A DNA stretch of 64,000 nt, from positions 2,095,480 to 2,159,479 of the forward strand of contig NZ_DF967965.1 in assembly GCF_001050195.2 (NCBI RefSeq). The letters are read 5' to 3'. The position numbers were made by a program, and so were the translations under genes. Below the pieces are notes generated by a model. It searched no databases and was not told the origin of the DNA. It worked only from the letters and a program-made list of their open reading frames with translations. This document shows positions 1 through 64,000 of the stretch, in pieces (within the stretch, counting starts at the first letter, position 1; each line of letters begins with the position of its first letter). Source of the DNA: Anaerolinea thermolimosa. GTDB taxonomy: Bacteria > Chloroflexota > Anaerolineae > Anaerolineales > Anaerolineaceae.

Positions 1-392
1 GGCAAAAATACTGCATCTTCAGGTGAAAGATCAGTTGGTACGGGGATTAAATCGGTCAGATTGGCCACAAAGTGAGACTCATGCGGATGGAACGAGAACA
101 CCAACCGCCCATGCCAGGCAGGATCAACGCGCGAACCCGTCTCAACAATCCGACCAACACAGGAATATCCGTACTTAAGCGGGTACCGAAAGGAACCCGT
201 CAGAGAAGCGATTGTCTCATCCACGGTTAACTCTTCAGGGAATTGCCCGCGGTAAACGAGCATCTCTGTTCCCGGGCTAATCGCCGAAAGCAGTGTCTCA
301 ACCAGAACCTGCTCCGGCTTTACCGGTTCGAGCAACTCTTCCCGCACCTCAATTTCTTCTGGCGCCGTGAAATACAGCGTCCTGCGCTTCAT
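1..392 (-). CDS. Zinc-type alcohol dehydrogenase-like protein (N-terminal part, runs off the window)
   Basis: Reading leftwards from ATG at 392, the first 130 residues begin MKRRTLYFTAPEEIEV and include AISPGTEMLVYRG and a YGYSCVGRIVETGS stretch. This is the GroES-like N-terminal fold of the medium-chain dehydrogenase superfamily, closest in style to BchC-like or threonine-dehydrogenase-like members. A GGGGAGGGG ribosome-binding sequence precedes the ATG. The start overlaps the 3' end of the reductase gene upstream by 44 bases, so the two are probably co-transcribed. The substrate cannot be read from the sequence. The cofactor domain lies outside the window. Confidence 0.75.
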   Translation of the reverse strand, partial: MKRRTLYFTAPEEIEVREELLEPVKPEQVLVETLLSAISPGTEMLVYRGQFPEELTVDETIASLTGSFRYPLKYGYSCVGRIVETGSRVDPAWHGRLVFSFHPHESHFVANLTDLIPVPTDLSPEDAVFL

Positions 393-1098
393 GGTTCCCC
401 TCCCCAAGTAAACCCCAGATGACCATGTCTCTGCCAAGCTGCATCATCTGCGGATCAATGATCTCAGGCAATTGACCTTCCCGCAAAAAATTCCCCCGAA
501 CCTGAACACCACCTGCCCAGAAAGGAGCGATCGTAATCACCACCTGATCAACCAGCCGGGACAAGAGAAAACTGGCAATGACCTCAGCCCCCCCTTCTAC
601 CATCACGCTGGACATTCCATGCTTTTTAAGGGAACGTAAAATCTCACCAAGGCTCAATCGCCCGTCCTCTTCTTCACTTTTCACACGAAATATCCGCGCC
701 CCCTTTTCAGCGAGAATTTGCTCCCTCTCAACCGGAACATCTTCTCTACAAAAAATCCATGGTTTGAGGTCTTCCCGTTGCATCAATGCACAATCTGAAG
801 GTGTTCGTAAAGAGCCATCCAGAATCACCGGTTGGGGATGCGGCCCTCCGGCCAATCGTGCCGTCAACCGGGGGTTATCTGTAAGTAAGGTACCAATACC
901 AATTAAGATACCCTGATGCACCGCACGGAGCTGGTGAGTTAAAAGCTTGCTCTCCGCTCCGCTGATCATGAGCCGCATATTCGCTTGTGTGGTCAGGCTT
1001 CCATCCAGGCTCTGGGCGTAACTGAGTGTTACAACCGGGCGCCCCAGCCTGTCACTTCGGTGATATATATCCTGAGTCAATCCATGCAATACATCCAT
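349..1098 (-). CDS. RibD C-terminal-type (dihydrofolate reductase-like) pyrimidine/pterin reductase
   Basis: This 249-residue protein has the fold of the RibD C-terminal reductase: a strand with RPVVTLSYAQSLDGSL near residue 20, GILIGIGTLLTDNPRLTAR near residue 63, and a late VMVEGGAEVIASFL motif near residue 165. In RibD the domain reduces a ribosylamino-pyrimidine with NADPH. The deaminase half of RibD is absent, so this is a stand-alone reductase. It follows the GTP cyclohydrolase II gene with no gap (1098/1099), indicating an operon. It could serve riboflavin synthesis or a dedicated pterin-like product. The family call is firm; the pathway is inferred. Confidence 0.85.
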   Translation of the reverse strand: MDVLHGLTQDIYHRSDRLGRPVVTLSYAQSLDGSLTTQANMRLMISGAESKLLTHQLRAVHQGILIGIGTLLTDNPRLTARLAGGPHPQPVILDGSLRTPSDCALMQREDLKPWIFCREDVPVEREQILAEKGARIFRVKSEEEDGRLSLGEILRSLKKHGMSSVMVEGGAEVIASFLLSRLVDQVVITIAPFWAGGVQVRGNFLREGQLPEIIDPQMMQLGRDMVIWGLLGEGNHEAQDAVFHGARRN

Positions 1099-1746
1099 TC
1101 AAATCCTTGAGATGAGAATCTGCATGAGCAATTGCTTATTCAGAAGGTGATTCATTCGATTGACTTTGGTGAGAAGATACGCGGCATTATCGGGATACAC
1201 CGTAGCTTCGATGGGAATCCGCTGACGTACTTCAATCCCCAGCCGTTGCAACTCATGTATTTTATCGGGATTATTGGTCATTAACCGAACCGATCGAACC
1301 TCCAGATCTTTAAGAATGGCTGCTGCGGGAGAGTAATCTCGTGCATCCGCAACATGCCCCAGCGCCAGATTAGCATCTACAGTATCCAGACCATCATCCT
1401 GTAAATTATACGCGCGAAGCTTCTCTTTCAACCCGATTCCTCGCCCCTCCTGACGTAAATAAATTAACACTCCCTCCCCTTCCGATGCAATCCACTCCAT
1501 GGCTCGCCGTAACTGTTCTCCGCAATCGCAGCGGCGTGAACCAAGTACATCACCGGTAAAACATTCAGAATGGATGCGCACCAGCACGTTCTCTTTCTCA
1601 GCCACATCTCCCATAATCATGGCCAGATGCTCTTTATCGTCCTGATTATTCTCATACACGCACAGTTGAAAGGCCCCCTCCGCTGTGGGAATACGAGCAC
1701 AGGCTGCACGATGAATCTTATATCGGTTATTTATTTTCATGTTCAC
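1099..1746 (-). CDS. ribA: GTP cyclohydrolase II
   Basis: This 215-residue protein is a stand-alone GTP cyclohydrolase II, which opens GTP to 2,5-diamino-6-ribosylamino-pyrimidinone phosphate with loss of formate and pyrophosphate. The three zinc cysteines are present in SECFTGDVLGSRRCDCG (C62, C73, C75). The RQEGRGIGL loop and RAYNLQDDG follow; the Tyr there (Y113) matches the tyrosine conserved in E. coli RibA. The C-terminal LMTNNPDKIHEL and MNHLLNK are typical. There is no DHBP synthase (RibB) domain. It lies first in a minus-strand pair with the reductase and just downstream of the membrane genes at 1754-4233. Confidence 0.93.
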   Translation of the reverse strand: MNMKINNRYKIHRAACARIPTAEGAFQLCVYENNQDDKEHLAMIMGDVAEKENVLVRIHSECFTGDVLGSRRCDCGEQLRRAMEWIASEGEGVLIYLRQEGRGIGLKEKLRAYNLQDDGLDTVDANLALGHVADARDYSPAAAILKDLEVRSVRLMTNNPDKIHELQRLGIEVRQRIPIEATVYPDNAAYLLTKVNRMNHLLNKQLLMQILISRI

Positions 1747-1753
1747 CCACCTT

Positions 1754-2101
1754 TCAGGATTTTTTCCGTTCCACCCACAACAGAATAATCAGTAAAAATT
1801 CGGCGGATTTTGCCGTAATTCCGGGAGCATCGAGGGTGCCATTAATGATCGCCCATAAAACAATCGTCAATGCACTGTAGGCAATCAGAATCCAGCGAAT
1901 CCACTCCCGAAAAGGCACCAGGAATTTCAAAGGGATTAAGAAAAGGCCTGTTAACCCCACGTATCCCAGAGCATTGAGCAAGAAAAGAACATCCCCAAAG
2001 CGCAATCCAAGAAAGAAATGAATCACCGTGGTTACCATCGCTGCCAGAATGATGGCCACATGAATGGCTCGAAATGAATATGAATACCGTTCCATGTTCA
2101 C
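1754..2101 (-). CDS. Small polytopic membrane protein, unknown function
   Basis: This 115-residue protein is almost entirely hydrophobic and can form four membrane helices (about residues 12-30, 37-58, 66-86 and 96-110), ending in the charged tail VERKKS. I do not recognise the family. Its start overlaps the end of the YbhN/MprF-like gene by four bases, and ribA begins eight bases downstream, so it is probably translated from the same message as both. Confidence 0.6.
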   Translation of the reverse strand: MNMERYSYSFRAIHVAIILAAMVTTVIHFFLGLRFGDVLFLLNALGYVGLTGLFLIPLKFLVPFREWIRWILIAYSALTIVLWAIINGTLDAPGITAKSAEFLLIILLWVERKKS

Positions 2102-3158
2102 ACCTCCTTGATGTGACTGCTCCAGGTAAAAACCGATCCGCCCAGGATAAGTCCAGTGAGGCCCAGGGCCATATCTCTGCTGCGGATTAATAAACTGGCA
2201 GCCAGCGCACAGGTTGGATCAATCCCCACTGCCCGCATGGCCAGGAAAAGGCTCAATTCCAGGGTTCCTATCCCTGCAGGTGAAGGCAAAAGAAAGGCTA
2301 TCCGAACTGCCGTTAGAACACCTGCCATCTGCAAAAGGGTAACTGGCACCCCCAGGTACCGCAACATGAAAAAGAACTCACCGCCCATGACCAGCCAGGC
2401 AAACGTCGAAATTCCAAGCCCAGTTAGAAAAACCTGTGGCCTCTGGAGAAAAACAGCTCCCAGGGATTCTTCAACTTCTTTAACCTTTCCCAGCGTATGC
2501 GCAAAGAACGGAGTCTTTCTTCTTTCAAGATCATCTCAAGAACCCTGGTGAGCGGTCGCTTTCCTCTGCTAAGCGCCATCAGATGAACAAAGACCATTCC
2601 AGCCAATCCAATCCATCCTCCAACCAGCCAGCCGGTACCTTCAGGGCTCAAAACTCCACCAGCAGACAGGCCAATCAAACCAGGTATCAGAAATACCCAA
2701 TTGGTCAGCCCCTCTACTGCTTTATCTAAATACACACTGGCGACCGCAAGTGAAACTTTGACATTGTGGCGGGAGCTAAGCAGGTAAACCTGGTACGGCT
2801 CCCCTCCAAATTGCGGCCCCGGGGAGAAATAACTGACTCCAAAACCTGCCAGGCGATAAGCCAGCAAAGGGAGAAAAGAAAAGCGCACCCCCAGAGAGGA
2901 TAGAAGAAATTGCCAGCGCCAGGTCCACAACCCCAATATCCAAAGATTGAGAGCCAACAGCACCCCAATCTTGCCAGAACTTAGACGCTTAAGGGCATCC
3001 CACACCGGATCGAGTGGAAAAGAGCGAAAAACAACCACCGCTAACAATACCAGCGTCAGCCAGAACACCACCCCCCAGACAGAAAAGGAGAAGAATCTTA
3101 GCCTTGCGGTCTGGTTTCGCCCGCGCGGTGGTAAATCATCCACTCGTCCGCTTTCCAT
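2098..3158 (-). pseudogene. YbhN/MprF-like (lysylphosphatidylglycerol synthase TM region) membrane protein, frameshifted
   Basis: Two overlapping frames together make one protein of about 350 residues. The first starts at ATG 3158 (MESGRVDDLPPRGRN) and contains helices plus the family-typical AYRLAGFGVSYFSPGP and GGEPYQVYLL. It runs into a stop at 2424 after an unrelated tail. The second frame carries the expected continuation (ESLGAVFLQRPQVF, then MGGEFFFML and LLPSPAGIGTLELSLFLAMR) and ends at 2098. One base appears to be missing between roughly 2430 and 2535. Relatives are integral membrane proteins of the UPF0104 type, often next to lipid enzymes. The gene may be truly broken or a read error. 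Confidence 0.75.
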
Positions 3159-4233
3159 AAAGAGTACCTTCCTGTTCCCGTTAACATCAGGGCCACGCCC
3201 AGCAGAAGTACCCCCCAGAACCACCCGTTCATGGCATTGCCTTTCAAAGCCAGTCCGCTCAACAGGATCAAACCCAACGCAGAGGTACGTCCCAGTACCC
3301 CGAGAACAACCAAAACCAACCCCAGTCCTGTCCCGCCAACCATCCACCAGAGCGGGACCGGAGACCTGATCTCCTGACAGAGGACAACCACCAGGTTTAA
3401 GGCCAGAGCCACCCGTAACAGATACGGGATCCACTTCCACACCATATTCAAGGTAGTCTGAATCCAGCCTTGAACACCCGTATTCCAATTCCATCTCAGC
3501 CCACAGACGGCCAGCCAGTCTCTGATAAAACTTCCCATGAGAGGGAACATCAACAACGTAGCCGCACCCTGTGTAACCGGTGGAGAATAAATCGGTAGCA
3601 GAACCACGGCAATAAAGCCCATTTGCATACCGGCCAGAGCACGGCGCGTCATAGAGGGTGGCATCGGATAATTCACCAGCCCAATACGGTTGCGAACCCA
3701 CATACCCAACAAAAAGAGATATCTGGCCAGACCAACCAGCAAATACCATACTGGCACTACACCATATTGAACCAGTAGGCAACTGCCAACAAGCACTCCA
3801 ATCCATCCCAGTGCATATCCAGGGTTTCACCGAGCAGACTGGTACGCCGGGTTGCCCTGGCCACCCATCCATCGAGATAATCAAGCAACGCCGCTCCAAA
3901 GTAGAGCAGGCCGGGAATCCACTCTGCAATCCCTGCCGGACGTGGAAGCCAGAGGAACCCGGCAAGCATGGCCAACCCTCCGGCCCGCACCAGCGTAATC
4001 CAATTGGCCAGCCCAAGCGTTGAATACAACCCTCCATCTCCAGAGGTATAGTTTTTCTCTAAATTCTTCCAGAGGTGAGCGAGAATGTAACCCATGAGTC
4101 CTCCGGCGACCACCCCCCACTGAAGAACATGCCTCTCGCTCACCCAGCCAGCTCTCAGAAGGGCAGATCCCCCGGCCAGAAAACCTCCAAAGGCCATTCC
4201 AACAAGAATCCACTCTCGCCTTAATCTATCCAT
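3098..4233 (-). pseudogene. CDP-alcohol phosphatidyltransferase fused to a DoxX-like membrane domain, frameshifted
   Basis: The first frame starts at ATG 4233 and has the complete catalytic signature of the CDP-alcohol phosphatidyltransferases: D121-G122, A125-R126, G135, D139 and D143 in YLDGWVARATRRTSLLGETL. It then stops at 3757. The natural continuation (VLVGSCLLVQYGVVPVWYL, then PLMGSFIRDWLAVCG) lies in the next frame and ends at 3098, so one base seems lost near 3795-3802. After the transferase part comes a four-helix region ending in GTGRYSLWKADEWM, which resembles DoxX family proteins. The enzyme family joins a CDP-linked lipid group to an alcohol head group in the membrane. The substrate is unknown. 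Confidence 0.78.
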
Positions 4234-4347
4234 CTGTTTCTTTCTTGTGTTGTCAGAATCCCTTACTTTTTATGATCATACAAGATAATTAAGGTTATTT
4301 TACTCTTGTTTATATCTTTTGATACAAAAAAAATTCCCCCCATGGAT

Positions 4348-4392
4348 TGCAAAAATCCGCAGGCTGCCCGGGATTGGTACAGCCTGCGGATT
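4348..4392 (-). terminator. Rho-independent terminator of ileS
   Basis: A perfect 13-bp inverted repeat (4354-4366 with 4380-4392, AATCCGCAGGCTG arm) sits just after the ileS stop. On the minus strand it is followed by a run of five T residues. Confidence 0.85.
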
Positions 4393-4420
4393 CATGGCGT
4401 TCCAGGAATTGTTTAAATCA

Positions 4421-7400
4421 TCAGGGAGTGTATCGCTTTAAGCCGATTTTCACCTTCTCCCCATCGAATTGATCTTCCACCACCACCATTTCAGCATCCG
4501 GCTCTCCCGTTGCCAGATCAACAGTGAGGGTCTCATTCATAATGTAATCCCGGAATTTTTCCACCGCGTCTGCAAGCAAGCCAGTGGCCACAAACCGCAG
4601 CCGAATGCGATCAGAAATTTCCAGTCCGGCCGTTTTTCGTAAATCCTGCACCCGGCGGACAAATTCACGCGCCAGCCCTTCAGCCCGGAGCTCTGGAGTG
4701 ATGACCGCATCAATGGCAACTGTGAAGCCCTTATCAGAGGCAACCGCCAGCCCTTCCACCGGCATGGTCTGCACGATGATCTCAGCAGGGGCCAGCTCGA
4801 TCTCCTGGCCATCAACGTTCAACTTCACTCCCTGCCCGGCCTGCACCAGGGCCGCTACCGAGGACGGGTCAAGAGCCGCCAGGGCCGCGCGCACCTTTGG
4901 GAAAAGAGCGCCAAAACGAGGTCCGAGAGTTTTATTATCCGGCAGTACCCTGAAATTCACTAACCGGCTGGCCTCTTCAACAAACTCAAAATCCTTAACA
5001 TTCAATTCATCGGTGATTATTTCCACCAGATCCGGCGGTAGTGACCGGTTATTCCCTGCGAAAGCCATCGCTCTGGCCAGAGGTTGCCGAACCTTCAGGT
5101 TTGCTCCACTCCGTGCCGCCAGTCCCAAACTGGCCACCATCCGCGCCAGATTCATCTGCTCCAGGAACACTCCATCAATCGCCGTTTCATCAGTAACTGG
5201 CCATCGGGTATGATGCACACTCTCATACGCTCCCTCCCGAACATTCCGCACCAGATTCTGGTACATTGCCTCAGTAACGAAAGGTGTGAGAGGGGCAAGC
5301 AGGCGGGTTAACTTCACCAGAACGTGGTACAGTGTGGCATAGGCTGCCTGTTTATCATCATCCGATTGGCTCTTCCAGAATCGCCGTCTTGACCGCCGAA
5401 TGTACCAGTTGGTGAGGTCATCGATGAAAACGCCAATCGATGTCGAAGCGGTATAAAAGTCAGAGTCGTCCAGGCTGGCAGTCACCCGCGCGGTAAGCTG
5501 GTTCAAACGCACCAGAATCCATCGGTCAAGAATATTCTCGCTCTGCGGCGTGGCACCTTCCGGAAAATCCCGATCGAAAGTCCCCTGGGGTAGCCATCCA
5601 TCCAGTCGAGCGTAGGTCACGAAGAAGCTATACGCATTCCAGAGCGGGATAAGGAATTGCCGTCTCGCCTCATCACCCCGGTTGTACCCGAAGAGCAAAT
5701 CATTCTCCGGTCGCTGAGTCACATAGAGCCAGCGCATCACATCCACCCCCATCCTGTCAGCGGCTTCATTAAACTCAATGGCATTCCCCCAGCTCTTATG
5801 CATGGGGCGACCATCTTCAGCCACCAGCGTGGCGAAACCAAAATTCTGCAGGAAGGGCGGACTCTGATCGATCACCGTGGCCATAGCCAGCAGACTGTAA
5901 AACCAGTTTCGGAACTGACCGGGGAATGATTCTGTGATCCATTGTGCCGGATACCACTTTCGCCAGTAGTCCGGATCGGAACGATATCTCAAAGTGCTAA
6001 ACGGCACAATTCCCGCATCTAGCCAGGGATTGCCAACGTCCAGAACCCGTTCCATCTTCCCACCGCAGTGCGGGCATTGAATCTTGACCGCATCAATGAA
6101 GGGGCGATGCGGCGTGTGTCCTTCGAAAATCTCCCACCCCTCCACAGCGCGCGCCTGTAACTCTTTTTCGTCCCCGATAACCTCATAATGATCGCATTCC
6201 TTGCACACCCAGATGGGCAAAGCCAGACCCCAGTAGCGCTTCTTGCTGATCATCCAGTCGTGCATATTGCGCAACCAGTCCATCTCTCGGGCATAACCAA
6301 ATTCAGGAATCCAGCGAATCTGGTCAACCACATCCATAATCTGATAACGCAGACTGCGTGCCTTTTCTTCCGGGGTCAATTCACTGCGGGGTTTATCATA
6401 GACCTCGCCCATACTGATGAACCACTCATCTACCAGCCGGAACACCAGCTCACTATGGCAACGCCAGCAAGTGGGGTAGCGATGTGTGTATGGGGCGACA
6501 CGGTAAAGTAAGTCTTTTTCTTTTAGATTGGCAAAGATGGGGTCTGCTACCTCTGAGACATGCATCCCGCTTAACCATAAAAAGCCATCCACAAAGACCC
6601 CTTCTTCGTCCAGCGGAGCGATCATCGGCAGGCCATATTTGCGGCCAAGCTGAAAGTCCTCCGCTCCACACCCCGGCGCAATATGGACAATCCCCGTTCC
6701 TTCCGTCTCCCCCACCTCTTCCCAGAGGATCACCCGATGGGCCTGAGCCGCGCTCTGAGATACCCCCGCCGATACTTCTTTAATCTTTGAAAATCCTCCG
6801 GCGATCTGAGCCGCGGGTAAATCATCAAATGGCCCGGCATACTTCCAGCCTTCCAATTCTGTGCCCTTTAACTCTCCCAGTACCTGATAGTCTCCACGCA
6901 ACATCGAAAGTGTACCTTTTGCCAGGTAGTAGACCCGATCGCCATTCCGCACTTTGACATAGGTAAGGTCTGGCCCTACCGCTGCTGCCACATTGCTGGT
7001 CAACGTCCACGGGGTAGTCGTCCAGACCAACAACGCTTCGGGCAAACCGGTTTGGGCATCCAGCCTGGGTTGGCCATTTTCATCGAGCAACGGGAAGCGC
7101 ACGGTAACGCTATTGTGAGTTAATTCAGCATACCCATCGGTGACAATTTCATGCTGGCTGATCCCTGTAGCACAGCGCGGACACCAGGGCATCACATCCA
7201 CACCACGGTAGACCCAGCCCTTTTCCCAGCAGCGCTTCAGGAAAGTCCAGATCATATAATTGTTTTCAGTGGAGAAAGTAAAATAACTTCCTCCCAGTTC
7301 AGGCATTCCCAACCGCCCGATGAGTTCTTCCACCGTTCCGGTTACCGGCCCCTCCACCCCTTCCAGGGTAATGATCTGCCGGGGGTTTTCGAGAAGCTTT

Positions 7401-7867
7401 TCTCCCAGCCAGCGCAGGGTATCCGGTTCATTCCAATCCATCCAGTATCCCAGGCGAATCGACTGCTCGGTCTGAACCGCTGCATACTTTAATACACGTG
7501 CCTTGCAAAGGCGCACAAACTCTTCGAGCCCAAAGGATTCGATGTCCTTTTTAGTCTTGAAGCCTTTTTCTTTCTCCACTTCCACTTCAACCCACAGGCC
7601 CTGACAGTCAAAGCCGTTCTGATAGCGCAATTCGTGCCCTTGCATCGTGCGAAAACGCTGCATGGCATCCTTATAGGTACGGCCCCATCCATGGTGCACC
7701 CCCATGGGATTGTTGGCTGTAATCGGCCCATCAATAAACGACCAGTGGGGTTCTCCTCTATGCAATGTGCGCAGAGTATCGAAAGCCCGGCTCTCCTTCC
7801 AGAATCGTAAGATTTCTCGCTCCTGGGCAGGAAAATCCACTCGGTTGGGTACTTCTTGAAAGCCCAT
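4421..7867 (-). CDS. ileS: Isoleucyl-tRNA synthetase
   Basis: This 1148-residue cytoplasmic class I synthetase charges tRNA-Ile. The HIGH-equivalent is VHHGWGRTYKD at residues 57-67, and the KMSKS-equivalent is MHKSWGN in the Rossmann domain. Between them lies the editing domain with a VWTTTPWTLTSNVAAAVGP segment. Zinc-type pairs (CKEC, CPHCGG) lie in the central region, and an anticodon-binding domain follows near GVFIDDLTNWYIRRSRRR. The length and the HHGWGR motif fit the long archaeal/eukaryotic-like type of IleRS rather than the E. coli type. GCTGGAGG lies upstream of ATG 7867. A T-box leader precedes it, so expression should follow tRNA-Ile charging. Confidence 0.95.
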   Translation of the reverse strand: MGFQEVPNRVDFPAQEREILRFWKESRAFDTLRTLHRGEPHWSFIDGPITANNPMGVHHGWGRTYKDAMQRFRTMQGHELRYQNGFDCQGLWVEVEVEKEKGFKTKKDIESFGLEEFVRLCKARVLKYAAVQTEQSIRLGYWMDWNEPDTLRWLGEKLLENPRQIITLEGVEGPVTGTVEELIGRLGMPELGGSYFTFSTENNYMIWTFLKRCWEKGWVYRGVDVMPWCPRCATGISQHEIVTDGYAELTHNSVTVRFPLLDENGQPRLDAQTGLPEALLVWTTTPWTLTSNVAAAVGPDLTYVKVRNGDRVYYLAKGTLSMLRGDYQVLGELKGTELEGWKYAGPFDDLPAAQIAGGFSKIKEVSAGVSQSAAQAHRVILWEEVGETEGTGIVHIAPGCGAEDFQLGRKYGLPMIAPLDEEGVFVDGFLWLSGMHVSEVADPIFANLKEKDLLYRVAPYTHRYPTCWRCHSELVFRLVDEWFISMGEVYDKPRSELTPEEKARSLRYQIMDVVDQIRWIPEFGYAREMDWLRNMHDWMISKKRYWGLALPIWVCKECDHYEVIGDEKELQARAVEGWEIFEGHTPHRPFIDAVKIQCPHCGGKMERVLDVGNPWLDAGIVPFSTLRYRSDPDYWRKWYPAQWITESFPGQFRNWFYSLLAMATVIDQSPPFLQNFGFATLVAEDGRPMHKSWGNAIEFNEAADRMGVDVMRWLYVTQRPENDLLFGYNRGDEARRQFLIPLWNAYSFFVTYARLDGWLPQGTFDRDFPEGATPQSENILDRWILVRLNQLTARVTASLDDSDFYTASTSIGVFIDDLTNWYIRRSRRRFWKSQSDDDKQAAYATLYHVLVKLTRLLAPLTPFVTEAMYQNLVRNVREGAYESVHHTRWPVTDETAIDGVFLEQMNLARMVASLGLAARSGANLKVRQPLARAMAFAGNNRSLPPDLVEIITDELNVKDFEFVEEASRLVNFRVLPDNKTLGPRFGALFPKVRAALAALDPSSVAALVQAGQGVKLNVDGQEIELAPAEIIVQTMPVEGLAVASDKGFTVAIDAVITPELRAEGLAREFVRRVQDLRKTAGLEISDRIRLRFVATGLLADAVEKFRDYIMNETLTVDLATGEPDAEMVVVEDQFDGEKVKIGLKRYTP

Positions 7868-7894
7868 GCTTTTGAACCTCCAGCTAAAGAATTT

Positions 7895-7928
7895 AAATAA
7901 AACATCTCGACCCCACAGGGACGAGATG
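7895..7928 (-). terminator. T-box-controlled terminator hairpin before ileS
   Basis: On the minus strand CATCTCG pairs with CGAGATG around a CCC/GGG inner stem, followed by TTTTATTT. It directly follows the T-box sequence and competes with it in the standard T-box model. Confidence 0.75.
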
Positions 7929-8175
7929 GAACTCGCGGTACCACCCTGCTTCCCACCTGAATGGCGGGCGCTCTTTCGGGTACGTCCTCCTCGAAGATAC
8001 CCGCGCCTGCGATAACGGCTGGCGAGACCGGCTCACCTACTGACAGCTTACCCTGCGTTCAGATTGCAGCTCCGGAAGGATTTTCCATTCATTGTGCCGC
8101 CCCGGCTCTCACCCTTCCCGGGTTCGCTGACAGCACTTCATGAATGTACTCGTTTCCATCATCGCTTTATTGGAA
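7895..8175 (-). promoter_or_regulatory. T-box riboswitch leader of ileS
   Basis: The canonical T-box sequence AGGGTGGTACCGCG is present on the minus strand at 7934-7947, about 70 bases before the ileS ATG. Upstream lie a long stem-rich leader and a CCGTTATCGCAGGCGCGGG segment of the kind that precedes antiterminators. It is followed by a terminator hairpin at 7895-7928. T-boxes sense uncharged tRNA; ileS implies tRNA-Ile. I could not fix the specifier codon with certainty; an ATC lies in AAAATCCTTCC near 8072-8082 on the likely 3' side of Stem I. Confidence 0.92.
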
Positions 8176-8178
8176 GGT

Positions 8179-8207
8179 ATTATACTCACTCCTCAAGAAG
8201 GCGTCAA
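8179..8207 (-). promoter_or_regulatory. Promoter of the ileS T-box leader
   Basis: Minus-strand TTGACG (8202-8207) and TATAAT (8179-8184) are separated by 17 bases. Transcription should start near 8172, at the 5' end of the T-box leader. Confidence 0.85.
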
Positions 8208-8215
8208 CGTGCCCG

Positions 8216-8224
8216 TGTTATAAT
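8216..8224 (+). promoter_or_regulatory. Extended -10 promoter for the glycosyltransferase gene
   Basis: TGTTATAAT reads as an extended -10 element (TG, one base, TATAAT) 30 bases before the ATG at 8254. It lies back to back with the ileS promoter; no good -35 is visible. Confidence 0.5.
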
Positions 8225-8253
8225 ATTGCGCCACTCTACCGCCCGCGATAACT

Positions 8254-10209
8254 ATGCTGATACTACCCGCCGCCCTTACCCTTACATTATTTTCTCTGTT
8301 TACCGCTTCCATCCTGGTTATCCGCACTCGGGTAGGGTTCCTGCTGGCGGTATATCTGATCGCCTGTGCAAATGTGGTTCTTTCATTTGAACTGCTCGGG
8401 TTATTTCACCAGCTCAACAACCCGACAGCTTTCCTGGGTGTCCAGACCCTTTTCCTGGCCATAACCATCCTTCTTTGGTGGAAAGAGAATCGACCACCTT
8501 TATTGGAACCATTTACGGATGATCTCAGGCATCTCAACTGGGGGAACCTTGGCTCAACTCTGCGGCGGCATCCCATCCTCTGGTTACTCGCCCTTGCACT
8601 TGACCTGACTTACGCCATCAATGCCTACCTTATCCTGGTAGTACCCCCGAATAATAATGACAGTTTATACCTGCACATGGCACGAGTCGTGAAATGGTTG
8701 CAAACTGGCACTTATTTGCCATTCGATACGCACATTTCGCTCCAGGTTTTCTACCCATTTAACGTCCAGAGCCTCTTTTTCTGGACGGTTCTATTTTCGT
8801 CGTCCGATCAGTTCGTGGGGTTTGTGCAATTTTCAGCCGCCTGGGTCACGGTAATATGCATCTACGGCCTGGCACGCCAGTTGAACTTCTCGAAACCTCA
8901 GGCGGTCTTCGCCGCGCTCATGTGGGCCACCTTCCCGCAGGTGTTCTTTCAATCAACCACTACCCAGAACGATCTTGTTCCGGCCGCCTTTGTAGCCAGC
9001 GGGGTTTACTTTATGGTCATTGCTCTTCACAATCCCACCGATCATCCCAGCCGAATTCTCTCCTTACTCGGTATCGCCCTCGCTCTTGGCGCCAAACAGA
9101 CGGTCTTTTTCCTCCTTCCAGGACTGGCCGGAATGTTCTTCCTTTTACTCTCGAAAGTAAAACCCCCCATTCACATCCTCTTGAGAAACTGGGTGGCGAC
9201 CGCCAGTTTGTTTTGCCTTTTCTTTGCTGCGCCGATCTACATTCAAAACCTGATGACCTACTCTCATCCGTTCGGAGATCCTGCGTTCATACAAACCGAG
9301 GCCGGCCCACAGGATAATACTCCCGTCCTGCAATCACTCTGGATCAACCTCAACCGGTTAGGGTATCAGTTTATCGATACCAGTGGCCTGCCGCCCTTGA
9401 TCGAAGGCTACCTCTTTCGCGGTAAAGCCCACCTGGCCAGTTTCATTTACCAGAGACTGAACCTGCCTCTCGAATCTCCCATTGCTACCAACCCTAAAAC
9501 GATCATTCCGTTTCAGTTTTTTCGACGCCCACCCCTTCAGGAAGATGAGACCTGGTTTGGTATTTTTGCCCCCTTCCTTATTATCCCCTCAGCCATCTAT
9601 GGGGTAATCCGATCCTTTCATTCAAAGAATCCTTTACCTGCCGGTTTATGGATGCTGAGCCTTTCTTTTACCCTGCTTGAAATACTCGTCCGCCCTGGTT
9701 GGGATACCTATCTGGGCCGGAATTTCATTCTGGCGCTTCTTTTCCTGACCCCTTTTCTGGGATATGTTTACCCCCGGCAGAACGGCTTCCACATCCCCAT
9801 TATGGTTGTGGTTGCCCTTTCGGCGTATATGGTCTTTAATTTTGCGCTCAACAACACTTCTAAACCGCTCATCGGCCAGAAGGCTATCTGGGTTTTAGAT
9901 CGGGCCGACAAACTCACTCTTCAGAACTTTAACCTTCGCGAACCCGCCCGGCTCGTAGAGCAATCTGTCCCGGAAAATGCTTCACTGGCATTGCCTGGAG
10001 GCCTGTGGGAATATCCATTTTATGATCCGCATTTTCATCGCCACCTTCTTCCTATCGATAATTCCCCGTCCAGGCTCGATGTCAGCTGGCTTCGTGATCA
10101 CAATGTGCACTACATACTGCTTCCCAGGGAAACCTCTGAATCGGCCCTTCCTCCTGACGGGCAGGTAATTTCCACCAGCCAGCATTGGAGGCTCGTATTC
10201 CTGCCATAA
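8254..10209 (+). CDS. Polytopic membrane glycosyltransferase, GT39/PMT-like (GT-C fold)
   Basis: This 651-residue protein has about a dozen predicted membrane helices and a soluble C-terminal part of roughly 100 residues. Near residue 128 it has PPNNNDSLYLHMARVVKWL followed by TGTYLPFD. That acidic residue in the first outer loop and the pattern around it are typical of GT39-type lipid-linked-sugar transferases. It likely moves a sugar from a polyprenyl-phosphate donor outside the membrane. The acceptor is unknown. The start at 8254 has no clear ribosome-binding site, so initiation may be weak or leader-less. It faces another GT-C-type protein at 10264-12333. Confidence 0.7.
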   Translation: MLILPAALTLTLFSLFTASILVIRTRVGFLLAVYLIACANVVLSFELLGLFHQLNNPTAFLGVQTLFLAITILLWWKENRPPLLEPFTDDLRHLNWGNLGSTLRRHPILWLLALALDLTYAINAYLILVVPPNNNDSLYLHMARVVKWLQTGTYLPFDTHISLQVFYPFNVQSLFFWTVLFSSSDQFVGFVQFSAAWVTVICIYGLARQLNFSKPQAVFAALMWATFPQVFFQSTTTQNDLVPAAFVASGVYFMVIALHNPTDHPSRILSLLGIALALGAKQTVFFLLPGLAGMFFLLLSKVKPPIHILLRNWVATASLFCLFFAAPIYIQNLMTYSHPFGDPAFIQTEAGPQDNTPVLQSLWINLNRLGYQFIDTSGLPPLIEGYLFRGKAHLASFIYQRLNLPLESPIATNPKTIIPFQFFRRPPLQEDETWFGIFAPFLIIPSAIYGVIRSFHSKNPLPAGLWMLSLSFTLLEILVRPGWDTYLGRNFILALLFLTPFLGYVYPRQNGFHIPIMVVVALSAYMVFNFALNNTSKPLIGQKAIWVLDRADKLTLQNFNLREPARLVEQSVPENASLALPGGLWEYPFYDPHFHRHLLPIDNSPSRLDVSWLRDHNVHYILLPRETSESALPPDGQVISTSQHWRLVFLP

Positions 10210-10263
10210 ACGCCGATCACCTGCTCTTTTACATCACCGAACCCCTCTCTTAAAAGATACTTT

Positions 10264-12333
10264 TTACGGGCTGCTCTGATCCTGAACATAGCGAAAGAGC
10301 GCTGTATCAAAGACTGCCCCAACATACACCAGCCTATCCTTCAGGCTTTTGTAATATGGATAACTTGAGGTAACAATATATGCGTTGCTGTACACATAAT
10401 CTAAACCCATCCGGTCAATAAAGGCTCGTGCAGTTTCCGCTTTCATGCTCTGAAAATACTCGTAACTGTTAATCAATCCATCCAGGTTAACCACCGTGCG
10501 CCCCTGAAGGAAGTACGCCACTGCACCCCCACCCGTCATACCAATCTTTGCTCCCGGTTCCGTTAAGGCCATCAATTTCTGAGCTTCCAGACGATACATC
10601 GAACCTTCTCCCTCCGCTGTACGAGGATAATACACACTGCCCACTTGAAATACAAAGATCATCACCACCGTCAGCCCCGCCGCCGAGAGCAACCCGATTC
10701 TGATTGTCCTGAAGAGATTTCCTATCTTCTCTTCCATAAATCGGAAAACCACGTCCAGTCCAAAACCTCCCAGAGCGACAATCGCCAGGGAATGATTTAC
10801 CCAATACCAGGTGCGTGTGTTGGCATAAAGCGTGCCACCATAATAGAGCGTTTGTAATAAACTTCCACTGAAAAGTACCAGCCACCCTGAGTCCCCAAGC
10901 CGACGGAGCAATCGGGAACGGCCAGCCCAAAACAACAGCCCGGCCACTCCGAGAAGGATCAAAAAGGCGATCCCATCCACAGCTTCGGGCATGGAAGAGA
11001 TACCCGGTATCAACCTCTTCACGAATCCTGAAAATGGTGAGAGAGCCAGCCACCAACTCCCCACATTGGGGTTGCTCGATATTCCCAGTAAACGCAAAAA
11101 GGAATCCGCCGGTTGCCCATAAACTGTATCGGGAACACTACCCCACCAGTGCTTAACCTGGCCACTAACCGGCATGGGGGTGCCAAAGGCCGCCCAATTC
11201 CAGATCATATATCCCCCAAGCAGGATTGAAAGAGGCAAAAAATAACCCAACCCCCTTCGCAACCATTGGTTAACAGAAGTTTTTAACAAATCCTGGGGCG
11301 GCTGAGAAAGTCCCGATATCGCGCCTGAATACAACAAGCCAGCGTATACCCATCCTCCCAGAACCAGAGTTATCCCCAGATCATACACGATCACCAACCG
11401 TGGGAAAGTCGGAACCACCCCGACCAGATTAAGAAAAACCATGATTCCACCGGTCAACAGGGAAGATAAGACCACAGCCCCTGAAAAGCGCATCCATATC
11501 TGGCTCTTCCTCAAACCGCCCGCACCCTGAACCACTCCCATCCAGAAAAAGGTTACCAATTTTACCCCCAGGCCTATCACCAGCATCCCGTATATGGATC
11601 CAAGGAAAGGTGCGATATGCCGTCCAAAGCCGAGGCGCAGGTAAAAACTTGAGAAAATCGAAATAGCCCCCACCAGAATCAAACTAAGGGCCGGGATACC
11701 CAGCCGTTGTTTGTAAAGGGTGTACCATATTCCCACACAGAAAACCACGAACACATTGTCAAGTCGGCTAAAGAGAGCCAGTGCCGCGATTAACCCAACC
11801 TTCAGAGAACCGTCAACGCCATCATTAGCAGTATCGCTGGTTGCAACCACCAGAAGAAGCACCACAAAGAAAGCATTGATCCCGGCTTCCAGTCCTTTTT
11901 GCGTCGTCACGCCATGAATAGCCGGCCAGAACACCCAGAACGCCGCTGCCAGGCCCGCAATCGGACGATCTATCCACCTCCCAAGCCAGCGGTACAGAAG
12001 CAACCCTGTTCCAGTATTCAAGGCTATCAAGACCACCACTAACAACCGCAAGGGCAAAATCAGGTCATAACGCGCCAGGGCAAATATTGGAATACAAATC
12101 AGCATCCATAATGGATGAAAGCCATTCGTCTGGTTAATACCGTCAAAAGTGATTCCCCTTCCCTCAGTAATATTCTGGGCTACTTTGTAATAATAAAAGG
12201 CATCATCGGTGGAATACCAGTTCAAGAGAACATCTGGCTGGCTGAATGGGATGTGCCCCTGGAGCAAGACAGCCAGTAAAAGTAGCACCCATTCGTATCG
12301 CATTCGGGAAACCCGGCGAATCAACCCGCTCAC
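10264..12333 (-). CDS. Polytopic membrane glycosyltransferase-like protein (GT-C type)
   Basis: About 690 residues with many membrane helices. Near the N-terminus, NWYSTDDAFYYYKVAQNI followed by FDGINQTNGFHPLW is a signature of large bacterial GT39-like membrane proteins; the Asp pair is the presumed catalytic acid region. The open frame extends to 12387 inside deoA. I prefer the GTG at 12333, whose first base is shared with the deoA TAG stop, or the ATG at 12303 (MRYEWVLLLL); either gives translational coupling to deoA. Donor and acceptor sugars are not deducible. Confidence 0.65.
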   Translation of the reverse strand: MSGLIRRVSRMRYEWVLLLLAVLLQGHIPFSQPDVLLNWYSTDDAFYYYKVAQNITEGRGITFDGINQTNGFHPLWMLICIPIFALARYDLILPLRLLVVVLIALNTGTGLLLYRWLGRWIDRPIAGLAAAFWVFWPAIHGVTTQKGLEAGINAFFVVLLLVVATSDTANDGVDGSLKVGLIAALALFSRLDNVFVVFCVGIWYTLYKQRLGIPALSLILVGAISIFSSFYLRLGFGRHIAPFLGSIYGMLVIGLGVKLVTFFWMGVVQGAGGLRKSQIWMRFSGAVVLSSLLTGGIMVFLNLVGVVPTFPRLVIVYDLGITLVLGGWVYAGLLYSGAISGLSQPPQDLLKTSVNQWLRRGLGYFLPLSILLGGYMIWNWAAFGTPMPVSGQVKHWWGSVPDTVYGQPADSFLRLLGISSNPNVGSWWLALSPFSGFVKRLIPGISSMPEAVDGIAFLILLGVAGLLFWAGRSRLLRRLGDSGWLVLFSGSLLQTLYYGGTLYANTRTWYWVNHSLAIVALGGFGLDVVFRFMEEKIGNLFRTIRIGLLSAAGLTVVMIFVFQVGSVYYPRTAEGEGSMYRLEAQKLMALTEPGAKIGMTGGGAVAYFLQGRTVVNLDGLINSYEYFQSMKAETARAFIDRMGLDYVYSNAYIVTSSYPYYKSLKDRLVYVGAVFDTALFRYVQDQSSP

Positions 12334-13643
12334 TATTCCATCACTCCATAAAAAAGTGGAAGAGGGGCAACCGGGGTTTTCGACCATTGCAGCGCCCCAG
12401 AAAGCCTCTCTGCAGCTGCTTCAGCCTCTTCCACTGAACGAGCATGGATGGTAAATAGCGGTTCTCCCTGTTCCACATACTCACCCACTTTCCTGTGCAC
12501 CATGATCCCTACCGAATGATCAATGGGATCCCCTTTCTTTTCACGTCCTGCACCCAGGGTCACCGAGACCTCTCCAATCGTCCGGGCATTCACCTGAGAC
12601 AGCCAACCCGATCGATCCGCAGGAAGTGTCTGGATTACCGGTGCGCGTGGTAACTTTTCTACGTCATCCACGAAACTTACATCTCCTCCCTGAGCAATCA
12701 CCAGCTGGCGGAATTTCTCCCAGGCCTGCCCCTCAGCAAGGGCTTTTTCAAGCATCACACGCGCCTGGTTAAGATCCTTTGCCTTTCGCCCGGCCACCAG
12801 CAGGTGGCTTCCCACCACCAGACAATGTTCCCGAAAGTCTGCCGGGCCACCCCCATGGAGGGTTTCAACGGCTTCCCGTACTTCCAGTGCGTTCCCTACT
12901 GCCTCCCCAAGGGGTTGATTCATATCCGAAAGCAAAGCAATCACCTTCCGCTCACTCAGACGGCCAATGGCTACCATCAAGCGCGCCAGCTCACGGGCAT
13001 CCTGGAGCGTCTCCATAAAAGCACCCGAGCCCACCTTAACGTCCAGCACAATCACCTGGGCCCCACCGGCAATTTTCTTGCTCATAATCGAAGAGGCGAT
13101 CAGGGGTTTTGAGGGTACTGTGCCGGTAACATCCCGTAAAGCGTATAGTTTACCATCCGCAGGTGCCAGATCAGCGCTCTGACCGGTAAGCACCAGGCCG
13201 ATGCTTTTTAACTGGCTCATAAATTCAGCGGTACTCAGATCAGTGCGATAACCGGGGATCGATTCCATTTTATCGAGCGTGCCCCCGCTGAAACCCAGCC
13301 CTCGCCCCGACATCTTCCCCACCTTCAATCCACATGCCGCCACGGCGGGTTCTACGACCAGGGTAGTTTTATCACCCACCCCCCCAGTGGAATGTTTATC
13401 GACCACGATATCCACGGTTCCGCTCAGGTCAAGCACCTCCCCGGAATAAGCCATTGAAAGGGTAAGATCGGTGGTTTCCTGATCGCTCATTCCGTTGAGT
13501 AAAACGGCCATCGCCCAGGCAGCTACCTGATAATCTGGAATTTCACCCCGGGTGAAACCCTGCACAAAGAAGTCTATTTCTTCACGAGAGAGCGCCAGTT
13601 TATCCCTTTTCTTTATAATGACGTCTACTGCACGCATCATCAT
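12333..13643 (-). CDS. Pyrimidine-nucleoside (thymidine) phosphorylase
   Basis: This protein of about 436 residues cleaves thymidine/uridine with phosphate to the base and (deoxy)ribose 1-phosphate. The family signature VDKHSTGGVGDKTTLV is near residue 83 (phosphate and substrate site), followed by KMSGRGLGFSGGTLDK. The C-terminal domain carries the usual VQEGEPLFTIHA-like end (EQGEPLFTIHARS). The length fits the DeoA/Pdp family (about 433). Three ATGs in a row occur at 13643, 13640 and 13637, behind AGAAAGGACGG; the last has the best spacing. Pdp of Gram-positive type and DeoA cannot be separated by eye. Confidence 0.9.
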   Translation of the reverse strand: MMMRAVDVIIKKRDKLALSREEIDFFVQGFTRGEIPDYQVAAWAMAVLLNGMSDQETTDLTLSMAYSGEVLDLSGTVDIVVDKHSTGGVGDKTTLVVEPAVAACGLKVGKMSGRGLGFSGGTLDKMESIPGYRTDLSTAEFMSQLKSIGLVLTGQSADLAPADGKLYALRDVTGTVPSKPLIASSIMSKKIAGGAQVIVLDVKVGSGAFMETLQDARELARLMVAIGRLSERKVIALLSDMNQPLGEAVGNALEVREAVETLHGGGPADFREHCLVVGSHLLVAGRKAKDLNQARVMLEKALAEGQAWEKFRQLVIAQGGDVSFVDDVEKLPRAPVIQTLPADRSGWLSQVNARTIGEVSVTLGAGREKKGDPIDHSVGIMVHRKVGEYVEQGEPLFTIHARSVEEAEAAAERLSGALQWSKTPVAPLPLFYGVME

Positions 13644-14066
13644 CCGTCCTTTCTGAGAATCAGAGCCTTTACATTTTCCTGAATGGCCCACCAGAACGAT
13701 CCAAATTAACCATGATCACCAGTCCCTGGAAAGCCGGGTGTTCCAGAAATAACGGCTGGAAACCGTAATCGGGTAAGGAATCGCCTAAACGCCCCCCAGG
13801 ACTCAGATGGGCCCATTCCAGGTCAACGCGCAGAAACAAAAAGACCCCTCCAGAAGAATCATGCTTATGACCACCAGAAGTCTTCTCAAGAGGATTCTTC
13901 CCAGTAGTCACAAAAGCGGAAATACCAACCCATTATACCCAAAGGTAGAAGTTTAATTTTTTCTGAACCCTCCCATACCTGAAGGAAAAAGATGCCCATA
14001 AGTTAAGGATGTTCGAACATCATGTCCGAACATCCTTAATGATTTTCAACGCGCCATGTTACAGGA
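13644..14066. other. Intergenic region with no convincing gene
   Basis: A GTG-initiated frame of 80 codons (13669-13911, minus) lacks a ribosome-binding site and a recognisable family and overlaps the extended deoA frame. It could be a degenerate remnant. The other visible structure is the inverted repeat at 14003-14039. Confidence 0.4.
14003..14039 (-). terminator. Stem-loop after jag, candidate terminator
   Basis: A perfect 13-bp inverted repeat (TTAAGGATGTTCG arm, 14003-14015 and 14027-14039) with an 11-base loop lies 28 bases after the jag stop. There is no clean T-run on the minus strand, so the terminator role is tentative. Confidence 0.5.
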
Positions 14067-14816
14067 TTATTTTTTCAAGAAGATCGTTACTTTTCGGTTA
14101 GGATCTTCACCAATGCTCTCCGTTGCCACCTGAGGATGATCACGCAATTCGAGATGGATAACCCGGCGCTCATTGGCGGGCATCGGTTCAAGCACCTGTC
14201 GCCGCCCGGTATGAATAGCCTGCTCAGCCATGCGCCTGGCCAGCACACGCAACTGACGTTCACGGCGAGCCCGGTAACCCTGAACATCGATCATCAGAGG
14301 GATCCAGCGGTTGAGACGTTTTCCCACAATCAGGCTGGTAATATACTGTAAAGCGCTCAAAGTCTCAGCCCGGCGACCAATCAAAATGCTTAAATCATCA
14401 CCCTCAATGTTGACCAGTACCGTGTCTTCATCGTCTTTCTCTTCCGCAGGCTTGATCGTGGCGGTCACCTGGGCTTTGATTTTCATCTTTTCCAGCAATT
14501 CCATCACCGTCTGGCGGGCGGTAGAAAGGATGTCTTCCTGAGGAATACCATCTCTCGCATCCAGGGCGACCTGTTCTTCCTCAAAGAGGGCACTGGTCTG
14601 CCGTAAAGATGATTCCATAACCTTCTCAGGCTCGCTCCGCACCGTTAAGCGAACCCGCGCCTGACGGCTTCCCAGACCAAACAACCCCCGGGTTCCCGGG
14701 TCCAGCACCTCAACATCCACGGCCTCTTCCGAAAGATTCAGCTCGTTCAGCCCTTTTTGAATCGCTTCTTCAACCGTTGGGGCAATTACTTCCAGTGTGG
14801 TTTTCTCAGCGCTCAT
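14067..14816 (-). CDS. jag: Jag/KhpB RNA-binding protein (Jag-N, KH, R3H)
   Basis: This 249-residue cytoplasmic protein has a Jag-N domain at about residues 5-60 (EAIQKGLNELNL, RGLFGLGSRQARV), a KH domain around 130-180 and an R3H domain to the end (PMPANERRVIHLELR). The KH loop reads GRRA at 147-150 instead of the usual GRRG, so the last glycine of GxxG is replaced by alanine. Jag/KhpB proteins bind RNA and influence cell elongation. The gene overlaps the end of yidC by four bases, as in many bacteria, and closes the rpmH operon. Confidence 0.9.
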   Translation of the reverse strand: MSAEKTTLEVIAPTVEEAIQKGLNELNLSEEAVDVEVLDPGTRGLFGLGSRQARVRLTVRSEPEKVMESSLRQTSALFEEEQVALDARDGIPQEDILSTARQTVMELLEKMKIKAQVTATIKPAEEKDDEDTVLVNIEGDDLSILIGRRAETLSALQYITSLIVGKRLNRWIPLMIDVQGYRARRERQLRVLARRMAEQAIHTGRRQVLEPMPANERRVIHLELRDHPQVATESIGEDPNRKVTIFLKK

Positions 14817-15628
14817 TTCTTACCTCGAACAGGTTTACCTGTTTTTTTTACTTCCGGTTCTTCCACAGCTTTAGGTTTGGGTAGCAAATTTCTCCAATTC
14901 GCCTTACCCAGCAGTGCATACTGGCCAATGCTGAACAGGTTCGACACGATGAAATACAATGAAAGCCCCGATGCCAGGGTCAACCCCATATATCCCATGA
15001 GAAAAGGCATATACAGGTTCATCATATTCGACATCATCGCCGTCTGGTCTTTGGGATTCGTTGATGGCGGAGTCAGTAATTTGGATTGAATATACGTAGT
15101 AGCCATCACAATGATCGCCATCACCGGAATTCCAAAAGGAAGGAAGGGGAGAACCAGGCGTTCCGGCTGGCTCAAATCCATCCAGAGAAACTGGTTATTG
15201 ATTGGCAGAATACGCGAAATATCCAGGAATGGATACAGATGCCGCGTTAAAACCAGCATGTCATAGGGAGTATGCGGCATAGCCTTATACAGGCTCTGGT
15301 ACAACCCAATAATGATCGGAAACTGGATCAGAAGTGGCAAACACGAACCAAAGGGGTTGATGCCCAATTCCTTAAGCAATGCCGCCTGTTCCTGCGCCAG
15401 TTTCTCACGATCATTCTTGTACTTTTCCTGAATTTCTTTATATCGCGGGTGATTCTGCAACTCCTGCATGGCCTGCCCACCTTTGATCTGTGAGACCATT
15501 AAAGGATGGGTAATCAGGCGCACAAGCAAGGTAAACAGAATAATCGCGACCCCAAAGTTTTGCCCCATCAAGGTATAGATAAAAAGCAAAACGTTGGTGA
15601 AAGGGGTAATGATGATAGTATCCCACAT
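14813..15628 (-). CDS. yidC: Membrane protein insertase YidC/Oxa1
   Basis: This 271-residue protein is the short, Gram-positive-type YidC without the large periplasmic domain. It has five likely helices. The conserved groove arginine lies in LLVRLITHPL near residue 37, followed by a charged cytoplasmic hairpin (KYKNDREKLAQEQAALLKE) and NPFGSCLPLLIQFPI. The C-terminus is basic (KPVRGKK). It inserts proteins into the membrane alone or with Sec. It follows the beta-propeller lipoprotein gene by 12 bases and overlaps jag. Confidence 0.93.
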   Translation of the reverse strand: MWDTIIITPFTNVLLFIYTLMGQNFGVAIILFTLLVRLITHPLMVSQIKGGQAMQELQNHPRYKEIQEKYKNDREKLAQEQAALLKELGINPFGSCLPLLIQFPIIIGLYQSLYKAMPHTPYDMLVLTRHLYPFLDISRILPINNQFLWMDLSQPERLVLPFLPFGIPVMAIIVMATTYIQSKLLTPPSTNPKDQTAMMSNMMNLYMPFLMGYMGLTLASGLSLYFIVSNLFSIGQYALLGKANWRNLLPKPKAVEEPEVKKTGKPVRGKK

Positions 15629-15640
15629 AATTCACGCTCA

Positions 15641-16771
15641 CTAATTCCCGGGTGGATTGTATGTCCAGTCTTGCTTCCCCTGGGCATCAAAGGTGACCAG
15701 CAGGTGTTCAAGTTCCATACCACCCACAGCGGCCAGATTTTCGGAAAGCGAAAGGCTGGAATAAATTTTTCCCTTTAAAGTGCGTGTCCACCCACGCGCG
15801 CCTTCTCGGGTTACGATGAACACTTCACCATTCTCAGCACCAAGCAGGTAACCATCGCCCAGTTTGACCGGCGACGCAATGATCGACCCGGTCGTACTCA
15901 CCGTCCAAAGCGTTGCTCCGCTCTGAGCATCCAGGGCATACACTTTGTTCTTATCGGTGCCAAATACGAGGCGTCCATCATCCAGCAGCGGCGGGTTCCA
16001 CACTTTCCCTTCGATGGTTTCGCGCCAGACCACCTTTTGTTGTGCCGCATCTACCGCGATCATCTCTTGAACAATCGTTGATAGGTAAAGCATCCCATCA
16101 GGTGCGAGCACCGGTGCATGTAACATCGATCCACCCAGGTCCATTTCCCAGGCCAGCTTTCCGGAAGCCAAATCGATGACATAAAGGTAATGATCTGTAC
16201 CGGGCAAATAAACCCATTTTCCATCGCTGGCAACACCGGCCCATAACGCATCGCGCGCCTTGAAGCGCCAGAGAAGCTGCCCTGTATTGGCATCCAGGCT
16301 ATACAGATAACGATCCGTAGAAGGGATCAAAACGGTATCGTTTACCACCAGCGGAGAAGCAATGAAACGGCCTTTTCCCTGCTCATCGCGGAAGGCCCAG
16401 AGTTCTTGGCCGCTCTCATCGTCGATGGCAATGACCTCATTGTTCATATTACCGGCGATCACTTGCCTGCCATTCACTGCTGGCGCCGCAATGAATGAAT
16501 TTTTCGCATCTGGCTTCTCCGGATAACGCCAGATCTGCGTGCCGTTGGTGGCGTCGATTTTGATCAACTGAAGCTGAGCATAATAGACTGCATTTCCGGC
16601 GTGGCTTAAACCGGGCCAGTTGTTCACCGCCACTCCGCTGCAGGCAGCCAGCATCAGTGACGCCAGCGCAAGCAGAAAGATCACTTTCCAGATAGATTTT
16701 GGAGAAGAGAAAGTATGCAACCGATGTCTCCGTCTACAATACAAAAACCGGTCTGGATTTCTCCCGGCCAT
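15641..16771 (-). CDS. PQQ-type beta-propeller lipoprotein (BamB-like)
   Basis: About 376 residues. After a basic N-terminus comes a hydrophobic segment ending in the lipobox LMLAAC, so it is probably a lipoprotein on the outer face of the membrane. The rest consists of repeats such as GQELWAFRDE, GQLLWRFKA, GKLAWEMDL and GATLWTVST, which are PQQ/WD-like blades of a propeller as in BamB. An ATG at 16771 overlaps the yidD stop; a TTG precedes it. It sits inside the conserved yidD-yidC junction, which suggests a link to membrane protein biogenesis, but that is inference. Confidence 0.82.
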   Translation of the reverse strand: MAGRNPDRFLYCRRRHRLHTFSSPKSIWKVIFLLALASLMLAACSGVAVNNWPGLSHAGNAVYYAQLQLIKIDATNGTQIWRYPEKPDAKNSFIAAPAVNGRQVIAGNMNNEVIAIDDESGQELWAFRDEQGKGRFIASPLVVNDTVLIPSTDRYLYSLDANTGQLLWRFKARDALWAGVASDGKWVYLPGTDHYLYVIDLASGKLAWEMDLGGSMLHAPVLAPDGMLYLSTIVQEMIAVDAAQQKVVWRETIEGKVWNPPLLDDGRLVFGTDKNKVYALDAQSGATLWTVSTTGSIIASPVKLGDGYLLGAENGEVFIVTREGARGWTRTLKGKIYSSLSLSENLAAVGGMELEHLLVTFDAQGKQDWTYNPPGN

Positions 16772-17046
16772 CAAGGCACAGGGTCGTATCCACCCGGGTT
16801 GAAAGGGTTACAACGGATAACGCGCTTTACCGCCAGCCACGCGCCTTTAACCGCCCCGTGTTTATAAATGGCCTGATAACCGTAATGCGAACAGCTCGGA
16901 TAGAACCGGCATGTATCGGGTGGCAGTGTCGGAGAAACCACCGCCTGATAGGTTCGAATCAGGGCAAGCAAAACCAGGCGTGGTAAATTCCACACCGTAA
17001 GGGGCAAATCGCGCAGGCGAGGCTCATTCGCGTAATCGTGATTCAT
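16771..17046 (-). CDS. yidD: Membrane protein insertion efficiency factor YidD
   Basis: This 91-residue protein has the full YidD signature: [11 protein letters not shown], then [19 protein letters not shown] with its cysteines, and [13 protein letters not shown] at the end. YidD is a small membrane-associated protein that helps YidC-dependent insertion. It overlaps rnpA by 23 bases and the lipoprotein gene by a few bases. The gene order rpmH-rnpA-yidD is standard. Confidence 0.95.
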
Positions 17047-17389
17047 TCGTAGAACGCATCAAAAGGTGCGCCTTTTCCAGTAACATTTCCAGCACAGCTC
17101 GCACTTTCCAGTAACCGGCTTCGGGTAGAGGCTTTCGTGCCAGCAAAAGAAGATCCCATCCGGGCTTCAGGTCAGGCAAAAAAGATTGCATGGCGGCCCG
17201 CAACAATCGTTTGGCACGGTTTCGCACTACCGCCGGGCCCACTGACCTCCCGGCCGCAACGCCTACCCGTATTTCCTCCGATTGATTGGGAGCAACCAGC
17301 ATAACAACAAGTGGGTGCGGGAAAGACCTGCCGGTACGCCGCACCCTTTCGAAATCGGTGGATCGTTTCAGGCGATACCTGCGATTCAC
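17024..17389 (-). CDS. rnpA: Ribonuclease P protein component
   Basis: This 121-residue basic protein binds the RNase P RNA and aids 5' processing of tRNA precursors. It begins [20 protein letters not shown] and has the diagnostic RNR motif in [17 protein letters not shown]. It lies 64 bases after rpmH in the usual order. Its 3' end overlaps yidD. Confidence 0.95.
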
Positions 17390-17453
17390 CCATTTACCTG
17401 TTCCCTGAATGCCTGGTGATCCGTATCTTTAGCGAGTCATTCTCTGCGCCGGG

Positions 17454-17627
17454 TTACCAGCGGATGCGCTTGGTGTGATTATTCATTGAAACGGTCAGGC
17501 GCTGGCGCCCTTTGAGCCGTCGGCGCTTGAGAACCTCGCGCCCATCTCGGGTTTCCATCCGAGAGCGAAAACCATGTACTCGCAGGCGGCGGCGAATCTT
17601 GGGTTGGTACGTTCGTTTCGTCGACAT
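17454..17627 (-). CDS. rpmH: 50S ribosomal protein L34, C-terminally extended
   Basis: This 57-residue protein starts [20 protein letters not shown] and has the [17 protein letters not shown] core of L34, part of the large ribosomal subunit. L34 is usually 44-47 residues; this one continues past the [13 protein letters not shown] region with [10 protein letters not shown]. The ATG at 17627 follows GAAAGGAACGTGC. Although short, the gene is unmistakable from sequence and position before rnpA. Confidence 0.95.
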
Positions 17628-17674
17628 GCACGTTCCTTTCTTAATTCTCTAAAGTCGATTCACTCCGCGCCGAG

Positions 17675-17720
17675 CGAAACGAAGCGTCAGGAAAGAACTG
17701 TTGTCAGACCCTTCGTTTCG
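17675..17720 (-). repeat. Inverted repeat in the rpmH leader
   Basis: CGAAACGAAG (17675-17684) and CTTCGTTTCG (17711-17720) are perfect 10-bp complements in the presumed 5' untranslated region of rpmH. A related CGAAACGAAC occurs at the start of the rpmH coding sequence. Confidence 0.6.
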
Positions 17721-17776
17721 TCCAGGCCAGAGATTTTCACTGTGTAACAGGGCAACAAGGCTACCCGCGAGGGGCA

Positions 17777-17785
17777 ATTATACCA
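17777..17785 (-). promoter_or_regulatory. Extended -10 promoter of the rpmH operon
   Basis: Minus-strand TGGTATAAT (TG, one base, TATAAT) lies 150 bases before rpmH and just after the end of the trkA-like gene. There is no good -35, as is common for extended -10 promoters. Confidence 0.6.
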
Positions 17786-17797
17786 TGATTTCACCGC

Positions 17798-18529
17798 TTA
17801 CCGCCGAATGATCCGCCCCAACCCCTTCTCGCCGTTCTGACCAGAAGATGGCCTGGATGAATATTCGGGGGCGCTGAACAACTCGGCCAGCTCGCGGGCT
17901 CCTTCGAGGTCAGCCACCGCAAGAATCTCATCCCCTTCTTCGATGGCAGTCACCCCACGAGGGATCATCACCTCACCCTTGCGAATAATAGCAGCAATCA
18001 CCACATGTTCAGGCAGCGGTAAATCTTTAATCGCCTTCCCCACCGCCCGCGCACCTGCCGGGATCTTTTCCTCTACCAGTGAGTAATTCCCCCGGCGTAA
18101 CTTGACCAGGGTAATCATATCGCCAAGAGACATTTCCTCTTGAATTAAACTAGCCAGAATTTCAGCCTGGTTAACAGCCACATCTACATAAAATTTCGAG
18201 TCGAACAGCCAGGCATTGCGCGGATTATTCACTCGGGCAATCGTCCTGCGGGTGTGATAAAGAGTACGCGCCAGATAGCAAAGGGTCAGGTTGTTTTCAT
18301 CGGAGGTGGTGGTAGCCGCCAGTACATCAGCATCCCGAATACCTGCCTGCTCCAGTACTTTCAGATCCATCACATCCCCTTCGACAATCACCTCGGTGGG
18401 CAACTCAAGGTGAATGCGGCTTAAAACGTCAGGGCGATTCTCTACCACACGCACATCGTGATCCATGGCAATTAAGAGCGAGGCCAGTTGAGCGCCGGTT
18501 CGGCCACCACTGCAAATTAGAACAAACAT
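17798..18529 (-). CDS. TrkA/RCK-type potassium channel regulator (second of pair)
   Basis: 243 residues from ATG 18529 (MFVLICSGGRTGAQLASLL), which has an AAGGAGG ribosome-binding site and lies just after the previous stop. The RCK N-terminal Rossmann domain covers about residues 1-125, with VEGDVMDLKVLEQAGI. A TrkA-C domain follows near SLVEEKIPAGARAVGKAI. The nucleotide loop is GGRTG rather than GxGxxG, so ligand specificity may differ from the neighbour. In relatives these cytosolic subunits gate potassium uptake in response to nucleotides or c-di-AMP. It shares an operon with a KimA-like transporter. Confidence 0.88.
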   Translation of the reverse strand: MFVLICSGGRTGAQLASLLIAMDHDVRVVENRPDVLSRIHLELPTEVIVEGDVMDLKVLEQAGIRDADVLAATTTSDENNLTLCYLARTLYHTRRTIARVNNPRNAWLFDSKFYVDVAVNQAEILASLIQEEMSLGDMITLVKLRRGNYSLVEEKIPAGARAVGKAIKDLPLPEHVVIAAIIRKGEVMIPRGVTAIEEGDEILAVADLEGARELAELFSAPEYSSRPSSGQNGEKGLGRIIRR

Positions 18530-18530
18530 A

Positions 18531-19196
18531 TCAGGCCTCCTTCCCATGCATCCCGCGAATGTGGGCACGCAACAATTCCGCCCCCTCAAGCGTTGCGCTC
18601 ACATGCAGAATATCCCCTGCTTGCAGTACCATTTTCAGGTCAGGAAGCATGGCTCTTCCGGCCCGCGTCACGGCCACCGGGGCACATTCTTCTTCATTTA
18701 CAATTTCTCCCAGTTTTTTCCCGGCGCAATTTTCAGGGATAGCTACTTCGTAAACCTCTACTTCACCATTCCCTGCCGAGAAGACAGCCCGTATATCTGC
18801 ATGGTACATCATCTCTTCCATCCGCTGGGCTCCCCAGCTGGCTGCACTGACCATCTGAAGACCATAGGCTTCCAAAATTGGGCGGTAGCGCGGGTCATAG
18901 TTACGCACCACCACATTCGGGACATGATACACGGTTAAAGCCACATGTCCAACCACCCCGTTGAGAACATCCGAATTGGTCACCGCCGCCAGCGATTCGG
19001 CGTTTTCAATCCCTGCTCGACGGAGAACATCCCGGTTTAAAGCATCCCCTTCATTAAACTTCCCGTGAAAGTCTGACGGCAGGGTGGCAAAGGCTTTTTC
19101 ATCAATATCCACGACGGAGACTTCATGACCAGCCTGAAACAGCCGGTAAGCCAGCTCAGCTCCAAGTCGACCACATCCAACTACGATAGCTTTCAT
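18531..19196 (-). CDS. TrkA/RCK-type potassium channel regulator (first of pair)
   Basis: 221 residues from ATG 19196 (MKAIVVGCGRLGAELAYRLF), preceded by GGAAAGGATCT. It has an intact GCGRLG nucleotide-binding loop, the acidic VVDID at the end of strand 2, and a TrkA-C domain near VYEVAIPENCAGKKLGEIV. It is one of two different RCK proteins encoded side by side, which could form a hetero-oligomeric ring. It lies 19 bases after the KimA-like gene, whose product is the likely partner. Confidence 0.88.
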   Translation of the reverse strand: MKAIVVGCGRLGAELAYRLFQAGHEVSVVDIDEKAFATLPSDFHGKFNEGDALNRDVLRRAGIENAESLAAVTNSDVLNGVVGHVALTVYHVPNVVVRNYDPRYRPILEAYGLQMVSAASWGAQRMEEMMYHADIRAVFSAGNGEVEVYEVAIPENCAGKKLGEIVNEEECAPVAVTRAGRAMLPDLKMVLQAGDILHVSATLEGAELLRAHIRGMHGKEA

Positions 19197-19215
19197 AGAT
19201 CCTTTCCTGTTCCCT

Positions 19216-21159
19216 TCAATCAACCAGATAGGGAACGTTAGTAACCACAATGTCAGGATAATACATCAATTCATGCTGTAACGCTTCTGCAGTTTTGGTG
19301 TGCAACAGATTCGTCCAGCGCTTCTTTGAAACAAATTGAGGAACAATAATGGTGATCACCTCGTTGGGTTGCCGCCTCCGATAAATATCTTCAATGTAAT
19401 CCAAAAGCGGCTCCATAAACCGGCGGTACGACGATTCAATGATGACCAGTCGCACGCCATCGCCCCATTGCTCCCATTTTTTTCGAATGCGTTCGGTTTC
19501 TTCTGGATTGATCGAAACATGCACTGCAGTAATATCATCGGTCAGTGTACGTGCGTAACGCAGAGCTGCCAGGCTCCCCCGATGCACCCCGCCAATCGGC
19601 AGCAACACCCGGTTACGGGGTACACGCGGCACCGGACTGCCATAATGCTCCAGCGAAAGCTTGGCCGCTACACTCTGATAATGGCTCTGAATCACCGTGA
19701 AAAGGATCACCACCAGTGGAATGATGATTAACACCACCCAGGCCCCGTCGGTGAACTTGGTTACCGCAAAAATGATCATTACAAAGAAGGTCATCAGAGC
19801 ACCCAGGCCATTTAAAACCATCTTCACCTGCCACCCGGGCTGGTAGCGGAGCACTGAACCGCGCTCCTTGAGTTCCTCTTTTTCCTTTAAGTGCCCGATT
19901 TTCCACCAGCGCCGCGCCATGCCGGATTGAGAAAGTGTGAAGGAGATAAAAACCCCAATGGCATAAAGCGGAATCAACCGGGTAACACTCGCCTGGAACA
20001 CGACAATGAGGAGGGAAGCCAGTAAAGCAAGTACAGCAATCCCTCTGGAAAAGACCAGCCGGCTCCCCCGATAAGTCAACTGACGGGGTAACAATCCATC
20101 TGCCGCAGTAATAGCACTCAACCGGGGAAAATCAGCAAACGAAGTGTTCGCCGCCATAATGAGAATGATTGTTGTCGCCGAAATGACCATCAGGTAGAGC
20201 ACGCCGCGTCCATCAAAGACGGTTCGAGCGATCTGAGAAATAACAGTCTCTACTTCAGAAGGCACTGCCTGAATATGTCCCGCCAGGAAAGAGACAGACA
20301 GGACCATAGACCCAAGGATGGACGACATCCAGATCAGTGTTATCCCGGCGTTTCGGCTTCGCGGTTCCTTAAAAGCGGGAATTCCATCAGAGATGGCCTC
20401 AATACCAGTAAGGGCTGTGGTTCCATTGGAGAAGGCACGCAACAGCAGGAAGAGCGTCAGCGCCTGCGGGGCATAGAGCAGCTCCAAAGCCGGGGGATCA
20501 ACCACCATTCCCAGGTTCCCGGTAAAGTAGCGCACCAACCCCACAATAATAGTGATGAACATCATCACCACAAAGAAATACGTCGGAATGGCAAACACCA
20601 CACCCGACTCTCTCACCCCCCGAAGGTTAACCATCATAATAAAGAACACCAGCCCAACCGCCAGAAAAACCCGGTAAGGATAAAACTGCGGGTAAGCTGA
20701 AATGATCTGTGCCACACCGGAGGAAATCGATACGGCTACCGTAAGAATATAGTCCGTTAAAATGGCCGCGGCTGCGATCTTTGCCGGCAGAAGACCAAGG
20801 TTATCTCGAGAGACAATATAAGCCCCACCACCGTTCGGGTAGGCATGGATGGTCTGCTCATAAGACAGGGTTACAATGGCTAACAGGCCTACAATTACAA
20901 GGGAGATCGGGAAAACCAGCCCGTAGGCCGCCGGGCCGATGACAATGAGGATAGCAAGAATTTCCTGCGTGGCATAGGCTGTCGAAGAAAGCGCATCCGA
21001 GGCAAAAACCGCCAGCCCGATCAATTTTCCAATCGTTTGATGAGGAGCATCTGCCGTAGCTAATGGCCTGCCAATCAGAAGAGTCCAGAGATTGCGCGGA
21101 GGTTCTTCGCGGTTAGGCCGGTGTAAAACGGTAGTGCCATTGTGATCTTCGATATTCAT
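19216..21159 (-). CDS. KimA-like APC-superfamily potassium transporter with C-terminal USP-like domain
   Basis: This 647-residue protein has twelve predicted helices followed by a cytosolic domain of about 150 residues. Signature stretches are AVFASDALSSTAYATQEIL (residues 50-68), YPNGGGAYIVSRDNLG and LTDYILTVAVSISSG. These match the KimA/KUP-type branch of the APC superfamily, including B. subtilis KimA, a proton-coupled potassium importer. The C-terminal part (RVLLPIGGVHRGSLAALRYA) resembles a universal-stress-protein fold, as in KimA, where it binds c-di-AMP. Two RCK genes follow in the same operon. Amino-acid transport remains an alternative, but the genetic context favours potassium. Confidence 0.82.
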   Translation of the reverse strand: MNIEDHNGTTVLHRPNREEPPRNLWTLLIGRPLATADAPHQTIGKLIGLAVFASDALSSTAYATQEILAILIVIGPAAYGLVFPISLVIVGLLAIVTLSYEQTIHAYPNGGGAYIVSRDNLGLLPAKIAAAAILTDYILTVAVSISSGVAQIISAYPQFYPYRVFLAVGLVFFIMMVNLRGVRESGVVFAIPTYFFVVMMFITIIVGLVRYFTGNLGMVVDPPALELLYAPQALTLFLLLRAFSNGTTALTGIEAISDGIPAFKEPRSRNAGITLIWMSSILGSMVLSVSFLAGHIQAVPSEVETVISQIARTVFDGRGVLYLMVISATTIILIMAANTSFADFPRLSAITAADGLLPRQLTYRGSRLVFSRGIAVLALLASLLIVVFQASVTRLIPLYAIGVFISFTLSQSGMARRWWKIGHLKEKEELKERGSVLRYQPGWQVKMVLNGLGALMTFFVMIIFAVTKFTDGAWVVLIIIPLVVILFTVIQSHYQSVAAKLSLEHYGSPVPRVPRNRVLLPIGGVHRGSLAALRYARTLTDDITAVHVSINPEETERIRKKWEQWGDGVRLVIIESSYRRFMEPLLDYIEDIYRRRQPNEVITIIVPQFVSKKRWTNLLHTKTAEALQHELMYYPDIVVTNVPYLVD

Positions 21160-21198
21160 AGATTAATCTCGCATTAATCCTCACCACACAGAAATGGG

Positions 21199-21227
21199 AT
21201 TATATATCCCGATCATCGGGGCGTCAA
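21199..21227 (-). promoter_or_regulatory. Promoter of the KimA-like/trkA operon with palindrome in the spacer
   Basis: Minus-strand TTGACG (21222-21227) and TATAAT (21199-21204) are exactly 17 bases apart. The spacer contains the palindrome CCCGATCATCGGG (21208-21220; 6-bp arms, one central base), a likely operator. The leader is only about 30 bases, too short for a ydaO-type c-di-AMP riboswitch. Confidence 0.82.
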
Positions 21228-21446
21228 GAAAAATTAAACCCGCCCCCCTTTCATAATTACTTCCTTTATATCACCTCCCCGCCAGAGGTCAATCCTTCTG
21301 GCTCCCTCTGATATGAAACTGTAAATTCCTCACTCACCCTGGTAGTTTTATCGTAACTTTTTCAGGAAAAATGGGTTTTAACGCATGGATTTAACCCGGA
21401 TTATCCACATTTTTCAAATTTCAATCGCCTGGCTCAGGAGGAATGC

Positions 21447-22304
21447 ATGTCCAGAGTTGCCGTTGTGACTGATAGCACGGCCTATCTACCCCGCGAATTA
21501 ATGGAACGACTTCACATCCACTTTGTCCCCCTTCAACTCATCTGGGGCGATGAAACCTATCGGGATGGCATTGACATTACCCCCGAAGCGTTTTATACCC
21601 GTCTGCCCCATTCGAAAACGATGCCGACCACTTCTCAGCCTTCACCGGCGGCTTTCCGGGTGGTATACGAAGACCTTCTCCACAAAGGGAATGACATTCT
21701 GAGCATTCATATTTCCTCAAAACTGTCCGGCACTATCGATTCGGCCACTCAGGCACGTCAGGCGTTTCCTGACGCTGCCATTGAAGTGATCGACTCGCTT
21801 TCCACCTCCATGGGGATGGGTTTTGCCGTTCTGGAAGCCGCTCGTGCCGCAGAACAGGGCGCTACTCTCGCCGAGTGTAAAACCATTGCTGAAAAAGCTC
21901 TTGCCAACAGCCGGGTGTTTTTCCTGGTCAGAACTCTCGAATTCCTGCATCGGGGTGGGCGTATCGGAGGCGCTCAGGCCTTCGTAGGTACAGCCTTAAA
22001 CCTCAAACCCATCCTCGAATTACGTGATGGACGCATTGAGGCACTCGACCGGGTGCGAACCTGGAATAAAGCACTTGACCGTCTGGTGGAGATTTATGCT
22101 GAAGCCGTTGCCGGGCGAAAACCCTTGCGCATTGCCGTGTTACATGCCAATGCCGAAGAAGAGGCGCAGCGCCTGATGGAACGGGTGAAATCCATCTTTA
22201 ACGTAAACGACATTCGTGAAACCACGATCGTCCCCGTAAGCCCGGTAATTGGTGCGCACACTGGGCCAGGTTGTGTAGGGCTTACCTTTACTGCAGGGAT
22301 GTAA
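21447..22304 (+). CDS. DegV family fatty-acid-binding protein (FakB-like)
   Basis: This 285-residue protein has the two-domain DegV fold. It begins RVAVVTDSTAYLPRELMER and has TSQPSPAAFRVVYEDLL, ISSKLSGTIDSATQA, GRIGGAQAFVGTALNLKPIL and a C-terminal VIGAHTGPGCVGL. Family members bind a fatty acid in a buried pocket and present it to a FakA-type kinase; no fakA lies nearby. AGGAGG precedes the ATG. The DUF1015 gene follows after 82 bases. Confidence 0.92.
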   Translation: MSRVAVVTDSTAYLPRELMERLHIHFVPLQLIWGDETYRDGIDITPEAFYTRLPHSKTMPTTSQPSPAAFRVVYEDLLHKGNDILSIHISSKLSGTIDSATQARQAFPDAAIEVIDSLSTSMGMGFAVLEAARAAEQGATLAECKTIAEKALANSRVFFLVRTLEFLHRGGRIGGAQAFVGTALNLKPILELRDGRIEALDRVRTWNKALDRLVEIYAEAVAGRKPLRIAVLHANAEEEAQRLMERVKSIFNVNDIRETTIVPVSPVIGAHTGPGCVGLTFTAGM

Positions 22305-22386
22305 TCTTTTCTTCTGGCAAGTGATGACCCTTTCGGGCTGGTCAATCCGGCCCGATAATGTTTTAATCAACAAGAACAGGAGGTTT

Positions 22387-23700
22387 ATGCGCACCTATTC
22401 GGATATTGCACTTCAGGTGGACGAGATTCTCATCCCCCGGAAAGATATTGACCTGAAAAAATGGGCGGTCATCGCTTGTGACCAGTTTACCTCTCAGCCA
22501 GATTACTGGGATCAGGTACGAGCCTTTGTTGGAAACGCTCCCTCCACTTTCCATCTCATTCTGCCAGAGGTTTACCTGGGGAGTCCGGATGAGCCAGAAA
22601 GGGTGGCCGCCATTCAGGCTACCATGCGGGCCTATCTCGACCAAAACCTTCTCGTTCCGCATGAGGGAATGATCCTGGTGGAGCGCGTCGTAGACGGAAA
22701 AACTCGCCATGGCGTCATGGTAGCGCTGGATTTGGAGCAATACGACTTTCATAAAGGCGCTCAGACCTTGATTCGCGCCACCGAAGGCACCATCATCGAA
22801 CGTCTCCCCCCGCGGATCCGCATTCGCGAAGGAGCCTCCTTGGAATTGCCCCACATTCTGGTCTTGATCGATGATCCAGCCCGTACTGTGATCGAACCTC
22901 TCGTGGCCCGTAAAGACCGTCTTCCTTTACTTTATGAGACGGAACTTATGCTCGGAAGTGGCACCGTGCGTGGTTTTTCATTGACCTCGCCAGAAGTTGA
23001 AACAGAAATTGTGACCGCTCTGCGGAAACTGGCAGATCCTCAGGCTTTCAACGCTCGATACGGACTGAAATCCAATCTGCCTGTCCTCCTTTTTGCTGTT
23101 GGCGATGGCAACCATTCCCTTGCCACTGCCAGGGCCATCTGGGAGAAAATAAAAGACAAGGTCGGCATGCACCACCCGGCCCGATATGCGCTGGTCGAAA
23201 TTGAGAATATCCACGATCCCGGCCTGGCATTTGAACCCATCCACCGGGTTCTCTTTGGCGTTCGGGATTCGATTTTCTCAGCCATGGAACGTTTCTTCGG
23301 AGAACCTATTGCCACACAGCCCATGGCAACCCCCAGCGATATGATCGCTGCTGTGAAAACCGGCTCGCCTGAAAAGCAACGAATAGGCCTGGTAAGCGCC
23401 AGTGGGATAAGCGTTCTCGATCTACCTCCGTTGACCAATCTGCCTGTCGGAAGTCTGCAGACTTTTCTGGATACCTTTCTCAGAGATGGTGGTGCTGAAC
23501 GTATCGATTATGTACACGGAGACGAGGTGGTCTTCGACCTCGGAAGACAACCCGGAAATCTGGGGTTTTATCTCCCGGCCATGGCGAAAACTGATTTATT
23601 CAAAACCGTGATCCTCGATGGGGCACTTCCAAGAAAAACTTTCTCGATGGGCGAAGCCCACGAAAAGCGCTTTTACCTGGAAGCCCGGCGGATTGGGTAA
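22387..23700 (+). CDS. DUF1015 family protein (SerK-like)
   Basis: 437 residues from ATG 22387 (MRTYSDIALQVDEILIPR), preceded by a strong AGGAGG. DUF1015 landmarks are WAVIACDQFTSQPDYW, the FAVGDGNHSLATAR motif near residue 235 and HYVHGDE-like IDYVHGDEVVFDL near the end. Some members (SerK) phosphorylate free serine with ADP and belong to the ParB/sulfiredoxin-like fold; whether this one does is unknown. The small gene at 23720 follows closely. Confidence 0.85.
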   Translation: MRTYSDIALQVDEILIPRKDIDLKKWAVIACDQFTSQPDYWDQVRAFVGNAPSTFHLILPEVYLGSPDEPERVAAIQATMRAYLDQNLLVPHEGMILVERVVDGKTRHGVMVALDLEQYDFHKGAQTLIRATEGTIIERLPPRIRIREGASLELPHILVLIDDPARTVIEPLVARKDRLPLLYETELMLGSGTVRGFSLTSPEVETEIVTALRKLADPQAFNARYGLKSNLPVLLFAVGDGNHSLATARAIWEKIKDKVGMHHPARYALVEIENIHDPGLAFEPIHRVLFGVRDSIFSAMERFFGEPIATQPMATPSDMIAAVKTGSPEKQRIGLVSASGISVLDLPPLTNLPVGSLQTFLDTFLRDGGAERIDYVHGDEVVFDLGRQPGNLGFYLPAMAKTDLFKTVILDGALPRKTFSMGEAHEKRFYLEARRIG

Positions 23701-23719
23701 CCTCTCTGGAGAAAAGAAT

Positions 23720-24076
23720 ATGCGCCATTTCAATCCCCTCTCCATACCTGATGACGCCCTGCCGCCTGCCGGGGTACGAATTACCCAATTACAGGTAGAA
23801 CCTCTTGCCGATGGACGGCGTGTCAGGGTACTGGTCTCGGTTACTCCTTTTCAAAAGCGCCCCAACCTGGATGCCGTCATCATCGATGCCCTGGGAAATG
23901 AGGTCTCCAGCACATGCATCGTTGAGAGCGTGGATTTTGACATGGCTTTTACCATGCACCTTCGAACCTCCGAAGTAGGGGGCGCCTACACTCTGGTTGC
24001 CAGCCTTTCTTACCCTGAGGAAGGAGAGATCCATCAGTCTCGTCAGGAATTTCAGATCGCCCCGCCCGACCTGTAA
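23720..24076 (+). CDS. Hypothetical protein, probably beta-sandwich
   Basis: 118 residues from ATG 23720, behind GGAGAAAAG. I do not recognise the family. Alternating strands (ITQLQVEPLADGRRVRVLVS, YTLVASLSY) suggest an immunoglobulin-like beta-sandwich; there is no signal peptide or membrane segment. It lies 19 bases after the DUF1015 gene, probably in the same transcript, and ends before a convergent stem-loop. Confidence 0.65.
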   Translation: MRHFNPLSIPDDALPPAGVRITQLQVEPLADGRRVRVLVSVTPFQKRPNLDAVIIDALGNEVSSTCIVESVDFDMAFTMHLRTSEVGGAYTLVASLSYPEEGEIHQSRQEFQIAPPDL

Positions 24077-24082
24077 ACCGCC

Positions 24083-24109
24083 CTACCCGGAGAACAAAAC
24101 TCCGGGTAG
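24083..24109. terminator. Stem-loop between convergent genes
   Basis: CTACCCGGAG and CTCCGGGTAG form a perfect 10-bp stem with a 7-base loop, right after the stop at 24076 and before the convergent gene ending at 24161. T-runs are poor on both sides, so it is a candidate bidirectional terminator. Confidence 0.6.
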
Positions 24110-24160
24110 AGTTCTGAGTGAGTCTATGGGAGAGAAAACAAGTTCACTCAAGGTTCAGTC

Positions 24161-24382
24161 TCAAAACAGACTGCGAAGGACGAGTAAAAACCCGAAGATG
24201 ATTAACGGGATACCCACAATCAGGCCAACGATGGTCAGGCTTACAATAACCCCCGCAATCATCAAAACCAGGCCTACAATGGCCCCCACAATTCGGCCTG
24301 TAAACAGGATGATCCCTGCCACCAGCTTCCAGATCAACCAGAACGGCCATAAATACCAGGGAACTTGCTTTGAATCAGCCAT
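24161..24382 (-). CDS. Small two-helix membrane protein, unknown
   Basis: 73 residues with an aromatic N-terminus (WYLWPFWLIWKLVAG) and a long glycine-, valine- and isoleucine-rich stretch giving two helices (about residues 17-39 and 45-70). GGAGG lies at good spacing before the ATG at 24382. It is divergent from the LacI-type regulator. No family is recognised; similar short hydrophobic proteins are common in envelope maintenance, but no function can be assigned. Confidence 0.65.
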   Translation of the reverse strand: MADSKQVPWYLWPFWLIWKLVAGIILFTGRIVGAIVGLVLMIAGVIVSLTIVGLIVGIPLIIFGFLLVLRSLF

Positions 24383-24429
24383 GACTTACCTCCATGCTTT
24401 GTATACGATGAACCCCGGAAAAAGTTTCA

Positions 24430-24458
24430 TTGACGCGTCATATTTTTTGTGCTATGCT
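24430..24458 (+). promoter_or_regulatory. Promoter of the arabinose regulator gene
   Basis: TTGACG (24430-24435) and TATGCT (24453-24458) are separated by 17 bases, about 55 bases before the LacI-type gene. Confidence 0.7.
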
Positions 24459-24467
24459 ATTCATAGC
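24451..24467 (+). promoter_or_regulatory. Candidate operator overlapping the -10 of the LacI-type gene
   Basis: GCTATG and CATAGC form a perfect 6-bp inverted repeat with a 5-base spacer that overlaps the -10 element. LacI-family regulators commonly repress their own gene from such a site. It does not match the common CG-centred LacI consensus, so a different regulator is possible. Confidence 0.45.
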
Positions 24468-24511
24468 TTTCGTGAACGATAACGGATATTTCACCAACCA
24501 GAGCCTGCTCG

Positions 24512-25552
24512 ATGAAACCCAAAAAGAGTGTGACGATCAAGGATGTGGCCCGGGTGGCCGGCGTTTCAGCTCAGACCGTCTCCCGCGTCCTCAATGACCG
24601 GCCAGACGTTTCAGATGAGACACGCCAGCGCATTCGCGGCATTATCCACGAACTGGGTTATGCACCTAACATCATCGCCCGCAGTCTTATTCAGGGACGG
24701 AGCAACACCATAGGGGTTGTTGGGTACGGCCTCGGATATTACGGCCCCTCTCGCACCCTTACCGGCATTGAACGGCAGGCGAATCAGCTCGGTTACTCGC
24801 TTTTGCTCAGTTTACTGCGCGACCCCGATACCTCCACCGGCGAATCTCTTCTGCCAAACCTGCTCATGCGTAAAGTAGATGGCATCATCTGGGCAGTGCC
24901 CGAAATTGGGGAACACCGCGCAGCCCTGCTGGAAACAGTTCGAAATATCCCCGTTCCCATTGTTTTCATTAATATGGAGCCCCGACCCGATTTGAACGTT
25001 GTCGCCATCGACAACTTCAACGCTGCCCGTAAAGCGGTGTTTCACCTGCTGGAACAGGGTTACCGAAAAATCGGCGTCATCACCGGTCCACCGACGTGGT
25101 GGGAATCCCGGCAGAGAGAGGCCGGATGGCGAAGTGCCATGCAAGAAGCCGGTTTCCTCTCCGCTCACGAGCTGGAGCAGCTGTGTGTGGCCGGTGACTG
25201 GTACCCTGAAAGCGGGAGCCGTGGTCTGGAAGAACTTCTCACCCGCAACCCTTCCCTCGAAGCCGTGTTTGCATTCAACGACCCCATGGCGCTTGGGGTG
25301 CTCAAAACCGCTCAACGCCTCGGCAGGCGCGTCCCTGATGACCTGGCCGTGGTCGGTTTCGATGACACCCCCGAAGCCGACTACTTCTCTCCGCCCCTCA
25401 CCACCCTGCGCCAGCCCCTGATCGAGCTGGGGGGGCAGGCTGTCCAGCTTCTTCACCGCCTGCTCACCACTCCAGAATCACCATCCACGCCTGAACAAAT
25501 CTGGCTACAATCCGAATTGGTGGTACGTTCCAGCTCCATTTCGTCTCGCTAA
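24512..25552 (+). CDS. LacI-family transcriptional regulator, probably of arabinose use
   Basis: This 346-residue protein has an N-terminal helix-turn-helix (VTIKDVARVAGVSAQTVSRV, residues 6-25), then a hinge helix (NIIARSLIQGRS) and a periplasmic-binding-protein-like sensor domain with GVVGYGLGYYGPS, IGVITGP and LAVVGFDDTPEADY. It heads the isomerase-kinase-epimerase genes, so the effector is probably L-arabinose or a downstream intermediate; this is inference from context. Confidence 0.88.
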   Translation: MKPKKSVTIKDVARVAGVSAQTVSRVLNDRPDVSDETRQRIRGIIHELGYAPNIIARSLIQGRSNTIGVVGYGLGYYGPSRTLTGIERQANQLGYSLLLSLLRDPDTSTGESLLPNLLMRKVDGIIWAVPEIGEHRAALLETVRNIPVPIVFINMEPRPDLNVVAIDNFNAARKAVFHLLEQGYRKIGVITGPPTWWESRQREAGWRSAMQEAGFLSAHELEQLCVAGDWYPESGSRGLEELLTRNPSLEAVFAFNDPMALGVLKTAQRLGRRVPDDLAVVGFDDTPEADYFSPPLTTLRQPLIELGGQAVQLLHRLLTTPESPSTPEQIWLQSELVVRSSSISSR

Positions 25553-25613
25553 CCCTTATCCCATCGGGCTGAGGGATTTTCAATCCATTTATTTTTCAGA
25601 AGGAGTGTTGACC

Positions 25614-27050
25614 ATGAAACCTGTAACCCTTGGTGTAATCCTTGGAAACCGCGGCTTCTTTCCCGATCACCTCTGTGTCACCGGCCGCAAGACCATTCTT
25701 AAGGTGCTCGAAGCGGAAGGGTTCCGCACCGTCATCCTCGATGAAAATGCCACCAAAGCTGCCGGTTCTATCGTCACTATCCAGGATGCCCAACAGTGCG
25801 CAGATTTGTTCAAACAGCATCGTGATGAGATTGATGGCGTGCTGATCACCCTTCCCAACTTCGGTGAGGAGCGCGCCATTGCCAACGCCCTGCGCTGGTC
25901 TGGTCTGGACGTACCCGTGCTGGTTCATGCATTCCCCGACGATATCACCCGCATGACAATCGCTGACCGCCGGGATTCATTCTGCGGGAAGATGTCTACC
26001 TGTAACAATTTGACCCAATACGGTATCAAATTCAGCCTCACCACTCTGCACACCGTCGATCCCGAAAGCGAAAGCTTCCGCAACGATCTGCGCCGTTTCG
26101 CCGCTGTTTGCCGGGTCGTTCGCGGCCTGCGAGGTGCACGCCTGGGAGCCATCGGCGCACGGCCAGCCGCCTTCAACACCGTGCGCTACAGTGAAAAACT
26201 GTTGGAACGCGCCGGGATCAGTGTAGACACCCTGGATTTGTCCGAAGTGTTTGGCCGCGCTTCTCGCATTAAATCGGATTCTCCAAAACTGAAAGCCAAA
26301 CTGGAAGCCATGCAGGCATACGTGCCCGCCGGTAACACCCCTTCAGAAGCACTGGTACGCATGGCCAAACTGGGTGTGGTCATTGATGACTGGATGGCTG
26401 AAAATCAACTCGTCGCCTCTGCCCTCCAATGCTGGACGGCCATGGAAGAATTTTACGGTGTAGTGCCCTGCACCCTGATGTCGATGATGAGCAATAACCT
26501 GGTGCCCTCAGCCTGTGAGACAGACATCGCCGGCGTGGTGGGCATGCTTGCCCTGGCACTTGCCTCCGGGAAACCCTCCGCCATTGTGGACTGGAACAAC
26601 AATTACGGGGATGATCCTGACAAAGGTGTTATTTTCCACTGCTCCAATTTGCCCAAAGATCTCTTCCTTGAATCGAGCGTATCGGTTGAAGATGCCCCTC
26701 GTATGGATTATCAGGCCATTATTGCCGGTACAGTGGGTAAAGAGAGCACCTTCGGCACCATCGTTGGAAGACTTAAAGCCGTGCCTTTCACCTATTGCCG
26801 GGTCTCTACGGACGACTACAACGGGCGCATTCTCGCCTACCTCGGCGAAGGCCACCTTACCGATGACACTCTGAAAACTTTCGGCGGTTACGGCGTAGTT
26901 CAAATTCCGAACTTCCAGAAACTTCTGGCATACATCTGCGAAAACGGGTTCGAGCACCATGTGGCGGTAAACCCGGCACTTGTTGCTGACGCCGTTAATG
27001 AAGCCTTCACCAAGTATCTTGGATGGAGTGTTTATCATCATAAAGGGTAA
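25614..27050 (+). CDS. L-fucose/L-arabinose isomerase-fold sugar isomerase
   Basis: 478 residues from ATG 25614, behind AGGAG at 8-base spacing. It has the FucI/AraA fold pattern: an N-terminal Rossmann-like domain (GVILGNRGFFPDHLC), GVLITLPNFGEERA and a C-terminal barrel. It belongs to the broad COG2407-like FucI branch rather than to classical AraA, whose motifs I do not see. Standing before a ribulokinase and an epimerase, it most likely converts L-arabinose to L-ribulose. L-fucose or another aldose is the alternative. Confidence 0.8.
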   Translation: MKPVTLGVILGNRGFFPDHLCVTGRKTILKVLEAEGFRTVILDENATKAAGSIVTIQDAQQCADLFKQHRDEIDGVLITLPNFGEERAIANALRWSGLDVPVLVHAFPDDITRMTIADRRDSFCGKMSTCNNLTQYGIKFSLTTLHTVDPESESFRNDLRRFAAVCRVVRGLRGARLGAIGARPAAFNTVRYSEKLLERAGISVDTLDLSEVFGRASRIKSDSPKLKAKLEAMQAYVPAGNTPSEALVRMAKLGVVIDDWMAENQLVASALQCWTAMEEFYGVVPCTLMSMMSNNLVPSACETDIAGVVGMLALALASGKPSAIVDWNNNYGDDPDKGVIFHCSNLPKDLFLESSVSVEDAPRMDYQAIIAGTVGKESTFGTIVGRLKAVPFTYCRVSTDDYNGRILAYLGEGHLTDDTLKTFGGYGVVQIPNFQKLLAYICENGFEHHVAVNPALVADAVNEAFTKYLGWSVYHHKG

Positions 27051-27070
27051 GCCGGTCTCCGGGTAATCTA

Positions 27071-27099
27071 TTGGGAGGATGATCTTTTCATCCTCCCAA
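27071..27099 (+). other. Intercistronic hairpin between isomerase and kinase
   Basis: A perfect 12-bp stem (TTGGGAGGATGA with TCATCCTCCCAA) and a 5-base loop lies between the two genes. No T-run follows, so it is more likely an mRNA-stability or processing hairpin than a full terminator. Confidence 0.65.
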
Positions 27100-27125
27100 T
27101 TCGAAATTATGAGGTAACAGGTGTC

Positions 27126-28808
27126 ATGCCAGGGAGAAAATTCACCATAGGTATTGACTTCGGCACAGAATTGGGACGCGCCGTTCTAGTGGATGTTTCA
27201 GATGGAACCGAGATTGCCACAGCGGTGCACCCTTATGCCAACGGGGTCATCGATGAACAACTCCCTGGCATGAATTTTCGGCTCGAACCTGACTGGGCAC
27301 TTCAAGATCCCGGGGATTATATCCAGACCCTGAAACAAACCATCCCCGCCCTTCTTAAAGAAAGCGGTGTCAAACCTGAAGATGTCATCGGGATAGGGAT
27401 TGACTTTACCGCCTGTACCATGCTCCCCACGCTTAAAGATGGTACGCCGCTTTGCTTCTTACCGGCCTTCCGCAATCGACCTCACGCCTGGGTGAAACTC
27501 TGGAAACACCATGCGGCTCAACCTGAAGCCAATATCCTCACTCAAATCGCCCGGGATCAAGGATATTCCTTTCTCGACCGTTACGGCGGTAAGATCAGCT
27601 CCGAGTGGTTTTTCCCAAAAGCCTGGCAAATCCTTAACGAAGATCCGGAAGTGTATGTTGCCGCCGAACGGCTCATCGAGGCAGCTGACTGGATCGTCTG
27701 GCAACTGACAGGCGTAGAAAAACGCAACTCCTGCGCCGCGGGTTATAAAGCCCTCTGGTCAAAGCGCCAGGGTTTCCCTCCTGATGAATTTTTTAAAGCA
27801 CTTGACCCACGGCTGGAACCTGTTTTGGAGCAGAAAATGAGCCGCGAAGTGGCCCCTCTGGGTCAATGTGCCGGTTTCCTTACCCCGCAGGCTGCTTCCT
27901 GGACCGGCCTCAAACCTGGAACGGCCGTCGCGGTTGGCAATGTGGATGCCCACGTCTCTGTACCGGCGTCAACGGTGATCGAACCCGGAAGAATGGTGAT
28001 GATCATGGGAACTTCCATTTGCCACATGGTGCTGAGTAAAAAAGAAAAGGCCATTCCGGGCATTTGTGGTTATGTGGAAGACGGTATCATCCCCGGGTTT
28101 ATCGGGTATGAAGCGGGCCAGTCCTGTGTGGGCGATCTTTTCGCATGGTTTGTGAAACATTGCGTTCCCGAAGCGTACCACCAGGAAGCCCGCAATCGCG
28201 GTATCGATATTCACGCTCTGCTTGAAGAAAAAGCAGCCCGCCAGAAACCCGGTGAGAGCGGCCTGCTTGCCCTTGACTGGTGGAACGGCAACCGTTCCGT
28301 ATTGGTCGATGTAGACCTCACCGGTTTCATTCTCGGTATGACGCTCCACACCCGGCCAGAGGAAATCTATCGCGCTTTGATTGAAGCAACCGCTTACGGC
28401 ACCCGCCTGATTATCGAGACATTCGTTCAACACGGAGTAACAGTCCATGAACTGATCGCCACAGGTGGCCTGCCCGACCGCAATCCCCTCCTGATGCAAA
28501 TTTATTCCGATATCACCGGCAAGGAAATCCGAATAGCAGCCGCCAAACAGACCCCGGCCCTTGGCTCAGCGATGTTTGGGGCGGTTGCCGCCGGTAAAGC
28601 GGTCGGAGGGTATGACTCAATCTACGAGGCCAGCCAGAGAATGGCTCACCTGCGCGATGAGGTGTACCGTCCAATTCCAGAAAATACTACCCTCTACAAT
28701 CGTCTTTACAAAGAGTACCTTACCCTGCATGATTATTTCGGTAGAGGCGCCAATGAGGTCATGAAACGATTGAAAGCCCTCAAAATGGAAGTACGCGCTC
28801 AAGAATAA
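27126..28808 (+). CDS. araB: Ribulokinase
   Basis: This 560-residue FGGY-family kinase phosphorylates L-ribulose at C5 with ATP. The N-terminal phosphate loop is [29 protein letters not shown] near residue 83 and [19 protein letters not shown] near 150 are ribulokinase hallmarks, as is the length. The second ATPase motif is [13 protein letters not shown] near residue 285, and the adenine motif [18 protein letters not shown] lies near 442. It lies between the isomerase and the epimerase. Confidence 0.93.
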
Positions 28809-28889
28809 ACCCTTGATTCATATCCTTCTGCCGTGTCCCCTCCAGACCGCAGGCGCTGCAGAAGCATCTTTTACCCGGGAGTTTAAACC

Positions 28890-29531
28890 ATGCTCGAATC
28901 CATTCGAAACGAATTACTCAAGCTTCATCTCATTCTCCCTGCCAGTCATCTGGTCACCTGGACAAGCGGCAATGTCAGCATCCGCGATCGAGAGACCGGC
29001 CTGGTGGTGATCAAACCTTCGGGCATCATGTATGAAGATCTGCGACCTGAGCACTTCATCGTCCTCGATGTAAATGGTAAGGTCATCGAAGGTGATCTCA
29101 AACCTTCTTCCGACACCGCCAGCCACCTCTACATCTACCGCCACCGGCCCGATGTCTTCGGCGTTGTTCACACCCATTCTCCCTATGCCACGGCTTTTGC
29201 CGCCATTGGGGAGCCGATCCCTGTCTACCTGACTGCCCAGGCCGACGAGTTTGGCGGACCCATCCCTTGTGCGGGCTTCGGGTTGATTGGCGGTGAAGAC
29301 ATTGGAAAGCTCGTGGTAGAAAATATCGGCCAGTCGGTAGCCTGCCTGCTCAAAAACCATGGCGTATTCACCATCGGTTCGAGTGGAAAAGCTGCCGTCA
29401 AGGCTGCAGTCATGGTGGAAGATGTGGCTCGAACCATCTGGCTGGCCAGGCAACTTGGACAACCGGCTGAGATTCCCCCAGAAATGGTGGAAAAACTTCA
29501 TTATCGGTACACCCACGAATACGGCCAATAA
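28890..29531 (+). CDS. araD: L-ribulose-5-phosphate 4-epimerase (class II aldolase fold)
   Basis: This 213-residue protein converts L-ribulose 5-phosphate to D-xylulose 5-phosphate. The class II aldolase fold is shown by TWTSGNVSIRD (residues 22-32), IKPSGIMYEDL, the zinc-binding HTHSPYATAFAA and KNHGVFTIG. It is slightly shorter than E. coli AraD (231). Position after araB supports the epimerase function over an aldolase. It closes the operon before a terminator. Confidence 0.9.
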   Translation: MLESIRNELLKLHLILPASHLVTWTSGNVSIRDRETGLVVIKPSGIMYEDLRPEHFIVLDVNGKVIEGDLKPSSDTASHLYIYRHRPDVFGVVHTHSPYATAFAAIGEPIPVYLTAQADEFGGPIPCAGFGLIGGEDIGKLVVENIGQSVACLLKNHGVFTIGSSGKAAVKAAVMVEDVARTIWLARQLGQPAEIPPEMVEKLHYRYTHEYGQ

Positions 29532-29542
29532 ACAGATGAAGC

Positions 29543-29578
29543 AGGGCCTGGTGTTGAACTCTCCGCCAGGCCCTCTTT
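29543..29578 (+). terminator. Terminator of the arabinose operon
   Basis: AGGGCCTGG (29543-29551) pairs with CCAGGCCCT (29566-29574), followed by CTTTCC, just after the araD stop. Confidence 0.75.
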
Positions 29579-29596
29579 CCTCAGGATGGTTTTGGC

Positions 29597-30814
29597 ATGG
29601 TCATTCTCTCTTCCTGGCGTGGGCAAACCCTCACTCTGTCCACCAAGCCCAATTGTCTTACCCTTTCCCTTCAGAGAGCGGGTACTTCAACAGTTTTCTC
29701 GTTCGACGGAGAGGGTCGTCTCTGGACGGCGATGCTTGCAGGCATCTCTTACCGCCGCGGGCTGAATGGAAAAATCGTTGCTAAATGGCAAACAGGGCAC
29801 GATCAGCGTGAACGCCGTTGGCTATCACCATCCGAAACTGAATCCGTCCAGGAAAACGCCCGGAAGACTGCATCAGAGTTACTGGCCGATCTGAAAAGCG
29901 GAGCGCTCTGCCTTCATCCCGGGCTCGATTCCCCCGGCTGGAGCATTCTTGAAAAGGCCACCGATTTCGATTCATCTCGATATGCTGCCGACGTACAGCG
30001 ATACCATCAGGTGTACCAGCCAGTGGGTATTCTTCCCCCGGACCAGTATATGGCCGTCGTGCTGCAGGTCGCTGAGGGTTGTTCATTCAACACCTGCACG
30101 TTTTGTACGTTTTATAAAGATCGCCGTTTCCGCATCAAATCACCGGATGAATTTCGCGCCCACATCCAGGCGGTGAAAGATTTCCTCGGCCGGGGACTTT
30201 CTCTCCGACGAACTCTCTTTCTGGGAGATGCCAACGCTCTGGTCATTCCCACCCCACGCCTTTTTCCCCTGCTCGAGATTGTGCACCAACATTTCGATGT
30301 TGAGCTGCTGGGCGGTCTATACGCCTTTCTCGATGGATTTTCAGGCGATAAAAAGTCAGCCAGAGAGTACGCAGCTTTATCACAATTTGGGCTGAAACGC
30401 GTCTATATCGGTCTCGAATCCGGACACGATCCCCTGTTACAGTTTTTAAGGAAACCCGGTAAAGCCGCTGATGCGATTCAAGCCGTCCACGCGATGAAAG
30501 AAGCCGGCGTTTCTGTGGGTGTGATTGTCCTGCTGGGCGCAGGCGGGCATCGTTTTTCCGCTGATCATGTCTCAGATACTATTGCTGTGCTCAATCGAAT
30601 GAACTTAGACGCAGACGACCTGCTCTATTTCTCAGAACTGATTGAAAGCGAAGGGCTGGAGTATACCCGCGATGCTCACGCCGCCGCTCTCCAACCCCTT
30701 TCGCCAGAAGAACGGCTGACTCAAGGGCAACAAATCGAACAGGGGCTTCAGTTCGACCCTGTGCGTGGTGTGCCTCATATCAGCCGTTATGATATTCGCG
30801 AATTCGTGTATTAA
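29597..30814 (+). CDS. Radical SAM protein with CX4CX2C cluster motif
   Basis: 405 residues. The [4Fe-4S] ligands appear in EGCSFNTCTFC (C162, C167, C170), a CX4CX2C spacing rather than the usual CX3CX2C. Downstream are a barrel with LGDANALVIPTPRL and the SAM-site GLESGHDPLL segment. This resembles a family of Elp3/HemN-type radical SAM oxidoreductases without assigned function. The first 150 residues form an extra N-terminal part that I cannot place. It starts after the araD terminator and its stop overlaps the convergent desulfurase-like gene. Confidence 0.82.
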   Translation: MVILSSWRGQTLTLSTKPNCLTLSLQRAGTSTVFSFDGEGRLWTAMLAGISYRRGLNGKIVAKWQTGHDQRERRWLSPSETESVQENARKTASELLADLKSGALCLHPGLDSPGWSILEKATDFDSSRYAADVQRYHQVYQPVGILPPDQYMAVVLQVAEGCSFNTCTFCTFYKDRRFRIKSPDEFRAHIQAVKDFLGRGLSLRRTLFLGDANALVIPTPRLFPLLEIVHQHFDVELLGGLYAFLDGFSGDKKSAREYAALSQFGLKRVYIGLESGHDPLLQFLRKPGKAADAIQAVHAMKEAGVSVGVIVLLGAGGHRFSADHVSDTIAVLNRMNLDADDLLYFSELIESEGLEYTRDAHAAALQPLSPEERLTQGQQIEQGLQFDPVRGVPHISRYDIREFVY

Positions 30815-32229
30815 CCCGCGCTGTGCTTCTCACCCATGTGTTTAAAAGTGAAATAATCTTCGTAATTGCCCTTCCACCCTTCGGGGAAGAACTCACCGGT
30901 TGCCGGGTCCTGGATATACCGCCCGCGGTATTCTCCCCGGCGGATACGATGGAGAGATTCCACCAGCCAGTCCACATCCTCACGGGTGTTCATCAATCCG
31001 AAAGAAGCTCGCACCATGCCAGGCATGGACTCGCGCCTGCCTGAGAGAATTTCTTCACGCACCCTGCGTGCCTGCATCTCGTCTACCCTTAAGAGATGAA
31101 GCAAATAAGGATGCGCACAGAAACATCCGGCTCGAACCCCGATGCCAAATTCATACCCAAGAATGGCGGCCACCAGAAAATGAGAAACGCCCTCAACCTG
31201 CATAGGGATCACCCCTACCCGTTCCGAGGCGCGAGTGGGATCGGTATCGCCAAACAGACGTAACCCGGGTACCCTGCCTAATTGCTCCAATGCATACGCG
31301 GTCAGTTCAGCCTCATGGGCCGCCACAGCCTCCATGCCAATTTCCTCCAGTTGAGTGATCGCCGCCGCCAAAGCCACAGCTCCCACCGTGTTAGGGCTAC
31401 CTGCTTCGTCTCTCTCCGGGGCGCCCGTCCACGCCACCTCATCCACCGTAACAAATTCCACCTGACCCCCACCCCGATGATCTGGCTCACCCTGCTCGAA
31501 AAGATCTCTTCTGCCGATCAGCGCTCCCGTGCCAAAAGGAGCATACATTTTGTGCGCTGAGAGCACCACATAGTCCAGATGTTGAGCATCCTGAAGATCA
31601 CCCATCCGAACCCGTCGGTGGGGTGCCAGCTGGGCACAATCCACCATGATCTGCGCTCCCACGGCGTGGGCTTTCTCAGCCAGGCGGTGCACCGGATTGA
31701 TGTAGCCGGTGACATTGCTCGCTCCGCTGATTGCCACAAGCGCCAGACGGTCTCCATAATGATCGAGAAGCCTGTCAAATTGCGCCTCATCCAGGCGTCC
31801 ATCGGGCAACAAGCCACAATGAATCACTCTGGCAACCCCTCTCCAGGGCAGGTCATTGGAATGATGTTCCATCAGGCTGACCAGAACCACATCGCGTTCT
31901 GGCTGGAACGGAAACCGAAGCGCCAGGCGATTGATCATCTCGGTGGTGTTTTTCCCAAAGATACAGGTGTGAGTAGATGCATGCGCGCCCACAAAATCCA
32001 TCACCGTATGCCGCGCGGATTCAAAAGCATGGGTTGAAAGTTGACTCTTGAACCCTGTTCCTCGATGAACGCTCGCATAATACTGCAAAAAACGAGAAAC
32101 CACCGCCTCCACCGCCTTCAAAGCCGGGGTGGAAGCGGCATTATCGAGATTGGTATACACCCGTTCACTCCCATCTAAAAGTGGGACACGCGTATCAGAA
32201 CCAACGAAAAGATCCCGATAGTTAATCAT
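30811..32229 (-). CDS. Class V aminotransferase, cysteine desulfurase-like (SufS/Csd type)
   Basis: 472 residues from ATG 32229 (MINYRDLFVGSDTRV), which has AAGGAG upstream. PLP-fold landmarks are LDNAASTPALKAVEAV, EHHSNDLPWR (with the substrate-stacking His), DCAQLAPHRR, and the PLP lysine in VLSAHKMYAPFGTGAL near residue 235. GVRAGCFCAHPYL near residue 380 carries the cysteines expected at the active-site loop of SufS-type enzymes. A C-terminal tail of about 50 residues is extra. No sufBCD genes lie near, so another C-S or amine reaction is possible. Confidence 0.85.
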   Translation of the reverse strand: MINYRDLFVGSDTRVPLLDGSERVYTNLDNAASTPALKAVEAVVSRFLQYYASVHRGTGFKSQLSTHAFESARHTVMDFVGAHASTHTCIFGKNTTEMINRLALRFPFQPERDVVLVSLMEHHSNDLPWRGVARVIHCGLLPDGRLDEAQFDRLLDHYGDRLALVAISGASNVTGYINPVHRLAEKAHAVGAQIMVDCAQLAPHRRVRMGDLQDAQHLDYVVLSAHKMYAPFGTGALIGRRDLFEQGEPDHRGGGQVEFVTVDEVAWTGAPERDEAGSPNTVGAVALAAAITQLEEIGMEAVAAHEAELTAYALEQLGRVPGLRLFGDTDPTRASERVGVIPMQVEGVSHFLVAAILGYEFGIGVRAGCFCAHPYLLHLLRVDEMQARRVREEILSGRRESMPGMVRASFGLMNTREDVDWLVESLHRIRRGEYRGRYIQDPATGEFFPEGWKGNYEDYFTFKHMGEKHSAG

Positions 32230-32277
32230 TGAATAGCTCCTTGTTCCTTGCAAATTCGTTAAAAGTGTCAAAAATGC

Positions 32278-32306
32278 TTGCATCTGCTTTATTTTTCGTA
32301 TATACT
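32278..32306 (+). promoter_or_regulatory. Promoter of the dcw cluster
   Basis: TTGCAT (32278-32283) and TATACT (32301-32306) are separated by 17 bases. The MraZ-type repeats begin at once after the -10. Confidence 0.78.
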
Positions 32307-32340
32307 GTGGGCATAAGTGGATGGAAGTGGGAGATTGTGG
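32307..32340 (+). promoter_or_regulatory. MraZ operator: four GTGG repeats at 10-bp period
   Basis: GTGG occurs at 32307, 32317, 32327 and 32337, each exactly 10 bases apart, just downstream of the -10. Direct TGGG-type repeats spaced one helical turn apart are the known binding site of MraZ, the product of the first gene, so negative autoregulation is expected. Confidence 0.88.
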
Positions 32341-32392
32341 TACGAGCGCCGGGGTTGCCCGGCGTTCGCCCTATCCACGAAAGGTAGAACGG

Positions 32393-32830
32393 ATGTTCCT
32401 TGGGCGTTTTGAGCACACTCTGGATGAGAAAGGGCGTCTGACTGTTCCCTCCCGTTACCGGGAATTTTTGAGGGAAGGTTTTTACCTCACCCAGGGTTTC
32501 GATCGCAACCTCATGGTGCTCACCCCGGCGCTGTTTGAGCACGTTTACTCCTACATCAATAAAATGAGTCTGACCGATCCTGATGCCCGTTCGCTTAAAC
32601 GCCTGATCCTCTCCAGCGCTGAACGCTTTGAACTGGATAAACAGGGGCGAATACTGATCCCGCAATATCAACGGGAATATGCCCAACTCACCGTTCAAAT
32701 CGTGGTAGTCGGCAACGGCGATTACTTCGAAATCTGGTCTCGTGACGAATGGCAGAAGCAAAAAGAGGTGCTCCAGAATCCCGAAATCAATGAGCATCGC
32801 TTTGCGGCCTTCAGCCTGCCCATTGGTTAA
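32393..32830 (+). CDS. mraZ: Transcriptional regulator MraZ
   Basis: 145 residues from ATG 32393 (MFLGRFEHTLDEKGRLTVPS). It has two AbrB/SpoVT-like swapped-hairpin repeats: the first at residues 5-50 and the second at about 80-120 (FELDKQGRILIPQYQREYA). MraZ forms ring oligomers and represses the division/cell-wall operon that it heads. Four matching GTGG repeats lie in its promoter. rsmH follows after 5 bases. Confidence 0.95.
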   Translation: MFLGRFEHTLDEKGRLTVPSRYREFLREGFYLTQGFDRNLMVLTPALFEHVYSYINKMSLTDPDARSLKRLILSSAERFELDKQGRILIPQYQREYAQLTVQIVVVGNGDYFEIWSRDEWQKQKEVLQNPEINEHRFAAFSLPIG

Positions 32831-32835
32831 TCTCG

Positions 32836-33804
32836 ATGGATAAGCCTCAAAGTGGAACCAACCCACCCCATCGATCAGTACTTTACCAGGAAATTATACT
32901 CGCTTTGAATCCGCACCCTGCGGGGCATTACGTCGATGCCACCCTGGGGGCAGGGGGGCATGCAGAGGGCATCCTCGAGGCCTCCAACCCGGATGGTAAA
33001 CTGCTGGGTTTTGACCTTGACCCCCACGCTCTGGAAATCGCCCGGAATCGCCTCGCCCGCTTTGGCGGGCGGGTTTTTCTCAGGCAAAGCTCCTATCTTC
33101 ACCTGAAAGAAGAGCTGGACAGGCTGGGCTGGCCCTCTGTGGATGGCATCGTCTTCGACCTCGGAGTCTCATCCATGCAACTGGACACCCCCCAACGAGG
33201 TTTCTCCTTTCAGGCTGAAGGCCCACTGGACATGCGCTTTGGGCCAGAGGGGAGCATTACAGCGGCATTACTGGTGAATGAGCTACCCGAGCGAGAGCTT
33301 GCAGCGTTGATCTGGAAGTACGGTGAAGAGCACCTCGCCAGACGCATTGCACACGCCATTGTTCAGGCACGTCCTCTTCGTACAACGCAGGAACTGGCTG
33401 AAGTGATCGTTCGTGCCTGCAAAGGACAGAGAAGCCATATTCATCCTGCCACCCGCACCTTTCAAGCCTTACGTATTGCCGTCAACGAAGAGCTCCAAAC
33501 CCTCGAAGCCGCCCTGCCTCAGGCAGTGAGTGTGCTGGCCCCGGGTGGTAGACTGGCCGTGATCAGCTTTCATTCCCTGGAGGATCGTCTGGTCAAGCAG
33601 TTCTTCCGACGGGAAAGCCGGGATTGCATTTGCCCACCCGATCAACCGGTTTGCACCTGCGAGCATCAAGCGAGTATCCGTGAAATTACCCGTCACCCCA
33701 TCGAACCGGGGGAGGAAGAAATCGCGCAAAACCCACGGGCACGCAGCGCAAAATTACGGGTAGCCGAAAAATTACCGACTGGCATGAGTGTTGCACAGGA
33801 TTGA
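32836..33804 (+). CDS. rsmH: 16S rRNA (cytosine(1402)-N4)-methyltransferase
   Basis: This 322-residue SAM-dependent enzyme modifies C1402 in the ribosomal P site. HRSVLYQEIILAL opens the fold; VDATLGAGGHAEGIL is the SAM loop (residues 33-47). VFDLGVSSMQLDTPQRGFSF and PLDMRF follow, and the late ISFHSLEDRLVKQFFR is diagnostic. A cysteine-rich CICPPDQPVCTC segment lies in the usual place. It is second in the dcw cluster as in most bacteria. Confidence 0.96.
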   Translation: MDKPQSGTNPPHRSVLYQEIILALNPHPAGHYVDATLGAGGHAEGILEASNPDGKLLGFDLDPHALEIARNRLARFGGRVFLRQSSYLHLKEELDRLGWPSVDGIVFDLGVSSMQLDTPQRGFSFQAEGPLDMRFGPEGSITAALLVNELPERELAALIWKYGEEHLARRIAHAIVQARPLRTTQELAEVIVRACKGQRSHIHPATRTFQALRIAVNEELQTLEAALPQAVSVLAPGGRLAVISFHSLEDRLVKQFFRRESRDCICPPDQPVCTCEHQASIREITRHPIEPGEEEIAQNPRARSAKLRVAEKLPTGMSVAQD

Positions 33805-33834
33805 AAAGAAAACTGCTTTCTTGAAGGAGATATC

Positions 33835-34311
33835 GTGACTATCAGGAACCCCATTCATCAGGCCTACCGGCAAGCCCCCTGGAGACGAGCCACCCAGGTA
33901 GGCGTGCTTTTCCTGATACTGGCGCTCCTCACCGCCTCCATCCTGTGGGTCATGCTTACCGTGACCGTCCAGGCAGCCTCAGCCGGCCTTGAGATCCAGA
34001 GCCTTGAGAATGAAAAAGAAAAACTGGTGCGAGAAATCGCCAGTCTCCGGACCAACATTGCCATCCAGACATCTGCCGAAGCCATGCTGGAACGTGCACG
34101 TAACCTGGGATTCAGGCAGGCCAACCCGGACGAAATCACTTATGTGGTGATCCCGGGGTACACCGGGAAACAACCCCAGATCATCGCTCCACCCCCCAGC
34201 CCACCTTCTCAGCGGGTTCTGATCAAACCCAGCTACACCCAATCTCTCTCCGAATGGCTCTTCCAGGGAATCATCCGTATGAGTGAGCAAACCGGAGGAT
34301 TTACCCAATGA
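33835..34311 (+). CDS. ftsL: FtsL-like division protein
   Basis: 158 residues starting at GTG 33835 behind GAAGGAGATATC. A single membrane helix at about residues 22-45 is followed by a coiled coil (LEIQSLENEKEKLVREIASL) and then the short NLGF segment (RARNLGFRQANPDE) typical of FtsL/DivIC proteins, and a proline-rich tail. FtsL-type proteins link FtsW/FtsI to the divisome. The gene lies between rsmH and the PBP and overlaps the latter by four bases. Sequence identity of FtsL is always low, so the call rests on architecture and position. Confidence 0.82.
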   Translation: MTIRNPIHQAYRQAPWRRATQVGVLFLILALLTASILWVMLTVTVQAASAGLEIQSLENEKEKLVREIASLRTNIAIQTSAEAMLERARNLGFRQANPDEITYVVIPGYTGKQPQIIAPPPSPPSQRVLIKPSYTQSLSEWLFQGIIRMSEQTGGFTQ

Positions 34312-36095
34312 GGCAGGCTTCCTTCTTTCGATTCTGGTTCGTTGGAGGCCTGCTGAGCGCGGTAGGCCTGTTCATTTTCTTCTGGATGATCCGCATCAAC
34401 CTCAGTCCGCAGGCTGAGGTCTTCCGAAAAATCGGATCAACCTACGAAACCTACCGGAAAACCATCTACCCGGAGCGTGGAAACATCTACGATCGCTGGG
34501 GCCACCTGCTGGCCGGTAACGTAGAAACGTATGAGATCGGGGTTGACCTGCGCTTCGTCAGCGATCCCCAGACCATTGCAGCTACCCTTGCCCAGGTGGT
34601 GGGTCTGGATTACAACACCGTTTACGACAGCGTGAGCGAACCCTGGGATTCCGACCTTCCACGGTATGTCAAACTGGCCGATTTTATCGACCCTGAAAAG
34701 ATTGACCAGCTGGACAGCATCGAGAAACAGCTTAATCGCCAGCGAGAAGAGGCTTCCTCTCGCCGGCGCAACACGGTCATGCCCAATCTCGACGGTTTGA
34801 TCTGGACACCCATGCTCAAACGCAGCTATCCCGAGCATACGCTTGGGTCAAACGTCATTGGTTTTTATGCTTATCGCGAGCGTGAAACGGCCCGCGGCTA
34901 CTTTGGGGTAGAAGAAAAGTACAATCAACTGCTGGCCGGCACCCCGGTTGAGGTAGAGGTAGCCCTGGATCCATATAAGATGAACGAGATTCCTTCTGTT
35001 CCCCCCGGTGCCAGCCTGATGCTCACCCTCGACCGCGATATCCAGGCCATGAGCGAACGGATTCTGGATAAACACATCGAATCGAGTGGGGCCAAATCAG
35101 GAGTGGTTGTGGTGATGGATCCGGAAACGGGTGAAATTCTTGCCATGGCCGTCACGCCACGCCTTGACCCCAACGAATACTGGAAATATTCTGAGGTCTT
35201 CCCGGGGATCACCGCCTATAACCGCGCCATCGGCACCACTTACGAACCTGGTTCTGTTTTCAAGGTACTCACCATGGCGGCAGCCCTGGATGCCGGTGTA
35301 GTGCAACCATCCACACCGTTTCTGGATACCGGGGTCATCATGGTAGGGGGTGTACCTATCCGCAACTGGGACCGAGGAGCATGGGGTCCTCAGGATATGA
35401 TCGGCTGTATGCAGCACTCCCTCAACGTCTGCCTGGCATGGGTGGCCACCCAGCTCGGACCGAGTAAATTCTACAATTACCTGAACAATTTCGGGATCGG
35501 CCATCTCACCGGTGTCGACCTGGGCGGTGAAGCCTCGCAACCCTTCCTCGTACCTGGAGATAATGGCTGGTACGAGGTTAACCTGGGCACCAATTCCTTC
35601 GGGCAGGGAATTGCTGCCACCCCCATTCAGATGATCACGGCCATTTCAGCTGTTGCCAACCACGGAAAGATGATGGCTCCACATGTGTTGAAAGCTGTGA
35701 TCGAAAACGGTGAACAATACAGTAACCCACCCCAGATCATCGGCAAGCCCATTTCAGCCGAAACCGCTGAAACTCTCACCAACATGCTGGCTACCTCTCT
35801 GGAGGAAGAATCTTCGGCAGCCCTGGTGGATGGGTACCGCGTGGCCGGTAAAACGGGTACTGCCGAAATTCCCGGCCCCGGCGGCTACCTTGACAGCGCT
35901 ACCAACGCCTCATTCGTGGGCTGGGGGCCGGTTGACGACCCGCGCTTTATCGTGTATGTTTGGCTCGAACAGCCCCAAACCTCCCCCTGGGGATCGGTGG
36001 TTGCCGCACCTCTTTTTAAGGAAATTGTGGAGAACCTGGTTATCTTAATGGACCTCCCCCCCGATTCGGTGCGTCAGGGGATGGCAGGCCAGTAA
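34308..36095 (+). CDS. ftsI: Septal penicillin-binding protein (FtsI/PBP2-type transpeptidase)
   Basis: 595 residues with one N-terminal helix (about 12-30), a PBP dimerisation domain starting at YPERGNIYDRWGHLLAG, and a transpeptidase domain. The active-site motifs are SVFK (S316-K319), SLN (371-373) and KTG (515-517). It cross-links septal peptidoglycan outside the membrane, with FtsW as glycan polymerase. No PASTA domains follow. In most bacteria murE comes next, but here murF follows directly after 10 bases. Confidence 0.93.
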   Translation: MRQASFFRFWFVGGLLSAVGLFIFFWMIRINLSPQAEVFRKIGSTYETYRKTIYPERGNIYDRWGHLLAGNVETYEIGVDLRFVSDPQTIAATLAQVVGLDYNTVYDSVSEPWDSDLPRYVKLADFIDPEKIDQLDSIEKQLNRQREEASSRRRNTVMPNLDGLIWTPMLKRSYPEHTLGSNVIGFYAYRERETARGYFGVEEKYNQLLAGTPVEVEVALDPYKMNEIPSVPPGASLMLTLDRDIQAMSERILDKHIESSGAKSGVVVVMDPETGEILAMAVTPRLDPNEYWKYSEVFPGITAYNRAIGTTYEPGSVFKVLTMAAALDAGVVQPSTPFLDTGVIMVGGVPIRNWDRGAWGPQDMIGCMQHSLNVCLAWVATQLGPSKFYNYLNNFGIGHLTGVDLGGEASQPFLVPGDNGWYEVNLGTNSFGQGIAATPIQMITAISAVANHGKMMAPHVLKAVIENGEQYSNPPQIIGKPISAETAETLTNMLATSLEEESSAALVDGYRVAGKTGTAEIPGPGGYLDSATNASFVGWGPVDDPRFIVYVWLEQPQTSPWGSVVAAPLFKEIVENLVILMDLPPDSVRQGMAGQ

Positions 36096-36105
36096 TGGAG
36101 AAGGA

Positions 36106-37542
36106 ATGCTGACACTGACCGATATTCTGGAAGCCCTTACCGGCCAACGGGTGCACCTGGCTGACCTGGTCATCAGCGAGGCCGTGGTGGATTCACGCCA
36201 GGTCATTCCGGGAGCTCTGTTTGTGGCCCTCCCCGGTGAACGCACTGACGGACATCTCTTCGTGGGCGAGGCTTTCCAGAATGGGGCAGTGCTGGCGCTG
36301 GTTCAACGCGAAATGCCCTCCCAGTTTGTCACCCTTGATCTGAGTGTCGGTACCCTCTCACCCGAAACCACCCTGCCAGACGCTCTCCGCCTGGGTCAAC
36401 CTCTCTGTTTGCGGGTAAAAGATACCCTGGCCGCCCTTCAGCAGATCGCGCGTTTCTGGCGTTCCAGGCATCAGGTTCGTGTCATCGGTGTAACCGGTAG
36501 TGTTGGAAAATCCACCACCAAGGAACTCATTGCCGAGGTACTCAGCCAGCGTTACCGAACCCTGAAAAATACCGGTAATCTCAATAATGAAATTGGGCTT
36601 CCTCTCACCCTCACCCGGCTGGGATCAGGATATCAACGGGTGGTGCTGGAAATGGGATTTTACGTTCCCGGGGAGATCGCACATCTGTGTGAAATCGCCC
36701 GGCCTCAGGTTGGGGTCGTTACCCTGGTGGGAACCGTCCACGCCGAACGGGCTGGTTCGCAGGAAGCCATCGCCCGCGGAAAGGCCGAACTTGTGCAGGC
36801 GCTCCCCCCTGCGCCTGAAGGTACAGCCATCCTCAACTTTGACGACCCCTGGGTTCGCGCGATGGCCGATCAAACTCGCGCACGGGTGCTCTTTTACGGG
36901 CTCGATCCTGCGGCCGATCTATGGGCCGACCGGGTCGAAAGCCTCGGCCTGGAAGGAATTCATTTCCGAATGCATTACCAGGGTGAAAGCCTGCACGTAC
37001 GCGTTCCCCTGATCGGTTTTCATTCCGTGCAAACCGTGCTACGCGCCACGGCGGTTGGGCTGGTAGAAGGTCTCTCGTGGGGCGAGATTATCCGCGGCTT
37101 AACCATGAGCCAGACTCAACTTCGTCTGGTAGCGGTGCGTACCGCCAGCGGTGCGCTCATCCTCGATGACACGTACAATGCCTCCCCTGAATCCACGCTT
37201 TCTTCATTGAACTTACTCAGGGAAATCCCCGGCAGGCACATCGCCGTGCTGGGTGACATGCTTGAACTTGGGCCCTACGAACGTGAAGGCCACGAGAAAG
37301 TAGGTGTGCTGGCAGCTGAAGTAGCCGACGAATTGATCGCCGTGGGAGAATTGAGCAAAATGATCGCCCGGGCTGCACGCCAGGCAGGCATGCCCCCCGA
37401 ACGTATTCACTGGGTGCCCGAAACCATGCAGGCCGCCAAATTGCTCACCACCATGCTCCGGGAAGGGGACGTAGCCCTCATTAAAGGTTCGCATGGCCTA
37501 CGCATGGATCGCCTGGTGGCCGCCCTGGAGGTAATGGAATGA
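36106..37542 (+). CDS. murF: UDP-MurNAc-tripeptide--D-Ala-D-Ala ligase
   Basis: This 478-residue cytoplasmic ATP-dependent ligase adds D-Ala-D-Ala to the peptidoglycan precursor. It has an N-terminal substrate domain (VVDSRQVIPGALFVAL) and the P-loop GVTGSVGKSTTKE near residue 128, followed by the MurF-typical NTGNLNNEIGLPLTLT. The central LEMGF and C-terminal ILDDTYNASPESTLSSL and GDMLELG motifs confirm MurF rather than MurE. It overlaps mraY by four bases. Confidence 0.95.
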   Translation: MLTLTDILEALTGQRVHLADLVISEAVVDSRQVIPGALFVALPGERTDGHLFVGEAFQNGAVLALVQREMPSQFVTLDLSVGTLSPETTLPDALRLGQPLCLRVKDTLAALQQIARFWRSRHQVRVIGVTGSVGKSTTKELIAEVLSQRYRTLKNTGNLNNEIGLPLTLTRLGSGYQRVVLEMGFYVPGEIAHLCEIARPQVGVVTLVGTVHAERAGSQEAIARGKAELVQALPPAPEGTAILNFDDPWVRAMADQTRARVLFYGLDPAADLWADRVESLGLEGIHFRMHYQGESLHVRVPLIGFHSVQTVLRATAVGLVEGLSWGEIIRGLTMSQTQLRLVAVRTASGALILDDTYNASPESTLSSLNLLREIPGRHIAVLGDMLELGPYEREGHEKVGVLAAEVADELIAVGELSKMIARAARQAGMPPERIHWVPETMQAAKLLTTMLREGDVALIKGSHGLRMDRLVAALEVME

Positions 37543-38531
37543 ACGACTCAACCCTCGCCATCGCCCTTTCCATGCTCAGCTTCATGCTCTCTGTGATCTG
37601 GGGAGGACCGCTCGTGCGCGTGCTACGCCATTTCCGCATCGGTAAAATCGTCCGTGTCGAGGGGCCGGAAAGCCACATCACAAAAATGGGCACACCCACC
37701 ATGGGCGGGGTAATGTTCATTCTACCCATCGTTTTACTGACCGGGTTGCTGAACGCTGCTTCTCTGATCGGACTCAATGTGCTGGGGCGTTCGGTGCTTG
37801 TCCCCTTATTGGTTATGCTTTCCTACGCCCTTCTGGGGGCCATTGATGACTGGGAAGGCATTCGCGGCCCACGGCGTGGCCTGGGAATGCGCGCCCGCAC
37901 GAAATTTCTTTTCCAGGTTCTCCTGGCTGTCGGCGTGGCCTTTGCTCTGAAGTATATCCTCGACGTCCCAGAACTTTACTGGCCTCCCGTCGAAGGTTCC
38001 ATTGAGCTTGGGCCGCTCTATCTTCCTATCGCCGTCTTCATCATCGTCGGGCTTTCCAACGCCGTGAATTTCACGGATGGGCTGGATGGCCTGGCAGGTC
38101 TCATCTCTGCCACGGCTTTCGCTGCATATGGCGCCATTGCCCTCATGCAAGGGCAGGTCTTCCTGGCACGATTTTGTTTCACGGTGGTAGGCGCCCTGTT
38201 TGGCTTCCTCTGGTTTAATGTCCACCCGGCCCAGCTGATCATGGGAGATGCCGGTTCATTGCCCCTCGGCGCTACCCTGGCTGTGGTCGCCCTGATGACC
38301 GGCCAGTGGTTGCTCTTGCCGCTCATCGCCATCATTCCCATCAGCGAAGCGGTCAGCGTGGTGATACAAATTCTGTATTTTCGTATCACGAAAGGAAAAC
38401 GTTTCTTCAAAATGGCACCACTCCACCATCATTTCGAGCTTCTCGGTTGGAGTGAAACCCAGGTAGTGCAACGCTTCTGGCTGGTCGGCCTGCTTTTCGC
38501 CTTACTTGGAATTGCCTTCGCGCTGGTATAA
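37539..38531 (+). CDS. mraY: Phospho-MurNAc-pentapeptide transferase
   Basis: 330 residues with about ten helices. It transfers phospho-MurNAc-pentapeptide to undecaprenyl phosphate, making lipid I on the inner face of the membrane. Conserved cytosolic loops are visible: KMGTPTMGGVMFILP, AIDDWEGI, NAVNFTDGLDGLAGL with the catalytic Asp region, FNVHPAQLIMGDAGSLPLG and the HHH box in APLHHHFELLGWSE. The order murF-mraY-murD is standard. Confidence 0.96.
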   Translation: MNDSTLAIALSMLSFMLSVIWGGPLVRVLRHFRIGKIVRVEGPESHITKMGTPTMGGVMFILPIVLLTGLLNAASLIGLNVLGRSVLVPLLVMLSYALLGAIDDWEGIRGPRRGLGMRARTKFLFQVLLAVGVAFALKYILDVPELYWPPVEGSIELGPLYLPIAVFIIVGLSNAVNFTDGLDGLAGLISATAFAAYGAIALMQGQVFLARFCFTVVGALFGFLWFNVHPAQLIMGDAGSLPLGATLAVVALMTGQWLLLPLIAIIPISEAVSVVIQILYFRITKGKRFFKMAPLHHHFELLGWSETQVVQRFWLVGLLFALLGIAFALV

Positions 38532-38535
38532 AACG

Positions 38536-39921
38536 ATGATGAGAAACTGGTCGAACCAACGAGTACTCATTCTCGGCGCAGCCCGCCAGGGCCTTTCTAT
38601 GGCGCGTTTTCTCGCAACGCACCATGCGCATGTCATCCTCAACGACCAGCGCCCGGCCGAAGCCCTTGAGAAAGAACGCCAGTTACTTTCGCCATGGCCG
38701 ATCCGTTGGGTCACCGGCGGGCACCCGTTGGAACTCCTGGATGAGGTGGATTGGGTCTGCATCTCCGGGGGTGTGCCACTGACTCTTCCCCTGGTTGTAG
38801 AAGCGAAAAAGCGTGGTCTTCCGTTGACGAACGATTCGCAAATTTTCATGGAAGAGGTACCCTGCCCGGTAATCGGCATCACCGGCTCAGCCGGAAAAAC
38901 CACCACCACCACCCTCGTTGGACGCATGGCACAGGCGGCTCTTCAGCCCCCCCGCCGTGCCTGGGTTGGCGGCAACATCGGCACCCCCCTCATTGACCGC
39001 GTAACCGAAATTCAACCCCACGACCTGGTAGTGCTGGAGCTTTCCAGCTTCCAGCTGGAGCTCATGACCCGTTCACCTCAGGTTGCTGCAGTGTTAAATA
39101 TCACCCCTAACCATCTCGATCGCCACCAAACCATGGAAGCCTATACCGCCGCCAAGGCGAACATCCTCCATTTCCAATCCAAAGAAGATGTGGCCATACT
39201 CAACCGTGAGGACGCCGGGGCCTGGGGACTTCATACACACATTAAGGGACGGCTGATCACTTTCGGTATCCGGCCTCCATCGGCAGGTATGGCAGGAACC
39301 TTTATTCGAGAGGACACTTTTTATGCCACTGACGGGTACCGGGAGAGACCACTCTTTCCTGTTACCGTCAATCAATTGCGCGGGGAGCATAACCTGCTCA
39401 ATGCGCTGGCCGCCTGTGCCATCGGGCTGGCAGCGGAATTTCCCGATGGAGCTCTTCGCGCCGGGATCGAAGGTTTTCGGGGCGTAGCACACCGACTGGA
39501 ACTGGTGCGCGAGTGGAAAGGGGTGCGCTGGTATAACGATTCCATTGCCACCGCGCCAGAACGCACACTGGCGGCCCTGCGGTCATTCCACGAACCAGTG
39601 GTATTAATGCTGGGTGGGCGCGACAAAGCCCTTCCATGGGATGATCTGGCCAGGATGATCCACGAACGTGTTGACCATGTGATCGTGTTTGGTGAAGCCG
39701 CAGAGAAAATTCGCCGGGCCATTGGGCCTCTGAAGGAAGGCACCCGGCCTTACAGCCTCCAGGTATGTAGCGGCGTCGAAGACGCCGTCAGAGCGGCAGC
39801 ACAGGTGGCTTCGCCCGGTAGCGTGGTGCTGTTTTCGCCGGGTGGTACCAGTTTCGACGAGTTTAAAGATTTCGAAGAACGCGGGGAGCGGTTCAGACAA
39901 TGGGTGAAAGCACTTTCGTAA
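38536..39921 (+). CDS. murD: UDP-MurNAc-L-alanine--D-glutamate ligase
   Basis: 461 residues from the first of two adjacent ATGs at 38536. The N-terminal Rossmann domain (VLILGAARQGLSMARFL) is followed by the P-loop GITGSAGKTTTTTLVGRM near residue 116, NITPNHLDRHQTMEAY, and C-terminal YNDSIATAPERTLAAL and LMLGGRDKALPW. It adds D-Glu to UDP-MurNAc-L-Ala. The 3' end overlaps ftsW by 22 bases. Confidence 0.95.
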   Translation: MMRNWSNQRVLILGAARQGLSMARFLATHHAHVILNDQRPAEALEKERQLLSPWPIRWVTGGHPLELLDEVDWVCISGGVPLTLPLVVEAKKRGLPLTNDSQIFMEEVPCPVIGITGSAGKTTTTTLVGRMAQAALQPPRRAWVGGNIGTPLIDRVTEIQPHDLVVLELSSFQLELMTRSPQVAAVLNITPNHLDRHQTMEAYTAAKANILHFQSKEDVAILNREDAGAWGLHTHIKGRLITFGIRPPSAGMAGTFIREDTFYATDGYRERPLFPVTVNQLRGEHNLLNALAACAIGLAAEFPDGALRAGIEGFRGVAHRLELVREWKGVRWYNDSIATAPERTLAALRSFHEPVVLMLGGRDKALPWDDLARMIHERVDHVIVFGEAAEKIRRAIGPLKEGTRPYSLQVCSGVEDAVRAAAQVASPGSVVLFSPGGTSFDEFKDFEERGERFRQWVKALS

Positions 39922-41141
39922 ACCAGTCGAACTTGCGCGGAGCCTCTTCACAGCTTCGTAATGTACGCCAGGGCATCGATTTCGTCCTGCTCGGGGTAGC
40001 CGTCGCTTTAACGCTCTTCGGTCTGCTGATGGTATACTCCGCAGGCCCAAAGTTCGCCGTCTTCGCAGAAAAACCCCCCGACTACTTTCTTATTCGACAA
40101 CTCCTCTGGGCCGGGGTCGGGATGGTTGCCGTTGGTATCACTGCTTTCTTTGATTACCATTTTTACCGGAAGTTAAGTGTTTGGATGATGCTGGCGACCA
40201 TTGGTTCATTATTCGTCGTGATGCTCCTCGGTGAAAGCACCCTTGGATCTACCCGTTCCATCCTCGGAAGTTCGGTGCGCCCCTCCGAGCTGGCCAAACT
40301 GGTCACGATTATTTATGTGTCGGTCTGGCTCAATTCAAAACGAGAGGTATTGAACAGCATCTCTCTTGGTTTGCTGCCCCTTGGTCTCATTCTGGGGATC
40401 ACCGCCATTCTGATTCTGGCGCAACCAGATCTTTCGGCTGCCATTACGATCATGATCATCGGTGGCCTGCTTTTCTTCCTGGCAGGGGGGGCCTGGCGGC
40501 AGATCGTTCTGGTGGTTGCGGTGGCTGTGCTGGTGGGCTGGCTGGTGATAAATATCTATCCTACCGGCCGCACCCGCGTGACCGATTATATGGCCGGGTT
40601 GCAAAACCCGTTGAATGCCTCCTACCACGTCCGACGGTCTTTGGAAGCTATCATCAATGGCGGGGTCTTTGGAGTGGGGATTGGGCACTCCAGTACCAAG
40701 TTCACCGGTCTGCCAGTGGCTCACACCGACTCTATCTTCGCCATCGTAACCGAAGAGACCGGATTGTTGGGCAGTGGGTTGTTGTTGATAGCCTATCTGG
40801 TGATCCTCTGGCGCGGCCTGAGTATTGCCCGCAAGGCCCCAGACCTTCTGGGGCAACTCCTGGCCGCCGGGATCAGCATCTGGATCACGCTGGAGGCTTT
40901 TATCAATATGGCCGTTATGGTCAATCTCTTACCTCATGCGGGCAATGCGTTGCCATTTATCAGTTACGGCGGCTCCAGCCTGGTGGTTACGCTGGCCGGG
41001 GTGGGAATCTTGCTCAACATTGGACGACTCTCTGAGAAAAGTAATACCCAAGGAGGAAATACCTTTGCTTCGGTTGTTGATTTGCGCTGGCGGAACGGGT
41101 GGCGGCGTGTATCCCGCCCTGGCCGTTCTCCGCGCTCTTGA
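39900..41141 (+). CDS. ftsW: FtsW peptidoglycan glycosyltransferase (SEDS family)
   Basis: 413 residues with ten predicted helices. SEDS landmarks are GLLMVYSAGPKFAV, STRSILGSSVRPSELAKL, AQPDLSAA with the conserved Asp region, IGHSSTKFTGLPVAHTDSI and FISYGGSSLVVTLAGVGI. It polymerises septal glycan with the class b PBP two genes earlier. The C-terminal 25 residues after IGRLSEKS overlap the murG frame and look like read-through sequence; they may be dispensable. Confidence 0.94.
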   Translation: MGESTFVNQSNLRGASSQLRNVRQGIDFVLLGVAVALTLFGLLMVYSAGPKFAVFAEKPPDYFLIRQLLWAGVGMVAVGITAFFDYHFYRKLSVWMMLATIGSLFVVMLLGESTLGSTRSILGSSVRPSELAKLVTIIYVSVWLNSKREVLNSISLGLLPLGLILGITAILILAQPDLSAAITIMIIGGLLFFLAGGAWRQIVLVVAVAVLVGWLVINIYPTGRTRVTDYMAGLQNPLNASYHVRRSLEAIINGGVFGVGIGHSSTKFTGLPVAHTDSIFAIVTEETGLLGSGLLLIAYLVILWRGLSIARKAPDLLGQLLAAGISIWITLEAFINMAVMVNLLPHAGNALPFISYGGSSLVVTLAGVGILLNIGRLSEKSNTQGGNTFASVVDLRWRNGWRRVSRPGRSPRS

Positions 41142-42180
41142 GAAGGATGTAGAAGCGGTGCTCTGGGTAGGCAGCGAGGGTGGTATGGAAGCAGACCTCG
41201 TTCAACGCGCTGGAGTACCCTTCACTGCCGTGCCTGCTGCCGGAGTGCACGGAGTGGGTTTGCGCGCCCTGCCCGGTAATCTCCTTCGCCTGTCACGGGG
41301 TGTGATTGCCTCTCGCCGCATTCTCCATCAATTCCGCCCTCAGGTGCTTCTCTTCACAGGCGGGTATGTAGCCGTCCCCATGGCATTGGCCGCCGCTCGG
41401 AGGGTTCCAAGCCTCCTGTTTGTTCCAGACATTGAACCTGGCCTGGCGTTAAAAACCCTTGCCCGTTTCGCCCATACCATCGCCCTGGTTGCGTCACCTT
41501 CCCGGGCTTACTTCTCCAAAACGAAGGCCCACCTCCAGGTAACCGGATACCCCACTCGCCCTGACCTGATCGGATGGAATCGTGAACAGGGCCGAAACCA
41601 CCTGGGGCTCTCACTCGATTCAAAGGTGCTCCTGGTTGCCGGGGGAAGTAAGGGTGCTCTCTCAATCAACCGGGCTGTATGGAACACACTCCCCCGCCTG
41701 CTCCAGCTCGCCGAAGTTGTTCACCTTACTGGCCAGGCTCACTGGGAAGAGACCCGCCAGGTCATGGCTCAGCTACCCGAGGACCTGGTCTCACGATATC
41801 ACCCCCTCCCCTATCTTCATGAAATGGGCGCTGCCCTCACTGCCGCCGATCTGGTTATTTCCAGAGCAGGCGCCTCAACCCTTGGTGAATACCCCCTGTT
41901 TGGTCTACCGGCCATCCTTGTTCCCTATCCTTTTGCCTGGCGGTATCAAAAAGTCAATGCCGACTATCTTGTCAACCAGGGCGCTGCAGTGATGGTTAAG
42001 GATCAGGCTCTGCCAGAGCAGTTGCTGCCCCGAGTCGCTGAACTCTTCAAGGACGATGTCCGGCTGCAACAGATGCGCGATCGGATGTCTGCACTGGCCA
42101 GGCCCCGGGCAGCCGATGAAATTGCCGAACTGGTGAAGCAAATGGTTCGGCATCGTTCAACCACCGGAGACGTCCCATGA
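41065..42180 (+). CDS. murG: UDP-GlcNAc--undecaprenyl-PP-MurNAc-pentapeptide transferase
   Basis: 371 residues from a TTG at 41065 (LLRLLICAGGTGGGVYPAL), with AAGGAGG seven bases ahead; no ATG fits the conserved N-terminus. This GT28 enzyme adds GlcNAc to lipid I. The glycine-rich ICAGGTGGGVYPALA loop, the second glycine loop VAGGSKGALSINRAV and the C-terminal ISRAGASTLGEYPLFG are diagnostic. In the donor loop, the common HEQN segment is replaced by VPDIEPGLALK. It overlaps ftsW by 77 bases. Confidence 0.93.
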   Translation: MLRLLICAGGTGGGVYPALAVLRALEKDVEAVLWVGSEGGMEADLVQRAGVPFTAVPAAGVHGVGLRALPGNLLRLSRGVIASRRILHQFRPQVLLFTGGYVAVPMALAAARRVPSLLFVPDIEPGLALKTLARFAHTIALVASPSRAYFSKTKAHLQVTGYPTRPDLIGWNREQGRNHLGLSLDSKVLLVAGGSKGALSINRAVWNTLPRLLQLAEVVHLTGQAHWEETRQVMAQLPEDLVSRYHPLPYLHEMGAALTAADLVISRAGASTLGEYPLFGLPAILVPYPFAWRYQKVNADYLVNQGAAVMVKDQALPEQLLPRVAELFKDDVRLQQMRDRMSALARPRAADEIAELVKQMVRHRSTTGDVP

Positions 42181-42713
42181 TCGGTCTCAATGCCCTTTTC
42201 TGGATGTTCGTCATTTTGTTTGGCCTGATCGGCGCCATGCGTGGTTGGGCGAAAGAAATTCTCGTTACCTTCAGCGGTATTCTTGCTTTGTTCATCCTGA
42301 GCGTTATCGAGACCTATGTGCCGTTTGTTAGCCAGAACCTGCGGCAGAATCCTGAAACTCTCTTCTGGTTGCGGATTATTCTCCTCACCGGGCTGGTTTT
42401 CTTTGGCTACCAGTCACCCAACTTACAGCGGTTGGCTTCTACCAACCGCTTCGCCCGCGAGAAGCTCCAGGATTATTTACTGGGTTTCATCCTTGGCATG
42501 GTGAATGCTTATATCTTTATTGGAACACTGTGGTGGTTTATGAACGATGCCGGTTACCCGTGGAAATTCATTATCCCGCCCGATCCGAATACCCCTGCTG
42601 GAGTGGCAGCATTAGATCTTCTCAAACGTATGCCCCCGGTCTGGCTTAAACCACCCACGGTGTTTTTTGCAGTAGCCCTGGCTTTTGCATTTGTCATCGT
42701 GGTATTTCTATGA
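42177..42713 (+). CDS. CvpA-like membrane protein
   Basis: 178 residues with four or five helices (about 5-25, 31-48, 65-84, 97-118 and 158-176). MRGWAKEILVTFSGILALF early in the sequence is the CvpA-like signature of a helix start rich in Gly, Arg and Trp. The function of CvpA-type proteins is not settled; they affect envelope and colicin V traits. It overlaps murG by four bases and sits before murC, an unusual member of a dcw cluster. Confidence 0.7.
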   Translation: MIGLNALFWMFVILFGLIGAMRGWAKEILVTFSGILALFILSVIETYVPFVSQNLRQNPETLFWLRIILLTGLVFFGYQSPNLQRLASTNRFAREKLQDYLLGFILGMVNAYIFIGTLWWFMNDAGYPWKFIIPPDPNTPAGVAALDLLKRMPPVWLKPPTVFFAVALAFAFVIVVFL

Positions 42714-42736
42714 AGGGAGCGTAACCAGAGAGCAAT

Positions 42737-44131
42737 ATGGAGAGGGTTCATTTCATTGGTATCGGCGGTACCGGACTCAGCGCCATCGCCCGCGTCCTTG
42801 CGGAGCAAGGTGTGAGTGTCTCGGGTTCTGACCGTGCCCTTTCCCCACTTGCACAGGAGCTCATCGCATCTGGCATTCCGGTAGCCCTGGGACATGCCGC
42901 TGAGAATGTCACTGGCGCAGACCTGGTTATTCGCTCCTCAGCCATTCCAGACGATAACCCCGAAGTCCTTGCTGCCCGAGCCAGAGGCATTCCCGTGCTC
43001 AAACGTGCCGATTTTCTCCCCCGCCTTCTCAAAGACAAACGCGTTCTGGCTGTGGCCGGCACACACGGGAAAACCACCACCGCCGCCATGCTCGCCTGGG
43101 TGCTCACAGCCCTGGGATATGATCCCTCATTCATTGTAGGGAGCGTGGTTCACAACCTGGGGAAAAACGCTCATGCCGGAAAAAGCGACTGGTTTGTCAT
43201 CGAAGCTGATGAATACGACCGTATGTTCCTCGGTATCAATCCCTGGGTGGCGGTTGTAACATACATGGAACACGATCACCCGGATTGCTTCCCCACTTTT
43301 GAAGCGTATCGCGAAGCGTTTGAGCAATTTGTCGGCCAAATTCGCCAGGGGGGAGCACTCCTGGTCTGCGGCGACCGCCCCGAAACCTTTGAACTGGCAT
43401 TTTCTGCTCCAGAACAGGTCCAGGCGTACAGTTACGCGTTACACACCCCCGCCCATTACCGCATCGCCGATGCTTCTCCCAATGCACAGGGCGGGTTTAG
43501 CGGCACGATTCTCTTTCGCGGTAGCGTCCTTGCCAGGCTCGACCTGCAAATTCCCGGTGAACATAACCTGGCCAATGCCCTTGCCGCATTCGCAACCACC
43601 CATTTTCTGGGAATGAACCCTGAAGAAGCCGCTAAAGCACTGCATGATTTCTCTGGCAGTGACCGGAGGTTTCAAGTCCTGGGCGAAGAGAAGGGTATTC
43701 TGGTGATCAACGATTACGCCCACCATCCCACTGAAATTCGTTCCACCCTTGCTGCGGCCCGGGCTCGCTACCCCCGGCGGCGCATCTGGGCCGTGTGGCA
43801 GCCCCATACCTACTCTCGTACCCGCGCGCTCTTTAACGAGTTCTGCCGCGCCTTCTCCGACGCAGACCGTGTGATTGTTACCGAGGTTTATGCCGCCCGC
43901 GAGGCTCAGGAAGATTTCTCAGCCAGTCAGGTGGTAAGCCAGATGCTTCATTCCGGGGCAATCTTTCTCCCCACCCTCGATAAAGTTACCGAATACCTTT
44001 TCCAAGAGCTTCAGCCCGGCGATGTACTTATGGTGCTCTCCGCCGGAGATGCTGACCGTGTCTGTGCCGAGGTTTTACACCATTACCAGAATGGTTCGGC
44101 TTTTGTTTCAGGAGAAAAAACGCATGACTAA
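42737..44131 (+). CDS. murC: UDP-MurNAc--L-alanine ligase
   Basis: 464 residues. It opens with VHFIGIGGTGLSAIARVL and the SDR-like VSGSDR; the P-loop is AVAGTHGKTTTAAMLAW near residue 106. IEADEYDRMFL, YMEHDHPDCFPTFEAY and INDYAHHPTEIRSTL confirm MurC. It adds L-Ala to UDP-MurNAc, the first Mur ligase step. The stop overlaps the following 64-residue ORF by eight bases. Confidence 0.95.
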   Translation: MERVHFIGIGGTGLSAIARVLAEQGVSVSGSDRALSPLAQELIASGIPVALGHAAENVTGADLVIRSSAIPDDNPEVLAARARGIPVLKRADFLPRLLKDKRVLAVAGTHGKTTTAAMLAWVLTALGYDPSFIVGSVVHNLGKNAHAGKSDWFVIEADEYDRMFLGINPWVAVVTYMEHDHPDCFPTFEAYREAFEQFVGQIRQGGALLVCGDRPETFELAFSAPEQVQAYSYALHTPAHYRIADASPNAQGGFSGTILFRGSVLARLDLQIPGEHNLANALAAFATTHFLGMNPEEAAKALHDFSGSDRRFQVLGEEKGILVINDYAHHPTEIRSTLAAARARYPRRRIWAVWQPHTYSRTRALFNEFCRAFSDADRVIVTEVYAAREAQEDFSASQVVSQMLHSGAIFLPTLDKVTEYLFQELQPGDVLMVLSAGDADRVCAEVLHHYQNGSAFVSGEKTHD

Positions 44132-44318
44132 CCCTAAGAACCTCGAACGAACCTACCAGAGCCAGCTTCAGGCATTGCCGGTGCAGCTGGTCCCTCCCGA
44201 CCCCAGGCCAGCCCAACCGATGGTAAACCAAAACACGCCAGCCCGGGCCGTGGAACACCCCCCGGAAAACCAGCGCGAGTTGTTAAGCCGGATTATTTCG
44301 AAGATTCAGAGCATTTAA
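44124..44318 (+). CDS. 64-residue hypothetical protein between murC and murB
   Basis: Starts at ATG 44124 inside the murC end, behind GGAGAAAAAACGC, and ends 12 bases before murB. The sequence is proline- and glutamine-rich (VQLVPPDPRPAQPMVNQ), has no membrane helix, and ends in a short amphipathic helix (RELLSRIISKIQSI). I recognise no family. The ribosome-binding site and tight spacing argue that it is translated. The disordered body with a helical tail would suit a small adaptor, but that is speculation. Confidence 0.6.
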   Translation: MTNPKNLERTYQSQLQALPVQLVPPDPRPAQPMVNQNTPARAVEHPPENQRELLSRIISKIQSI

Positions 44319-44330
44319 CCCGATTGGATC

Positions 44331-45284
44331 ATGATGAACCAGGTACCGCCTCGATACCTCTCCAGACTTCGTGACGCCTTTGGCGAGAAATTACAGGAAA
44401 ATGTAGTCCTTGCCAACTACACAACCGCGCGTGTAGGCGGGCCAGCGGCCGCCTTGCTGCCGGTGCATACCACCGCGGAGCTGGAACTGGCTGTACGTAT
44501 GCTGTGGGAAATGGAAATTCCCTTTTTCATTCTCGGCAGCGGCTCAAACGTCCTGGTGAGTGACGAAGGCTACCCTGGTGTGGTGGTGATTAACCGTGCC
44601 CGGAATGTCAAAATTGATCTGCACCATGAACCCCCAACCCTCTGGGCTGAGTCAGGCGCAAACCTGGGCGCAGTTGCCCGGCAGGCCGCCCTGCGCGGAC
44701 TCAGTGGACTGGAATGGGCTTCCACCATCCCCGGCACAGTGGGAGGAGCCGTGGTTGGCAATGCCGGAGCTCACGGGGGCGATATGGCGGGGAATCTTTT
44801 ACTGGCAGAAATCTTGCACCCACACGGGAAAGAGGTCTGGCCGGTCGAACGCATGGCCTATGGCTACCGCAGCAGTGCTCTGAAATCAGCCACCGGGAAA
44901 GCAGTTATCCTCTCCGCCACACTGAAATTAAGCCATGGAGACCCGGTTGAGATTCAGGCCCGCATGGATGAATTTTCCAGACGACGGCGCAGTACCCAGC
45001 CCCCGGGAGCAAGCATGGGGTCGATGTTTAAGAACCCTCCCGGAGACTATGCCGGGCGATTAATTGAAGCGGCGGGATTGAAAGGATATCGAAGCGGAGA
45101 TGCTGAAATCAGCCCGGTGCACGCGAATTTCTTTATCAACCATGGCCACGCTACCGCCGCACAGATCGGAGAATTAATTACTACGGCTTATCGGAAAGTA
45201 AAAGAACAGTTTGGAATTGCTCTGGAGCTGGAAGTAATCTTGGTCGGGCACTGGCCGGCCCTGACAGGCCAGGAACAACATTGA
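44331..45284 (+). CDS. murB: UDP-N-acetylenolpyruvoylglucosamine reductase
   Basis: This 317-residue FAD enzyme makes UDP-MurNAc with NADPH. FAD-domain landmarks are NYTTARVGGPAAALLPV, LGSGSNVLVSDEGYPG, GLEWASTIPGTVGGAVVGN with NAGAHGGDM, and AYGYRSSAL. The third domain has SMGSMFKNPPGDYAGRLIE and SPVHANFFINHGHAT. The form without the extra loop around the Tyr points to a type II-like MurB. It overlaps the ddl frame by the TGATG junction. Confidence 0.94.
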   Translation: MMNQVPPRYLSRLRDAFGEKLQENVVLANYTTARVGGPAAALLPVHTTAELELAVRMLWEMEIPFFILGSGSNVLVSDEGYPGVVVINRARNVKIDLHHEPPTLWAESGANLGAVARQAALRGLSGLEWASTIPGTVGGAVVGNAGAHGGDMAGNLLLAEILHPHGKEVWPVERMAYGYRSSALKSATGKAVILSATLKLSHGDPVEIQARMDEFSRRRRSTQPPGASMGSMFKNPPGDYAGRLIEAAGLKGYRSGDAEISPVHANFFINHGHATAAQIGELITTAYRKVKEQFGIALELEVILVGHWPALTGQEQH

Positions 45285-45295
45285 TGGAGACAACG

Positions 45296-46402
45296 ATGCA
45301 AAAGAAACTGCGAGTGGGAGTAATCTTCGGTGGACGTTCTGGAGAACACGACGTCTCTCTCATGTCATCCCATTCTGTCCTGAAAGTACTCGATCCGGAA
45401 AAATATGAGGTCTTTCAGGTCGGGATTACCCGTCAGGGAGCATGGGTGACTGGAGAGGATGTATGGTCGGCTTTAAAATCAGGCCAAACGGAGCACCTCA
45501 CCCCCGCAGTCTTGATTCCCCAGCCAGGACAGGCTGTCCTCTATGCCCTTAAACAACAAACCTTAGAAGCTGTCACCGAACTGGATGTTATCTTCCCCGT
45601 TTTACACGGTACTTTTGGTGAAGATGGTACCCTCCAGGGGTTACTTGAAATGGCCGATGTTGCTTATGTGGGGGCCGGGGTGCTTGGCTCTGCTGTGGGG
45701 ATGGATAAAGCGCTTTTTAAAGATGTGATGCGCGCCAATAACCTGCCAGTGGTCGATTCGATCCTGGTGCTTCGACGGGACATTGAGGAGAACATTCAGG
45801 ACGTCATCACCCGCGTTGAAGCCATGGGATATCCCCTGTTCACCAAACCTGCCAATCTGGGATCGTCGGTCGGGATCACTCGTTGCAGAGGACGGGCTGA
45901 CCTCCACGAAGGGTTACTGGAGGCCGCCCGGTTCGATCGGCGCGTGATTGTTGAGCGTGGGGTCAACCACGCACGTGAAATTGAGGTTGCCGTCCTTGGG
46001 AACGACACACCGGTCGCCTCTGTCCCGGGAGAAATTCGCCCGGGCGATGAGTTTTACAGTTATGAAGCCAAATACCTGATGGAGACCTCTGAATTGCTCA
46101 TCCCGGCCCCTCTTCCTGAAGAGACCACCTCTCATGTGCAAGAACTGGCCGTGCGTGCGTACCAGGCCATTGACTGTGCTGGTCTGGCTCGCGTAGATTT
46201 CCTCATGGACGGGCAAACCGGAGAAATTTGGATCAGTGAGATTAATACCATCCCTGGTTTCACGCAAATCAGTATGTATCCCAAGTTATGGGAAGCCAGC
46301 GGCCTTCCTTACGGTACGCTGGTCGATCGGCTGATCGCCCTTGCTCTTGAACGGAAAGCCGAACGTGACCGCACAGAGCGGGTGTTCAGGAGGGGATCAT
46401 GA
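45296..46402 (+). CDS. ddl: D-alanine--D-alanine ligase
   Basis: ATP-grasp enzyme, 368 residues from ATG 45296 (MQKKLRVGVIFGGRSGEHDVSL), which has GGAG six bases upstream; an ATG at 45284 and a TTG at 45281 are also possible. Landmarks are FPVLHGTFGEDGTLQGLLE, the KPANLGSSVGITR loop near residue 180, and the ARVDFLMD and ISEINTIPGFTQISMYP metal-site segment. It makes the dipeptide that MurF uses. It overlaps ftsQ by four bases. Confidence 0.94.
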   Translation: MQKKLRVGVIFGGRSGEHDVSLMSSHSVLKVLDPEKYEVFQVGITRQGAWVTGEDVWSALKSGQTEHLTPAVLIPQPGQAVLYALKQQTLEAVTELDVIFPVLHGTFGEDGTLQGLLEMADVAYVGAGVLGSAVGMDKALFKDVMRANNLPVVDSILVLRRDIEENIQDVITRVEAMGYPLFTKPANLGSSVGITRCRGRADLHEGLLEAARFDRRVIVERGVNHAREIEVAVLGNDTPVASVPGEIRPGDEFYSYEAKYLMETSELLIPAPLPEETTSHVQELAVRAYQAIDCAGLARVDFLMDGQTGEIWISEINTIPGFTQISMYPKLWEASGLPYGTLVDRLIALALERKAERDRTERVFRRGS

Positions 46403-47469
46403 CGCGCAATACCAACACAACCACCAGTCGTGCTGAAGAACTACGGCGGCGGCGTCTCGAACAGGAGCAAAAGCGCATTCCCGCCACACCGGGCGTTTCT
46501 GGACGAACCCGCAGAGCAACCGCGACCACCCCATTACCCTCTCGCCCGGTGGTGGTTCGAAATACCACTTTCGGCACACCCATTCACCGCCAGGTGGCCA
46601 CATCCAATCCACGGCGCACGTACTACGTTGCCCTGAACACAACCGGGGCAGAGCTTCGGCTTCCAGCAATGCCAGTCTTTCATCCCGGATGGAGATTGCT
46701 TTCAGCAGCCATTGCCATCCTGGCAGGCATTGGCTTTCTTTCTCTGGCCTTCTCGCCTTTCTTCCGCCTGGGAGCCGTCAACATCGTGGGATTAGAGCGC
46801 CTGGCGCCTACCGAAATTCAGGCAGTGACCCATCTCGAAAATCTGTCCATTATTGAAGTCAACCCTGGCGAAGTCAGAGAAGCGATCAGCTCGCACTTCC
46901 CCGGGCTGGAAATGGTCGAGGTGAAAGTTGCCCTGCCTGCTACGGTTACCATCCAGCTCAAAGAACGCCAGCCCATCCTGGCCTGGCGTCAGGGCGATAA
47001 GGTGCAATGGATCGATGCCAGTGGCGTGGTCTTTCCTGCCTCTGGATCTATAGACGGCCTGGTAACGATCAGTTCCCCGGAGCCTCCTCCTGTGAACCTT
47101 CCCCAGGCTGAGAATCAACCTGGAGCTGAAGATGCAACAGCTGAAACCAGGCAAACCAACGGCAGTGGAACGCTTGCCAAACCCGTGGCTGTTGGCCCGG
47201 CACGGCTCGATCCATCCATCCTCGAAACTGCCCAGAGACTGGCCGCGCACCTTCCGGCTGGCACTCCCCTCGTTTACCTTCCCTCAGAAGGACTCGGCTG
47301 GGAGGCTCCCTCCGGCTGTGACATTTTCATCGGCAGTGATCTTTCGCGCTTCGAAGTGAAACTGGCCGCGGTTCAGGCCATTGAAGCCGAGCTCAACAAA
47401 CAGGGGATTGTTGCCGAGTTAATCAACGCCCGCAACCTGGACGCACCTTATTATCGAGCGGAGAAATAA
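46399..47469 (+). CDS. ftsQ: Cell division protein FtsQ
   Basis: 356 residues. A long basic cytosolic N-terminus (RAEELRRRRLEQEQKR) leads to one membrane helix at about 94-116, then a POTRA domain (LGAVNIVGLERLAPTEIQAV) and an FtsQ beta domain with PATVTIQLKERQPILAWR. A low-complexity insert (about residues 232-262) follows. FtsQ scaffolds FtsB/FtsL in the divisome. Its place between ddl and ftsA is classical. Confidence 0.9.
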   Translation: MTRNTNTTTSRAEELRRRRLEQEQKRIPATPGVSGRTRRATATTPLPSRPVVVRNTTFGTPIHRQVATSNPRRTYYVALNTTGAELRLPAMPVFHPGWRLLSAAIAILAGIGFLSLAFSPFFRLGAVNIVGLERLAPTEIQAVTHLENLSIIEVNPGEVREAISSHFPGLEMVEVKVALPATVTIQLKERQPILAWRQGDKVQWIDASGVVFPASGSIDGLVTISSPEPPPVNLPQAENQPGAEDATAETRQTNGSGTLAKPVAVGPARLDPSILETAQRLAAHLPAGTPLVYLPSEGLGWEAPSGCDIFIGSDLSRFEVKLAAVQAIEAELNKQGIVAELINARNLDAPYYRAEK

Positions 47470-47473
47470 ACGT

Positions 47474-48709
47474 ATGGCGGATGAAACGATTGTGGTTGGA
47501 ATTGACATCGGTACCACCAAGGTTTGTACCCTGGTAGCCCGTGTAGAGGGGGGGAACAACCTGCGCATCCTGGGCGTGGGCATTGAACCATCTCAGGGCA
47601 TCCGCAAAGGCACCATCGTGGATCTCCAGGCGGCTTCACAGGCCATCGCCCGCTCCATTGAGAAAGCCGAACGCACCTCAGGGATGGAAATCACCTCGGC
47701 ACTCGTCAGCCTGGCCGGTTCGCATGTATCATCGGTCAATAGCCGGGGCGTGGTGGGCATCTCCGGGCGGGTCATCGATCAGGAAGATGTCTTTCGCGCA
47801 CTGGATGCCGCTCAGGCCGTGGCCATCCCGCACAACCGGGAAATTATCCACGTCATCCAGCGCAATTTCGTGGTAGACGGTCAGGATGGCATACACATGC
47901 CCATTGGCATGCATGGATACCGGCTGGAAGTGGAAGCCCACATCATTACCGCTTCAGCCTCCACCATCGAAAACCTGCGTCAGTGCGTCCAGGCTTCCGG
48001 TGTTGAAGTAGTACAGTTTGTCCTCAACCCCCTTGCCTCTGCTGAAGTGGTTCTCTCTGATACAGAGCGCCAGATGGGAGTTGTGGTGTGCGATATTGGT
48101 GGAGGCACAACCGATATGGCCATTTACATTGATGGCGATATCTGGCACACCATGGTGCTCGGGATCGGGGGAAATCATATCACCTCAGATATTGCCCACG
48201 GTCTGCGCCTCTCCATTTCTCAGGCCGAAGAGGTGAAAAAACAGTACGGTCACGCCATCCAGAGGGAAGTGGGAGAAAACGAGACCTTTTCCACCCGCAT
48301 ATTTGGAGAAGACCACCCGGTGGAGGTTCGCCGCCGTGATCTGGCCATGATCATCGAAGCCCGCGTTGAAGAAATTTTCGATCTGATTTTACAGGAAATC
48401 AAACGCTCCGGGTACGATGGTCTTCTACCAGCCGGGATGGTCTTAACCGGCGGGAGCAGCCAGTTGTCTGGCATTCGCACTCTGGCAAGTGAAGTCCTGG
48501 GCTTACCGGTTCGGGTTGCCCGCCCGGAAAACCTGGTGGGGCTGACCGACCAGCTTCATTCGCCAGCCTATTCAACCAGCGTGGGCCTGCTCAACTGGGC
48601 CATGATGATGAGCGAAGCCGCCCCTTCGGTGGGGCATCGCCCGCGCAAGAAAGGAGGTTCCGTTTGGGGAGATCAATTCATCAACTTCCTGAAGCGGCTT
48701 TTACCGTAA
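47474..48709 (+). CDS. ftsA: Cell division protein FtsA
   Basis: This 411-residue actin-like ATPase tethers FtsZ to the membrane. VVGIDIGTTKVCTLVA is the first phosphate loop and VVCDIGGGTTDMAIYIDG the second, near residue 205. The SHV-type 1C domain lies between them (SLAGSHVSSVNSRG). The C-terminal NFLKRLLP is a short amphipathic membrane-targeting helix. ftsZ follows after 66 bases. Confidence 0.95.
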   Translation: MADETIVVGIDIGTTKVCTLVARVEGGNNLRILGVGIEPSQGIRKGTIVDLQAASQAIARSIEKAERTSGMEITSALVSLAGSHVSSVNSRGVVGISGRVIDQEDVFRALDAAQAVAIPHNREIIHVIQRNFVVDGQDGIHMPIGMHGYRLEVEAHIITASASTIENLRQCVQASGVEVVQFVLNPLASAEVVLSDTERQMGVVVCDIGGGTTDMAIYIDGDIWHTMVLGIGGNHITSDIAHGLRLSISQAEEVKKQYGHAIQREVGENETFSTRIFGEDHPVEVRRRDLAMIIEARVEEIFDLILQEIKRSGYDGLLPAGMVLTGGSSQLSGIRTLASEVLGLPVRVARPENLVGLTDQLHSPAYSTSVGLLNWAMMMSEAAPSVGHRPRKKGGSVWGDQFINFLKRLLP

Positions 48710-48775
48710 TTCGACCAAAGGACGATCTAAAGGAAAATCGGTTTCTATTGTAAAATTACCGAGGAGGCACATACC

Positions 48776-49933
48776 ATGGACATGAATCAACCACTACCCG
48801 AATCATTCGCCCGCATCAAAGTCATCGGGGTCGGCGGAGGTGGCTGCAATGCTGTCAACCGCATGATCGAAGAAGGCTTGCAGGGCATAGAGTTCATCAC
48901 GGTCAACACCGACGGACAGGCGTTGCAGCTCTCGAAAGCTCAAACGCGTGTACGCATCGGAGAAAAGGTCACCCGCGGCCTTGGCGCTGGAGGTAACCCC
49001 GAAATGGGGCGCAAAGCCGCCGAGGAATCCGCCGAAGAGCTGTACGAAGTGCTCAAGGGCAGCGACATGGTGTTCGTCACAGCTGGCATGGGTGGAGGCA
49101 CAGGCACCGGAGCGGCTCCCATTGTGGCACAGATCGCGAAGGAAGTCGGCGCTTTAACCATCGGGGTGGTCACCCGCCCCTTCACCTTTGAAGGGGCTCG
49201 CCGCGCCAAAGCCAGCGAAGAGGGCATCATGCGCCTGAAAGAACACGCCGACACACTGATCGTCATCCCCAACGATCGGTTGCTCCAAATGGTGGATAAA
49301 CGCGCCAGTCTTCAGGACGCCTTCCGCCTGGCAGATGACGTTCTGCGCCAGGGCATTCAGGGCATCTCCGAACTCATCACCGTTCCCGGCTTAATTAATC
49401 TGGACTTCGCCGATGTGCGCTCTATTATGTCCGAAGGCGGCGCTGCCCTCATGGCCGTAGGCCATGCCTCCGGGGAAGAGCGCGCCCGGGTTGCGGCAGA
49501 AATGGCCATTTCCAGCCACCTGCTCGATATCACCATCGATGGAGCCCGCGGTATCCTCTTCAACGTCACCGGCGGTCCCGATCTCACCCTCTTCGAGGTC
49601 AACCAGGCCGCGGCCATCATTAAGGAGACGGCACATCCCGATGTTAACCTGATCTTCGGCGCAGTGATCGATCCAAAGATCGGAGATGAGATTCGCATTA
49701 CAGTAATCGCCACGGGTTTTGATAGTAGCGGGGTCCGGCCAGCTGACCGGCCGATCAAGCTCGAGGATATGCAGACCCCGCAGCGTCTCCGCTCGAACAC
49801 CGGAACTCCACAGCCAGCCGAACGTCCTTCGGCTACCACTCCCCCTGCCAATCAGGCCCAATCTGATTTCCAGCGAGTGGTCAATACCGACGACTTCGAT
49901 ATTCCGGCCTTCCTGCGGAACCGCAAGCGGTAA
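48776..49933 (+). CDS. ftsZ: Cell division GTPase FtsZ
   Basis: This 385-residue tubulin-like protein builds the division ring. [13 protein letters not shown] opens the GTPase, the tubulin signature GGGTGTG lies at residues 106-112, and the T7 loop INLDFADVR lies near residue 208. After a disordered linker (about 320-370) comes the C-terminal peptide [11 protein letters not shown], which binds FtsA. GAGGAGG precedes the ATG. A strong terminator follows at 50055. Confidence 0.97.
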
Positions 49934-50054
49934 CGCAGCTCATTGAGCGGTAGGGGGCCGCCGGGAACAGGTTCTGTCCGTGGTACCCTTCTCCCTTCCG
50001 GGGAAAATCAACGGGTAAAGTGCCTTACCCGTCTTTCCCATTTAACTGTAACTA

Positions 50055-50089
50055 GCCACCCCCTGAGTTATTGTCAGGGGGTGGCTTTT
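50055..50089 (+). terminator. Terminator of the dcw cluster
   Basis: GCCACCCCCTGA (50055-50066) pairs perfectly with TCAGGGGGTGGC (50074-50085), followed by TTTT. It is the strongest terminator in the window and closes the run from mraZ to ftsZ. Confidence 0.92.
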
Positions 50090-50347
50090 CTCTGGCCGGG
50101 TGTTTCATCCCGCCAGATTGAATGGCTCAGCCCAGTCGGTTGATTTTTCTTTAAGCCATTCTTTTCTTCTGGCGCCAACCTCTTTCAGGCATCCCTACAT
50201 CTGGGAAATTCCACCCCGGCTGCGTATTTTTCCCTTTATATACCCGGCCTTTTTGGGTTCTCTATGGACTCATTTCAGCTCAGTCCGCCCCTCTGAAGCC
50301 ACAGGAAATCTCAACCAAATATTAAGGTTAAGAATGCACAAAACCGC

Positions 50348-50376
50348 TTGAACCGATCGATCTTTTGTGCTAGAAT
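50348..50376 (+). promoter_or_regulatory. Promoter of nrdR-nrdJ
   Basis: TTGAAC (50348-50353) and TAGAAT (50371-50376) are 17 bases apart; transcription should start near 50383. Confidence 0.78.
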
Positions 50377-50386
50377 AACTTCACGT

Positions 50387-50398
50387 CGTATATATACG
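50387..50398 (+). promoter_or_regulatory. Palindrome at the nrdR start point, candidate NrdR site
   Basis: CGTATATATACG is a perfect 12-bp palindrome about ten bases after the -10. Its TATATA core resembles the centre of known NrdR boxes, but the flanks differ and only one copy is seen, whereas NrdR boxes usually occur in pairs. Confidence 0.5.
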
Positions 50399-50411
50399 GC
50401 TTCTCGCAAAT

Positions 50412-50443
50412 ACTACCGCCAGATATGGGGGTAGTGGTTTTTT
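50412..50443 (+). terminator. Terminator-like hairpin in the nrdR leader
   Basis: ACTACCGCC (50412-50420) pairs with GGGGGTAGT (50427-50435) with one mismatch, followed by GG and six T residues. It lies between the promoter and the nrdR ATG, so it may act as an attenuator. Confidence 0.6.
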
Positions 50444-50481
50444 CTCTCGACCCAAAACCGCTATACACCAGGAGGAAATAA

Positions 50482-50964
50482 ATGCGGTGTCCTTACTGCC
50501 AGGGTGAAGATTCGAAAGTGCTGGATACCTCGCATGATAACCGCGGTATCGTTCGCCGCCGTCGCGAATGTACTACCTGTCATCAACGTTTCACCACCGT
50601 AGAACGCCCTCTGCTGGCGACCCCATTGATCATAAAAAAAGACGGTTCGCGTGAGGAATTCGACCGGGAAAAGCTGCTACGCGGCATTCGTATTGCCTGT
50701 GCTAAACGTCCCGTGCCAGCCTCAGCTATTGAGCGCCTGGTTGGAGAGATCGAATCGTCACTTCAACGCATGGGGCGCGCTGAGGTCAGTTCACGTGTCA
50801 TCGGCGATATGGTCATCAATGGGCTGAAAGAGCTGGATCACATCGCGTACATCCGTTATGGGATTGTTTATTTACAGCTGGATGATCTCCGCGCCATCCG
50901 CAACGAGATCGACCGATTACTCAAAGATGAGGAGACAAGCAATGGAAACAAGCGAACAATCTGA
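50482..50964 (+). CDS. nrdR: Transcriptional repressor NrdR
   Basis: 160 residues. The zinc ribbon uses C3, C6, C30 and C33 ([10 protein letters not shown] and [12 protein letters not shown]); an ATP-cone follows from about residue 46 ([20 protein letters not shown]). NrdR senses ATP/dATP and represses ribonucleotide reductase genes. AGGAGG precedes the ATG. It overlaps nrdJ by 23 bases, so the regulator and its usual target are one unit. Confidence 0.96.
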
Positions 50965-53527
50965 TCTATTACGTAGTGGCCTGATTCCCATCCCCCCTCT
51001 CCCGCCCGATCTTCCAGCGGTTGAGCTAACCGAAAATGCCCGACAGGTACTTATCCGACGGTATGTCCGCCGTAATGACGACGGTTCGCTGGCCGAAACC
51101 GTGGAAGAAATGTTCTGGCGGGTCGCTTATAACATTGCCCGCATTGAAGAAACCTGGGGCAACCCCGATATTCTTGAACGCGCTCGCGCCTTTTATCTTC
51201 TGCTCACCAGCAAAAAATTCTTTCCCAATTCTCCCACCTTCACCGGTGCCGGCACACCCCTCGGCCAGCTGGCAGCCTGCTTTGTTTTACCCATCGTTGA
51301 TGACATGGGCCGTGACCCGGCAGGCATTTTTCAAACCCTGCGTGATGCTGCCCTCATCCAGCAAACGGGTGGAGGCAATGGGTTCTCATTCTCTCGCCTG
51401 CGCCCCAAAGGCTCAGTCGTTAAAACTTCTTCGGGCCAGGCAACCGGCCCGGTGGGCTTTTTAAGGGTCTACGATCATGCATTCGGAGAAATCGCCCAGG
51501 GTGGCACGCGTCGCGGAGCCAACATGGGAGTTTTACGGGTTGACCATCCAGATATTGAAGAATTTATCACCTGCAAGACCGATGAAAATGCCATCACCAA
51601 CTTTAACATTTCAGTTGGAATCACCGATGCTTTTATGCGGGCTGTACGAGATGACACCGAATGGGAATTGCGTTTCCCTGACGTGACCGATCCAAGATAC
51701 CGTACTTTCAGAGGCACACTGGAACAGGCCGAAGCCGCCGGATTGCCCATCCGCACATACCGGAAAGTACGCGCCCGCGATTTATTTAATAAAATTGTAC
51801 GCCAGGCTCATCATAACGGTGAACCGGGCGTTCTTTTCCTCGATGCTGCTAACCGTTCCAACCCTGTTCCCCACCTTTACCCGCTGGAGGCGACGAACCC
51901 GTGCGGAGAACAATGGCTTGGCCCGTATGAAAACTGCTGCCTTGGCTCCATTAACCTGGCCCAGCACCTCGGCAAGAACGGCAGTGTGGACTGGGAAACC
52001 CTGCGGCAATCGGTCGTTCTGGCTACCATCTTCCTCGATGACGTGGTGGAGGCCAACGCTTATGTGCCTGCTGTTCCTCAATTGAAAGAAGCCGCTCACC
52101 GTGCCCGGCGCATCGGGCTGGGTATTATGGGGCTGGCCGATTTGATGTACCACTGCGGAATCCGCTATGGTTCTCTGGAAGGCCAGGAATTTGGCGCTCA
52201 GGTGATGGAGTTCGTGCGCTACCATTCCATGAAAACTTCTATCGAACTGGCCCAGCAACGGGGAGCCTTCCCTGCCATCCGCGGCTCCATTTATGACCCC
52301 GATCATCTCATTTGGACCCCTCCACAATCCATTGTTCCCTACACTCATGACTACGGCCGTCCATCAGTGGACTGGGAGTCGATCGTGCAGGGCATTCGTA
52401 CATACGGCATTCGTAACGCTGCCCAGACCACCATCGCCCCTACCGGCACCATTGCCACCGTGGCCGGTTGCGAAGGGTACGGGTGCGAACCAGTTTTTGC
52501 CCTGGCGTATATCCGCCATGTCAACGACAACGGAAAAGACCTGCAATTACTCTACGCCTCTCCAGCCTTTGAGGAGGCCATTCAAAAAGCCGGCATTGAC
52601 CCTGAAACCCGCGAAGAAATTCTCGAACAAATTATGACCGAAGGAACCTGCCAGCACGTCACGGCGCTCCCGGCTCACATCCGCGAAGTTTTTGTCGTCT
52701 CCAGCGACATCACTGCGGAAGAACATGTGCGCATGCAGGCCGCACTTCAGGCTTTCGTCGATAACAGCCTCTCAAAAACAATTAACTTCCCCCCTGAAGC
52801 CACCGAAGAAGATGTGGCCACCGCCTACATGCTGGCCTGGGAACTGGGCTGCAAGGGCATTACGGTATATGTTACTGGCTCACGCGAAAAGGTCGTGCTG
52901 GAAACACGCGCAACAGCCAGTAAAAAACAGGAAAAAGAATCCCCTGCTCCCCAGCAGCTGCCGATCTGGCATGAGAGTAAAAAACCCCGCCCCCAAATTT
53001 TACCGGGATACACCCTCCATGTAGACACCCCGCTTGGAAAAACCTTTGTGACAGTCAATGAAAACGGAGGGGGGCAACCTTTCGAGGTCTTCCTCAATTC
53101 GGCCAAAGCTGGTTCCGATATTGCCGCCGTCACCGAGGCCATTGGCAGGCTGATCAGTTACATACTGCGGATGGCTTCTCCAGTAGAACCGGTGGAACGC
53201 CTGCGTGAGGTGGTGCGCCAGCTCAGCGGCATTGGCGGCGGGCGCTCCCTCGGATTTGGCCCTAACCGCGTTCGTTCTTTGCCGGACGGCATTGCCCAGG
53301 CACTGGAAAAATATCTGGACTTATGGAAAGAACGGCGCGAGGCAGGCGCTACCCATCCACCCATGGCCCATGGCAATGGAAGCGAACACCACCCCGGCCA
53401 GACACCCGCCGCGCAACCCCCTTTGCTCACCCCGCTGGGAGATCTTTGCCCGGAATGTGGGCAGGCCTCGGTGGTCAACGAAGAGGGATGCCGAAAATGT
53501 TATTCCTGTGGCTATAGCGAGTGTTGA
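50942..53527 (+). CDS. nrdJ: Adenosylcobalamin-dependent (class II) ribonucleoside-diphosphate/triphosphate reductase
   Basis: 861 residues from ATG 50942 ([13 protein letters not shown]), which has GAGGAG upstream. It reduces ribonucleotides using a B12 radical and so works with or without oxygen. Landmarks are [50 protein letters not shown] with the radical Cys and Glu, and [22 protein letters not shown]-terminal zinc-ribbon-like tail ([10 protein letters not shown] to [12 protein letters not shown]) probably carries the redox cysteines. A domain of about 100 residues precedes that tail ([19 protein letters not shown]), as in other NrdJ proteins of this group. Confidence 0.95.
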
Positions 53528-53563
53528 TCCGGCTTCGATAAGCTGACCGTCCTGTATCCCTCA

Positions 53564-53606
53564 AAAACTGCCAGCACTCAAGGAATTGGGGTTGCTGGCA
53601 GTTTTA
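53564..53606 (+). terminator. Terminator of nrdR-nrdJ
   Basis: AAAACTGCCAGCA (53564-53576) pairs perfectly with TGCTGGCAGTTTT (53593-53605), ending in T residues. Confidence 0.85.
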
Positions 53607-53712
53607 TGTGGCTAACACGATTCTCACTTTTCTATCTGAAGAATTTTTTATGCCTTTCCAGGCACCGCGTCCGGTTGGTTAACTCTATGAGGTAACTCAT
53701 GGCTTCTTCTTA

Positions 53713-53741
53713 TTGAAACCATTTTGTAAGTATCCTATACT
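53713..53741 (+). promoter_or_regulatory. Promoter of the beta-propeller membrane protein gene
   Basis: TTGAAA (53713-53718) and TATACT (53736-53741) are 17 bases apart, about 40 bases before the ATG at 53783. Confidence 0.75.
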
Positions 53742-53782
53742 AAAGCAAAGACCACAGAGGGTGGCCTGAGAGTTCTTCAACC

Positions 53783-55063
53783 ATGGCCATTCAACCTAAA
53801 ACGATCAAAAAACGGGCAGGCAGCGCTCACCGGGTGAAATCTCCCAGGGAGCGTACCCTCCAGGCGGCCATCATCACCGGATTATGTGCTATCCTTGCCG
53901 TGGTGGTTGGTTTTTTTCTCGATCTCTTTTACTCACGCCCCAAGCCCATTCTTATTCTAACCCCCACCCAGGCACAAGCATCTACCTCCTTGCCCCAGCC
54001 GGATGGAATGCTCCACACAGATACTCCACCATGGCTTCCTGCCAATTCCCTGACCCAATCCTCTACACGCCCCGCTCTGAAGACACCTTCCCTTCCAGCC
54101 AGCCATCCCATCAGGATCTTACAGCAATTTCAGGGGCCGGGATCTTCTGCCGAGGGAATCGCCTGGGATGGTGAGACATTGTGGATCTCAGAGCCGACTA
54201 CCATTTTCAACCTTAATGAAAACGGAAAAATTCTCAGTGCCCGGCCTGCCCCGGAGGTTACCCCTGGAGGCATGACCTGGGATGGTGCCCATCTCTGGTT
54301 ATACACCACCAACTATTCTTTTATGTACGAGCTGGATACCGGAGGTCCAACCATTCGCTCCCTCCGATCCATCAAAGCCCCGACCATCGTCATCGGGGGT
54401 AGCATTACACATGATCTGGCATGGGATGGCGAACACTTCTGGTATGCCAATCAGTACAATCTCTATGAATTTTCCACCACAGGTGAGGTTATCCAAAATC
54501 TGGCATTCCCGCAGAATATTACCGGCCTCGATTGGGACGGCAGTCACCTCTGGCTGGCATTCAGTCATCCCATGCAAGAGGATTCTTTTCAGGTGATCGA
54601 TCCATCCGGTGAGACACTGGGTACCTTCGAGGCGCCGGTCAAAAACATCACCGGGATGACCTGGGGTAAAGGAACTTCGTTATGGGTCATCGCCCATGAA
54701 GATCCCGGCTTTGTCACCCAGATCTATGAACTTGATACCACCGCCGCCCTCCGAATGATCCCCCGTCCCATCGACCGGGCGTGGGAAGCCCGCCTGATCT
54801 CTGCTGAACGACGGGAAACCCTTCCGGTTTTCTCGGCCAGTGGTCAACCCGGCCGGCTAAAAGCTCCCGACAATGGGCTGGTCTTCTATATAGTGCAGGT
54901 CGAAATATACAACCCGCATCCCGGAGCTGTCATGGATCCAACCGCTTTAGAATTAGTTGATGACCAAAACCGGTCTTTTTCACCCGTTGGGATTCAAGAC
55001 CCCCTCTCCGGGAATTACTACTGGGGCAATTCAGGCCAGACCTGTAATGTGTTAGTTGTTTAG
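53783..55063 (+). CDS. Membrane-anchored beta-propeller protein with a C-terminal domain that appears cut short
   Basis: 426 residues. A basic N-terminus and one membrane helix (about 27-48) are followed by a Pro/Ser/Thr-rich linker, then repeats around WDG: GIAWDGETLWISE, GMTWDGAHLWLYT, DLAWDGEHFWYA, GLDWDGSHLWLAF. These look like glutamine-cyclotransferase- or NHL-like propeller blades outside the cell. From about residue 340 comes a DUF4352-like beta domain (LVFYIVQVEIYNPHPGAV) that stops after NSGQTCNVLVV, before its expected last strands. The phage-like element begins immediately after, so truncation by insertion is plausible. Confidence 0.7.
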   Translation: MAIQPKTIKKRAGSAHRVKSPRERTLQAAIITGLCAILAVVVGFFLDLFYSRPKPILILTPTQAQASTSLPQPDGMLHTDTPPWLPANSLTQSSTRPALKTPSLPASHPIRILQQFQGPGSSAEGIAWDGETLWISEPTTIFNLNENGKILSARPAPEVTPGGMTWDGAHLWLYTTNYSFMYELDTGGPTIRSLRSIKAPTIVIGGSITHDLAWDGEHFWYANQYNLYEFSTTGEVIQNLAFPQNITGLDWDGSHLWLAFSHPMQEDSFQVIDPSGETLGTFEAPVKNITGMTWGKGTSLWVIAHEDPGFVTQIYELDTTAALRMIPRPIDRAWEARLISAERRETLPVFSASGQPGRLKAPDNGLVFYIVQVEIYNPHPGAVMDPTALELVDDQNRSFSPVGIQDPLSGNYYWGNSGQTCNVLVV

Positions 55064-55136
55064 ATTCTAGCACAACTCCCCCAAAGTGTCCAAGAGTAAT
55101 TCGAAGGTGATGTAAACATACGAATTTTTCATTTTG

Positions 55137-55145
55137 TGGTATAAT
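55137..55145 (+). promoter_or_regulatory. Extended -10 promoter at the prophage left end
   Basis: TGGTATAAT reads as an extended -10 (TG, one base, TATAAT). No convincing -35 is seen. It would drive the small genes from 55392 on. Confidence 0.5.
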
Positions 55146-55209
55146 TAATATAAAGATAATAAATATTTTGCCGAAGTCACAGAAATAAAATAAGTAGTTA
55201 TTGCCACAG

Positions 55210-55232
55210 TTATAGAGGGAAAATTTATCCCT
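55210..55232 (+). repeat. TTATCCCT/AGAGGGA repeat, copy 1
   Basis: TTATAGAGGGA followed by AAAT and TTATCCCT; AGGGA and TCCCT can pair. First of four related sites in the left arm. Confidence 0.6.
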
Positions 55233-55323
55233 GCCCGCACTGGATAGCCCGAAGATTAAAATAACATTAGAGCTTTGTTAAAACCGCTGGTAATAGGATG
55301 ATCAAAGTGGGTAGCTACGTTCT

Positions 55324-55342
55324 ATATTAATAGAGGGATAAA
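55324..55342 (+). repeat. TTATCCCT/AGAGGGA repeat, copy 2
   Basis: TATTAATAGAGGGATAAAT, the reverse orientation of the motif, about 50 bases before the 31-codon gene. Confidence 0.6.
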
Positions 55343-55391
55343 TCAAAAAAGGGGGGAATATGTCTAAAAATTAGTTAACCTGGAGGTGATT

Positions 55392-55487
55392 ATGTTAGTG
55401 ATTATCTTACTCAGTATTTCTCTTGCGCTTACTTTTTTCAACCTGGGGTATTTCTTGGGGGCAAATCGCTCGAAACTATTCAAATAA
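55392..55487 (+). CDS. 31-residue single-helix membrane peptide
   Basis: ATG 55392 follows CTGGAGGTGATT, a very good ribosome-binding site. The peptide is a single hydrophobic helix (MLVIILLSISLALTFFNLGY) with a short basic tail (ANRSKLFK). The family is unknown. Phage-encoded membrane peptides of this size can act in lysis, exclusion or signalling, but nothing here decides between them. Confidence 0.5.
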   Translation: MLVIILLSISLALTFFNLGYFLGANRSKLFK

Positions 55488-55547
55488 GTTATTAAATTCC
55501 AAATTATTTCAAGGGGCAAGCAGAAAGGGGTTAGTTATGAGGTACAC

Positions 55548-55991
55548 ATGCAGTTACAACCCATTTACAATGATACTAAATTCAGGCAGAAACTTCGGTT
55601 TCCGAGATTAAATATCAGTACAACGCTTACCGACATGGATTTTGTAATAGAAAAATCAAATATCCTTTTTGTTTTTGGGGAAGTAAAAGAAACTGGAAAA
55701 GATTTAGCCTGGGGGCAAAAAATACTTTATGAGAGAGTGATAGATGCCATTAATTACAATCCTGAAAAACGGGCAATCTTCCTTCAGGTCTGGCATCATA
55801 ATCCACCACCAGATGATATCCTACTTGAAGACACAGTGGTGGTAAAAGCATATAGTAGATGTGGCTGGCAGTCTTTTGACCCCCCCATAAATACGGTTGC
55901 GTTTATAGAGTATTTGCTGGAAGATACCATAAAAGAAGAAAACAAAAGAAGGCTCAGCCTCCAGACAGAGATTGTTATGCATCCTGTTTAA
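55548..55991 (+). CDS. Hypothetical protein, possible PD-(D/E)XK nuclease
   Basis: 147 residues. The segment STTLTDMDFVIEKSN then LFVFGEVKETGKDL and GQKILYERVIDAI is arranged like a PD-(D/E)XK core: an Asp in the first strand (residues 29-31), E-x-K in the second (EVK, residues 46-48), and a following helix with a conserved-type Gln. Such folds occur in phage resolvases, recombinases and restriction enzymes. The start has only a weak ribosome-binding site. The nuclease call is inference from the motif pattern alone. Confidence 0.5.
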   Translation: MQLQPIYNDTKFRQKLRFPRLNISTTLTDMDFVIEKSNILFVFGEVKETGKDLAWGQKILYERVIDAINYNPEKRAIFLQVWHHNPPPDDILLEDTVVVKAYSRCGWQSFDPPINTVAFIEYLLEDTIKEENKRRLSLQTEIVMHPV

Positions 55992-56004
55992 AGGGGAGGG
56001 TTTT

Positions 56005-56211
56005 ATGACTTATCGATGTGCAATATGTGGCAATTACATAAAGCAAGTCAGGTATGACCTTTGCCCGGCATGTTTTAAGAATTATGGAATAACAGACACC
56101 TGGGTAAGAGAATTAATTAGAAATGAGAGGCATCTGGAAACAATAGAGAGCCACGAAATTCCTTTTACAGACCTCTTCCCAAATGTACAAAGGAAAGTGG
56201 ATGAATGTTAA
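56005..56211 (+). CDS. Small zinc-ribbon protein
   Basis: 68 residues from ATG 56005, behind GGGGAGGG. Two CxxC pairs (CAICGNYIKQVRYDLCPAC) form a likely zinc ribbon or knuckle in the first half; the second half is helical and charged. No family recognised. It lies just after the putative nuclease and may work with it or bind nucleic acid. Confidence 0.65.
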   Translation: MTYRCAICGNYIKQVRYDLCPACFKNYGITDTWVRELIRNERHLETIESHEIPFTDLFPNVQRKVDEC

Positions 56212-56254
56212 CGTTTTGTTAACGTTTTATAAGAATCGCTGAATAGAGGCCAGG

Positions 56255-56280
56255 TTATCCCTATATATATGATAGAGGGA
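56255..56280 (+). repeat. TTATCCCT/AGAGGGA repeat, copy 3
   Basis: TTATCCCTATATATAT then GATAGAGGGA: both halves of the motif, inverted, around a TA-rich centre. Confidence 0.65.
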
Positions 56281-56816
56281 GAAGAAAAACTAAATTTAGA
56301 TTTTCGGGACTTTTCAAAAATCAGTTAGCCCATTTTCCCACTTTCTTCTGATTTTTATGCCTTCAGAGGGGGATGCAGAAGGCACGTCAGAAAGACGTAA
56401 AAACAGCCGTGGATGGTACGGACGGGATTAAAACCTTCCCGTGAAACCGGTTACATACCAGACCTCATACTTTTTGTCTGGCGGACACACCCGATAATAA
56501 ACAGCAGACGCAATACAGCCAGCATCGTAGAAAATGGGGGGTTAGACTCCCCCCGCCCGGCTTCTTAAGAGATAGGGGTTAATCCAGCGTCCACCTTGAA
56601 GCCCTGCACGCACCGGCCAACAGCCCAGTTTACCTGGTGAGGTACGGTTACCCCTAGCGGTTATACTGCACCGCCCTTTCTCAAAGGTAAGTCGTGGAGG
56701 AGTTAACAACATCATACAGAAAACTAACGAAAAACTAACCAGCGGAATTTTATAGTTTTTCAGCCTTTGGCTTCTTCTGTATGGTGCAGGCAACCCCTCT
56801 ACGATGGGAGACCTGT

Positions 56817-56854
56817 ATCTATTTACTGAAATTAAGCAATTTCGGTAAATAGAT
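56817..56854. repeat. 17-bp hairpin before the terminase genes
   Basis: ATCTATTTACTGAAATT (56817-56833) pairs with AATTTCGGTAAATAGAT (56838-56854) with a single G-T wobble and a 4-base loop AAGC. Confidence 0.8.
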
Positions 56855-56881
56855 TAGGCTCAAACCTGAAAAATTCTTAAC

Positions 56882-56901
56882 GCATTTGCTAACGCAAATG
56901 C
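56882..56901. repeat. 8-bp perfect hairpin
   Basis: GCATTTGC (56882-56889), loop TAAC, GCAAATGC (56894-56901). It lies 27 bases after the 17-bp hairpin. Confidence 0.75.
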
Positions 56902-57042
56902 TAATTTTGCTGATTTTCGCAGAAAAATTAATTAATCTCTCTTTTTTACTTTAAATCTTAATAGACCCTGGCTTTACTACAGGTCAATTGGGGGGATTCT
57001 GTCTTAAATCAAAAAGAGGTAAAGACATCATTTTTAAGCGAC

Positions 57043-57066
57043 TTATCCCTATATAGTAATAGGGGA
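57043..57066 (+). repeat. TTATCCCT/AGGGGA repeat, copy 4
   Basis: TTATCCCTATATAGTAATAG then GGGA, just before the small terminase gene; CCCTAT and ATAGGG pair. Confidence 0.65.
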
Positions 57067-57093
57067 AGAAATCATTTGAAGAGGTAAACATTT

Positions 57094-57483
57094 ATGAATC
57101 TCAGGCAAAAAGCATTTGTAGATACTTACATAGCTGGATTACTGGGGGAAAAGCTTTCTGCTCCTCAGGCGTATCTCAAAGTATATCGGACGAAGAGTCT
57201 GAAGGTAGCGGGGCGTGAAAGTCATCGGATATTACAGCGGCCTGAGGTAAAGGAATACATCCAGCAGAAGATGAGTGAGCTGGCGATGAGCGGGAATGAA
57301 GTACTGGTGAGGCTGGCGGAGATAGCCAGAAATGGGACAAACACAGAGAAGTTAAAGGCGCTGGAATTAATTGGGAAAGTACACGGGTTATTCACGGAGA
57401 GAGTAGATGTCACCAGTGGGGGAGAGAAGCTGAGTTTCAAGGAATTTATTCAAAGTTATGGCAACATCCGACTACCAGGATAA
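57094..57483 (+). CDS. Phage terminase small subunit
   Basis: This 129-residue DNA-recognition subunit of the packaging motor has the Terminase_2-like pattern: RQKAFVDTYIAG, an APQAYLKVY helix, ESHRILQRPEVKEYI, a dimerisation helix and a C-terminal LELIGKVHGLFTERV. It overlaps the large subunit by 26 bases. Its position right after the gene-free stretch suggests the packaging start site lies there or within this gene. Confidence 0.9.
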   Translation: MNLRQKAFVDTYIAGLLGEKLSAPQAYLKVYRTKSLKVAGRESHRILQRPEVKEYIQQKMSELAMSGNEVLVRLAEIARNGTNTEKLKALELIGKVHGLFTERVDVTSGGEKLSFKEFIQSYGNIRLPG

Positions 57484-58750
57484 GAGCTTTGAAGCTTTCT
57501 GTGAGCAATTCCTCAAAATTGTGGATAAGCAAAACCGGGTAATTCCCCTCAGGCTGAATGCTATCCAGAAAAAGCTGATTGGAGAGCTAACGGGAAGGGA
57601 TATTATTCTGAAGCCGAGGCAGACAGGAATTACCACCCTCATCCAGGCCTTTATCTTCCGAAGTATGCTGGAGGAAAATACCAGAGCCGTCACTCTCACC
57701 CATCTGGATTCGAGCACGGAAAATATTCGTAAAATTCAGGATACCTTTTATCAACATTTCCCTTTCAGTGATTTAAAGCGGGGGAGCAACAATCAGGTTA
57801 CGGTAACCTATCCGTTATTTAATTCAAGTCATACTACCAGTACGGCAGGCAGTCTGGATTTTGGCAGAGGGGGGACATTCACCATCTTTCATGGGAGTGA
57901 GGTAGCTTTCTGGAAAGACCCTGAGAAAATCATCAGCGGGGTAGCTCAATCAAGCAGGTGGATTATTCTGGAGAGCACTCCGAATGGGGCACAGGGCTGG
58001 TTTTATGAGAAATGTCTGGAGGCTTTATCCGGTAGAGGGGGGTGGAGACTGCATTTTTTCCCCTGGTATGAATTTGAGGAATACAGGGATATACCGGACT
58101 TCAAAGAGCGGAAGCTTCAGGAATTGGGGAGGTTTTTCTATCAGGAATATCCTGAAACGGTAGAGGAGTGTTTTTTGAGCAGTGGGGAGGGGTATTTTGA
58201 TACGCTGGACTTATCCAGGACATTTACAGCCCCAGCTAACAACCAGTTTGTGTACGGGCATGTTTATTCAGCCGGACTGGATTTTGGGCAATCGAATGAT
58301 TTCACCTTTTTAACGGTGATAGACCGCACAGAAAACTGTCAGGTGGATTATCTGCACTTGAATAAACTTCCCTGGAGTCAGCAGAGGCATGAAATTATCA
58401 AGATGTATCGAAAGTGGCATCTGACCTCAATACGGGCGGAAGAAAATTCGATAGGCAACGTCAACATTGAAGAATTAGAGAATGCCGGTTTAAGGATAGA
58501 GCGTTTTACCACCACCAACAGAAGCAAAAATCAAATTATGCAACGGCTTTATGATGCTCTGGAGAATGGACTGAAGCTGATAGACTGGCCGGTACAGAAG
58601 ATGGAATTGAGAAACATGGTATCGAAACAAACAAAGTCCGGTCTGTGGACGATTGAAGCGGCTTCCGGTCATGATGATACGGTGATGGGACTGGCGTTAG
58701 CCGTGAGTGCAAAAATAAATTCAGAAAGAAGAGCGAGGAGTTGGAATTAA
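57458..58750 (+). CDS. Phage terminase large subunit
   Basis: This 430-residue ATPase-nuclease packages DNA into the prohead. The Walker A-like motif is ILKPRQTGITTLIQ near residue 52; the Walker B region is FTIFHGSEVAFW. The RNase H-like nuclease domain starts at SAGLDFGQSNDFTFL with the first catalytic Asp; a last acidic pair lies in SGHDDTVMGLALAV. It is on the short side for TerL but has both domains. Confidence 0.92.
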   Translation: MATSDYQDKSFEAFCEQFLKIVDKQNRVIPLRLNAIQKKLIGELTGRDIILKPRQTGITTLIQAFIFRSMLEENTRAVTLTHLDSSTENIRKIQDTFYQHFPFSDLKRGSNNQVTVTYPLFNSSHTTSTAGSLDFGRGGTFTIFHGSEVAFWKDPEKIISGVAQSSRWIILESTPNGAQGWFYEKCLEALSGRGGWRLHFFPWYEFEEYRDIPDFKERKLQELGRFFYQEYPETVEECFLSSGEGYFDTLDLSRTFTAPANNQFVYGHVYSAGLDFGQSNDFTFLTVIDRTENCQVDYLHLNKLPWSQQRHEIIKMYRKWHLTSIRAEENSIGNVNIEELENAGLRIERFTTTNRSKNQIMQRLYDALENGLKLIDWPVQKMELRNMVSKQTKSGLWTIEAASGHDDTVMGLALAVSAKINSERRARSWN

Positions 58751-60030
58751 TGATGAATGATTTAGAGATTGCGTATGAAAGTCTGAAAAACAAAATTCCT
58801 CTGTACAACCAGCTGTACCATTATGCGGAAGGTCATCCAGGGTTGAAGTACTCCACCGAGCGTCTGAATCGGGCATTTGGACGGCTGGCCTATTTTGCAC
58901 AGGACTGGGGGCATTTAGTCATTCGGGTTATTCTGGACAGGTTGATTTTAAAGGGTTTTGATGCCGGAGATGAATCTGTAAATGGACTGTTAGATGAGTT
59001 GTTTCTCTCCACCGGAATGAATTTAGAAGCCAGGAATATCCATGAATCCTTACTGGTGACGGGGGAAGCTTTTCTCATGGTTGATTTTGTGGACGGGAAG
59101 CCTGAAGTCTACGCCAATGACCCACGTATGTGTGAGATGATTTACGATGCAGAGAGGCCGAGGGTCAAAAAATTTGCATTAAAAAAGTGGGAAGATGGGG
59201 GAAAGTACTTTATCAACCTGTATTATCCAGACCGGATAGAGAAGTATCAGGCAGATGCGGATTATCCAGGGAGTTACCGGCTCAAAGAAACCCTTTCCAA
59301 CCCCCTGAATGAGATACCGGTTTTTCACTTTAAAAATTCCAGCCACAAGATACAGGGGGAATTGAGCGAAGCCACCCTGTCCATTCTGGATGCCATTAAC
59401 AAGCTTTTCAGTGATTTGATGGTAGCGGCTGAATTTGAAGCTTTCAAGATGCGGGTTTTTATTGCTCAATCTGACCCTGGAGACATTCAGGTGGGGCCGG
59501 ACATGAAAATCTGGCTTCCTGCTACTGAGGGAGAAGGCCAGGGGGCGCAGGTACTGGAATTAGGTGGGAGCAGTCTGAAAAACTTTTTGGAGCCACTGGA
59601 GAGCCTGGCAACCATACTGGCAACAACTACGGGGACACCCAAGCATTACTTACTTCCCTCAGGAAGCAACCTCTCTGGAGAAGCTCTGATGATACAGGAG
59701 AGCCCGCTGGTGAAAAAGGTGAATATGAAGCAGGAATTATACAGTCCGGTTTGGCAGGAAGTAGCCGCATTTTTACTCCGACTGCTGGGGATAAATTACA
59801 ACCAATCCGAGATTAGTTGTGTCTGGGAGAATCCAGAAACGATGCTTCCGGTGACAGAAGCACAGACGATTCAAATTCTGGCCAGTGCTGGAATACCATT
59901 GATTTCCGCTTTACGCTGGATGGGAAAAGATGAAGCGGAAATCAGGCGGGTAGCGGATGAAAAGAATCAGGAAGATTTGCAGAATCAAAATGTTTTAGCC
60001 CAGTCTTTATTGAGATTTAATCAGCAATGA
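58750..60030 (+). CDS. Phage portal protein
   Basis: 426 residues from ATG 58750, which overlaps the terminase stop (TAATG) and has GAGGAG upstream. The pattern fits SPP1 gp6-type portals: helical wings, ILDRLILKGF, LLVTGEAFLMVDF, a central stem, and LSGEALMIQESPLVKKVN. It forms the dodecameric ring through which DNA enters. MuF-like and scaffold genes follow, as in SPP1-type phages. Confidence 0.88.
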   Translation: MMNDLEIAYESLKNKIPLYNQLYHYAEGHPGLKYSTERLNRAFGRLAYFAQDWGHLVIRVILDRLILKGFDAGDESVNGLLDELFLSTGMNLEARNIHESLLVTGEAFLMVDFVDGKPEVYANDPRMCEMIYDAERPRVKKFALKKWEDGGKYFINLYYPDRIEKYQADADYPGSYRLKETLSNPLNEIPVFHFKNSSHKIQGELSEATLSILDAINKLFSDLMVAAEFEAFKMRVFIAQSDPGDIQVGPDMKIWLPATEGEGQGAQVLELGGSSLKNFLEPLESLATILATTTGTPKHYLLPSGSNLSGEALMIQESPLVKKVNMKQELYSPVWQEVAAFLLRLLGINYNQSEISCVWENPETMLPVTEAQTIQILASAGIPLISALRWMGKDEAEIRRVADEKNQEDLQNQNVLAQSLLRFNQQ

Positions 60031-60761
60031 CCTACCAGGAAAGAGTTAAAGAGCACATTCTGAAATGGCTGAATCAATTACAAAGGGCTGAGAAAGAGGA
60101 GATGCTTTATCTGGTGTCTCGATGGCAGGAAGTAGAAAAAGTCCTCTCTGAAATGATTCTTGATTTAGCTCAAAAAGAGGGATTAAGCCGAAACCAACTC
60201 TATCGTCTGGAAGAATATCAGAAGTTTTTGAATGAATTACAGCGGCAGATAAAATATTTTTCTCTGGATGTGGGGCAGAAAATCATTCAACAGCAGAAGT
60301 GGATAGGTGGCTTTGAAATTATTCCTGGAGGTTTATCCCTGAGGCAGGGAAATTTGTGGATTGGATTATCCAGAGAAGGTACACCCATTTATGAATTGTT
60401 GAAAGAGAGCTATCCAGAAACGGTTATCCGCATCACGAATACCTTACTGGAGGGAATCAGTCTGGGGTATGCCCCTGAAAAAACGGCCAGACTGATGAGA
60501 GAAGATTTAGCAGGGAATTTAAGCAGGGCATTGAGGATAGCCCGCACGGAGCAGATGAATACCTTTCGTGAGGTATCCAGGATGCAGATGGAGCAGGCGG
60601 GGGTGGATAGCTGGGAATGGCTGGCTGAAGAGGATGCCTGTGATTTTTGTCTTTCTCAGGCAGGGAAGCGATTTCCCACTGAGCAGGGGATGGAAACTCA
60701 CCCCAATTGTCGTTGTGCCATGTTACCTGTAATTGAAAAAAGGAGCGATTCCAATGGATGA
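60027..60761 (+). CDS. MuF/SPP1 gp7-like minor head protein
   Basis: 244 residues. The C-terminal domain has TEQMNTFREVSRMQMEQAG, then EEDACDFCLSQAGKRFP and THPNCRCAMLPV, the cysteine pattern of the phage head morphogenesis family. These proteins sit inside the prohead near the portal. It overlaps the portal gene by four bases and the scaffold gene by eight. Confidence 0.87.
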   Translation: MTYQERVKEHILKWLNQLQRAEKEEMLYLVSRWQEVEKVLSEMILDLAQKEGLSRNQLYRLEEYQKFLNELQRQIKYFSLDVGQKIIQQQKWIGGFEIIPGGLSLRQGNLWIGLSREGTPIYELLKESYPETVIRITNTLLEGISLGYAPEKTARLMREDLAGNLSRALRIARTEQMNTFREVSRMQMEQAGVDSWEWLAEEDACDFCLSQAGKRFPTEQGMETHPNCRCAMLPVIEKRSDSNG

Positions 60762-61212
60762 ATTTGAGAATTGGTTGGAAAACCAGGATGAGACCGTAAA
60801 AATGCTGATTCAGGAGCGATTCACCAGGCTTGAAAACACGGTAAAAGCTACCCGACAGGAGCGCGATACTCTGTCCAGGGAGTTGAAAGAGTTGAGTAAA
60901 AGAGTTGAAGCTGATAGTGAAGCAGGAAGAAAGCTATCAGAAATCCAGAAACAGCTTGAAGAGGCAGAAAAGAAAGTGCATTTTTATCAGGAAGTCCACA
61001 AACAGGGAGTCAGTAACAGTACTGCGGCTTATGCCCTGGTTACTGCATTTAATCTGTGGGATGAATCGGGAAATCCAGACTGGAAGAAGCTAAGAGAGAT
61101 TGCCCCTGAGCTTTTTAAGACTGCACTATCCAGCAATGCCGGAAGTGGGACTTCCTCCAGATTAACTGAAGATGCCAATCAGGCTATTCGTCAGGCTTTA
61201 AAACATAAATAA
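60754..61212 (+). CDS. Phage scaffold protein
   Basis: 152 residues from ATG 60754, which has AAGGAG upstream. Residues 25-85 form a long coiled coil (RQERDTLSRELKELSKR), and the C-terminus is short and basic (AIRQALKHK), as in scaffolds that bind the capsid protein. It lies directly before the major capsid gene. Confidence 0.85.
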   Translation: MDEFENWLENQDETVKMLIQERFTRLENTVKATRQERDTLSRELKELSKRVEADSEAGRKLSEIQKQLEEAEKKVHFYQEVHKQGVSNSTAAYALVTAFNLWDESGNPDWKKLREIAPELFKTALSSNAGSGTSSRLTEDANQAIRQALKHK

Positions 61213-61227
61213 AAGGAGAGTATCAAT

Positions 61228-62208
61228 ATGTCCGATTATGACAAGTATATCAGTACAGGGAATGTAGGATTAACCCCTGAGCAATTGGGAGAAATTATTG
61301 CGGAAGCTACCAGACAATCTGCCGTGCTATCCCTGGGCAGACGGTTACGCAACATGACCACTGGTGAATTGAAATTAAAGGTGTCCACGGCTTTACCGGA
61401 AGTGTATTTTGTAGGGGAAAAGGGTAAATCTCAAACCTATCCCCCCGATGCCCTGAAAAAGACCACCAAGTCCGAATGGGAAGATGTTTCTATTTATGCC
61501 GGAGAGCTGGCGGCGATTGTTGTGATTCCAAACAATGTTTTCAATGATGCAAACTTTGATATTTTTGCCGAGGTGAAAGCCCAGATGCCGGGAGCAATCG
61601 CCAAGACCATTGACCGGGCGGTTTTTTACGGTCAGGCAGGGGTGGATGTACCGGATGACTGGAGCAATGGTATTTTTGTCAATGCTCCTGCATCTCATAA
61701 GATTACGGCTGGGACGGGGGCAGATGTTTATGATGACCTGCTGGGTGAAGAAGGGGTTTTTGCTGTGGTGGAAGAAGATGGCTATGATGTCAACGGGATT
61801 GTTTCTGCCACCACCATGAAGGCAAAGCTTCGCGGATTGAGGGATGGGACGAATGGTATGCCGTTATTCACCATGTCCATTCAGGATGGGCCGCAGTATG
61901 CTCTGGCGGGTGTGCCCATGACCTTCCCGGAGAATGGGGGTTTTGACCCGTCAGAAACCCTGCTGATTGCCGGGGACTGGAATAAACTGGTGTATTCCAT
62001 TCGTCAGGACATGGCTTTTGATGTCTTTGATACGGGGGTCATTCAGGATGCTTCAGGGAATATCACCCATAATCTCATGCAGGAAGACCTGACTGCATTA
62101 CGGGTGACCTTTAGAATGGCATGGGGAATGCCTTTACCGGCACAGCAGGCCAGAGTGGTGGCTTCCGGGGTGTATCCGTTTGGTTTTTATGTCCCTTCCG
62201 GGGTTTAA
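61228..62208 (+). CDS. HK97-fold major capsid protein
   Basis: 326 residues. The N-terminal arm is short; the body shows the HK97-type order with LKLKVSTALPEVYFVGEKG, EDVSIYAGELAAIVVIPN, AIAKTIDRAVFYGQA and the late FDPSETLLIAGDWNKLVY. There is no long delta domain, in keeping with a separate scaffold gene. AGGAG precedes the ATG. Confidence 0.9.
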   Translation: MSDYDKYISTGNVGLTPEQLGEIIAEATRQSAVLSLGRRLRNMTTGELKLKVSTALPEVYFVGEKGKSQTYPPDALKKTTKSEWEDVSIYAGELAAIVVIPNNVFNDANFDIFAEVKAQMPGAIAKTIDRAVFYGQAGVDVPDDWSNGIFVNAPASHKITAGTGADVYDDLLGEEGVFAVVEEDGYDVNGIVSATTMKAKLRGLRDGTNGMPLFTMSIQDGPQYALAGVPMTFPENGGFDPSETLLIAGDWNKLVYSIRQDMAFDVFDTGVIQDASGNITHNLMQEDLTALRVTFRMAWGMPLPAQQARVVASGVYPFGFYVPSGV

Positions 62209-62231
62209 ATAAGTCACAGGAGAAGTTGTAG

Positions 62232-62546
62232 ATGAGTGCAGAGATTGAGAGATTAAGAAGGATGATTGATGATGTCCAGTCTCAGGAATATTCCGATGAG
62301 ACTTTGACATACTATCTTGAATTGGCTCACGGGGATTTAAACCAGGTAGCCGGGGAAATATGGGCTGAGAAGGCCATGAAGCTCACCCTGACTCACTACA
62401 ACTTCTCTGCAGACGGGGCATCTTACGATTTGGGAGAAGTGATTGAGCAGGCAAAGAGAAACAGTCAGTATTACATGAGCAAACGCAAAGCCAGGACTTC
62501 ACGCTGGATAAAAGACCCGCCGGAGGTAGAAGATGCTCAACCTTAA
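62232..62546 (+). CDS. Head-tail connector (adaptor)-like protein
   Basis: 104 residues. A helical protein with IERLRRMIDDVQSQEYSDET and an AEKAMKLTLTHYNF helix; this style and position match gp6/gp15-type adaptors that dock under the portal. Sequence similarity is weak, so position carries the call. It overlaps the next gene by 14 bases. Confidence 0.65.
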   Translation: MSAEIERLRRMIDDVQSQEYSDETLTYYLELAHGDLNQVAGEIWAEKAMKLTLTHYNFSADGASYDLGEVIEQAKRNSQYYMSKRKARTSRWIKDPPEVEDAQP

Positions 62547-62898
62547 TCTATTGCAGGAAGTCCAGGAAGCTCACATGCCGGATAGATGTACCATTCAGCA
62601 TGTGACTTCTTCCGGTTATAACACTTTTGGAGAAGTCATTACCCAGGTGGTGATGGTTTCCGGGGTAGTGTGTGGACTGGAGATGACTGGAGGGACAACA
62701 CAGTATCACGGGCAGTATTTTTCTACTCCGGTAGATGCAGTACTGAGATTACCGGTAGAAACTGAAATTTATCCCAATGACAGGGTAGTGATAACCCTGC
62801 ATCGTCAGCAGGAAGCCCACGAAGCCTTTGAGGTAGTCAGCTATCCTCAAAAAGGGAATACTGCCATGCGGATTTATCTCAGGCGGGTGATAAGCTGA
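62533..62898 (+). CDS. Head-tail joining (stopper)-like protein
   Basis: 121 residues, mostly beta. MPDRCTIQHVTSSGYNTFGE opens a small barrel; VDAVLRLPVETEIYPNDRVVI follows. This is the pattern of gp16/gpFII-like stoppers in the phage neck. Identification rests on fold style and gene order. The start could be ATG 62533 or the ATG before PDRCTIQ (62575). Confidence 0.65.
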   Translation: MLNLNLLQEVQEAHMPDRCTIQHVTSSGYNTFGEVITQVVMVSGVVCGLEMTGGTTQYHGQYFSTPVDAVLRLPVETEIYPNDRVVITLHRQQEAHEAFEVVSYPQKGNTAMRIYLRRVIS

Positions 62899-63233
62899 TG
62901 GAAATAGAAGGGTTAGCTGAATTGCTGAAGCAGATAGAAGGTCTGGGGAAAATACCTTCTTCTGATGCTCTTTTAAAGGGGGCAATGGTTTTACAGGGGT
63001 TATCCATGCAGAATGCACCGGTAAAAACCGGCTTTCTGAGACAGTCCCATGAAAGCACAAAGACCGAATCGGGAGCCCAGATGATAGTCCATGCCGAATA
63101 TGCCGTTTATCAGGAATGGGGTACGTCTAAAATGCCCGGGAAGGGGTTTGTACGCAGAGCTATTGATGAGGGGAAGAAGGCAATCCTGGATGAGATTCGC
63201 AATGCAATACAGGAGGAAATCAAGAAGTTATGA
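62898..63233 (+). CDS. HK97 gp10-like head-tail protein
   Basis: 111 residues. NAPVKTGFLRQSHESTK then VHAEYAVYQEWGTSKMPGK is the clear signature of the HK97-gp10/tail-completion family. It starts at the last base of the preceding stop and overlaps the next gene by four bases. Confidence 0.9.
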   Translation: MEIEGLAELLKQIEGLGKIPSSDALLKGAMVLQGLSMQNAPVKTGFLRQSHESTKTESGAQMIVHAEYAVYQEWGTSKMPGKGFVRRAIDEGKKAILDEIRNAIQEEIKKL

Positions 63234-63568
63234 GTACAGAAGAAAAACTGGTAACCCTTTTATCAGGTATGAAGGTATTTCCTCTTCTCAAACCGGAAGG
63301 AGAAGTATCTCCCTGTGTACTTTATCAGCGAATCAGCACTCAGGAAAGAAACCATCATGGGGGAAAGGGACTGAAGCTTTCACGTTTTCAACTCACCTGT
63401 CTGGACAGTACCAAAGCCGGAGTAGTTTCTCTGGTAGAAGAGGTCAAAAACCGGCTGGATTTAAATCAGACCACCTGGTTATTCTCATGGCTCATCAATC
63501 AATATGATGACCTGGAAGAGAATTTTTTCAAAACAATTTTAGAATTTTATATTTTTGAGGAGGATTAA
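63230..63568 (+). CDS. Tail terminator/completion-like protein
   Basis: 112 residues; LLKPEGEVSPCVLYQRIS and FQLTCLDSTKAGVVSLVEEV resemble the DUF3168/gp17-type proteins that cap the tail tube. Placed between the gp10-like and tail tube genes, as expected. Confidence 0.75.
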   Translation: MSTEEKLVTLLSGMKVFPLLKPEGEVSPCVLYQRISTQERNHHGGKGLKLSRFQLTCLDSTKAGVVSLVEEVKNRLDLNQTTWLFSWLINQYDDLEENFFKTILEFYIFEED

Positions 63569-63569
63569 C

Positions 63570-63965
63570 ATGGCCACTACAAATTATGGTGTCGTTTTAT
63601 CTTTAAACAGCACTCCCATTGGGGAAGTGGTGACAATTGAGCCACCTGAAATCTTGAATCCGGCCCTGGAAAGCACCAGTCATGCCTCAGGGGGATACAG
63701 AGAGTTTATCTCTTCCAATCTGGTAGAGGTGGGGGAGTTTACGGCCACCATTCACTATACTGTCGCCAGTGGGGTTTATAACCCTCTGACCAAGTTGACC
63801 AGTGGGACTGCAGATAACTATGCTATCAGTTTCCCAAACGGGGCTAATTGGAGCTTTAATGCCCTGGTTACAGGGGTAAAGGTGCAGGAAGCGGATGCTC
63901 AGAATCCTGACACGCTTAAAGCTGAAATTACCTTTCGGCCTACGGGCACGCCCACATTGAGTTAA
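63570..63965 (+). CDS. Phage major tail (tube) protein
   Basis: 131 residues from ATG 63570, which has GAGGAGG upstream. A beta-rich protein with IGEVVTIEPPEILNPALEST, SHASGGYREFI and LVEVGEFTATIHY, the pattern of siphophage tube proteins. It is shorter than many and lacks an added Ig-like domain. Confidence 0.82.
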   Translation: MATTNYGVVLSLNSTPIGEVVTIEPPEILNPALESTSHASGGYREFISSNLVEVGEFTATIHYTVASGVYNPLTKLTSGTADNYAISFPNGANWSFNALVTGVKVQEADAQNPDTLKAEITFRPTGTPTLS

Positions 63966-63971
63966 ATAGCT

Positions 63972-64000
63972 ATGAAAGAAGAATTTTCCTCTCGATTAAG
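63972..64000 (+). CDS. Start of the next phage gene (partial)
   Basis: An ATG at 63972 opens MKEEFSSRL and is cut by the window edge. In siphophages a tail assembly chaperone gene usually follows the tube gene. Too little is present for identification. Confidence 0.4.

Follow-up and report, generated by a model that had tools for sequence, protein, structure and literature searches.

The window, which is the whole 64-kb stretch of DNA that was analysed, is a portion of a 3.44-Mb contig. A 15.2-kb prophage starts in it at 54938 and is bounded by identical att direct repeats of 93 nt. attL was located at 54938-55030 and attR at L007:6168-6260, 15,230 bp downstream of attL, and the identity of the two repeats was checked. 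The ORF of a tyrosine-type integrase (L007:5260-6213, minus strand) adjoins attR, and its longest form overlaps this repeat. The prophage interrupts a host gene (window 53783-55063, L007:6168-6488) near its 3' end. At attL the host gene now stops some 10 codons into the phage sequence; its frame continues through attR, with a stop about 75 codons past the repeat.

The left part of the prophage carries, in this order, a promoter-like site, a 31-aa ORF, a 147-aa ORF, a zinc-ribbon ORF, a gene-free block and the gene of the terminase small subunit (terS). The 31-aa ORF (55392-55487, + strand) is hydrophobic and has the Shine-Dalgarno sequence GGAGGTGA, and the 147-aa ORF (55548-55991, + strand) gave no family match. 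The next ORF (56005-56211, + strand) encodes a small zinc-ribbon-like protein (CxxC..CxxC) with a weak match to phrog_888. A tandem 11-nt repeat, TGTTAACGTTT, was observed at the extreme end of this gene (56206-56227). terS (57094-57483, + strand) starts at the base directly after the block. It is followed by the gene of the terminase large subunit (terL, 57458-58750, + strand), which matched Terminase_6C and phrog_2, an SPP1-type portal gene (58741-60030, + strand), a MuF-like gene, the major capsid protein (MCP) gene (61228-62208, + strand), connector and tail genes, the tape-measure gene and the integrase gene. The portal and the MCP both gave family matches.

The scan of the prophage proteins left out four small ORFs (the 31-aa ORF and L007:23-277, 340-606 and 5056-5289). 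Among the scanned proteins, several of which had no family, none was recognised as the product of a replication, repressor or endolysin gene. The portal of the prophage is the only SPP1-type portal in the genome, and therefore no second phage of that type is present there. The prophage is possibly a satellite phage. In excerpts of their published description, the satellites MulchRoom and MiniFlayer have few genes, among them terS, terL, portal and capsid, with replication genes absent, and MulchRoom also has a tyrosine integrase (PMC10690885). Going by these excerpts, our prophage is similar in its few genes and the same four packaging and head genes; none of its scanned proteins was recognised as one for replication. 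It differs in that the hosts of MulchRoom and MiniFlayer are Streptomyces, and the excerpts mention no structured block (PMC10690885).

The gene-free block covers 882 nt on the + strand (56212-57093), between the zinc-ribbon ORF and terS. A preliminary description of this DNA had placed it at 56355-56905. That part is gene-free, and the actual gene-free stretch is wider. The absence of coding potential was confirmed, as no credible gene was found throughout 56212-57093, where the longest listed ORFs were 51 aa (+ strand) and 83 aa (− strand). Eight six-frame stop-to-stop peptides were scanned, which gave no Pfam match and one PHROG match at E 0.47, and a hidden gene was rejected because these peptides held no trace of one. 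The same description regarded all other space of the element as tightly coded, which was not exact, since 55074-55363 also lacks a listed ORF (at least 40 aa). The block occurs once in its own genome (E ≤ 0.001), and a multi-copy element was rejected on this ground.

Signals around the block

A promoter-like extended −10 site, TGTGGTATAAT, is located at 55126-55151 (+ strand), and the same 26-mer occurs in the sister phage described below (L138:195-220). A shorter form of the site was present in 36 viral contigs, and the site therefore looks like a generic promoter. The 26-mer was rejected as a family marker, since its shorter form is widespread.

Two copies of a second motif, TWATAGAGGGANAA, were found without mismatch on the + strand at 55210-55223 and at 55328-55341, the latter 50 nt ahead of the 31-aa ORF. 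A third copy (56270, + strand, one mismatch) is contained in the dyad TTATCCCTATATATATGATAGAGGGAGAA at 56255-56283, close to the block's 5' border. A fourth copy (57057, + strand, two mismatches) is contained in the dyad TTATCCCTATATAGTAATAGGGGAAGAA at 57043-57070, between the block and terS. Two of the copies thus precede coding units, namely the 31-aa ORF and terS, and one is near the start of the block. The motif had seven matches on both strands of the 64 kb against 1.85 expected, and none of 100 shuffles reached seven; this motif, the right arm of the dyad, was derived from the very sites at which it is counted.

The left arm was also examined. The window holds two exact copies of TTATCCCTATATA, which are the left arms of two dyads (56255 and 57043), and the dyad pattern with TTATCCCTATATA occurs at those two places alone in the whole genome. 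With up to three mismatches, 16 matches were found in the window (8.5 expected), and 2 of 100 shuffles reached this number. Seven of the 16 fall in 55147-57062, where about 0.25 are expected by simple proportion, an expectation that is too low, since the region is A+T-rich and each dyad counts twice, once per arm. In addition, AAAAATYAGTTARCC was found at 55366 and 56316, downstream of the motif copies at 55328 and 56270. The motif was not enriched in the sister phage, with 13 matches at up to three mismatches against 14.9 expected. From the sequence, we infer that the dyads and the motif may serve this phage as operators or promoters.

Terminator-like and promoter-like sites were counted in 54900-57200. 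There were four terminator-like sites, including the hairpin HP-C described below, against 2.3 in shuffles (sd 1.5), and seven promoter-like sites against 5.6 (sd 2.6). Within error, neither kind was in excess of the shuffles in this interval.

Predicted folding of the block

The preliminary description reported at least ten closely packed inverted repeats in some 550 nt. On either strand, none of 100 shuffles folded as well as the 571-nt stretch 56340-56910 (z −6.0 and −5.6). This overall score masked that solely the last third is unusual, which calls for caution with scores of whole blocks. Nearly all of the excess folding arose in 56690-56930, and the ten inverted repeats were not confirmed as exceeding chance over the whole 550 nt. 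None of 200 shuffles matched the fold of 56690-56865 (z −10.1 for the coding strand, −7.6 for its complement), and that of 56686-56910 gave z −8.9. For 56354-56692, z was −1.3 on the coding strand, where 11 of 100 shuffles were as good, and −1.5 on the other strand (5 of 100). Over its full length, the 5' part of the block (56285-56689, + strand) showed no excess of structure over shuffles, with z −0.65 on the + strand (17 of 60 shuffles as good) and −1.6 on the − strand (6 of 60). Two short hairpins of this part were modestly unusual when taken alone. They are located at 56358-56400 (z −3.2 on the + strand, −5.0 on the − strand) and at 56456-56484 (z −2.5 and −3.4, respectively). Positional entropy was 0.21-0.46 bits at 56675-56874, compared with 0.83-1.73 bits further 5'. 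By these fold models, the folded domain of the block is real and comprises about 175-240 nt.

A coarse scan of the + strand was performed with 320 windows of 200 nt and 12 shuffles each. The window at 56801 ranked third (z −5.5), behind those at 50001 and 4201, both of which are outside the prophage, and an extra off-grid window at 56701 gave z −7.5. The strongest window of the scan (50001, z −9.0) belongs to a region between ftsZ and nrdR (49950-50250). This region has a terminator-like 13-bp G+C-rich hairpin followed by T's, as well as more hairpins, and gave no Rfam match up to E 1.

Four hairpins were distinguished in the folded 3' part, all on the + strand. HP-A (56691-56806, z −6.6) is a long imperfect hairpin that closes a three-way junction, and its outer arms of 30 nt are 77% complementary. 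HP-B (56809-56863, z −8.2) has a 17-bp stem with one G-U pair, a loop AAGC and outer pairs; the 17-nt stem is 94% complementary. HP-C (56882-56901) consists of GCATTTGC-TAAC-GCAAATGC followed by TAATTTT, which is weakly terminator-like with a poor T-tract. HP-D (56902-56930) is an A+T-rich hairpin. HP-C and HP-D together (56878-56932) gave z −3.8 on the coding strand.

We also asked whether the fold is one of RNA or of DNA. The coding strand folds somewhat better (z −10.1 versus −7.6), and we therefore lean to RNA. With DNA energies, the two strands were alike (z −7.2 and −7.3). The two best stems contained three G-T and three A-C mismatches, which gave no lean to either RNA or DNA.

Comparison with RNA classes and search for relatives

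The place of the folded segment beside the packaging genes was described correctly at the outset, and a large ornate RNA recalling GOLLD or ROOL had been proposed for it, to be checked with Infernal against Rfam. This proposal was not supported, since no Rfam family reached its gathering cut-off in the block and the strong folding was confined to about 175-240 nt. GOLLD is among the 4227 Rfam models, and Rfam includes a pRNA model. At E ≤ 10, 11 weak matches were obtained in the block, with no GOLLD, ROOL or phage pRNA among them. The best was to lactis-plasmid at 56826-56901, that is, on HP-B and HP-C, with 29.7 bits against a cut-off of 70 (E 0.017). This match and those to microRNA precursors were taken as chance matches on stems. 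A search of the own genome with the ROOL model RF03087 gave no match, a result without weight since its 14 controls were silent too. There was no tRNA in the 64-kb window and none in the following 40 kb, and a tRNA or tmRNA was rejected because none is near the block. A T-loop-like hairpin noticed by eye at 56536-56554 was not beyond chance (z −1.1); a 17-mer of it occurs in six viral contigs, without wider similarity (best E 0.054). Elsewhere in the window, a T-box leader (RF00230, 103.5 bits) was found at 7914-8171 on the − strand. The loci of six relatives gave no Rfam match.

In excerpts of a published account, GOLLD and ROOL occur in phages as well as prophages, frequently close to tRNA islands, and many GOLLD members exceed 800 nt (PMC12286853). 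Our block is similar to ROOL (RF03087) and GOLLD in that it is gene-free, structured and inside a prophage. Unlike them, it matched neither model, has no tRNA nearby and folds strongly over about 175-240 nt only. The pRNA of phi29 is a phage packaging RNA of about 175 nt, and the partner of phi29-type pRNA is the gp16 packaging ATPase. The fold of the block is similar in size (about 175 nt), in its three-way junction and in its presence in a phage. The prophage of the window carries a packaging system of TerS, TerL and an SPP1-type portal in place of a gp16 ATPase, and the block had no pRNA match. In the titles and abstract openings of the papers that the literature searches listed, no description of such a block before a terminase gene was found.

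DNA relatives of the block were found neither in 50,697 phage records nor in 72,556 plasmids. Among 61 near-kin genomes, only the block itself was recovered (1/61), and the same was true of 396 genomes of the class (1/396; up to two candidates per genome scored). A covariance model of 56690-56865 was built from the single sequence, entered as two identical copies. With stricter filters and up to six candidates per genome, this model matched only itself in the 396 genomes, together with a weak antisense self-match. The outcome was identical in 81 sources, comprising the window and 80 loci. Searches of the block against the fetched loci at word size 7 gave a best E of 0.04.

Relatives were also sought by neighbourhood, with TerL, TerS, portal and MCP as queries. 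The closest phage among the matches listed was L138 (identical with L012), an IMG/VR contig of 14,730 bp that ends inside a tail-end gene. From terS on it is collinear with the prophage, save that no MuF-like gene was found. Identities were 68% for MCP, 57% for the portal, 51% for TerL, 35% for TerS and 43% for the zinc-ribbon protein. Between the zinc-ribbon gene and terS, this sister phage has 111 nt and a 70-aa ORF, and the block is absent. The 111-nt stretch, which reaches from the zinc-ribbon gene to the next ORF, holds one 15-bp hairpin and is weakly unusual (z −2.6). L138:1829-2854 matched replication-initiation families, and no counterpart was found in the prophage of the window.

Gene-free stretches of the sister phage hold arrays of near-perfect palindromes, whose sequences differ and are unrelated to the hairpins of the block. 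The array at L138:258-374 is located between two promoter-like sites (205 and 427), 97 nt ahead of an ATG, and the fold of 240-400 gave z −9.9. A second array (about 1090-1250; fold of 1072-1262, z −5.4) is directly upstream of a Shine-Dalgarno sequence and an ATG at 1269. A single hairpin (3272-3311) is placed in the same way before an ATG at 3344. Several tandem palindromes near the early genes have common flanks, AAATG...CATTT, with different cores. The contig starts with a perfect palindrome of 64 nt (L138:1-64), which is probably an assembly snap-back.

A distant relative, L036 (portal 36%, MCP 43%), has a hairpin-rich gap ahead of the ORFs in terminase position. The 561 nt folded there gave z −6.0 and include about 414 gene-free nt. 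The ORFs in that position were not matched by the TerS and TerL queries and were assigned by position alone. Gaps of 350 nt or more in the fetched loci were then surveyed with 30 shuffles, those above 600 nt being trimmed to 600 save one. In four of the 14 long gaps, one strand or both reached a z of about −4.5 or below. These results for the two relatives and the 14 gaps suggested that hairpin-rich gaps are not rare in such phages. No common sequence was found among them.

Possible functions of the block

Our tentative reading, which we hold with somewhat less than even confidence, is that the block acts in cis as the untranslated leader of the late (packaging and head) operon and has a folded domain of about 175-240 nt. 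The block is untranslated and precedes terS, and its predicted fold on the coding strand is beyond chance, as in a structured leader. Transcription of the + strand would start at either the left promoter or the signal at 56255. In the transcript, the hairpins might slow or end transcription, block nucleases or set translation. The packaging and head genes could thereby be expressed separately from the early genes. The z-score of 56690-56865, the low entropy, the TWATAGAGGGANAA sites, the hairpins of L138 and L036 and the 4 of 14 gaps were counted in favour of the leader. Counted against it were the length of the block, which at 882 nt far exceeds the 111 nt of the sister, the lack of motif enrichment in the sister, the terminator-like and promoter-like sites at chance level, the neutral stem mismatches and the failure to find a relative. 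Structured leaders of phage late operons exist, for example the put-type antitermination RNA. The block is similar to put-type leaders in being hairpin-bearing, untranslated and upstream of phage genes; antitermination here is conjectural. As the searches gave no relative of the block, we consider a leader likelier than a new giant RNA.

The fold may also belong to a stand-alone non-coding RNA gene, which would extend from the signal at 56255, or from a start near 56675, to HP-C or HP-D and would either act in trans or serve as packaging or structural RNA. The borders of the block carry the same kind of signal as the coding units, the predicted fold is very well defined with its three-way junction and z −10.1 on the coding strand, and the terminator-like HP-C is at the end. 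We regard such a gene as unlikely, given that no Rfam family reached cut-off and no relative appeared in the searches run, that the closest phage among the matches listed has no block at the same place, and that the 5' 400 nt are not structured as a whole and the T-tract of HP-C is poor. An equally doubtful reading takes the inverted repeats to act as DNA, either as a cos or pac site bound by TerS or as a replication origin. Many phages keep cos directly before terS, and the block adjoins terS. The TTATCCCTATATA dyads near both borders, found nowhere else in the genome, the strong folds on both strands, also with DNA energies, and the stem mismatches without strand bias are consistent with a DNA site. 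However, no cohesive ends or TerS site were identified, an imperfect hairpin of 116 nt is unnecessary for a packaging site, and the sister, whose terminase is related (TerL 51%), has no such block. For an origin, the scanned prophage proteins included no recognised replication protein, whereas the sister has an initiator-like gene, and this reading merits attention because the initiator is missing. A helper-dependent life, as in MulchRoom and MiniFlayer according to the excerpts cited above, would explain the missing initiator equally well.

Less likely still is a relic, that is, a decayed gene or inserted element in the place of the sister genes, with the hairpins left over. The G+C content of 56401-56700 was 48-59%, compared with 30-42% in the flanking gene-free sequence, and is much like that of the late genes (39-53%). 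Moreover, the sister has different genes in that part of its genome, and the block is a singleton. Against a relic, the eight scanned peptides held no coding trace, a single genomic copy was found (E ≤ 0.001), and complementarity is 94% in the 17-nt stem and 77% in the 30-nt arms. The boldest proposal, which we consider very improbable, is that in this very small phage, which has no recognised replication initiator, a new RNA of about 175-240 nt, with two domains and a three-way junction, replaces a missing protein, either as a packaging RNA that works with the TerS/TerL motor or by priming a protein-free, RNA-primed replication origin. If an RNA did replace a protein, the unrelated hairpin arrays of the sister would be other solutions within the same phage group.

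Should the block be a separate RNA for packaging or replication, it would show phage RNA in a new function. If it is a leader, as we tentatively prefer, it would add one more unusually well-folded case of what may be control of late genes in small phages of a little-known group. It would also suggest that hairpin-rich gaps recur in that group without a common sequence.
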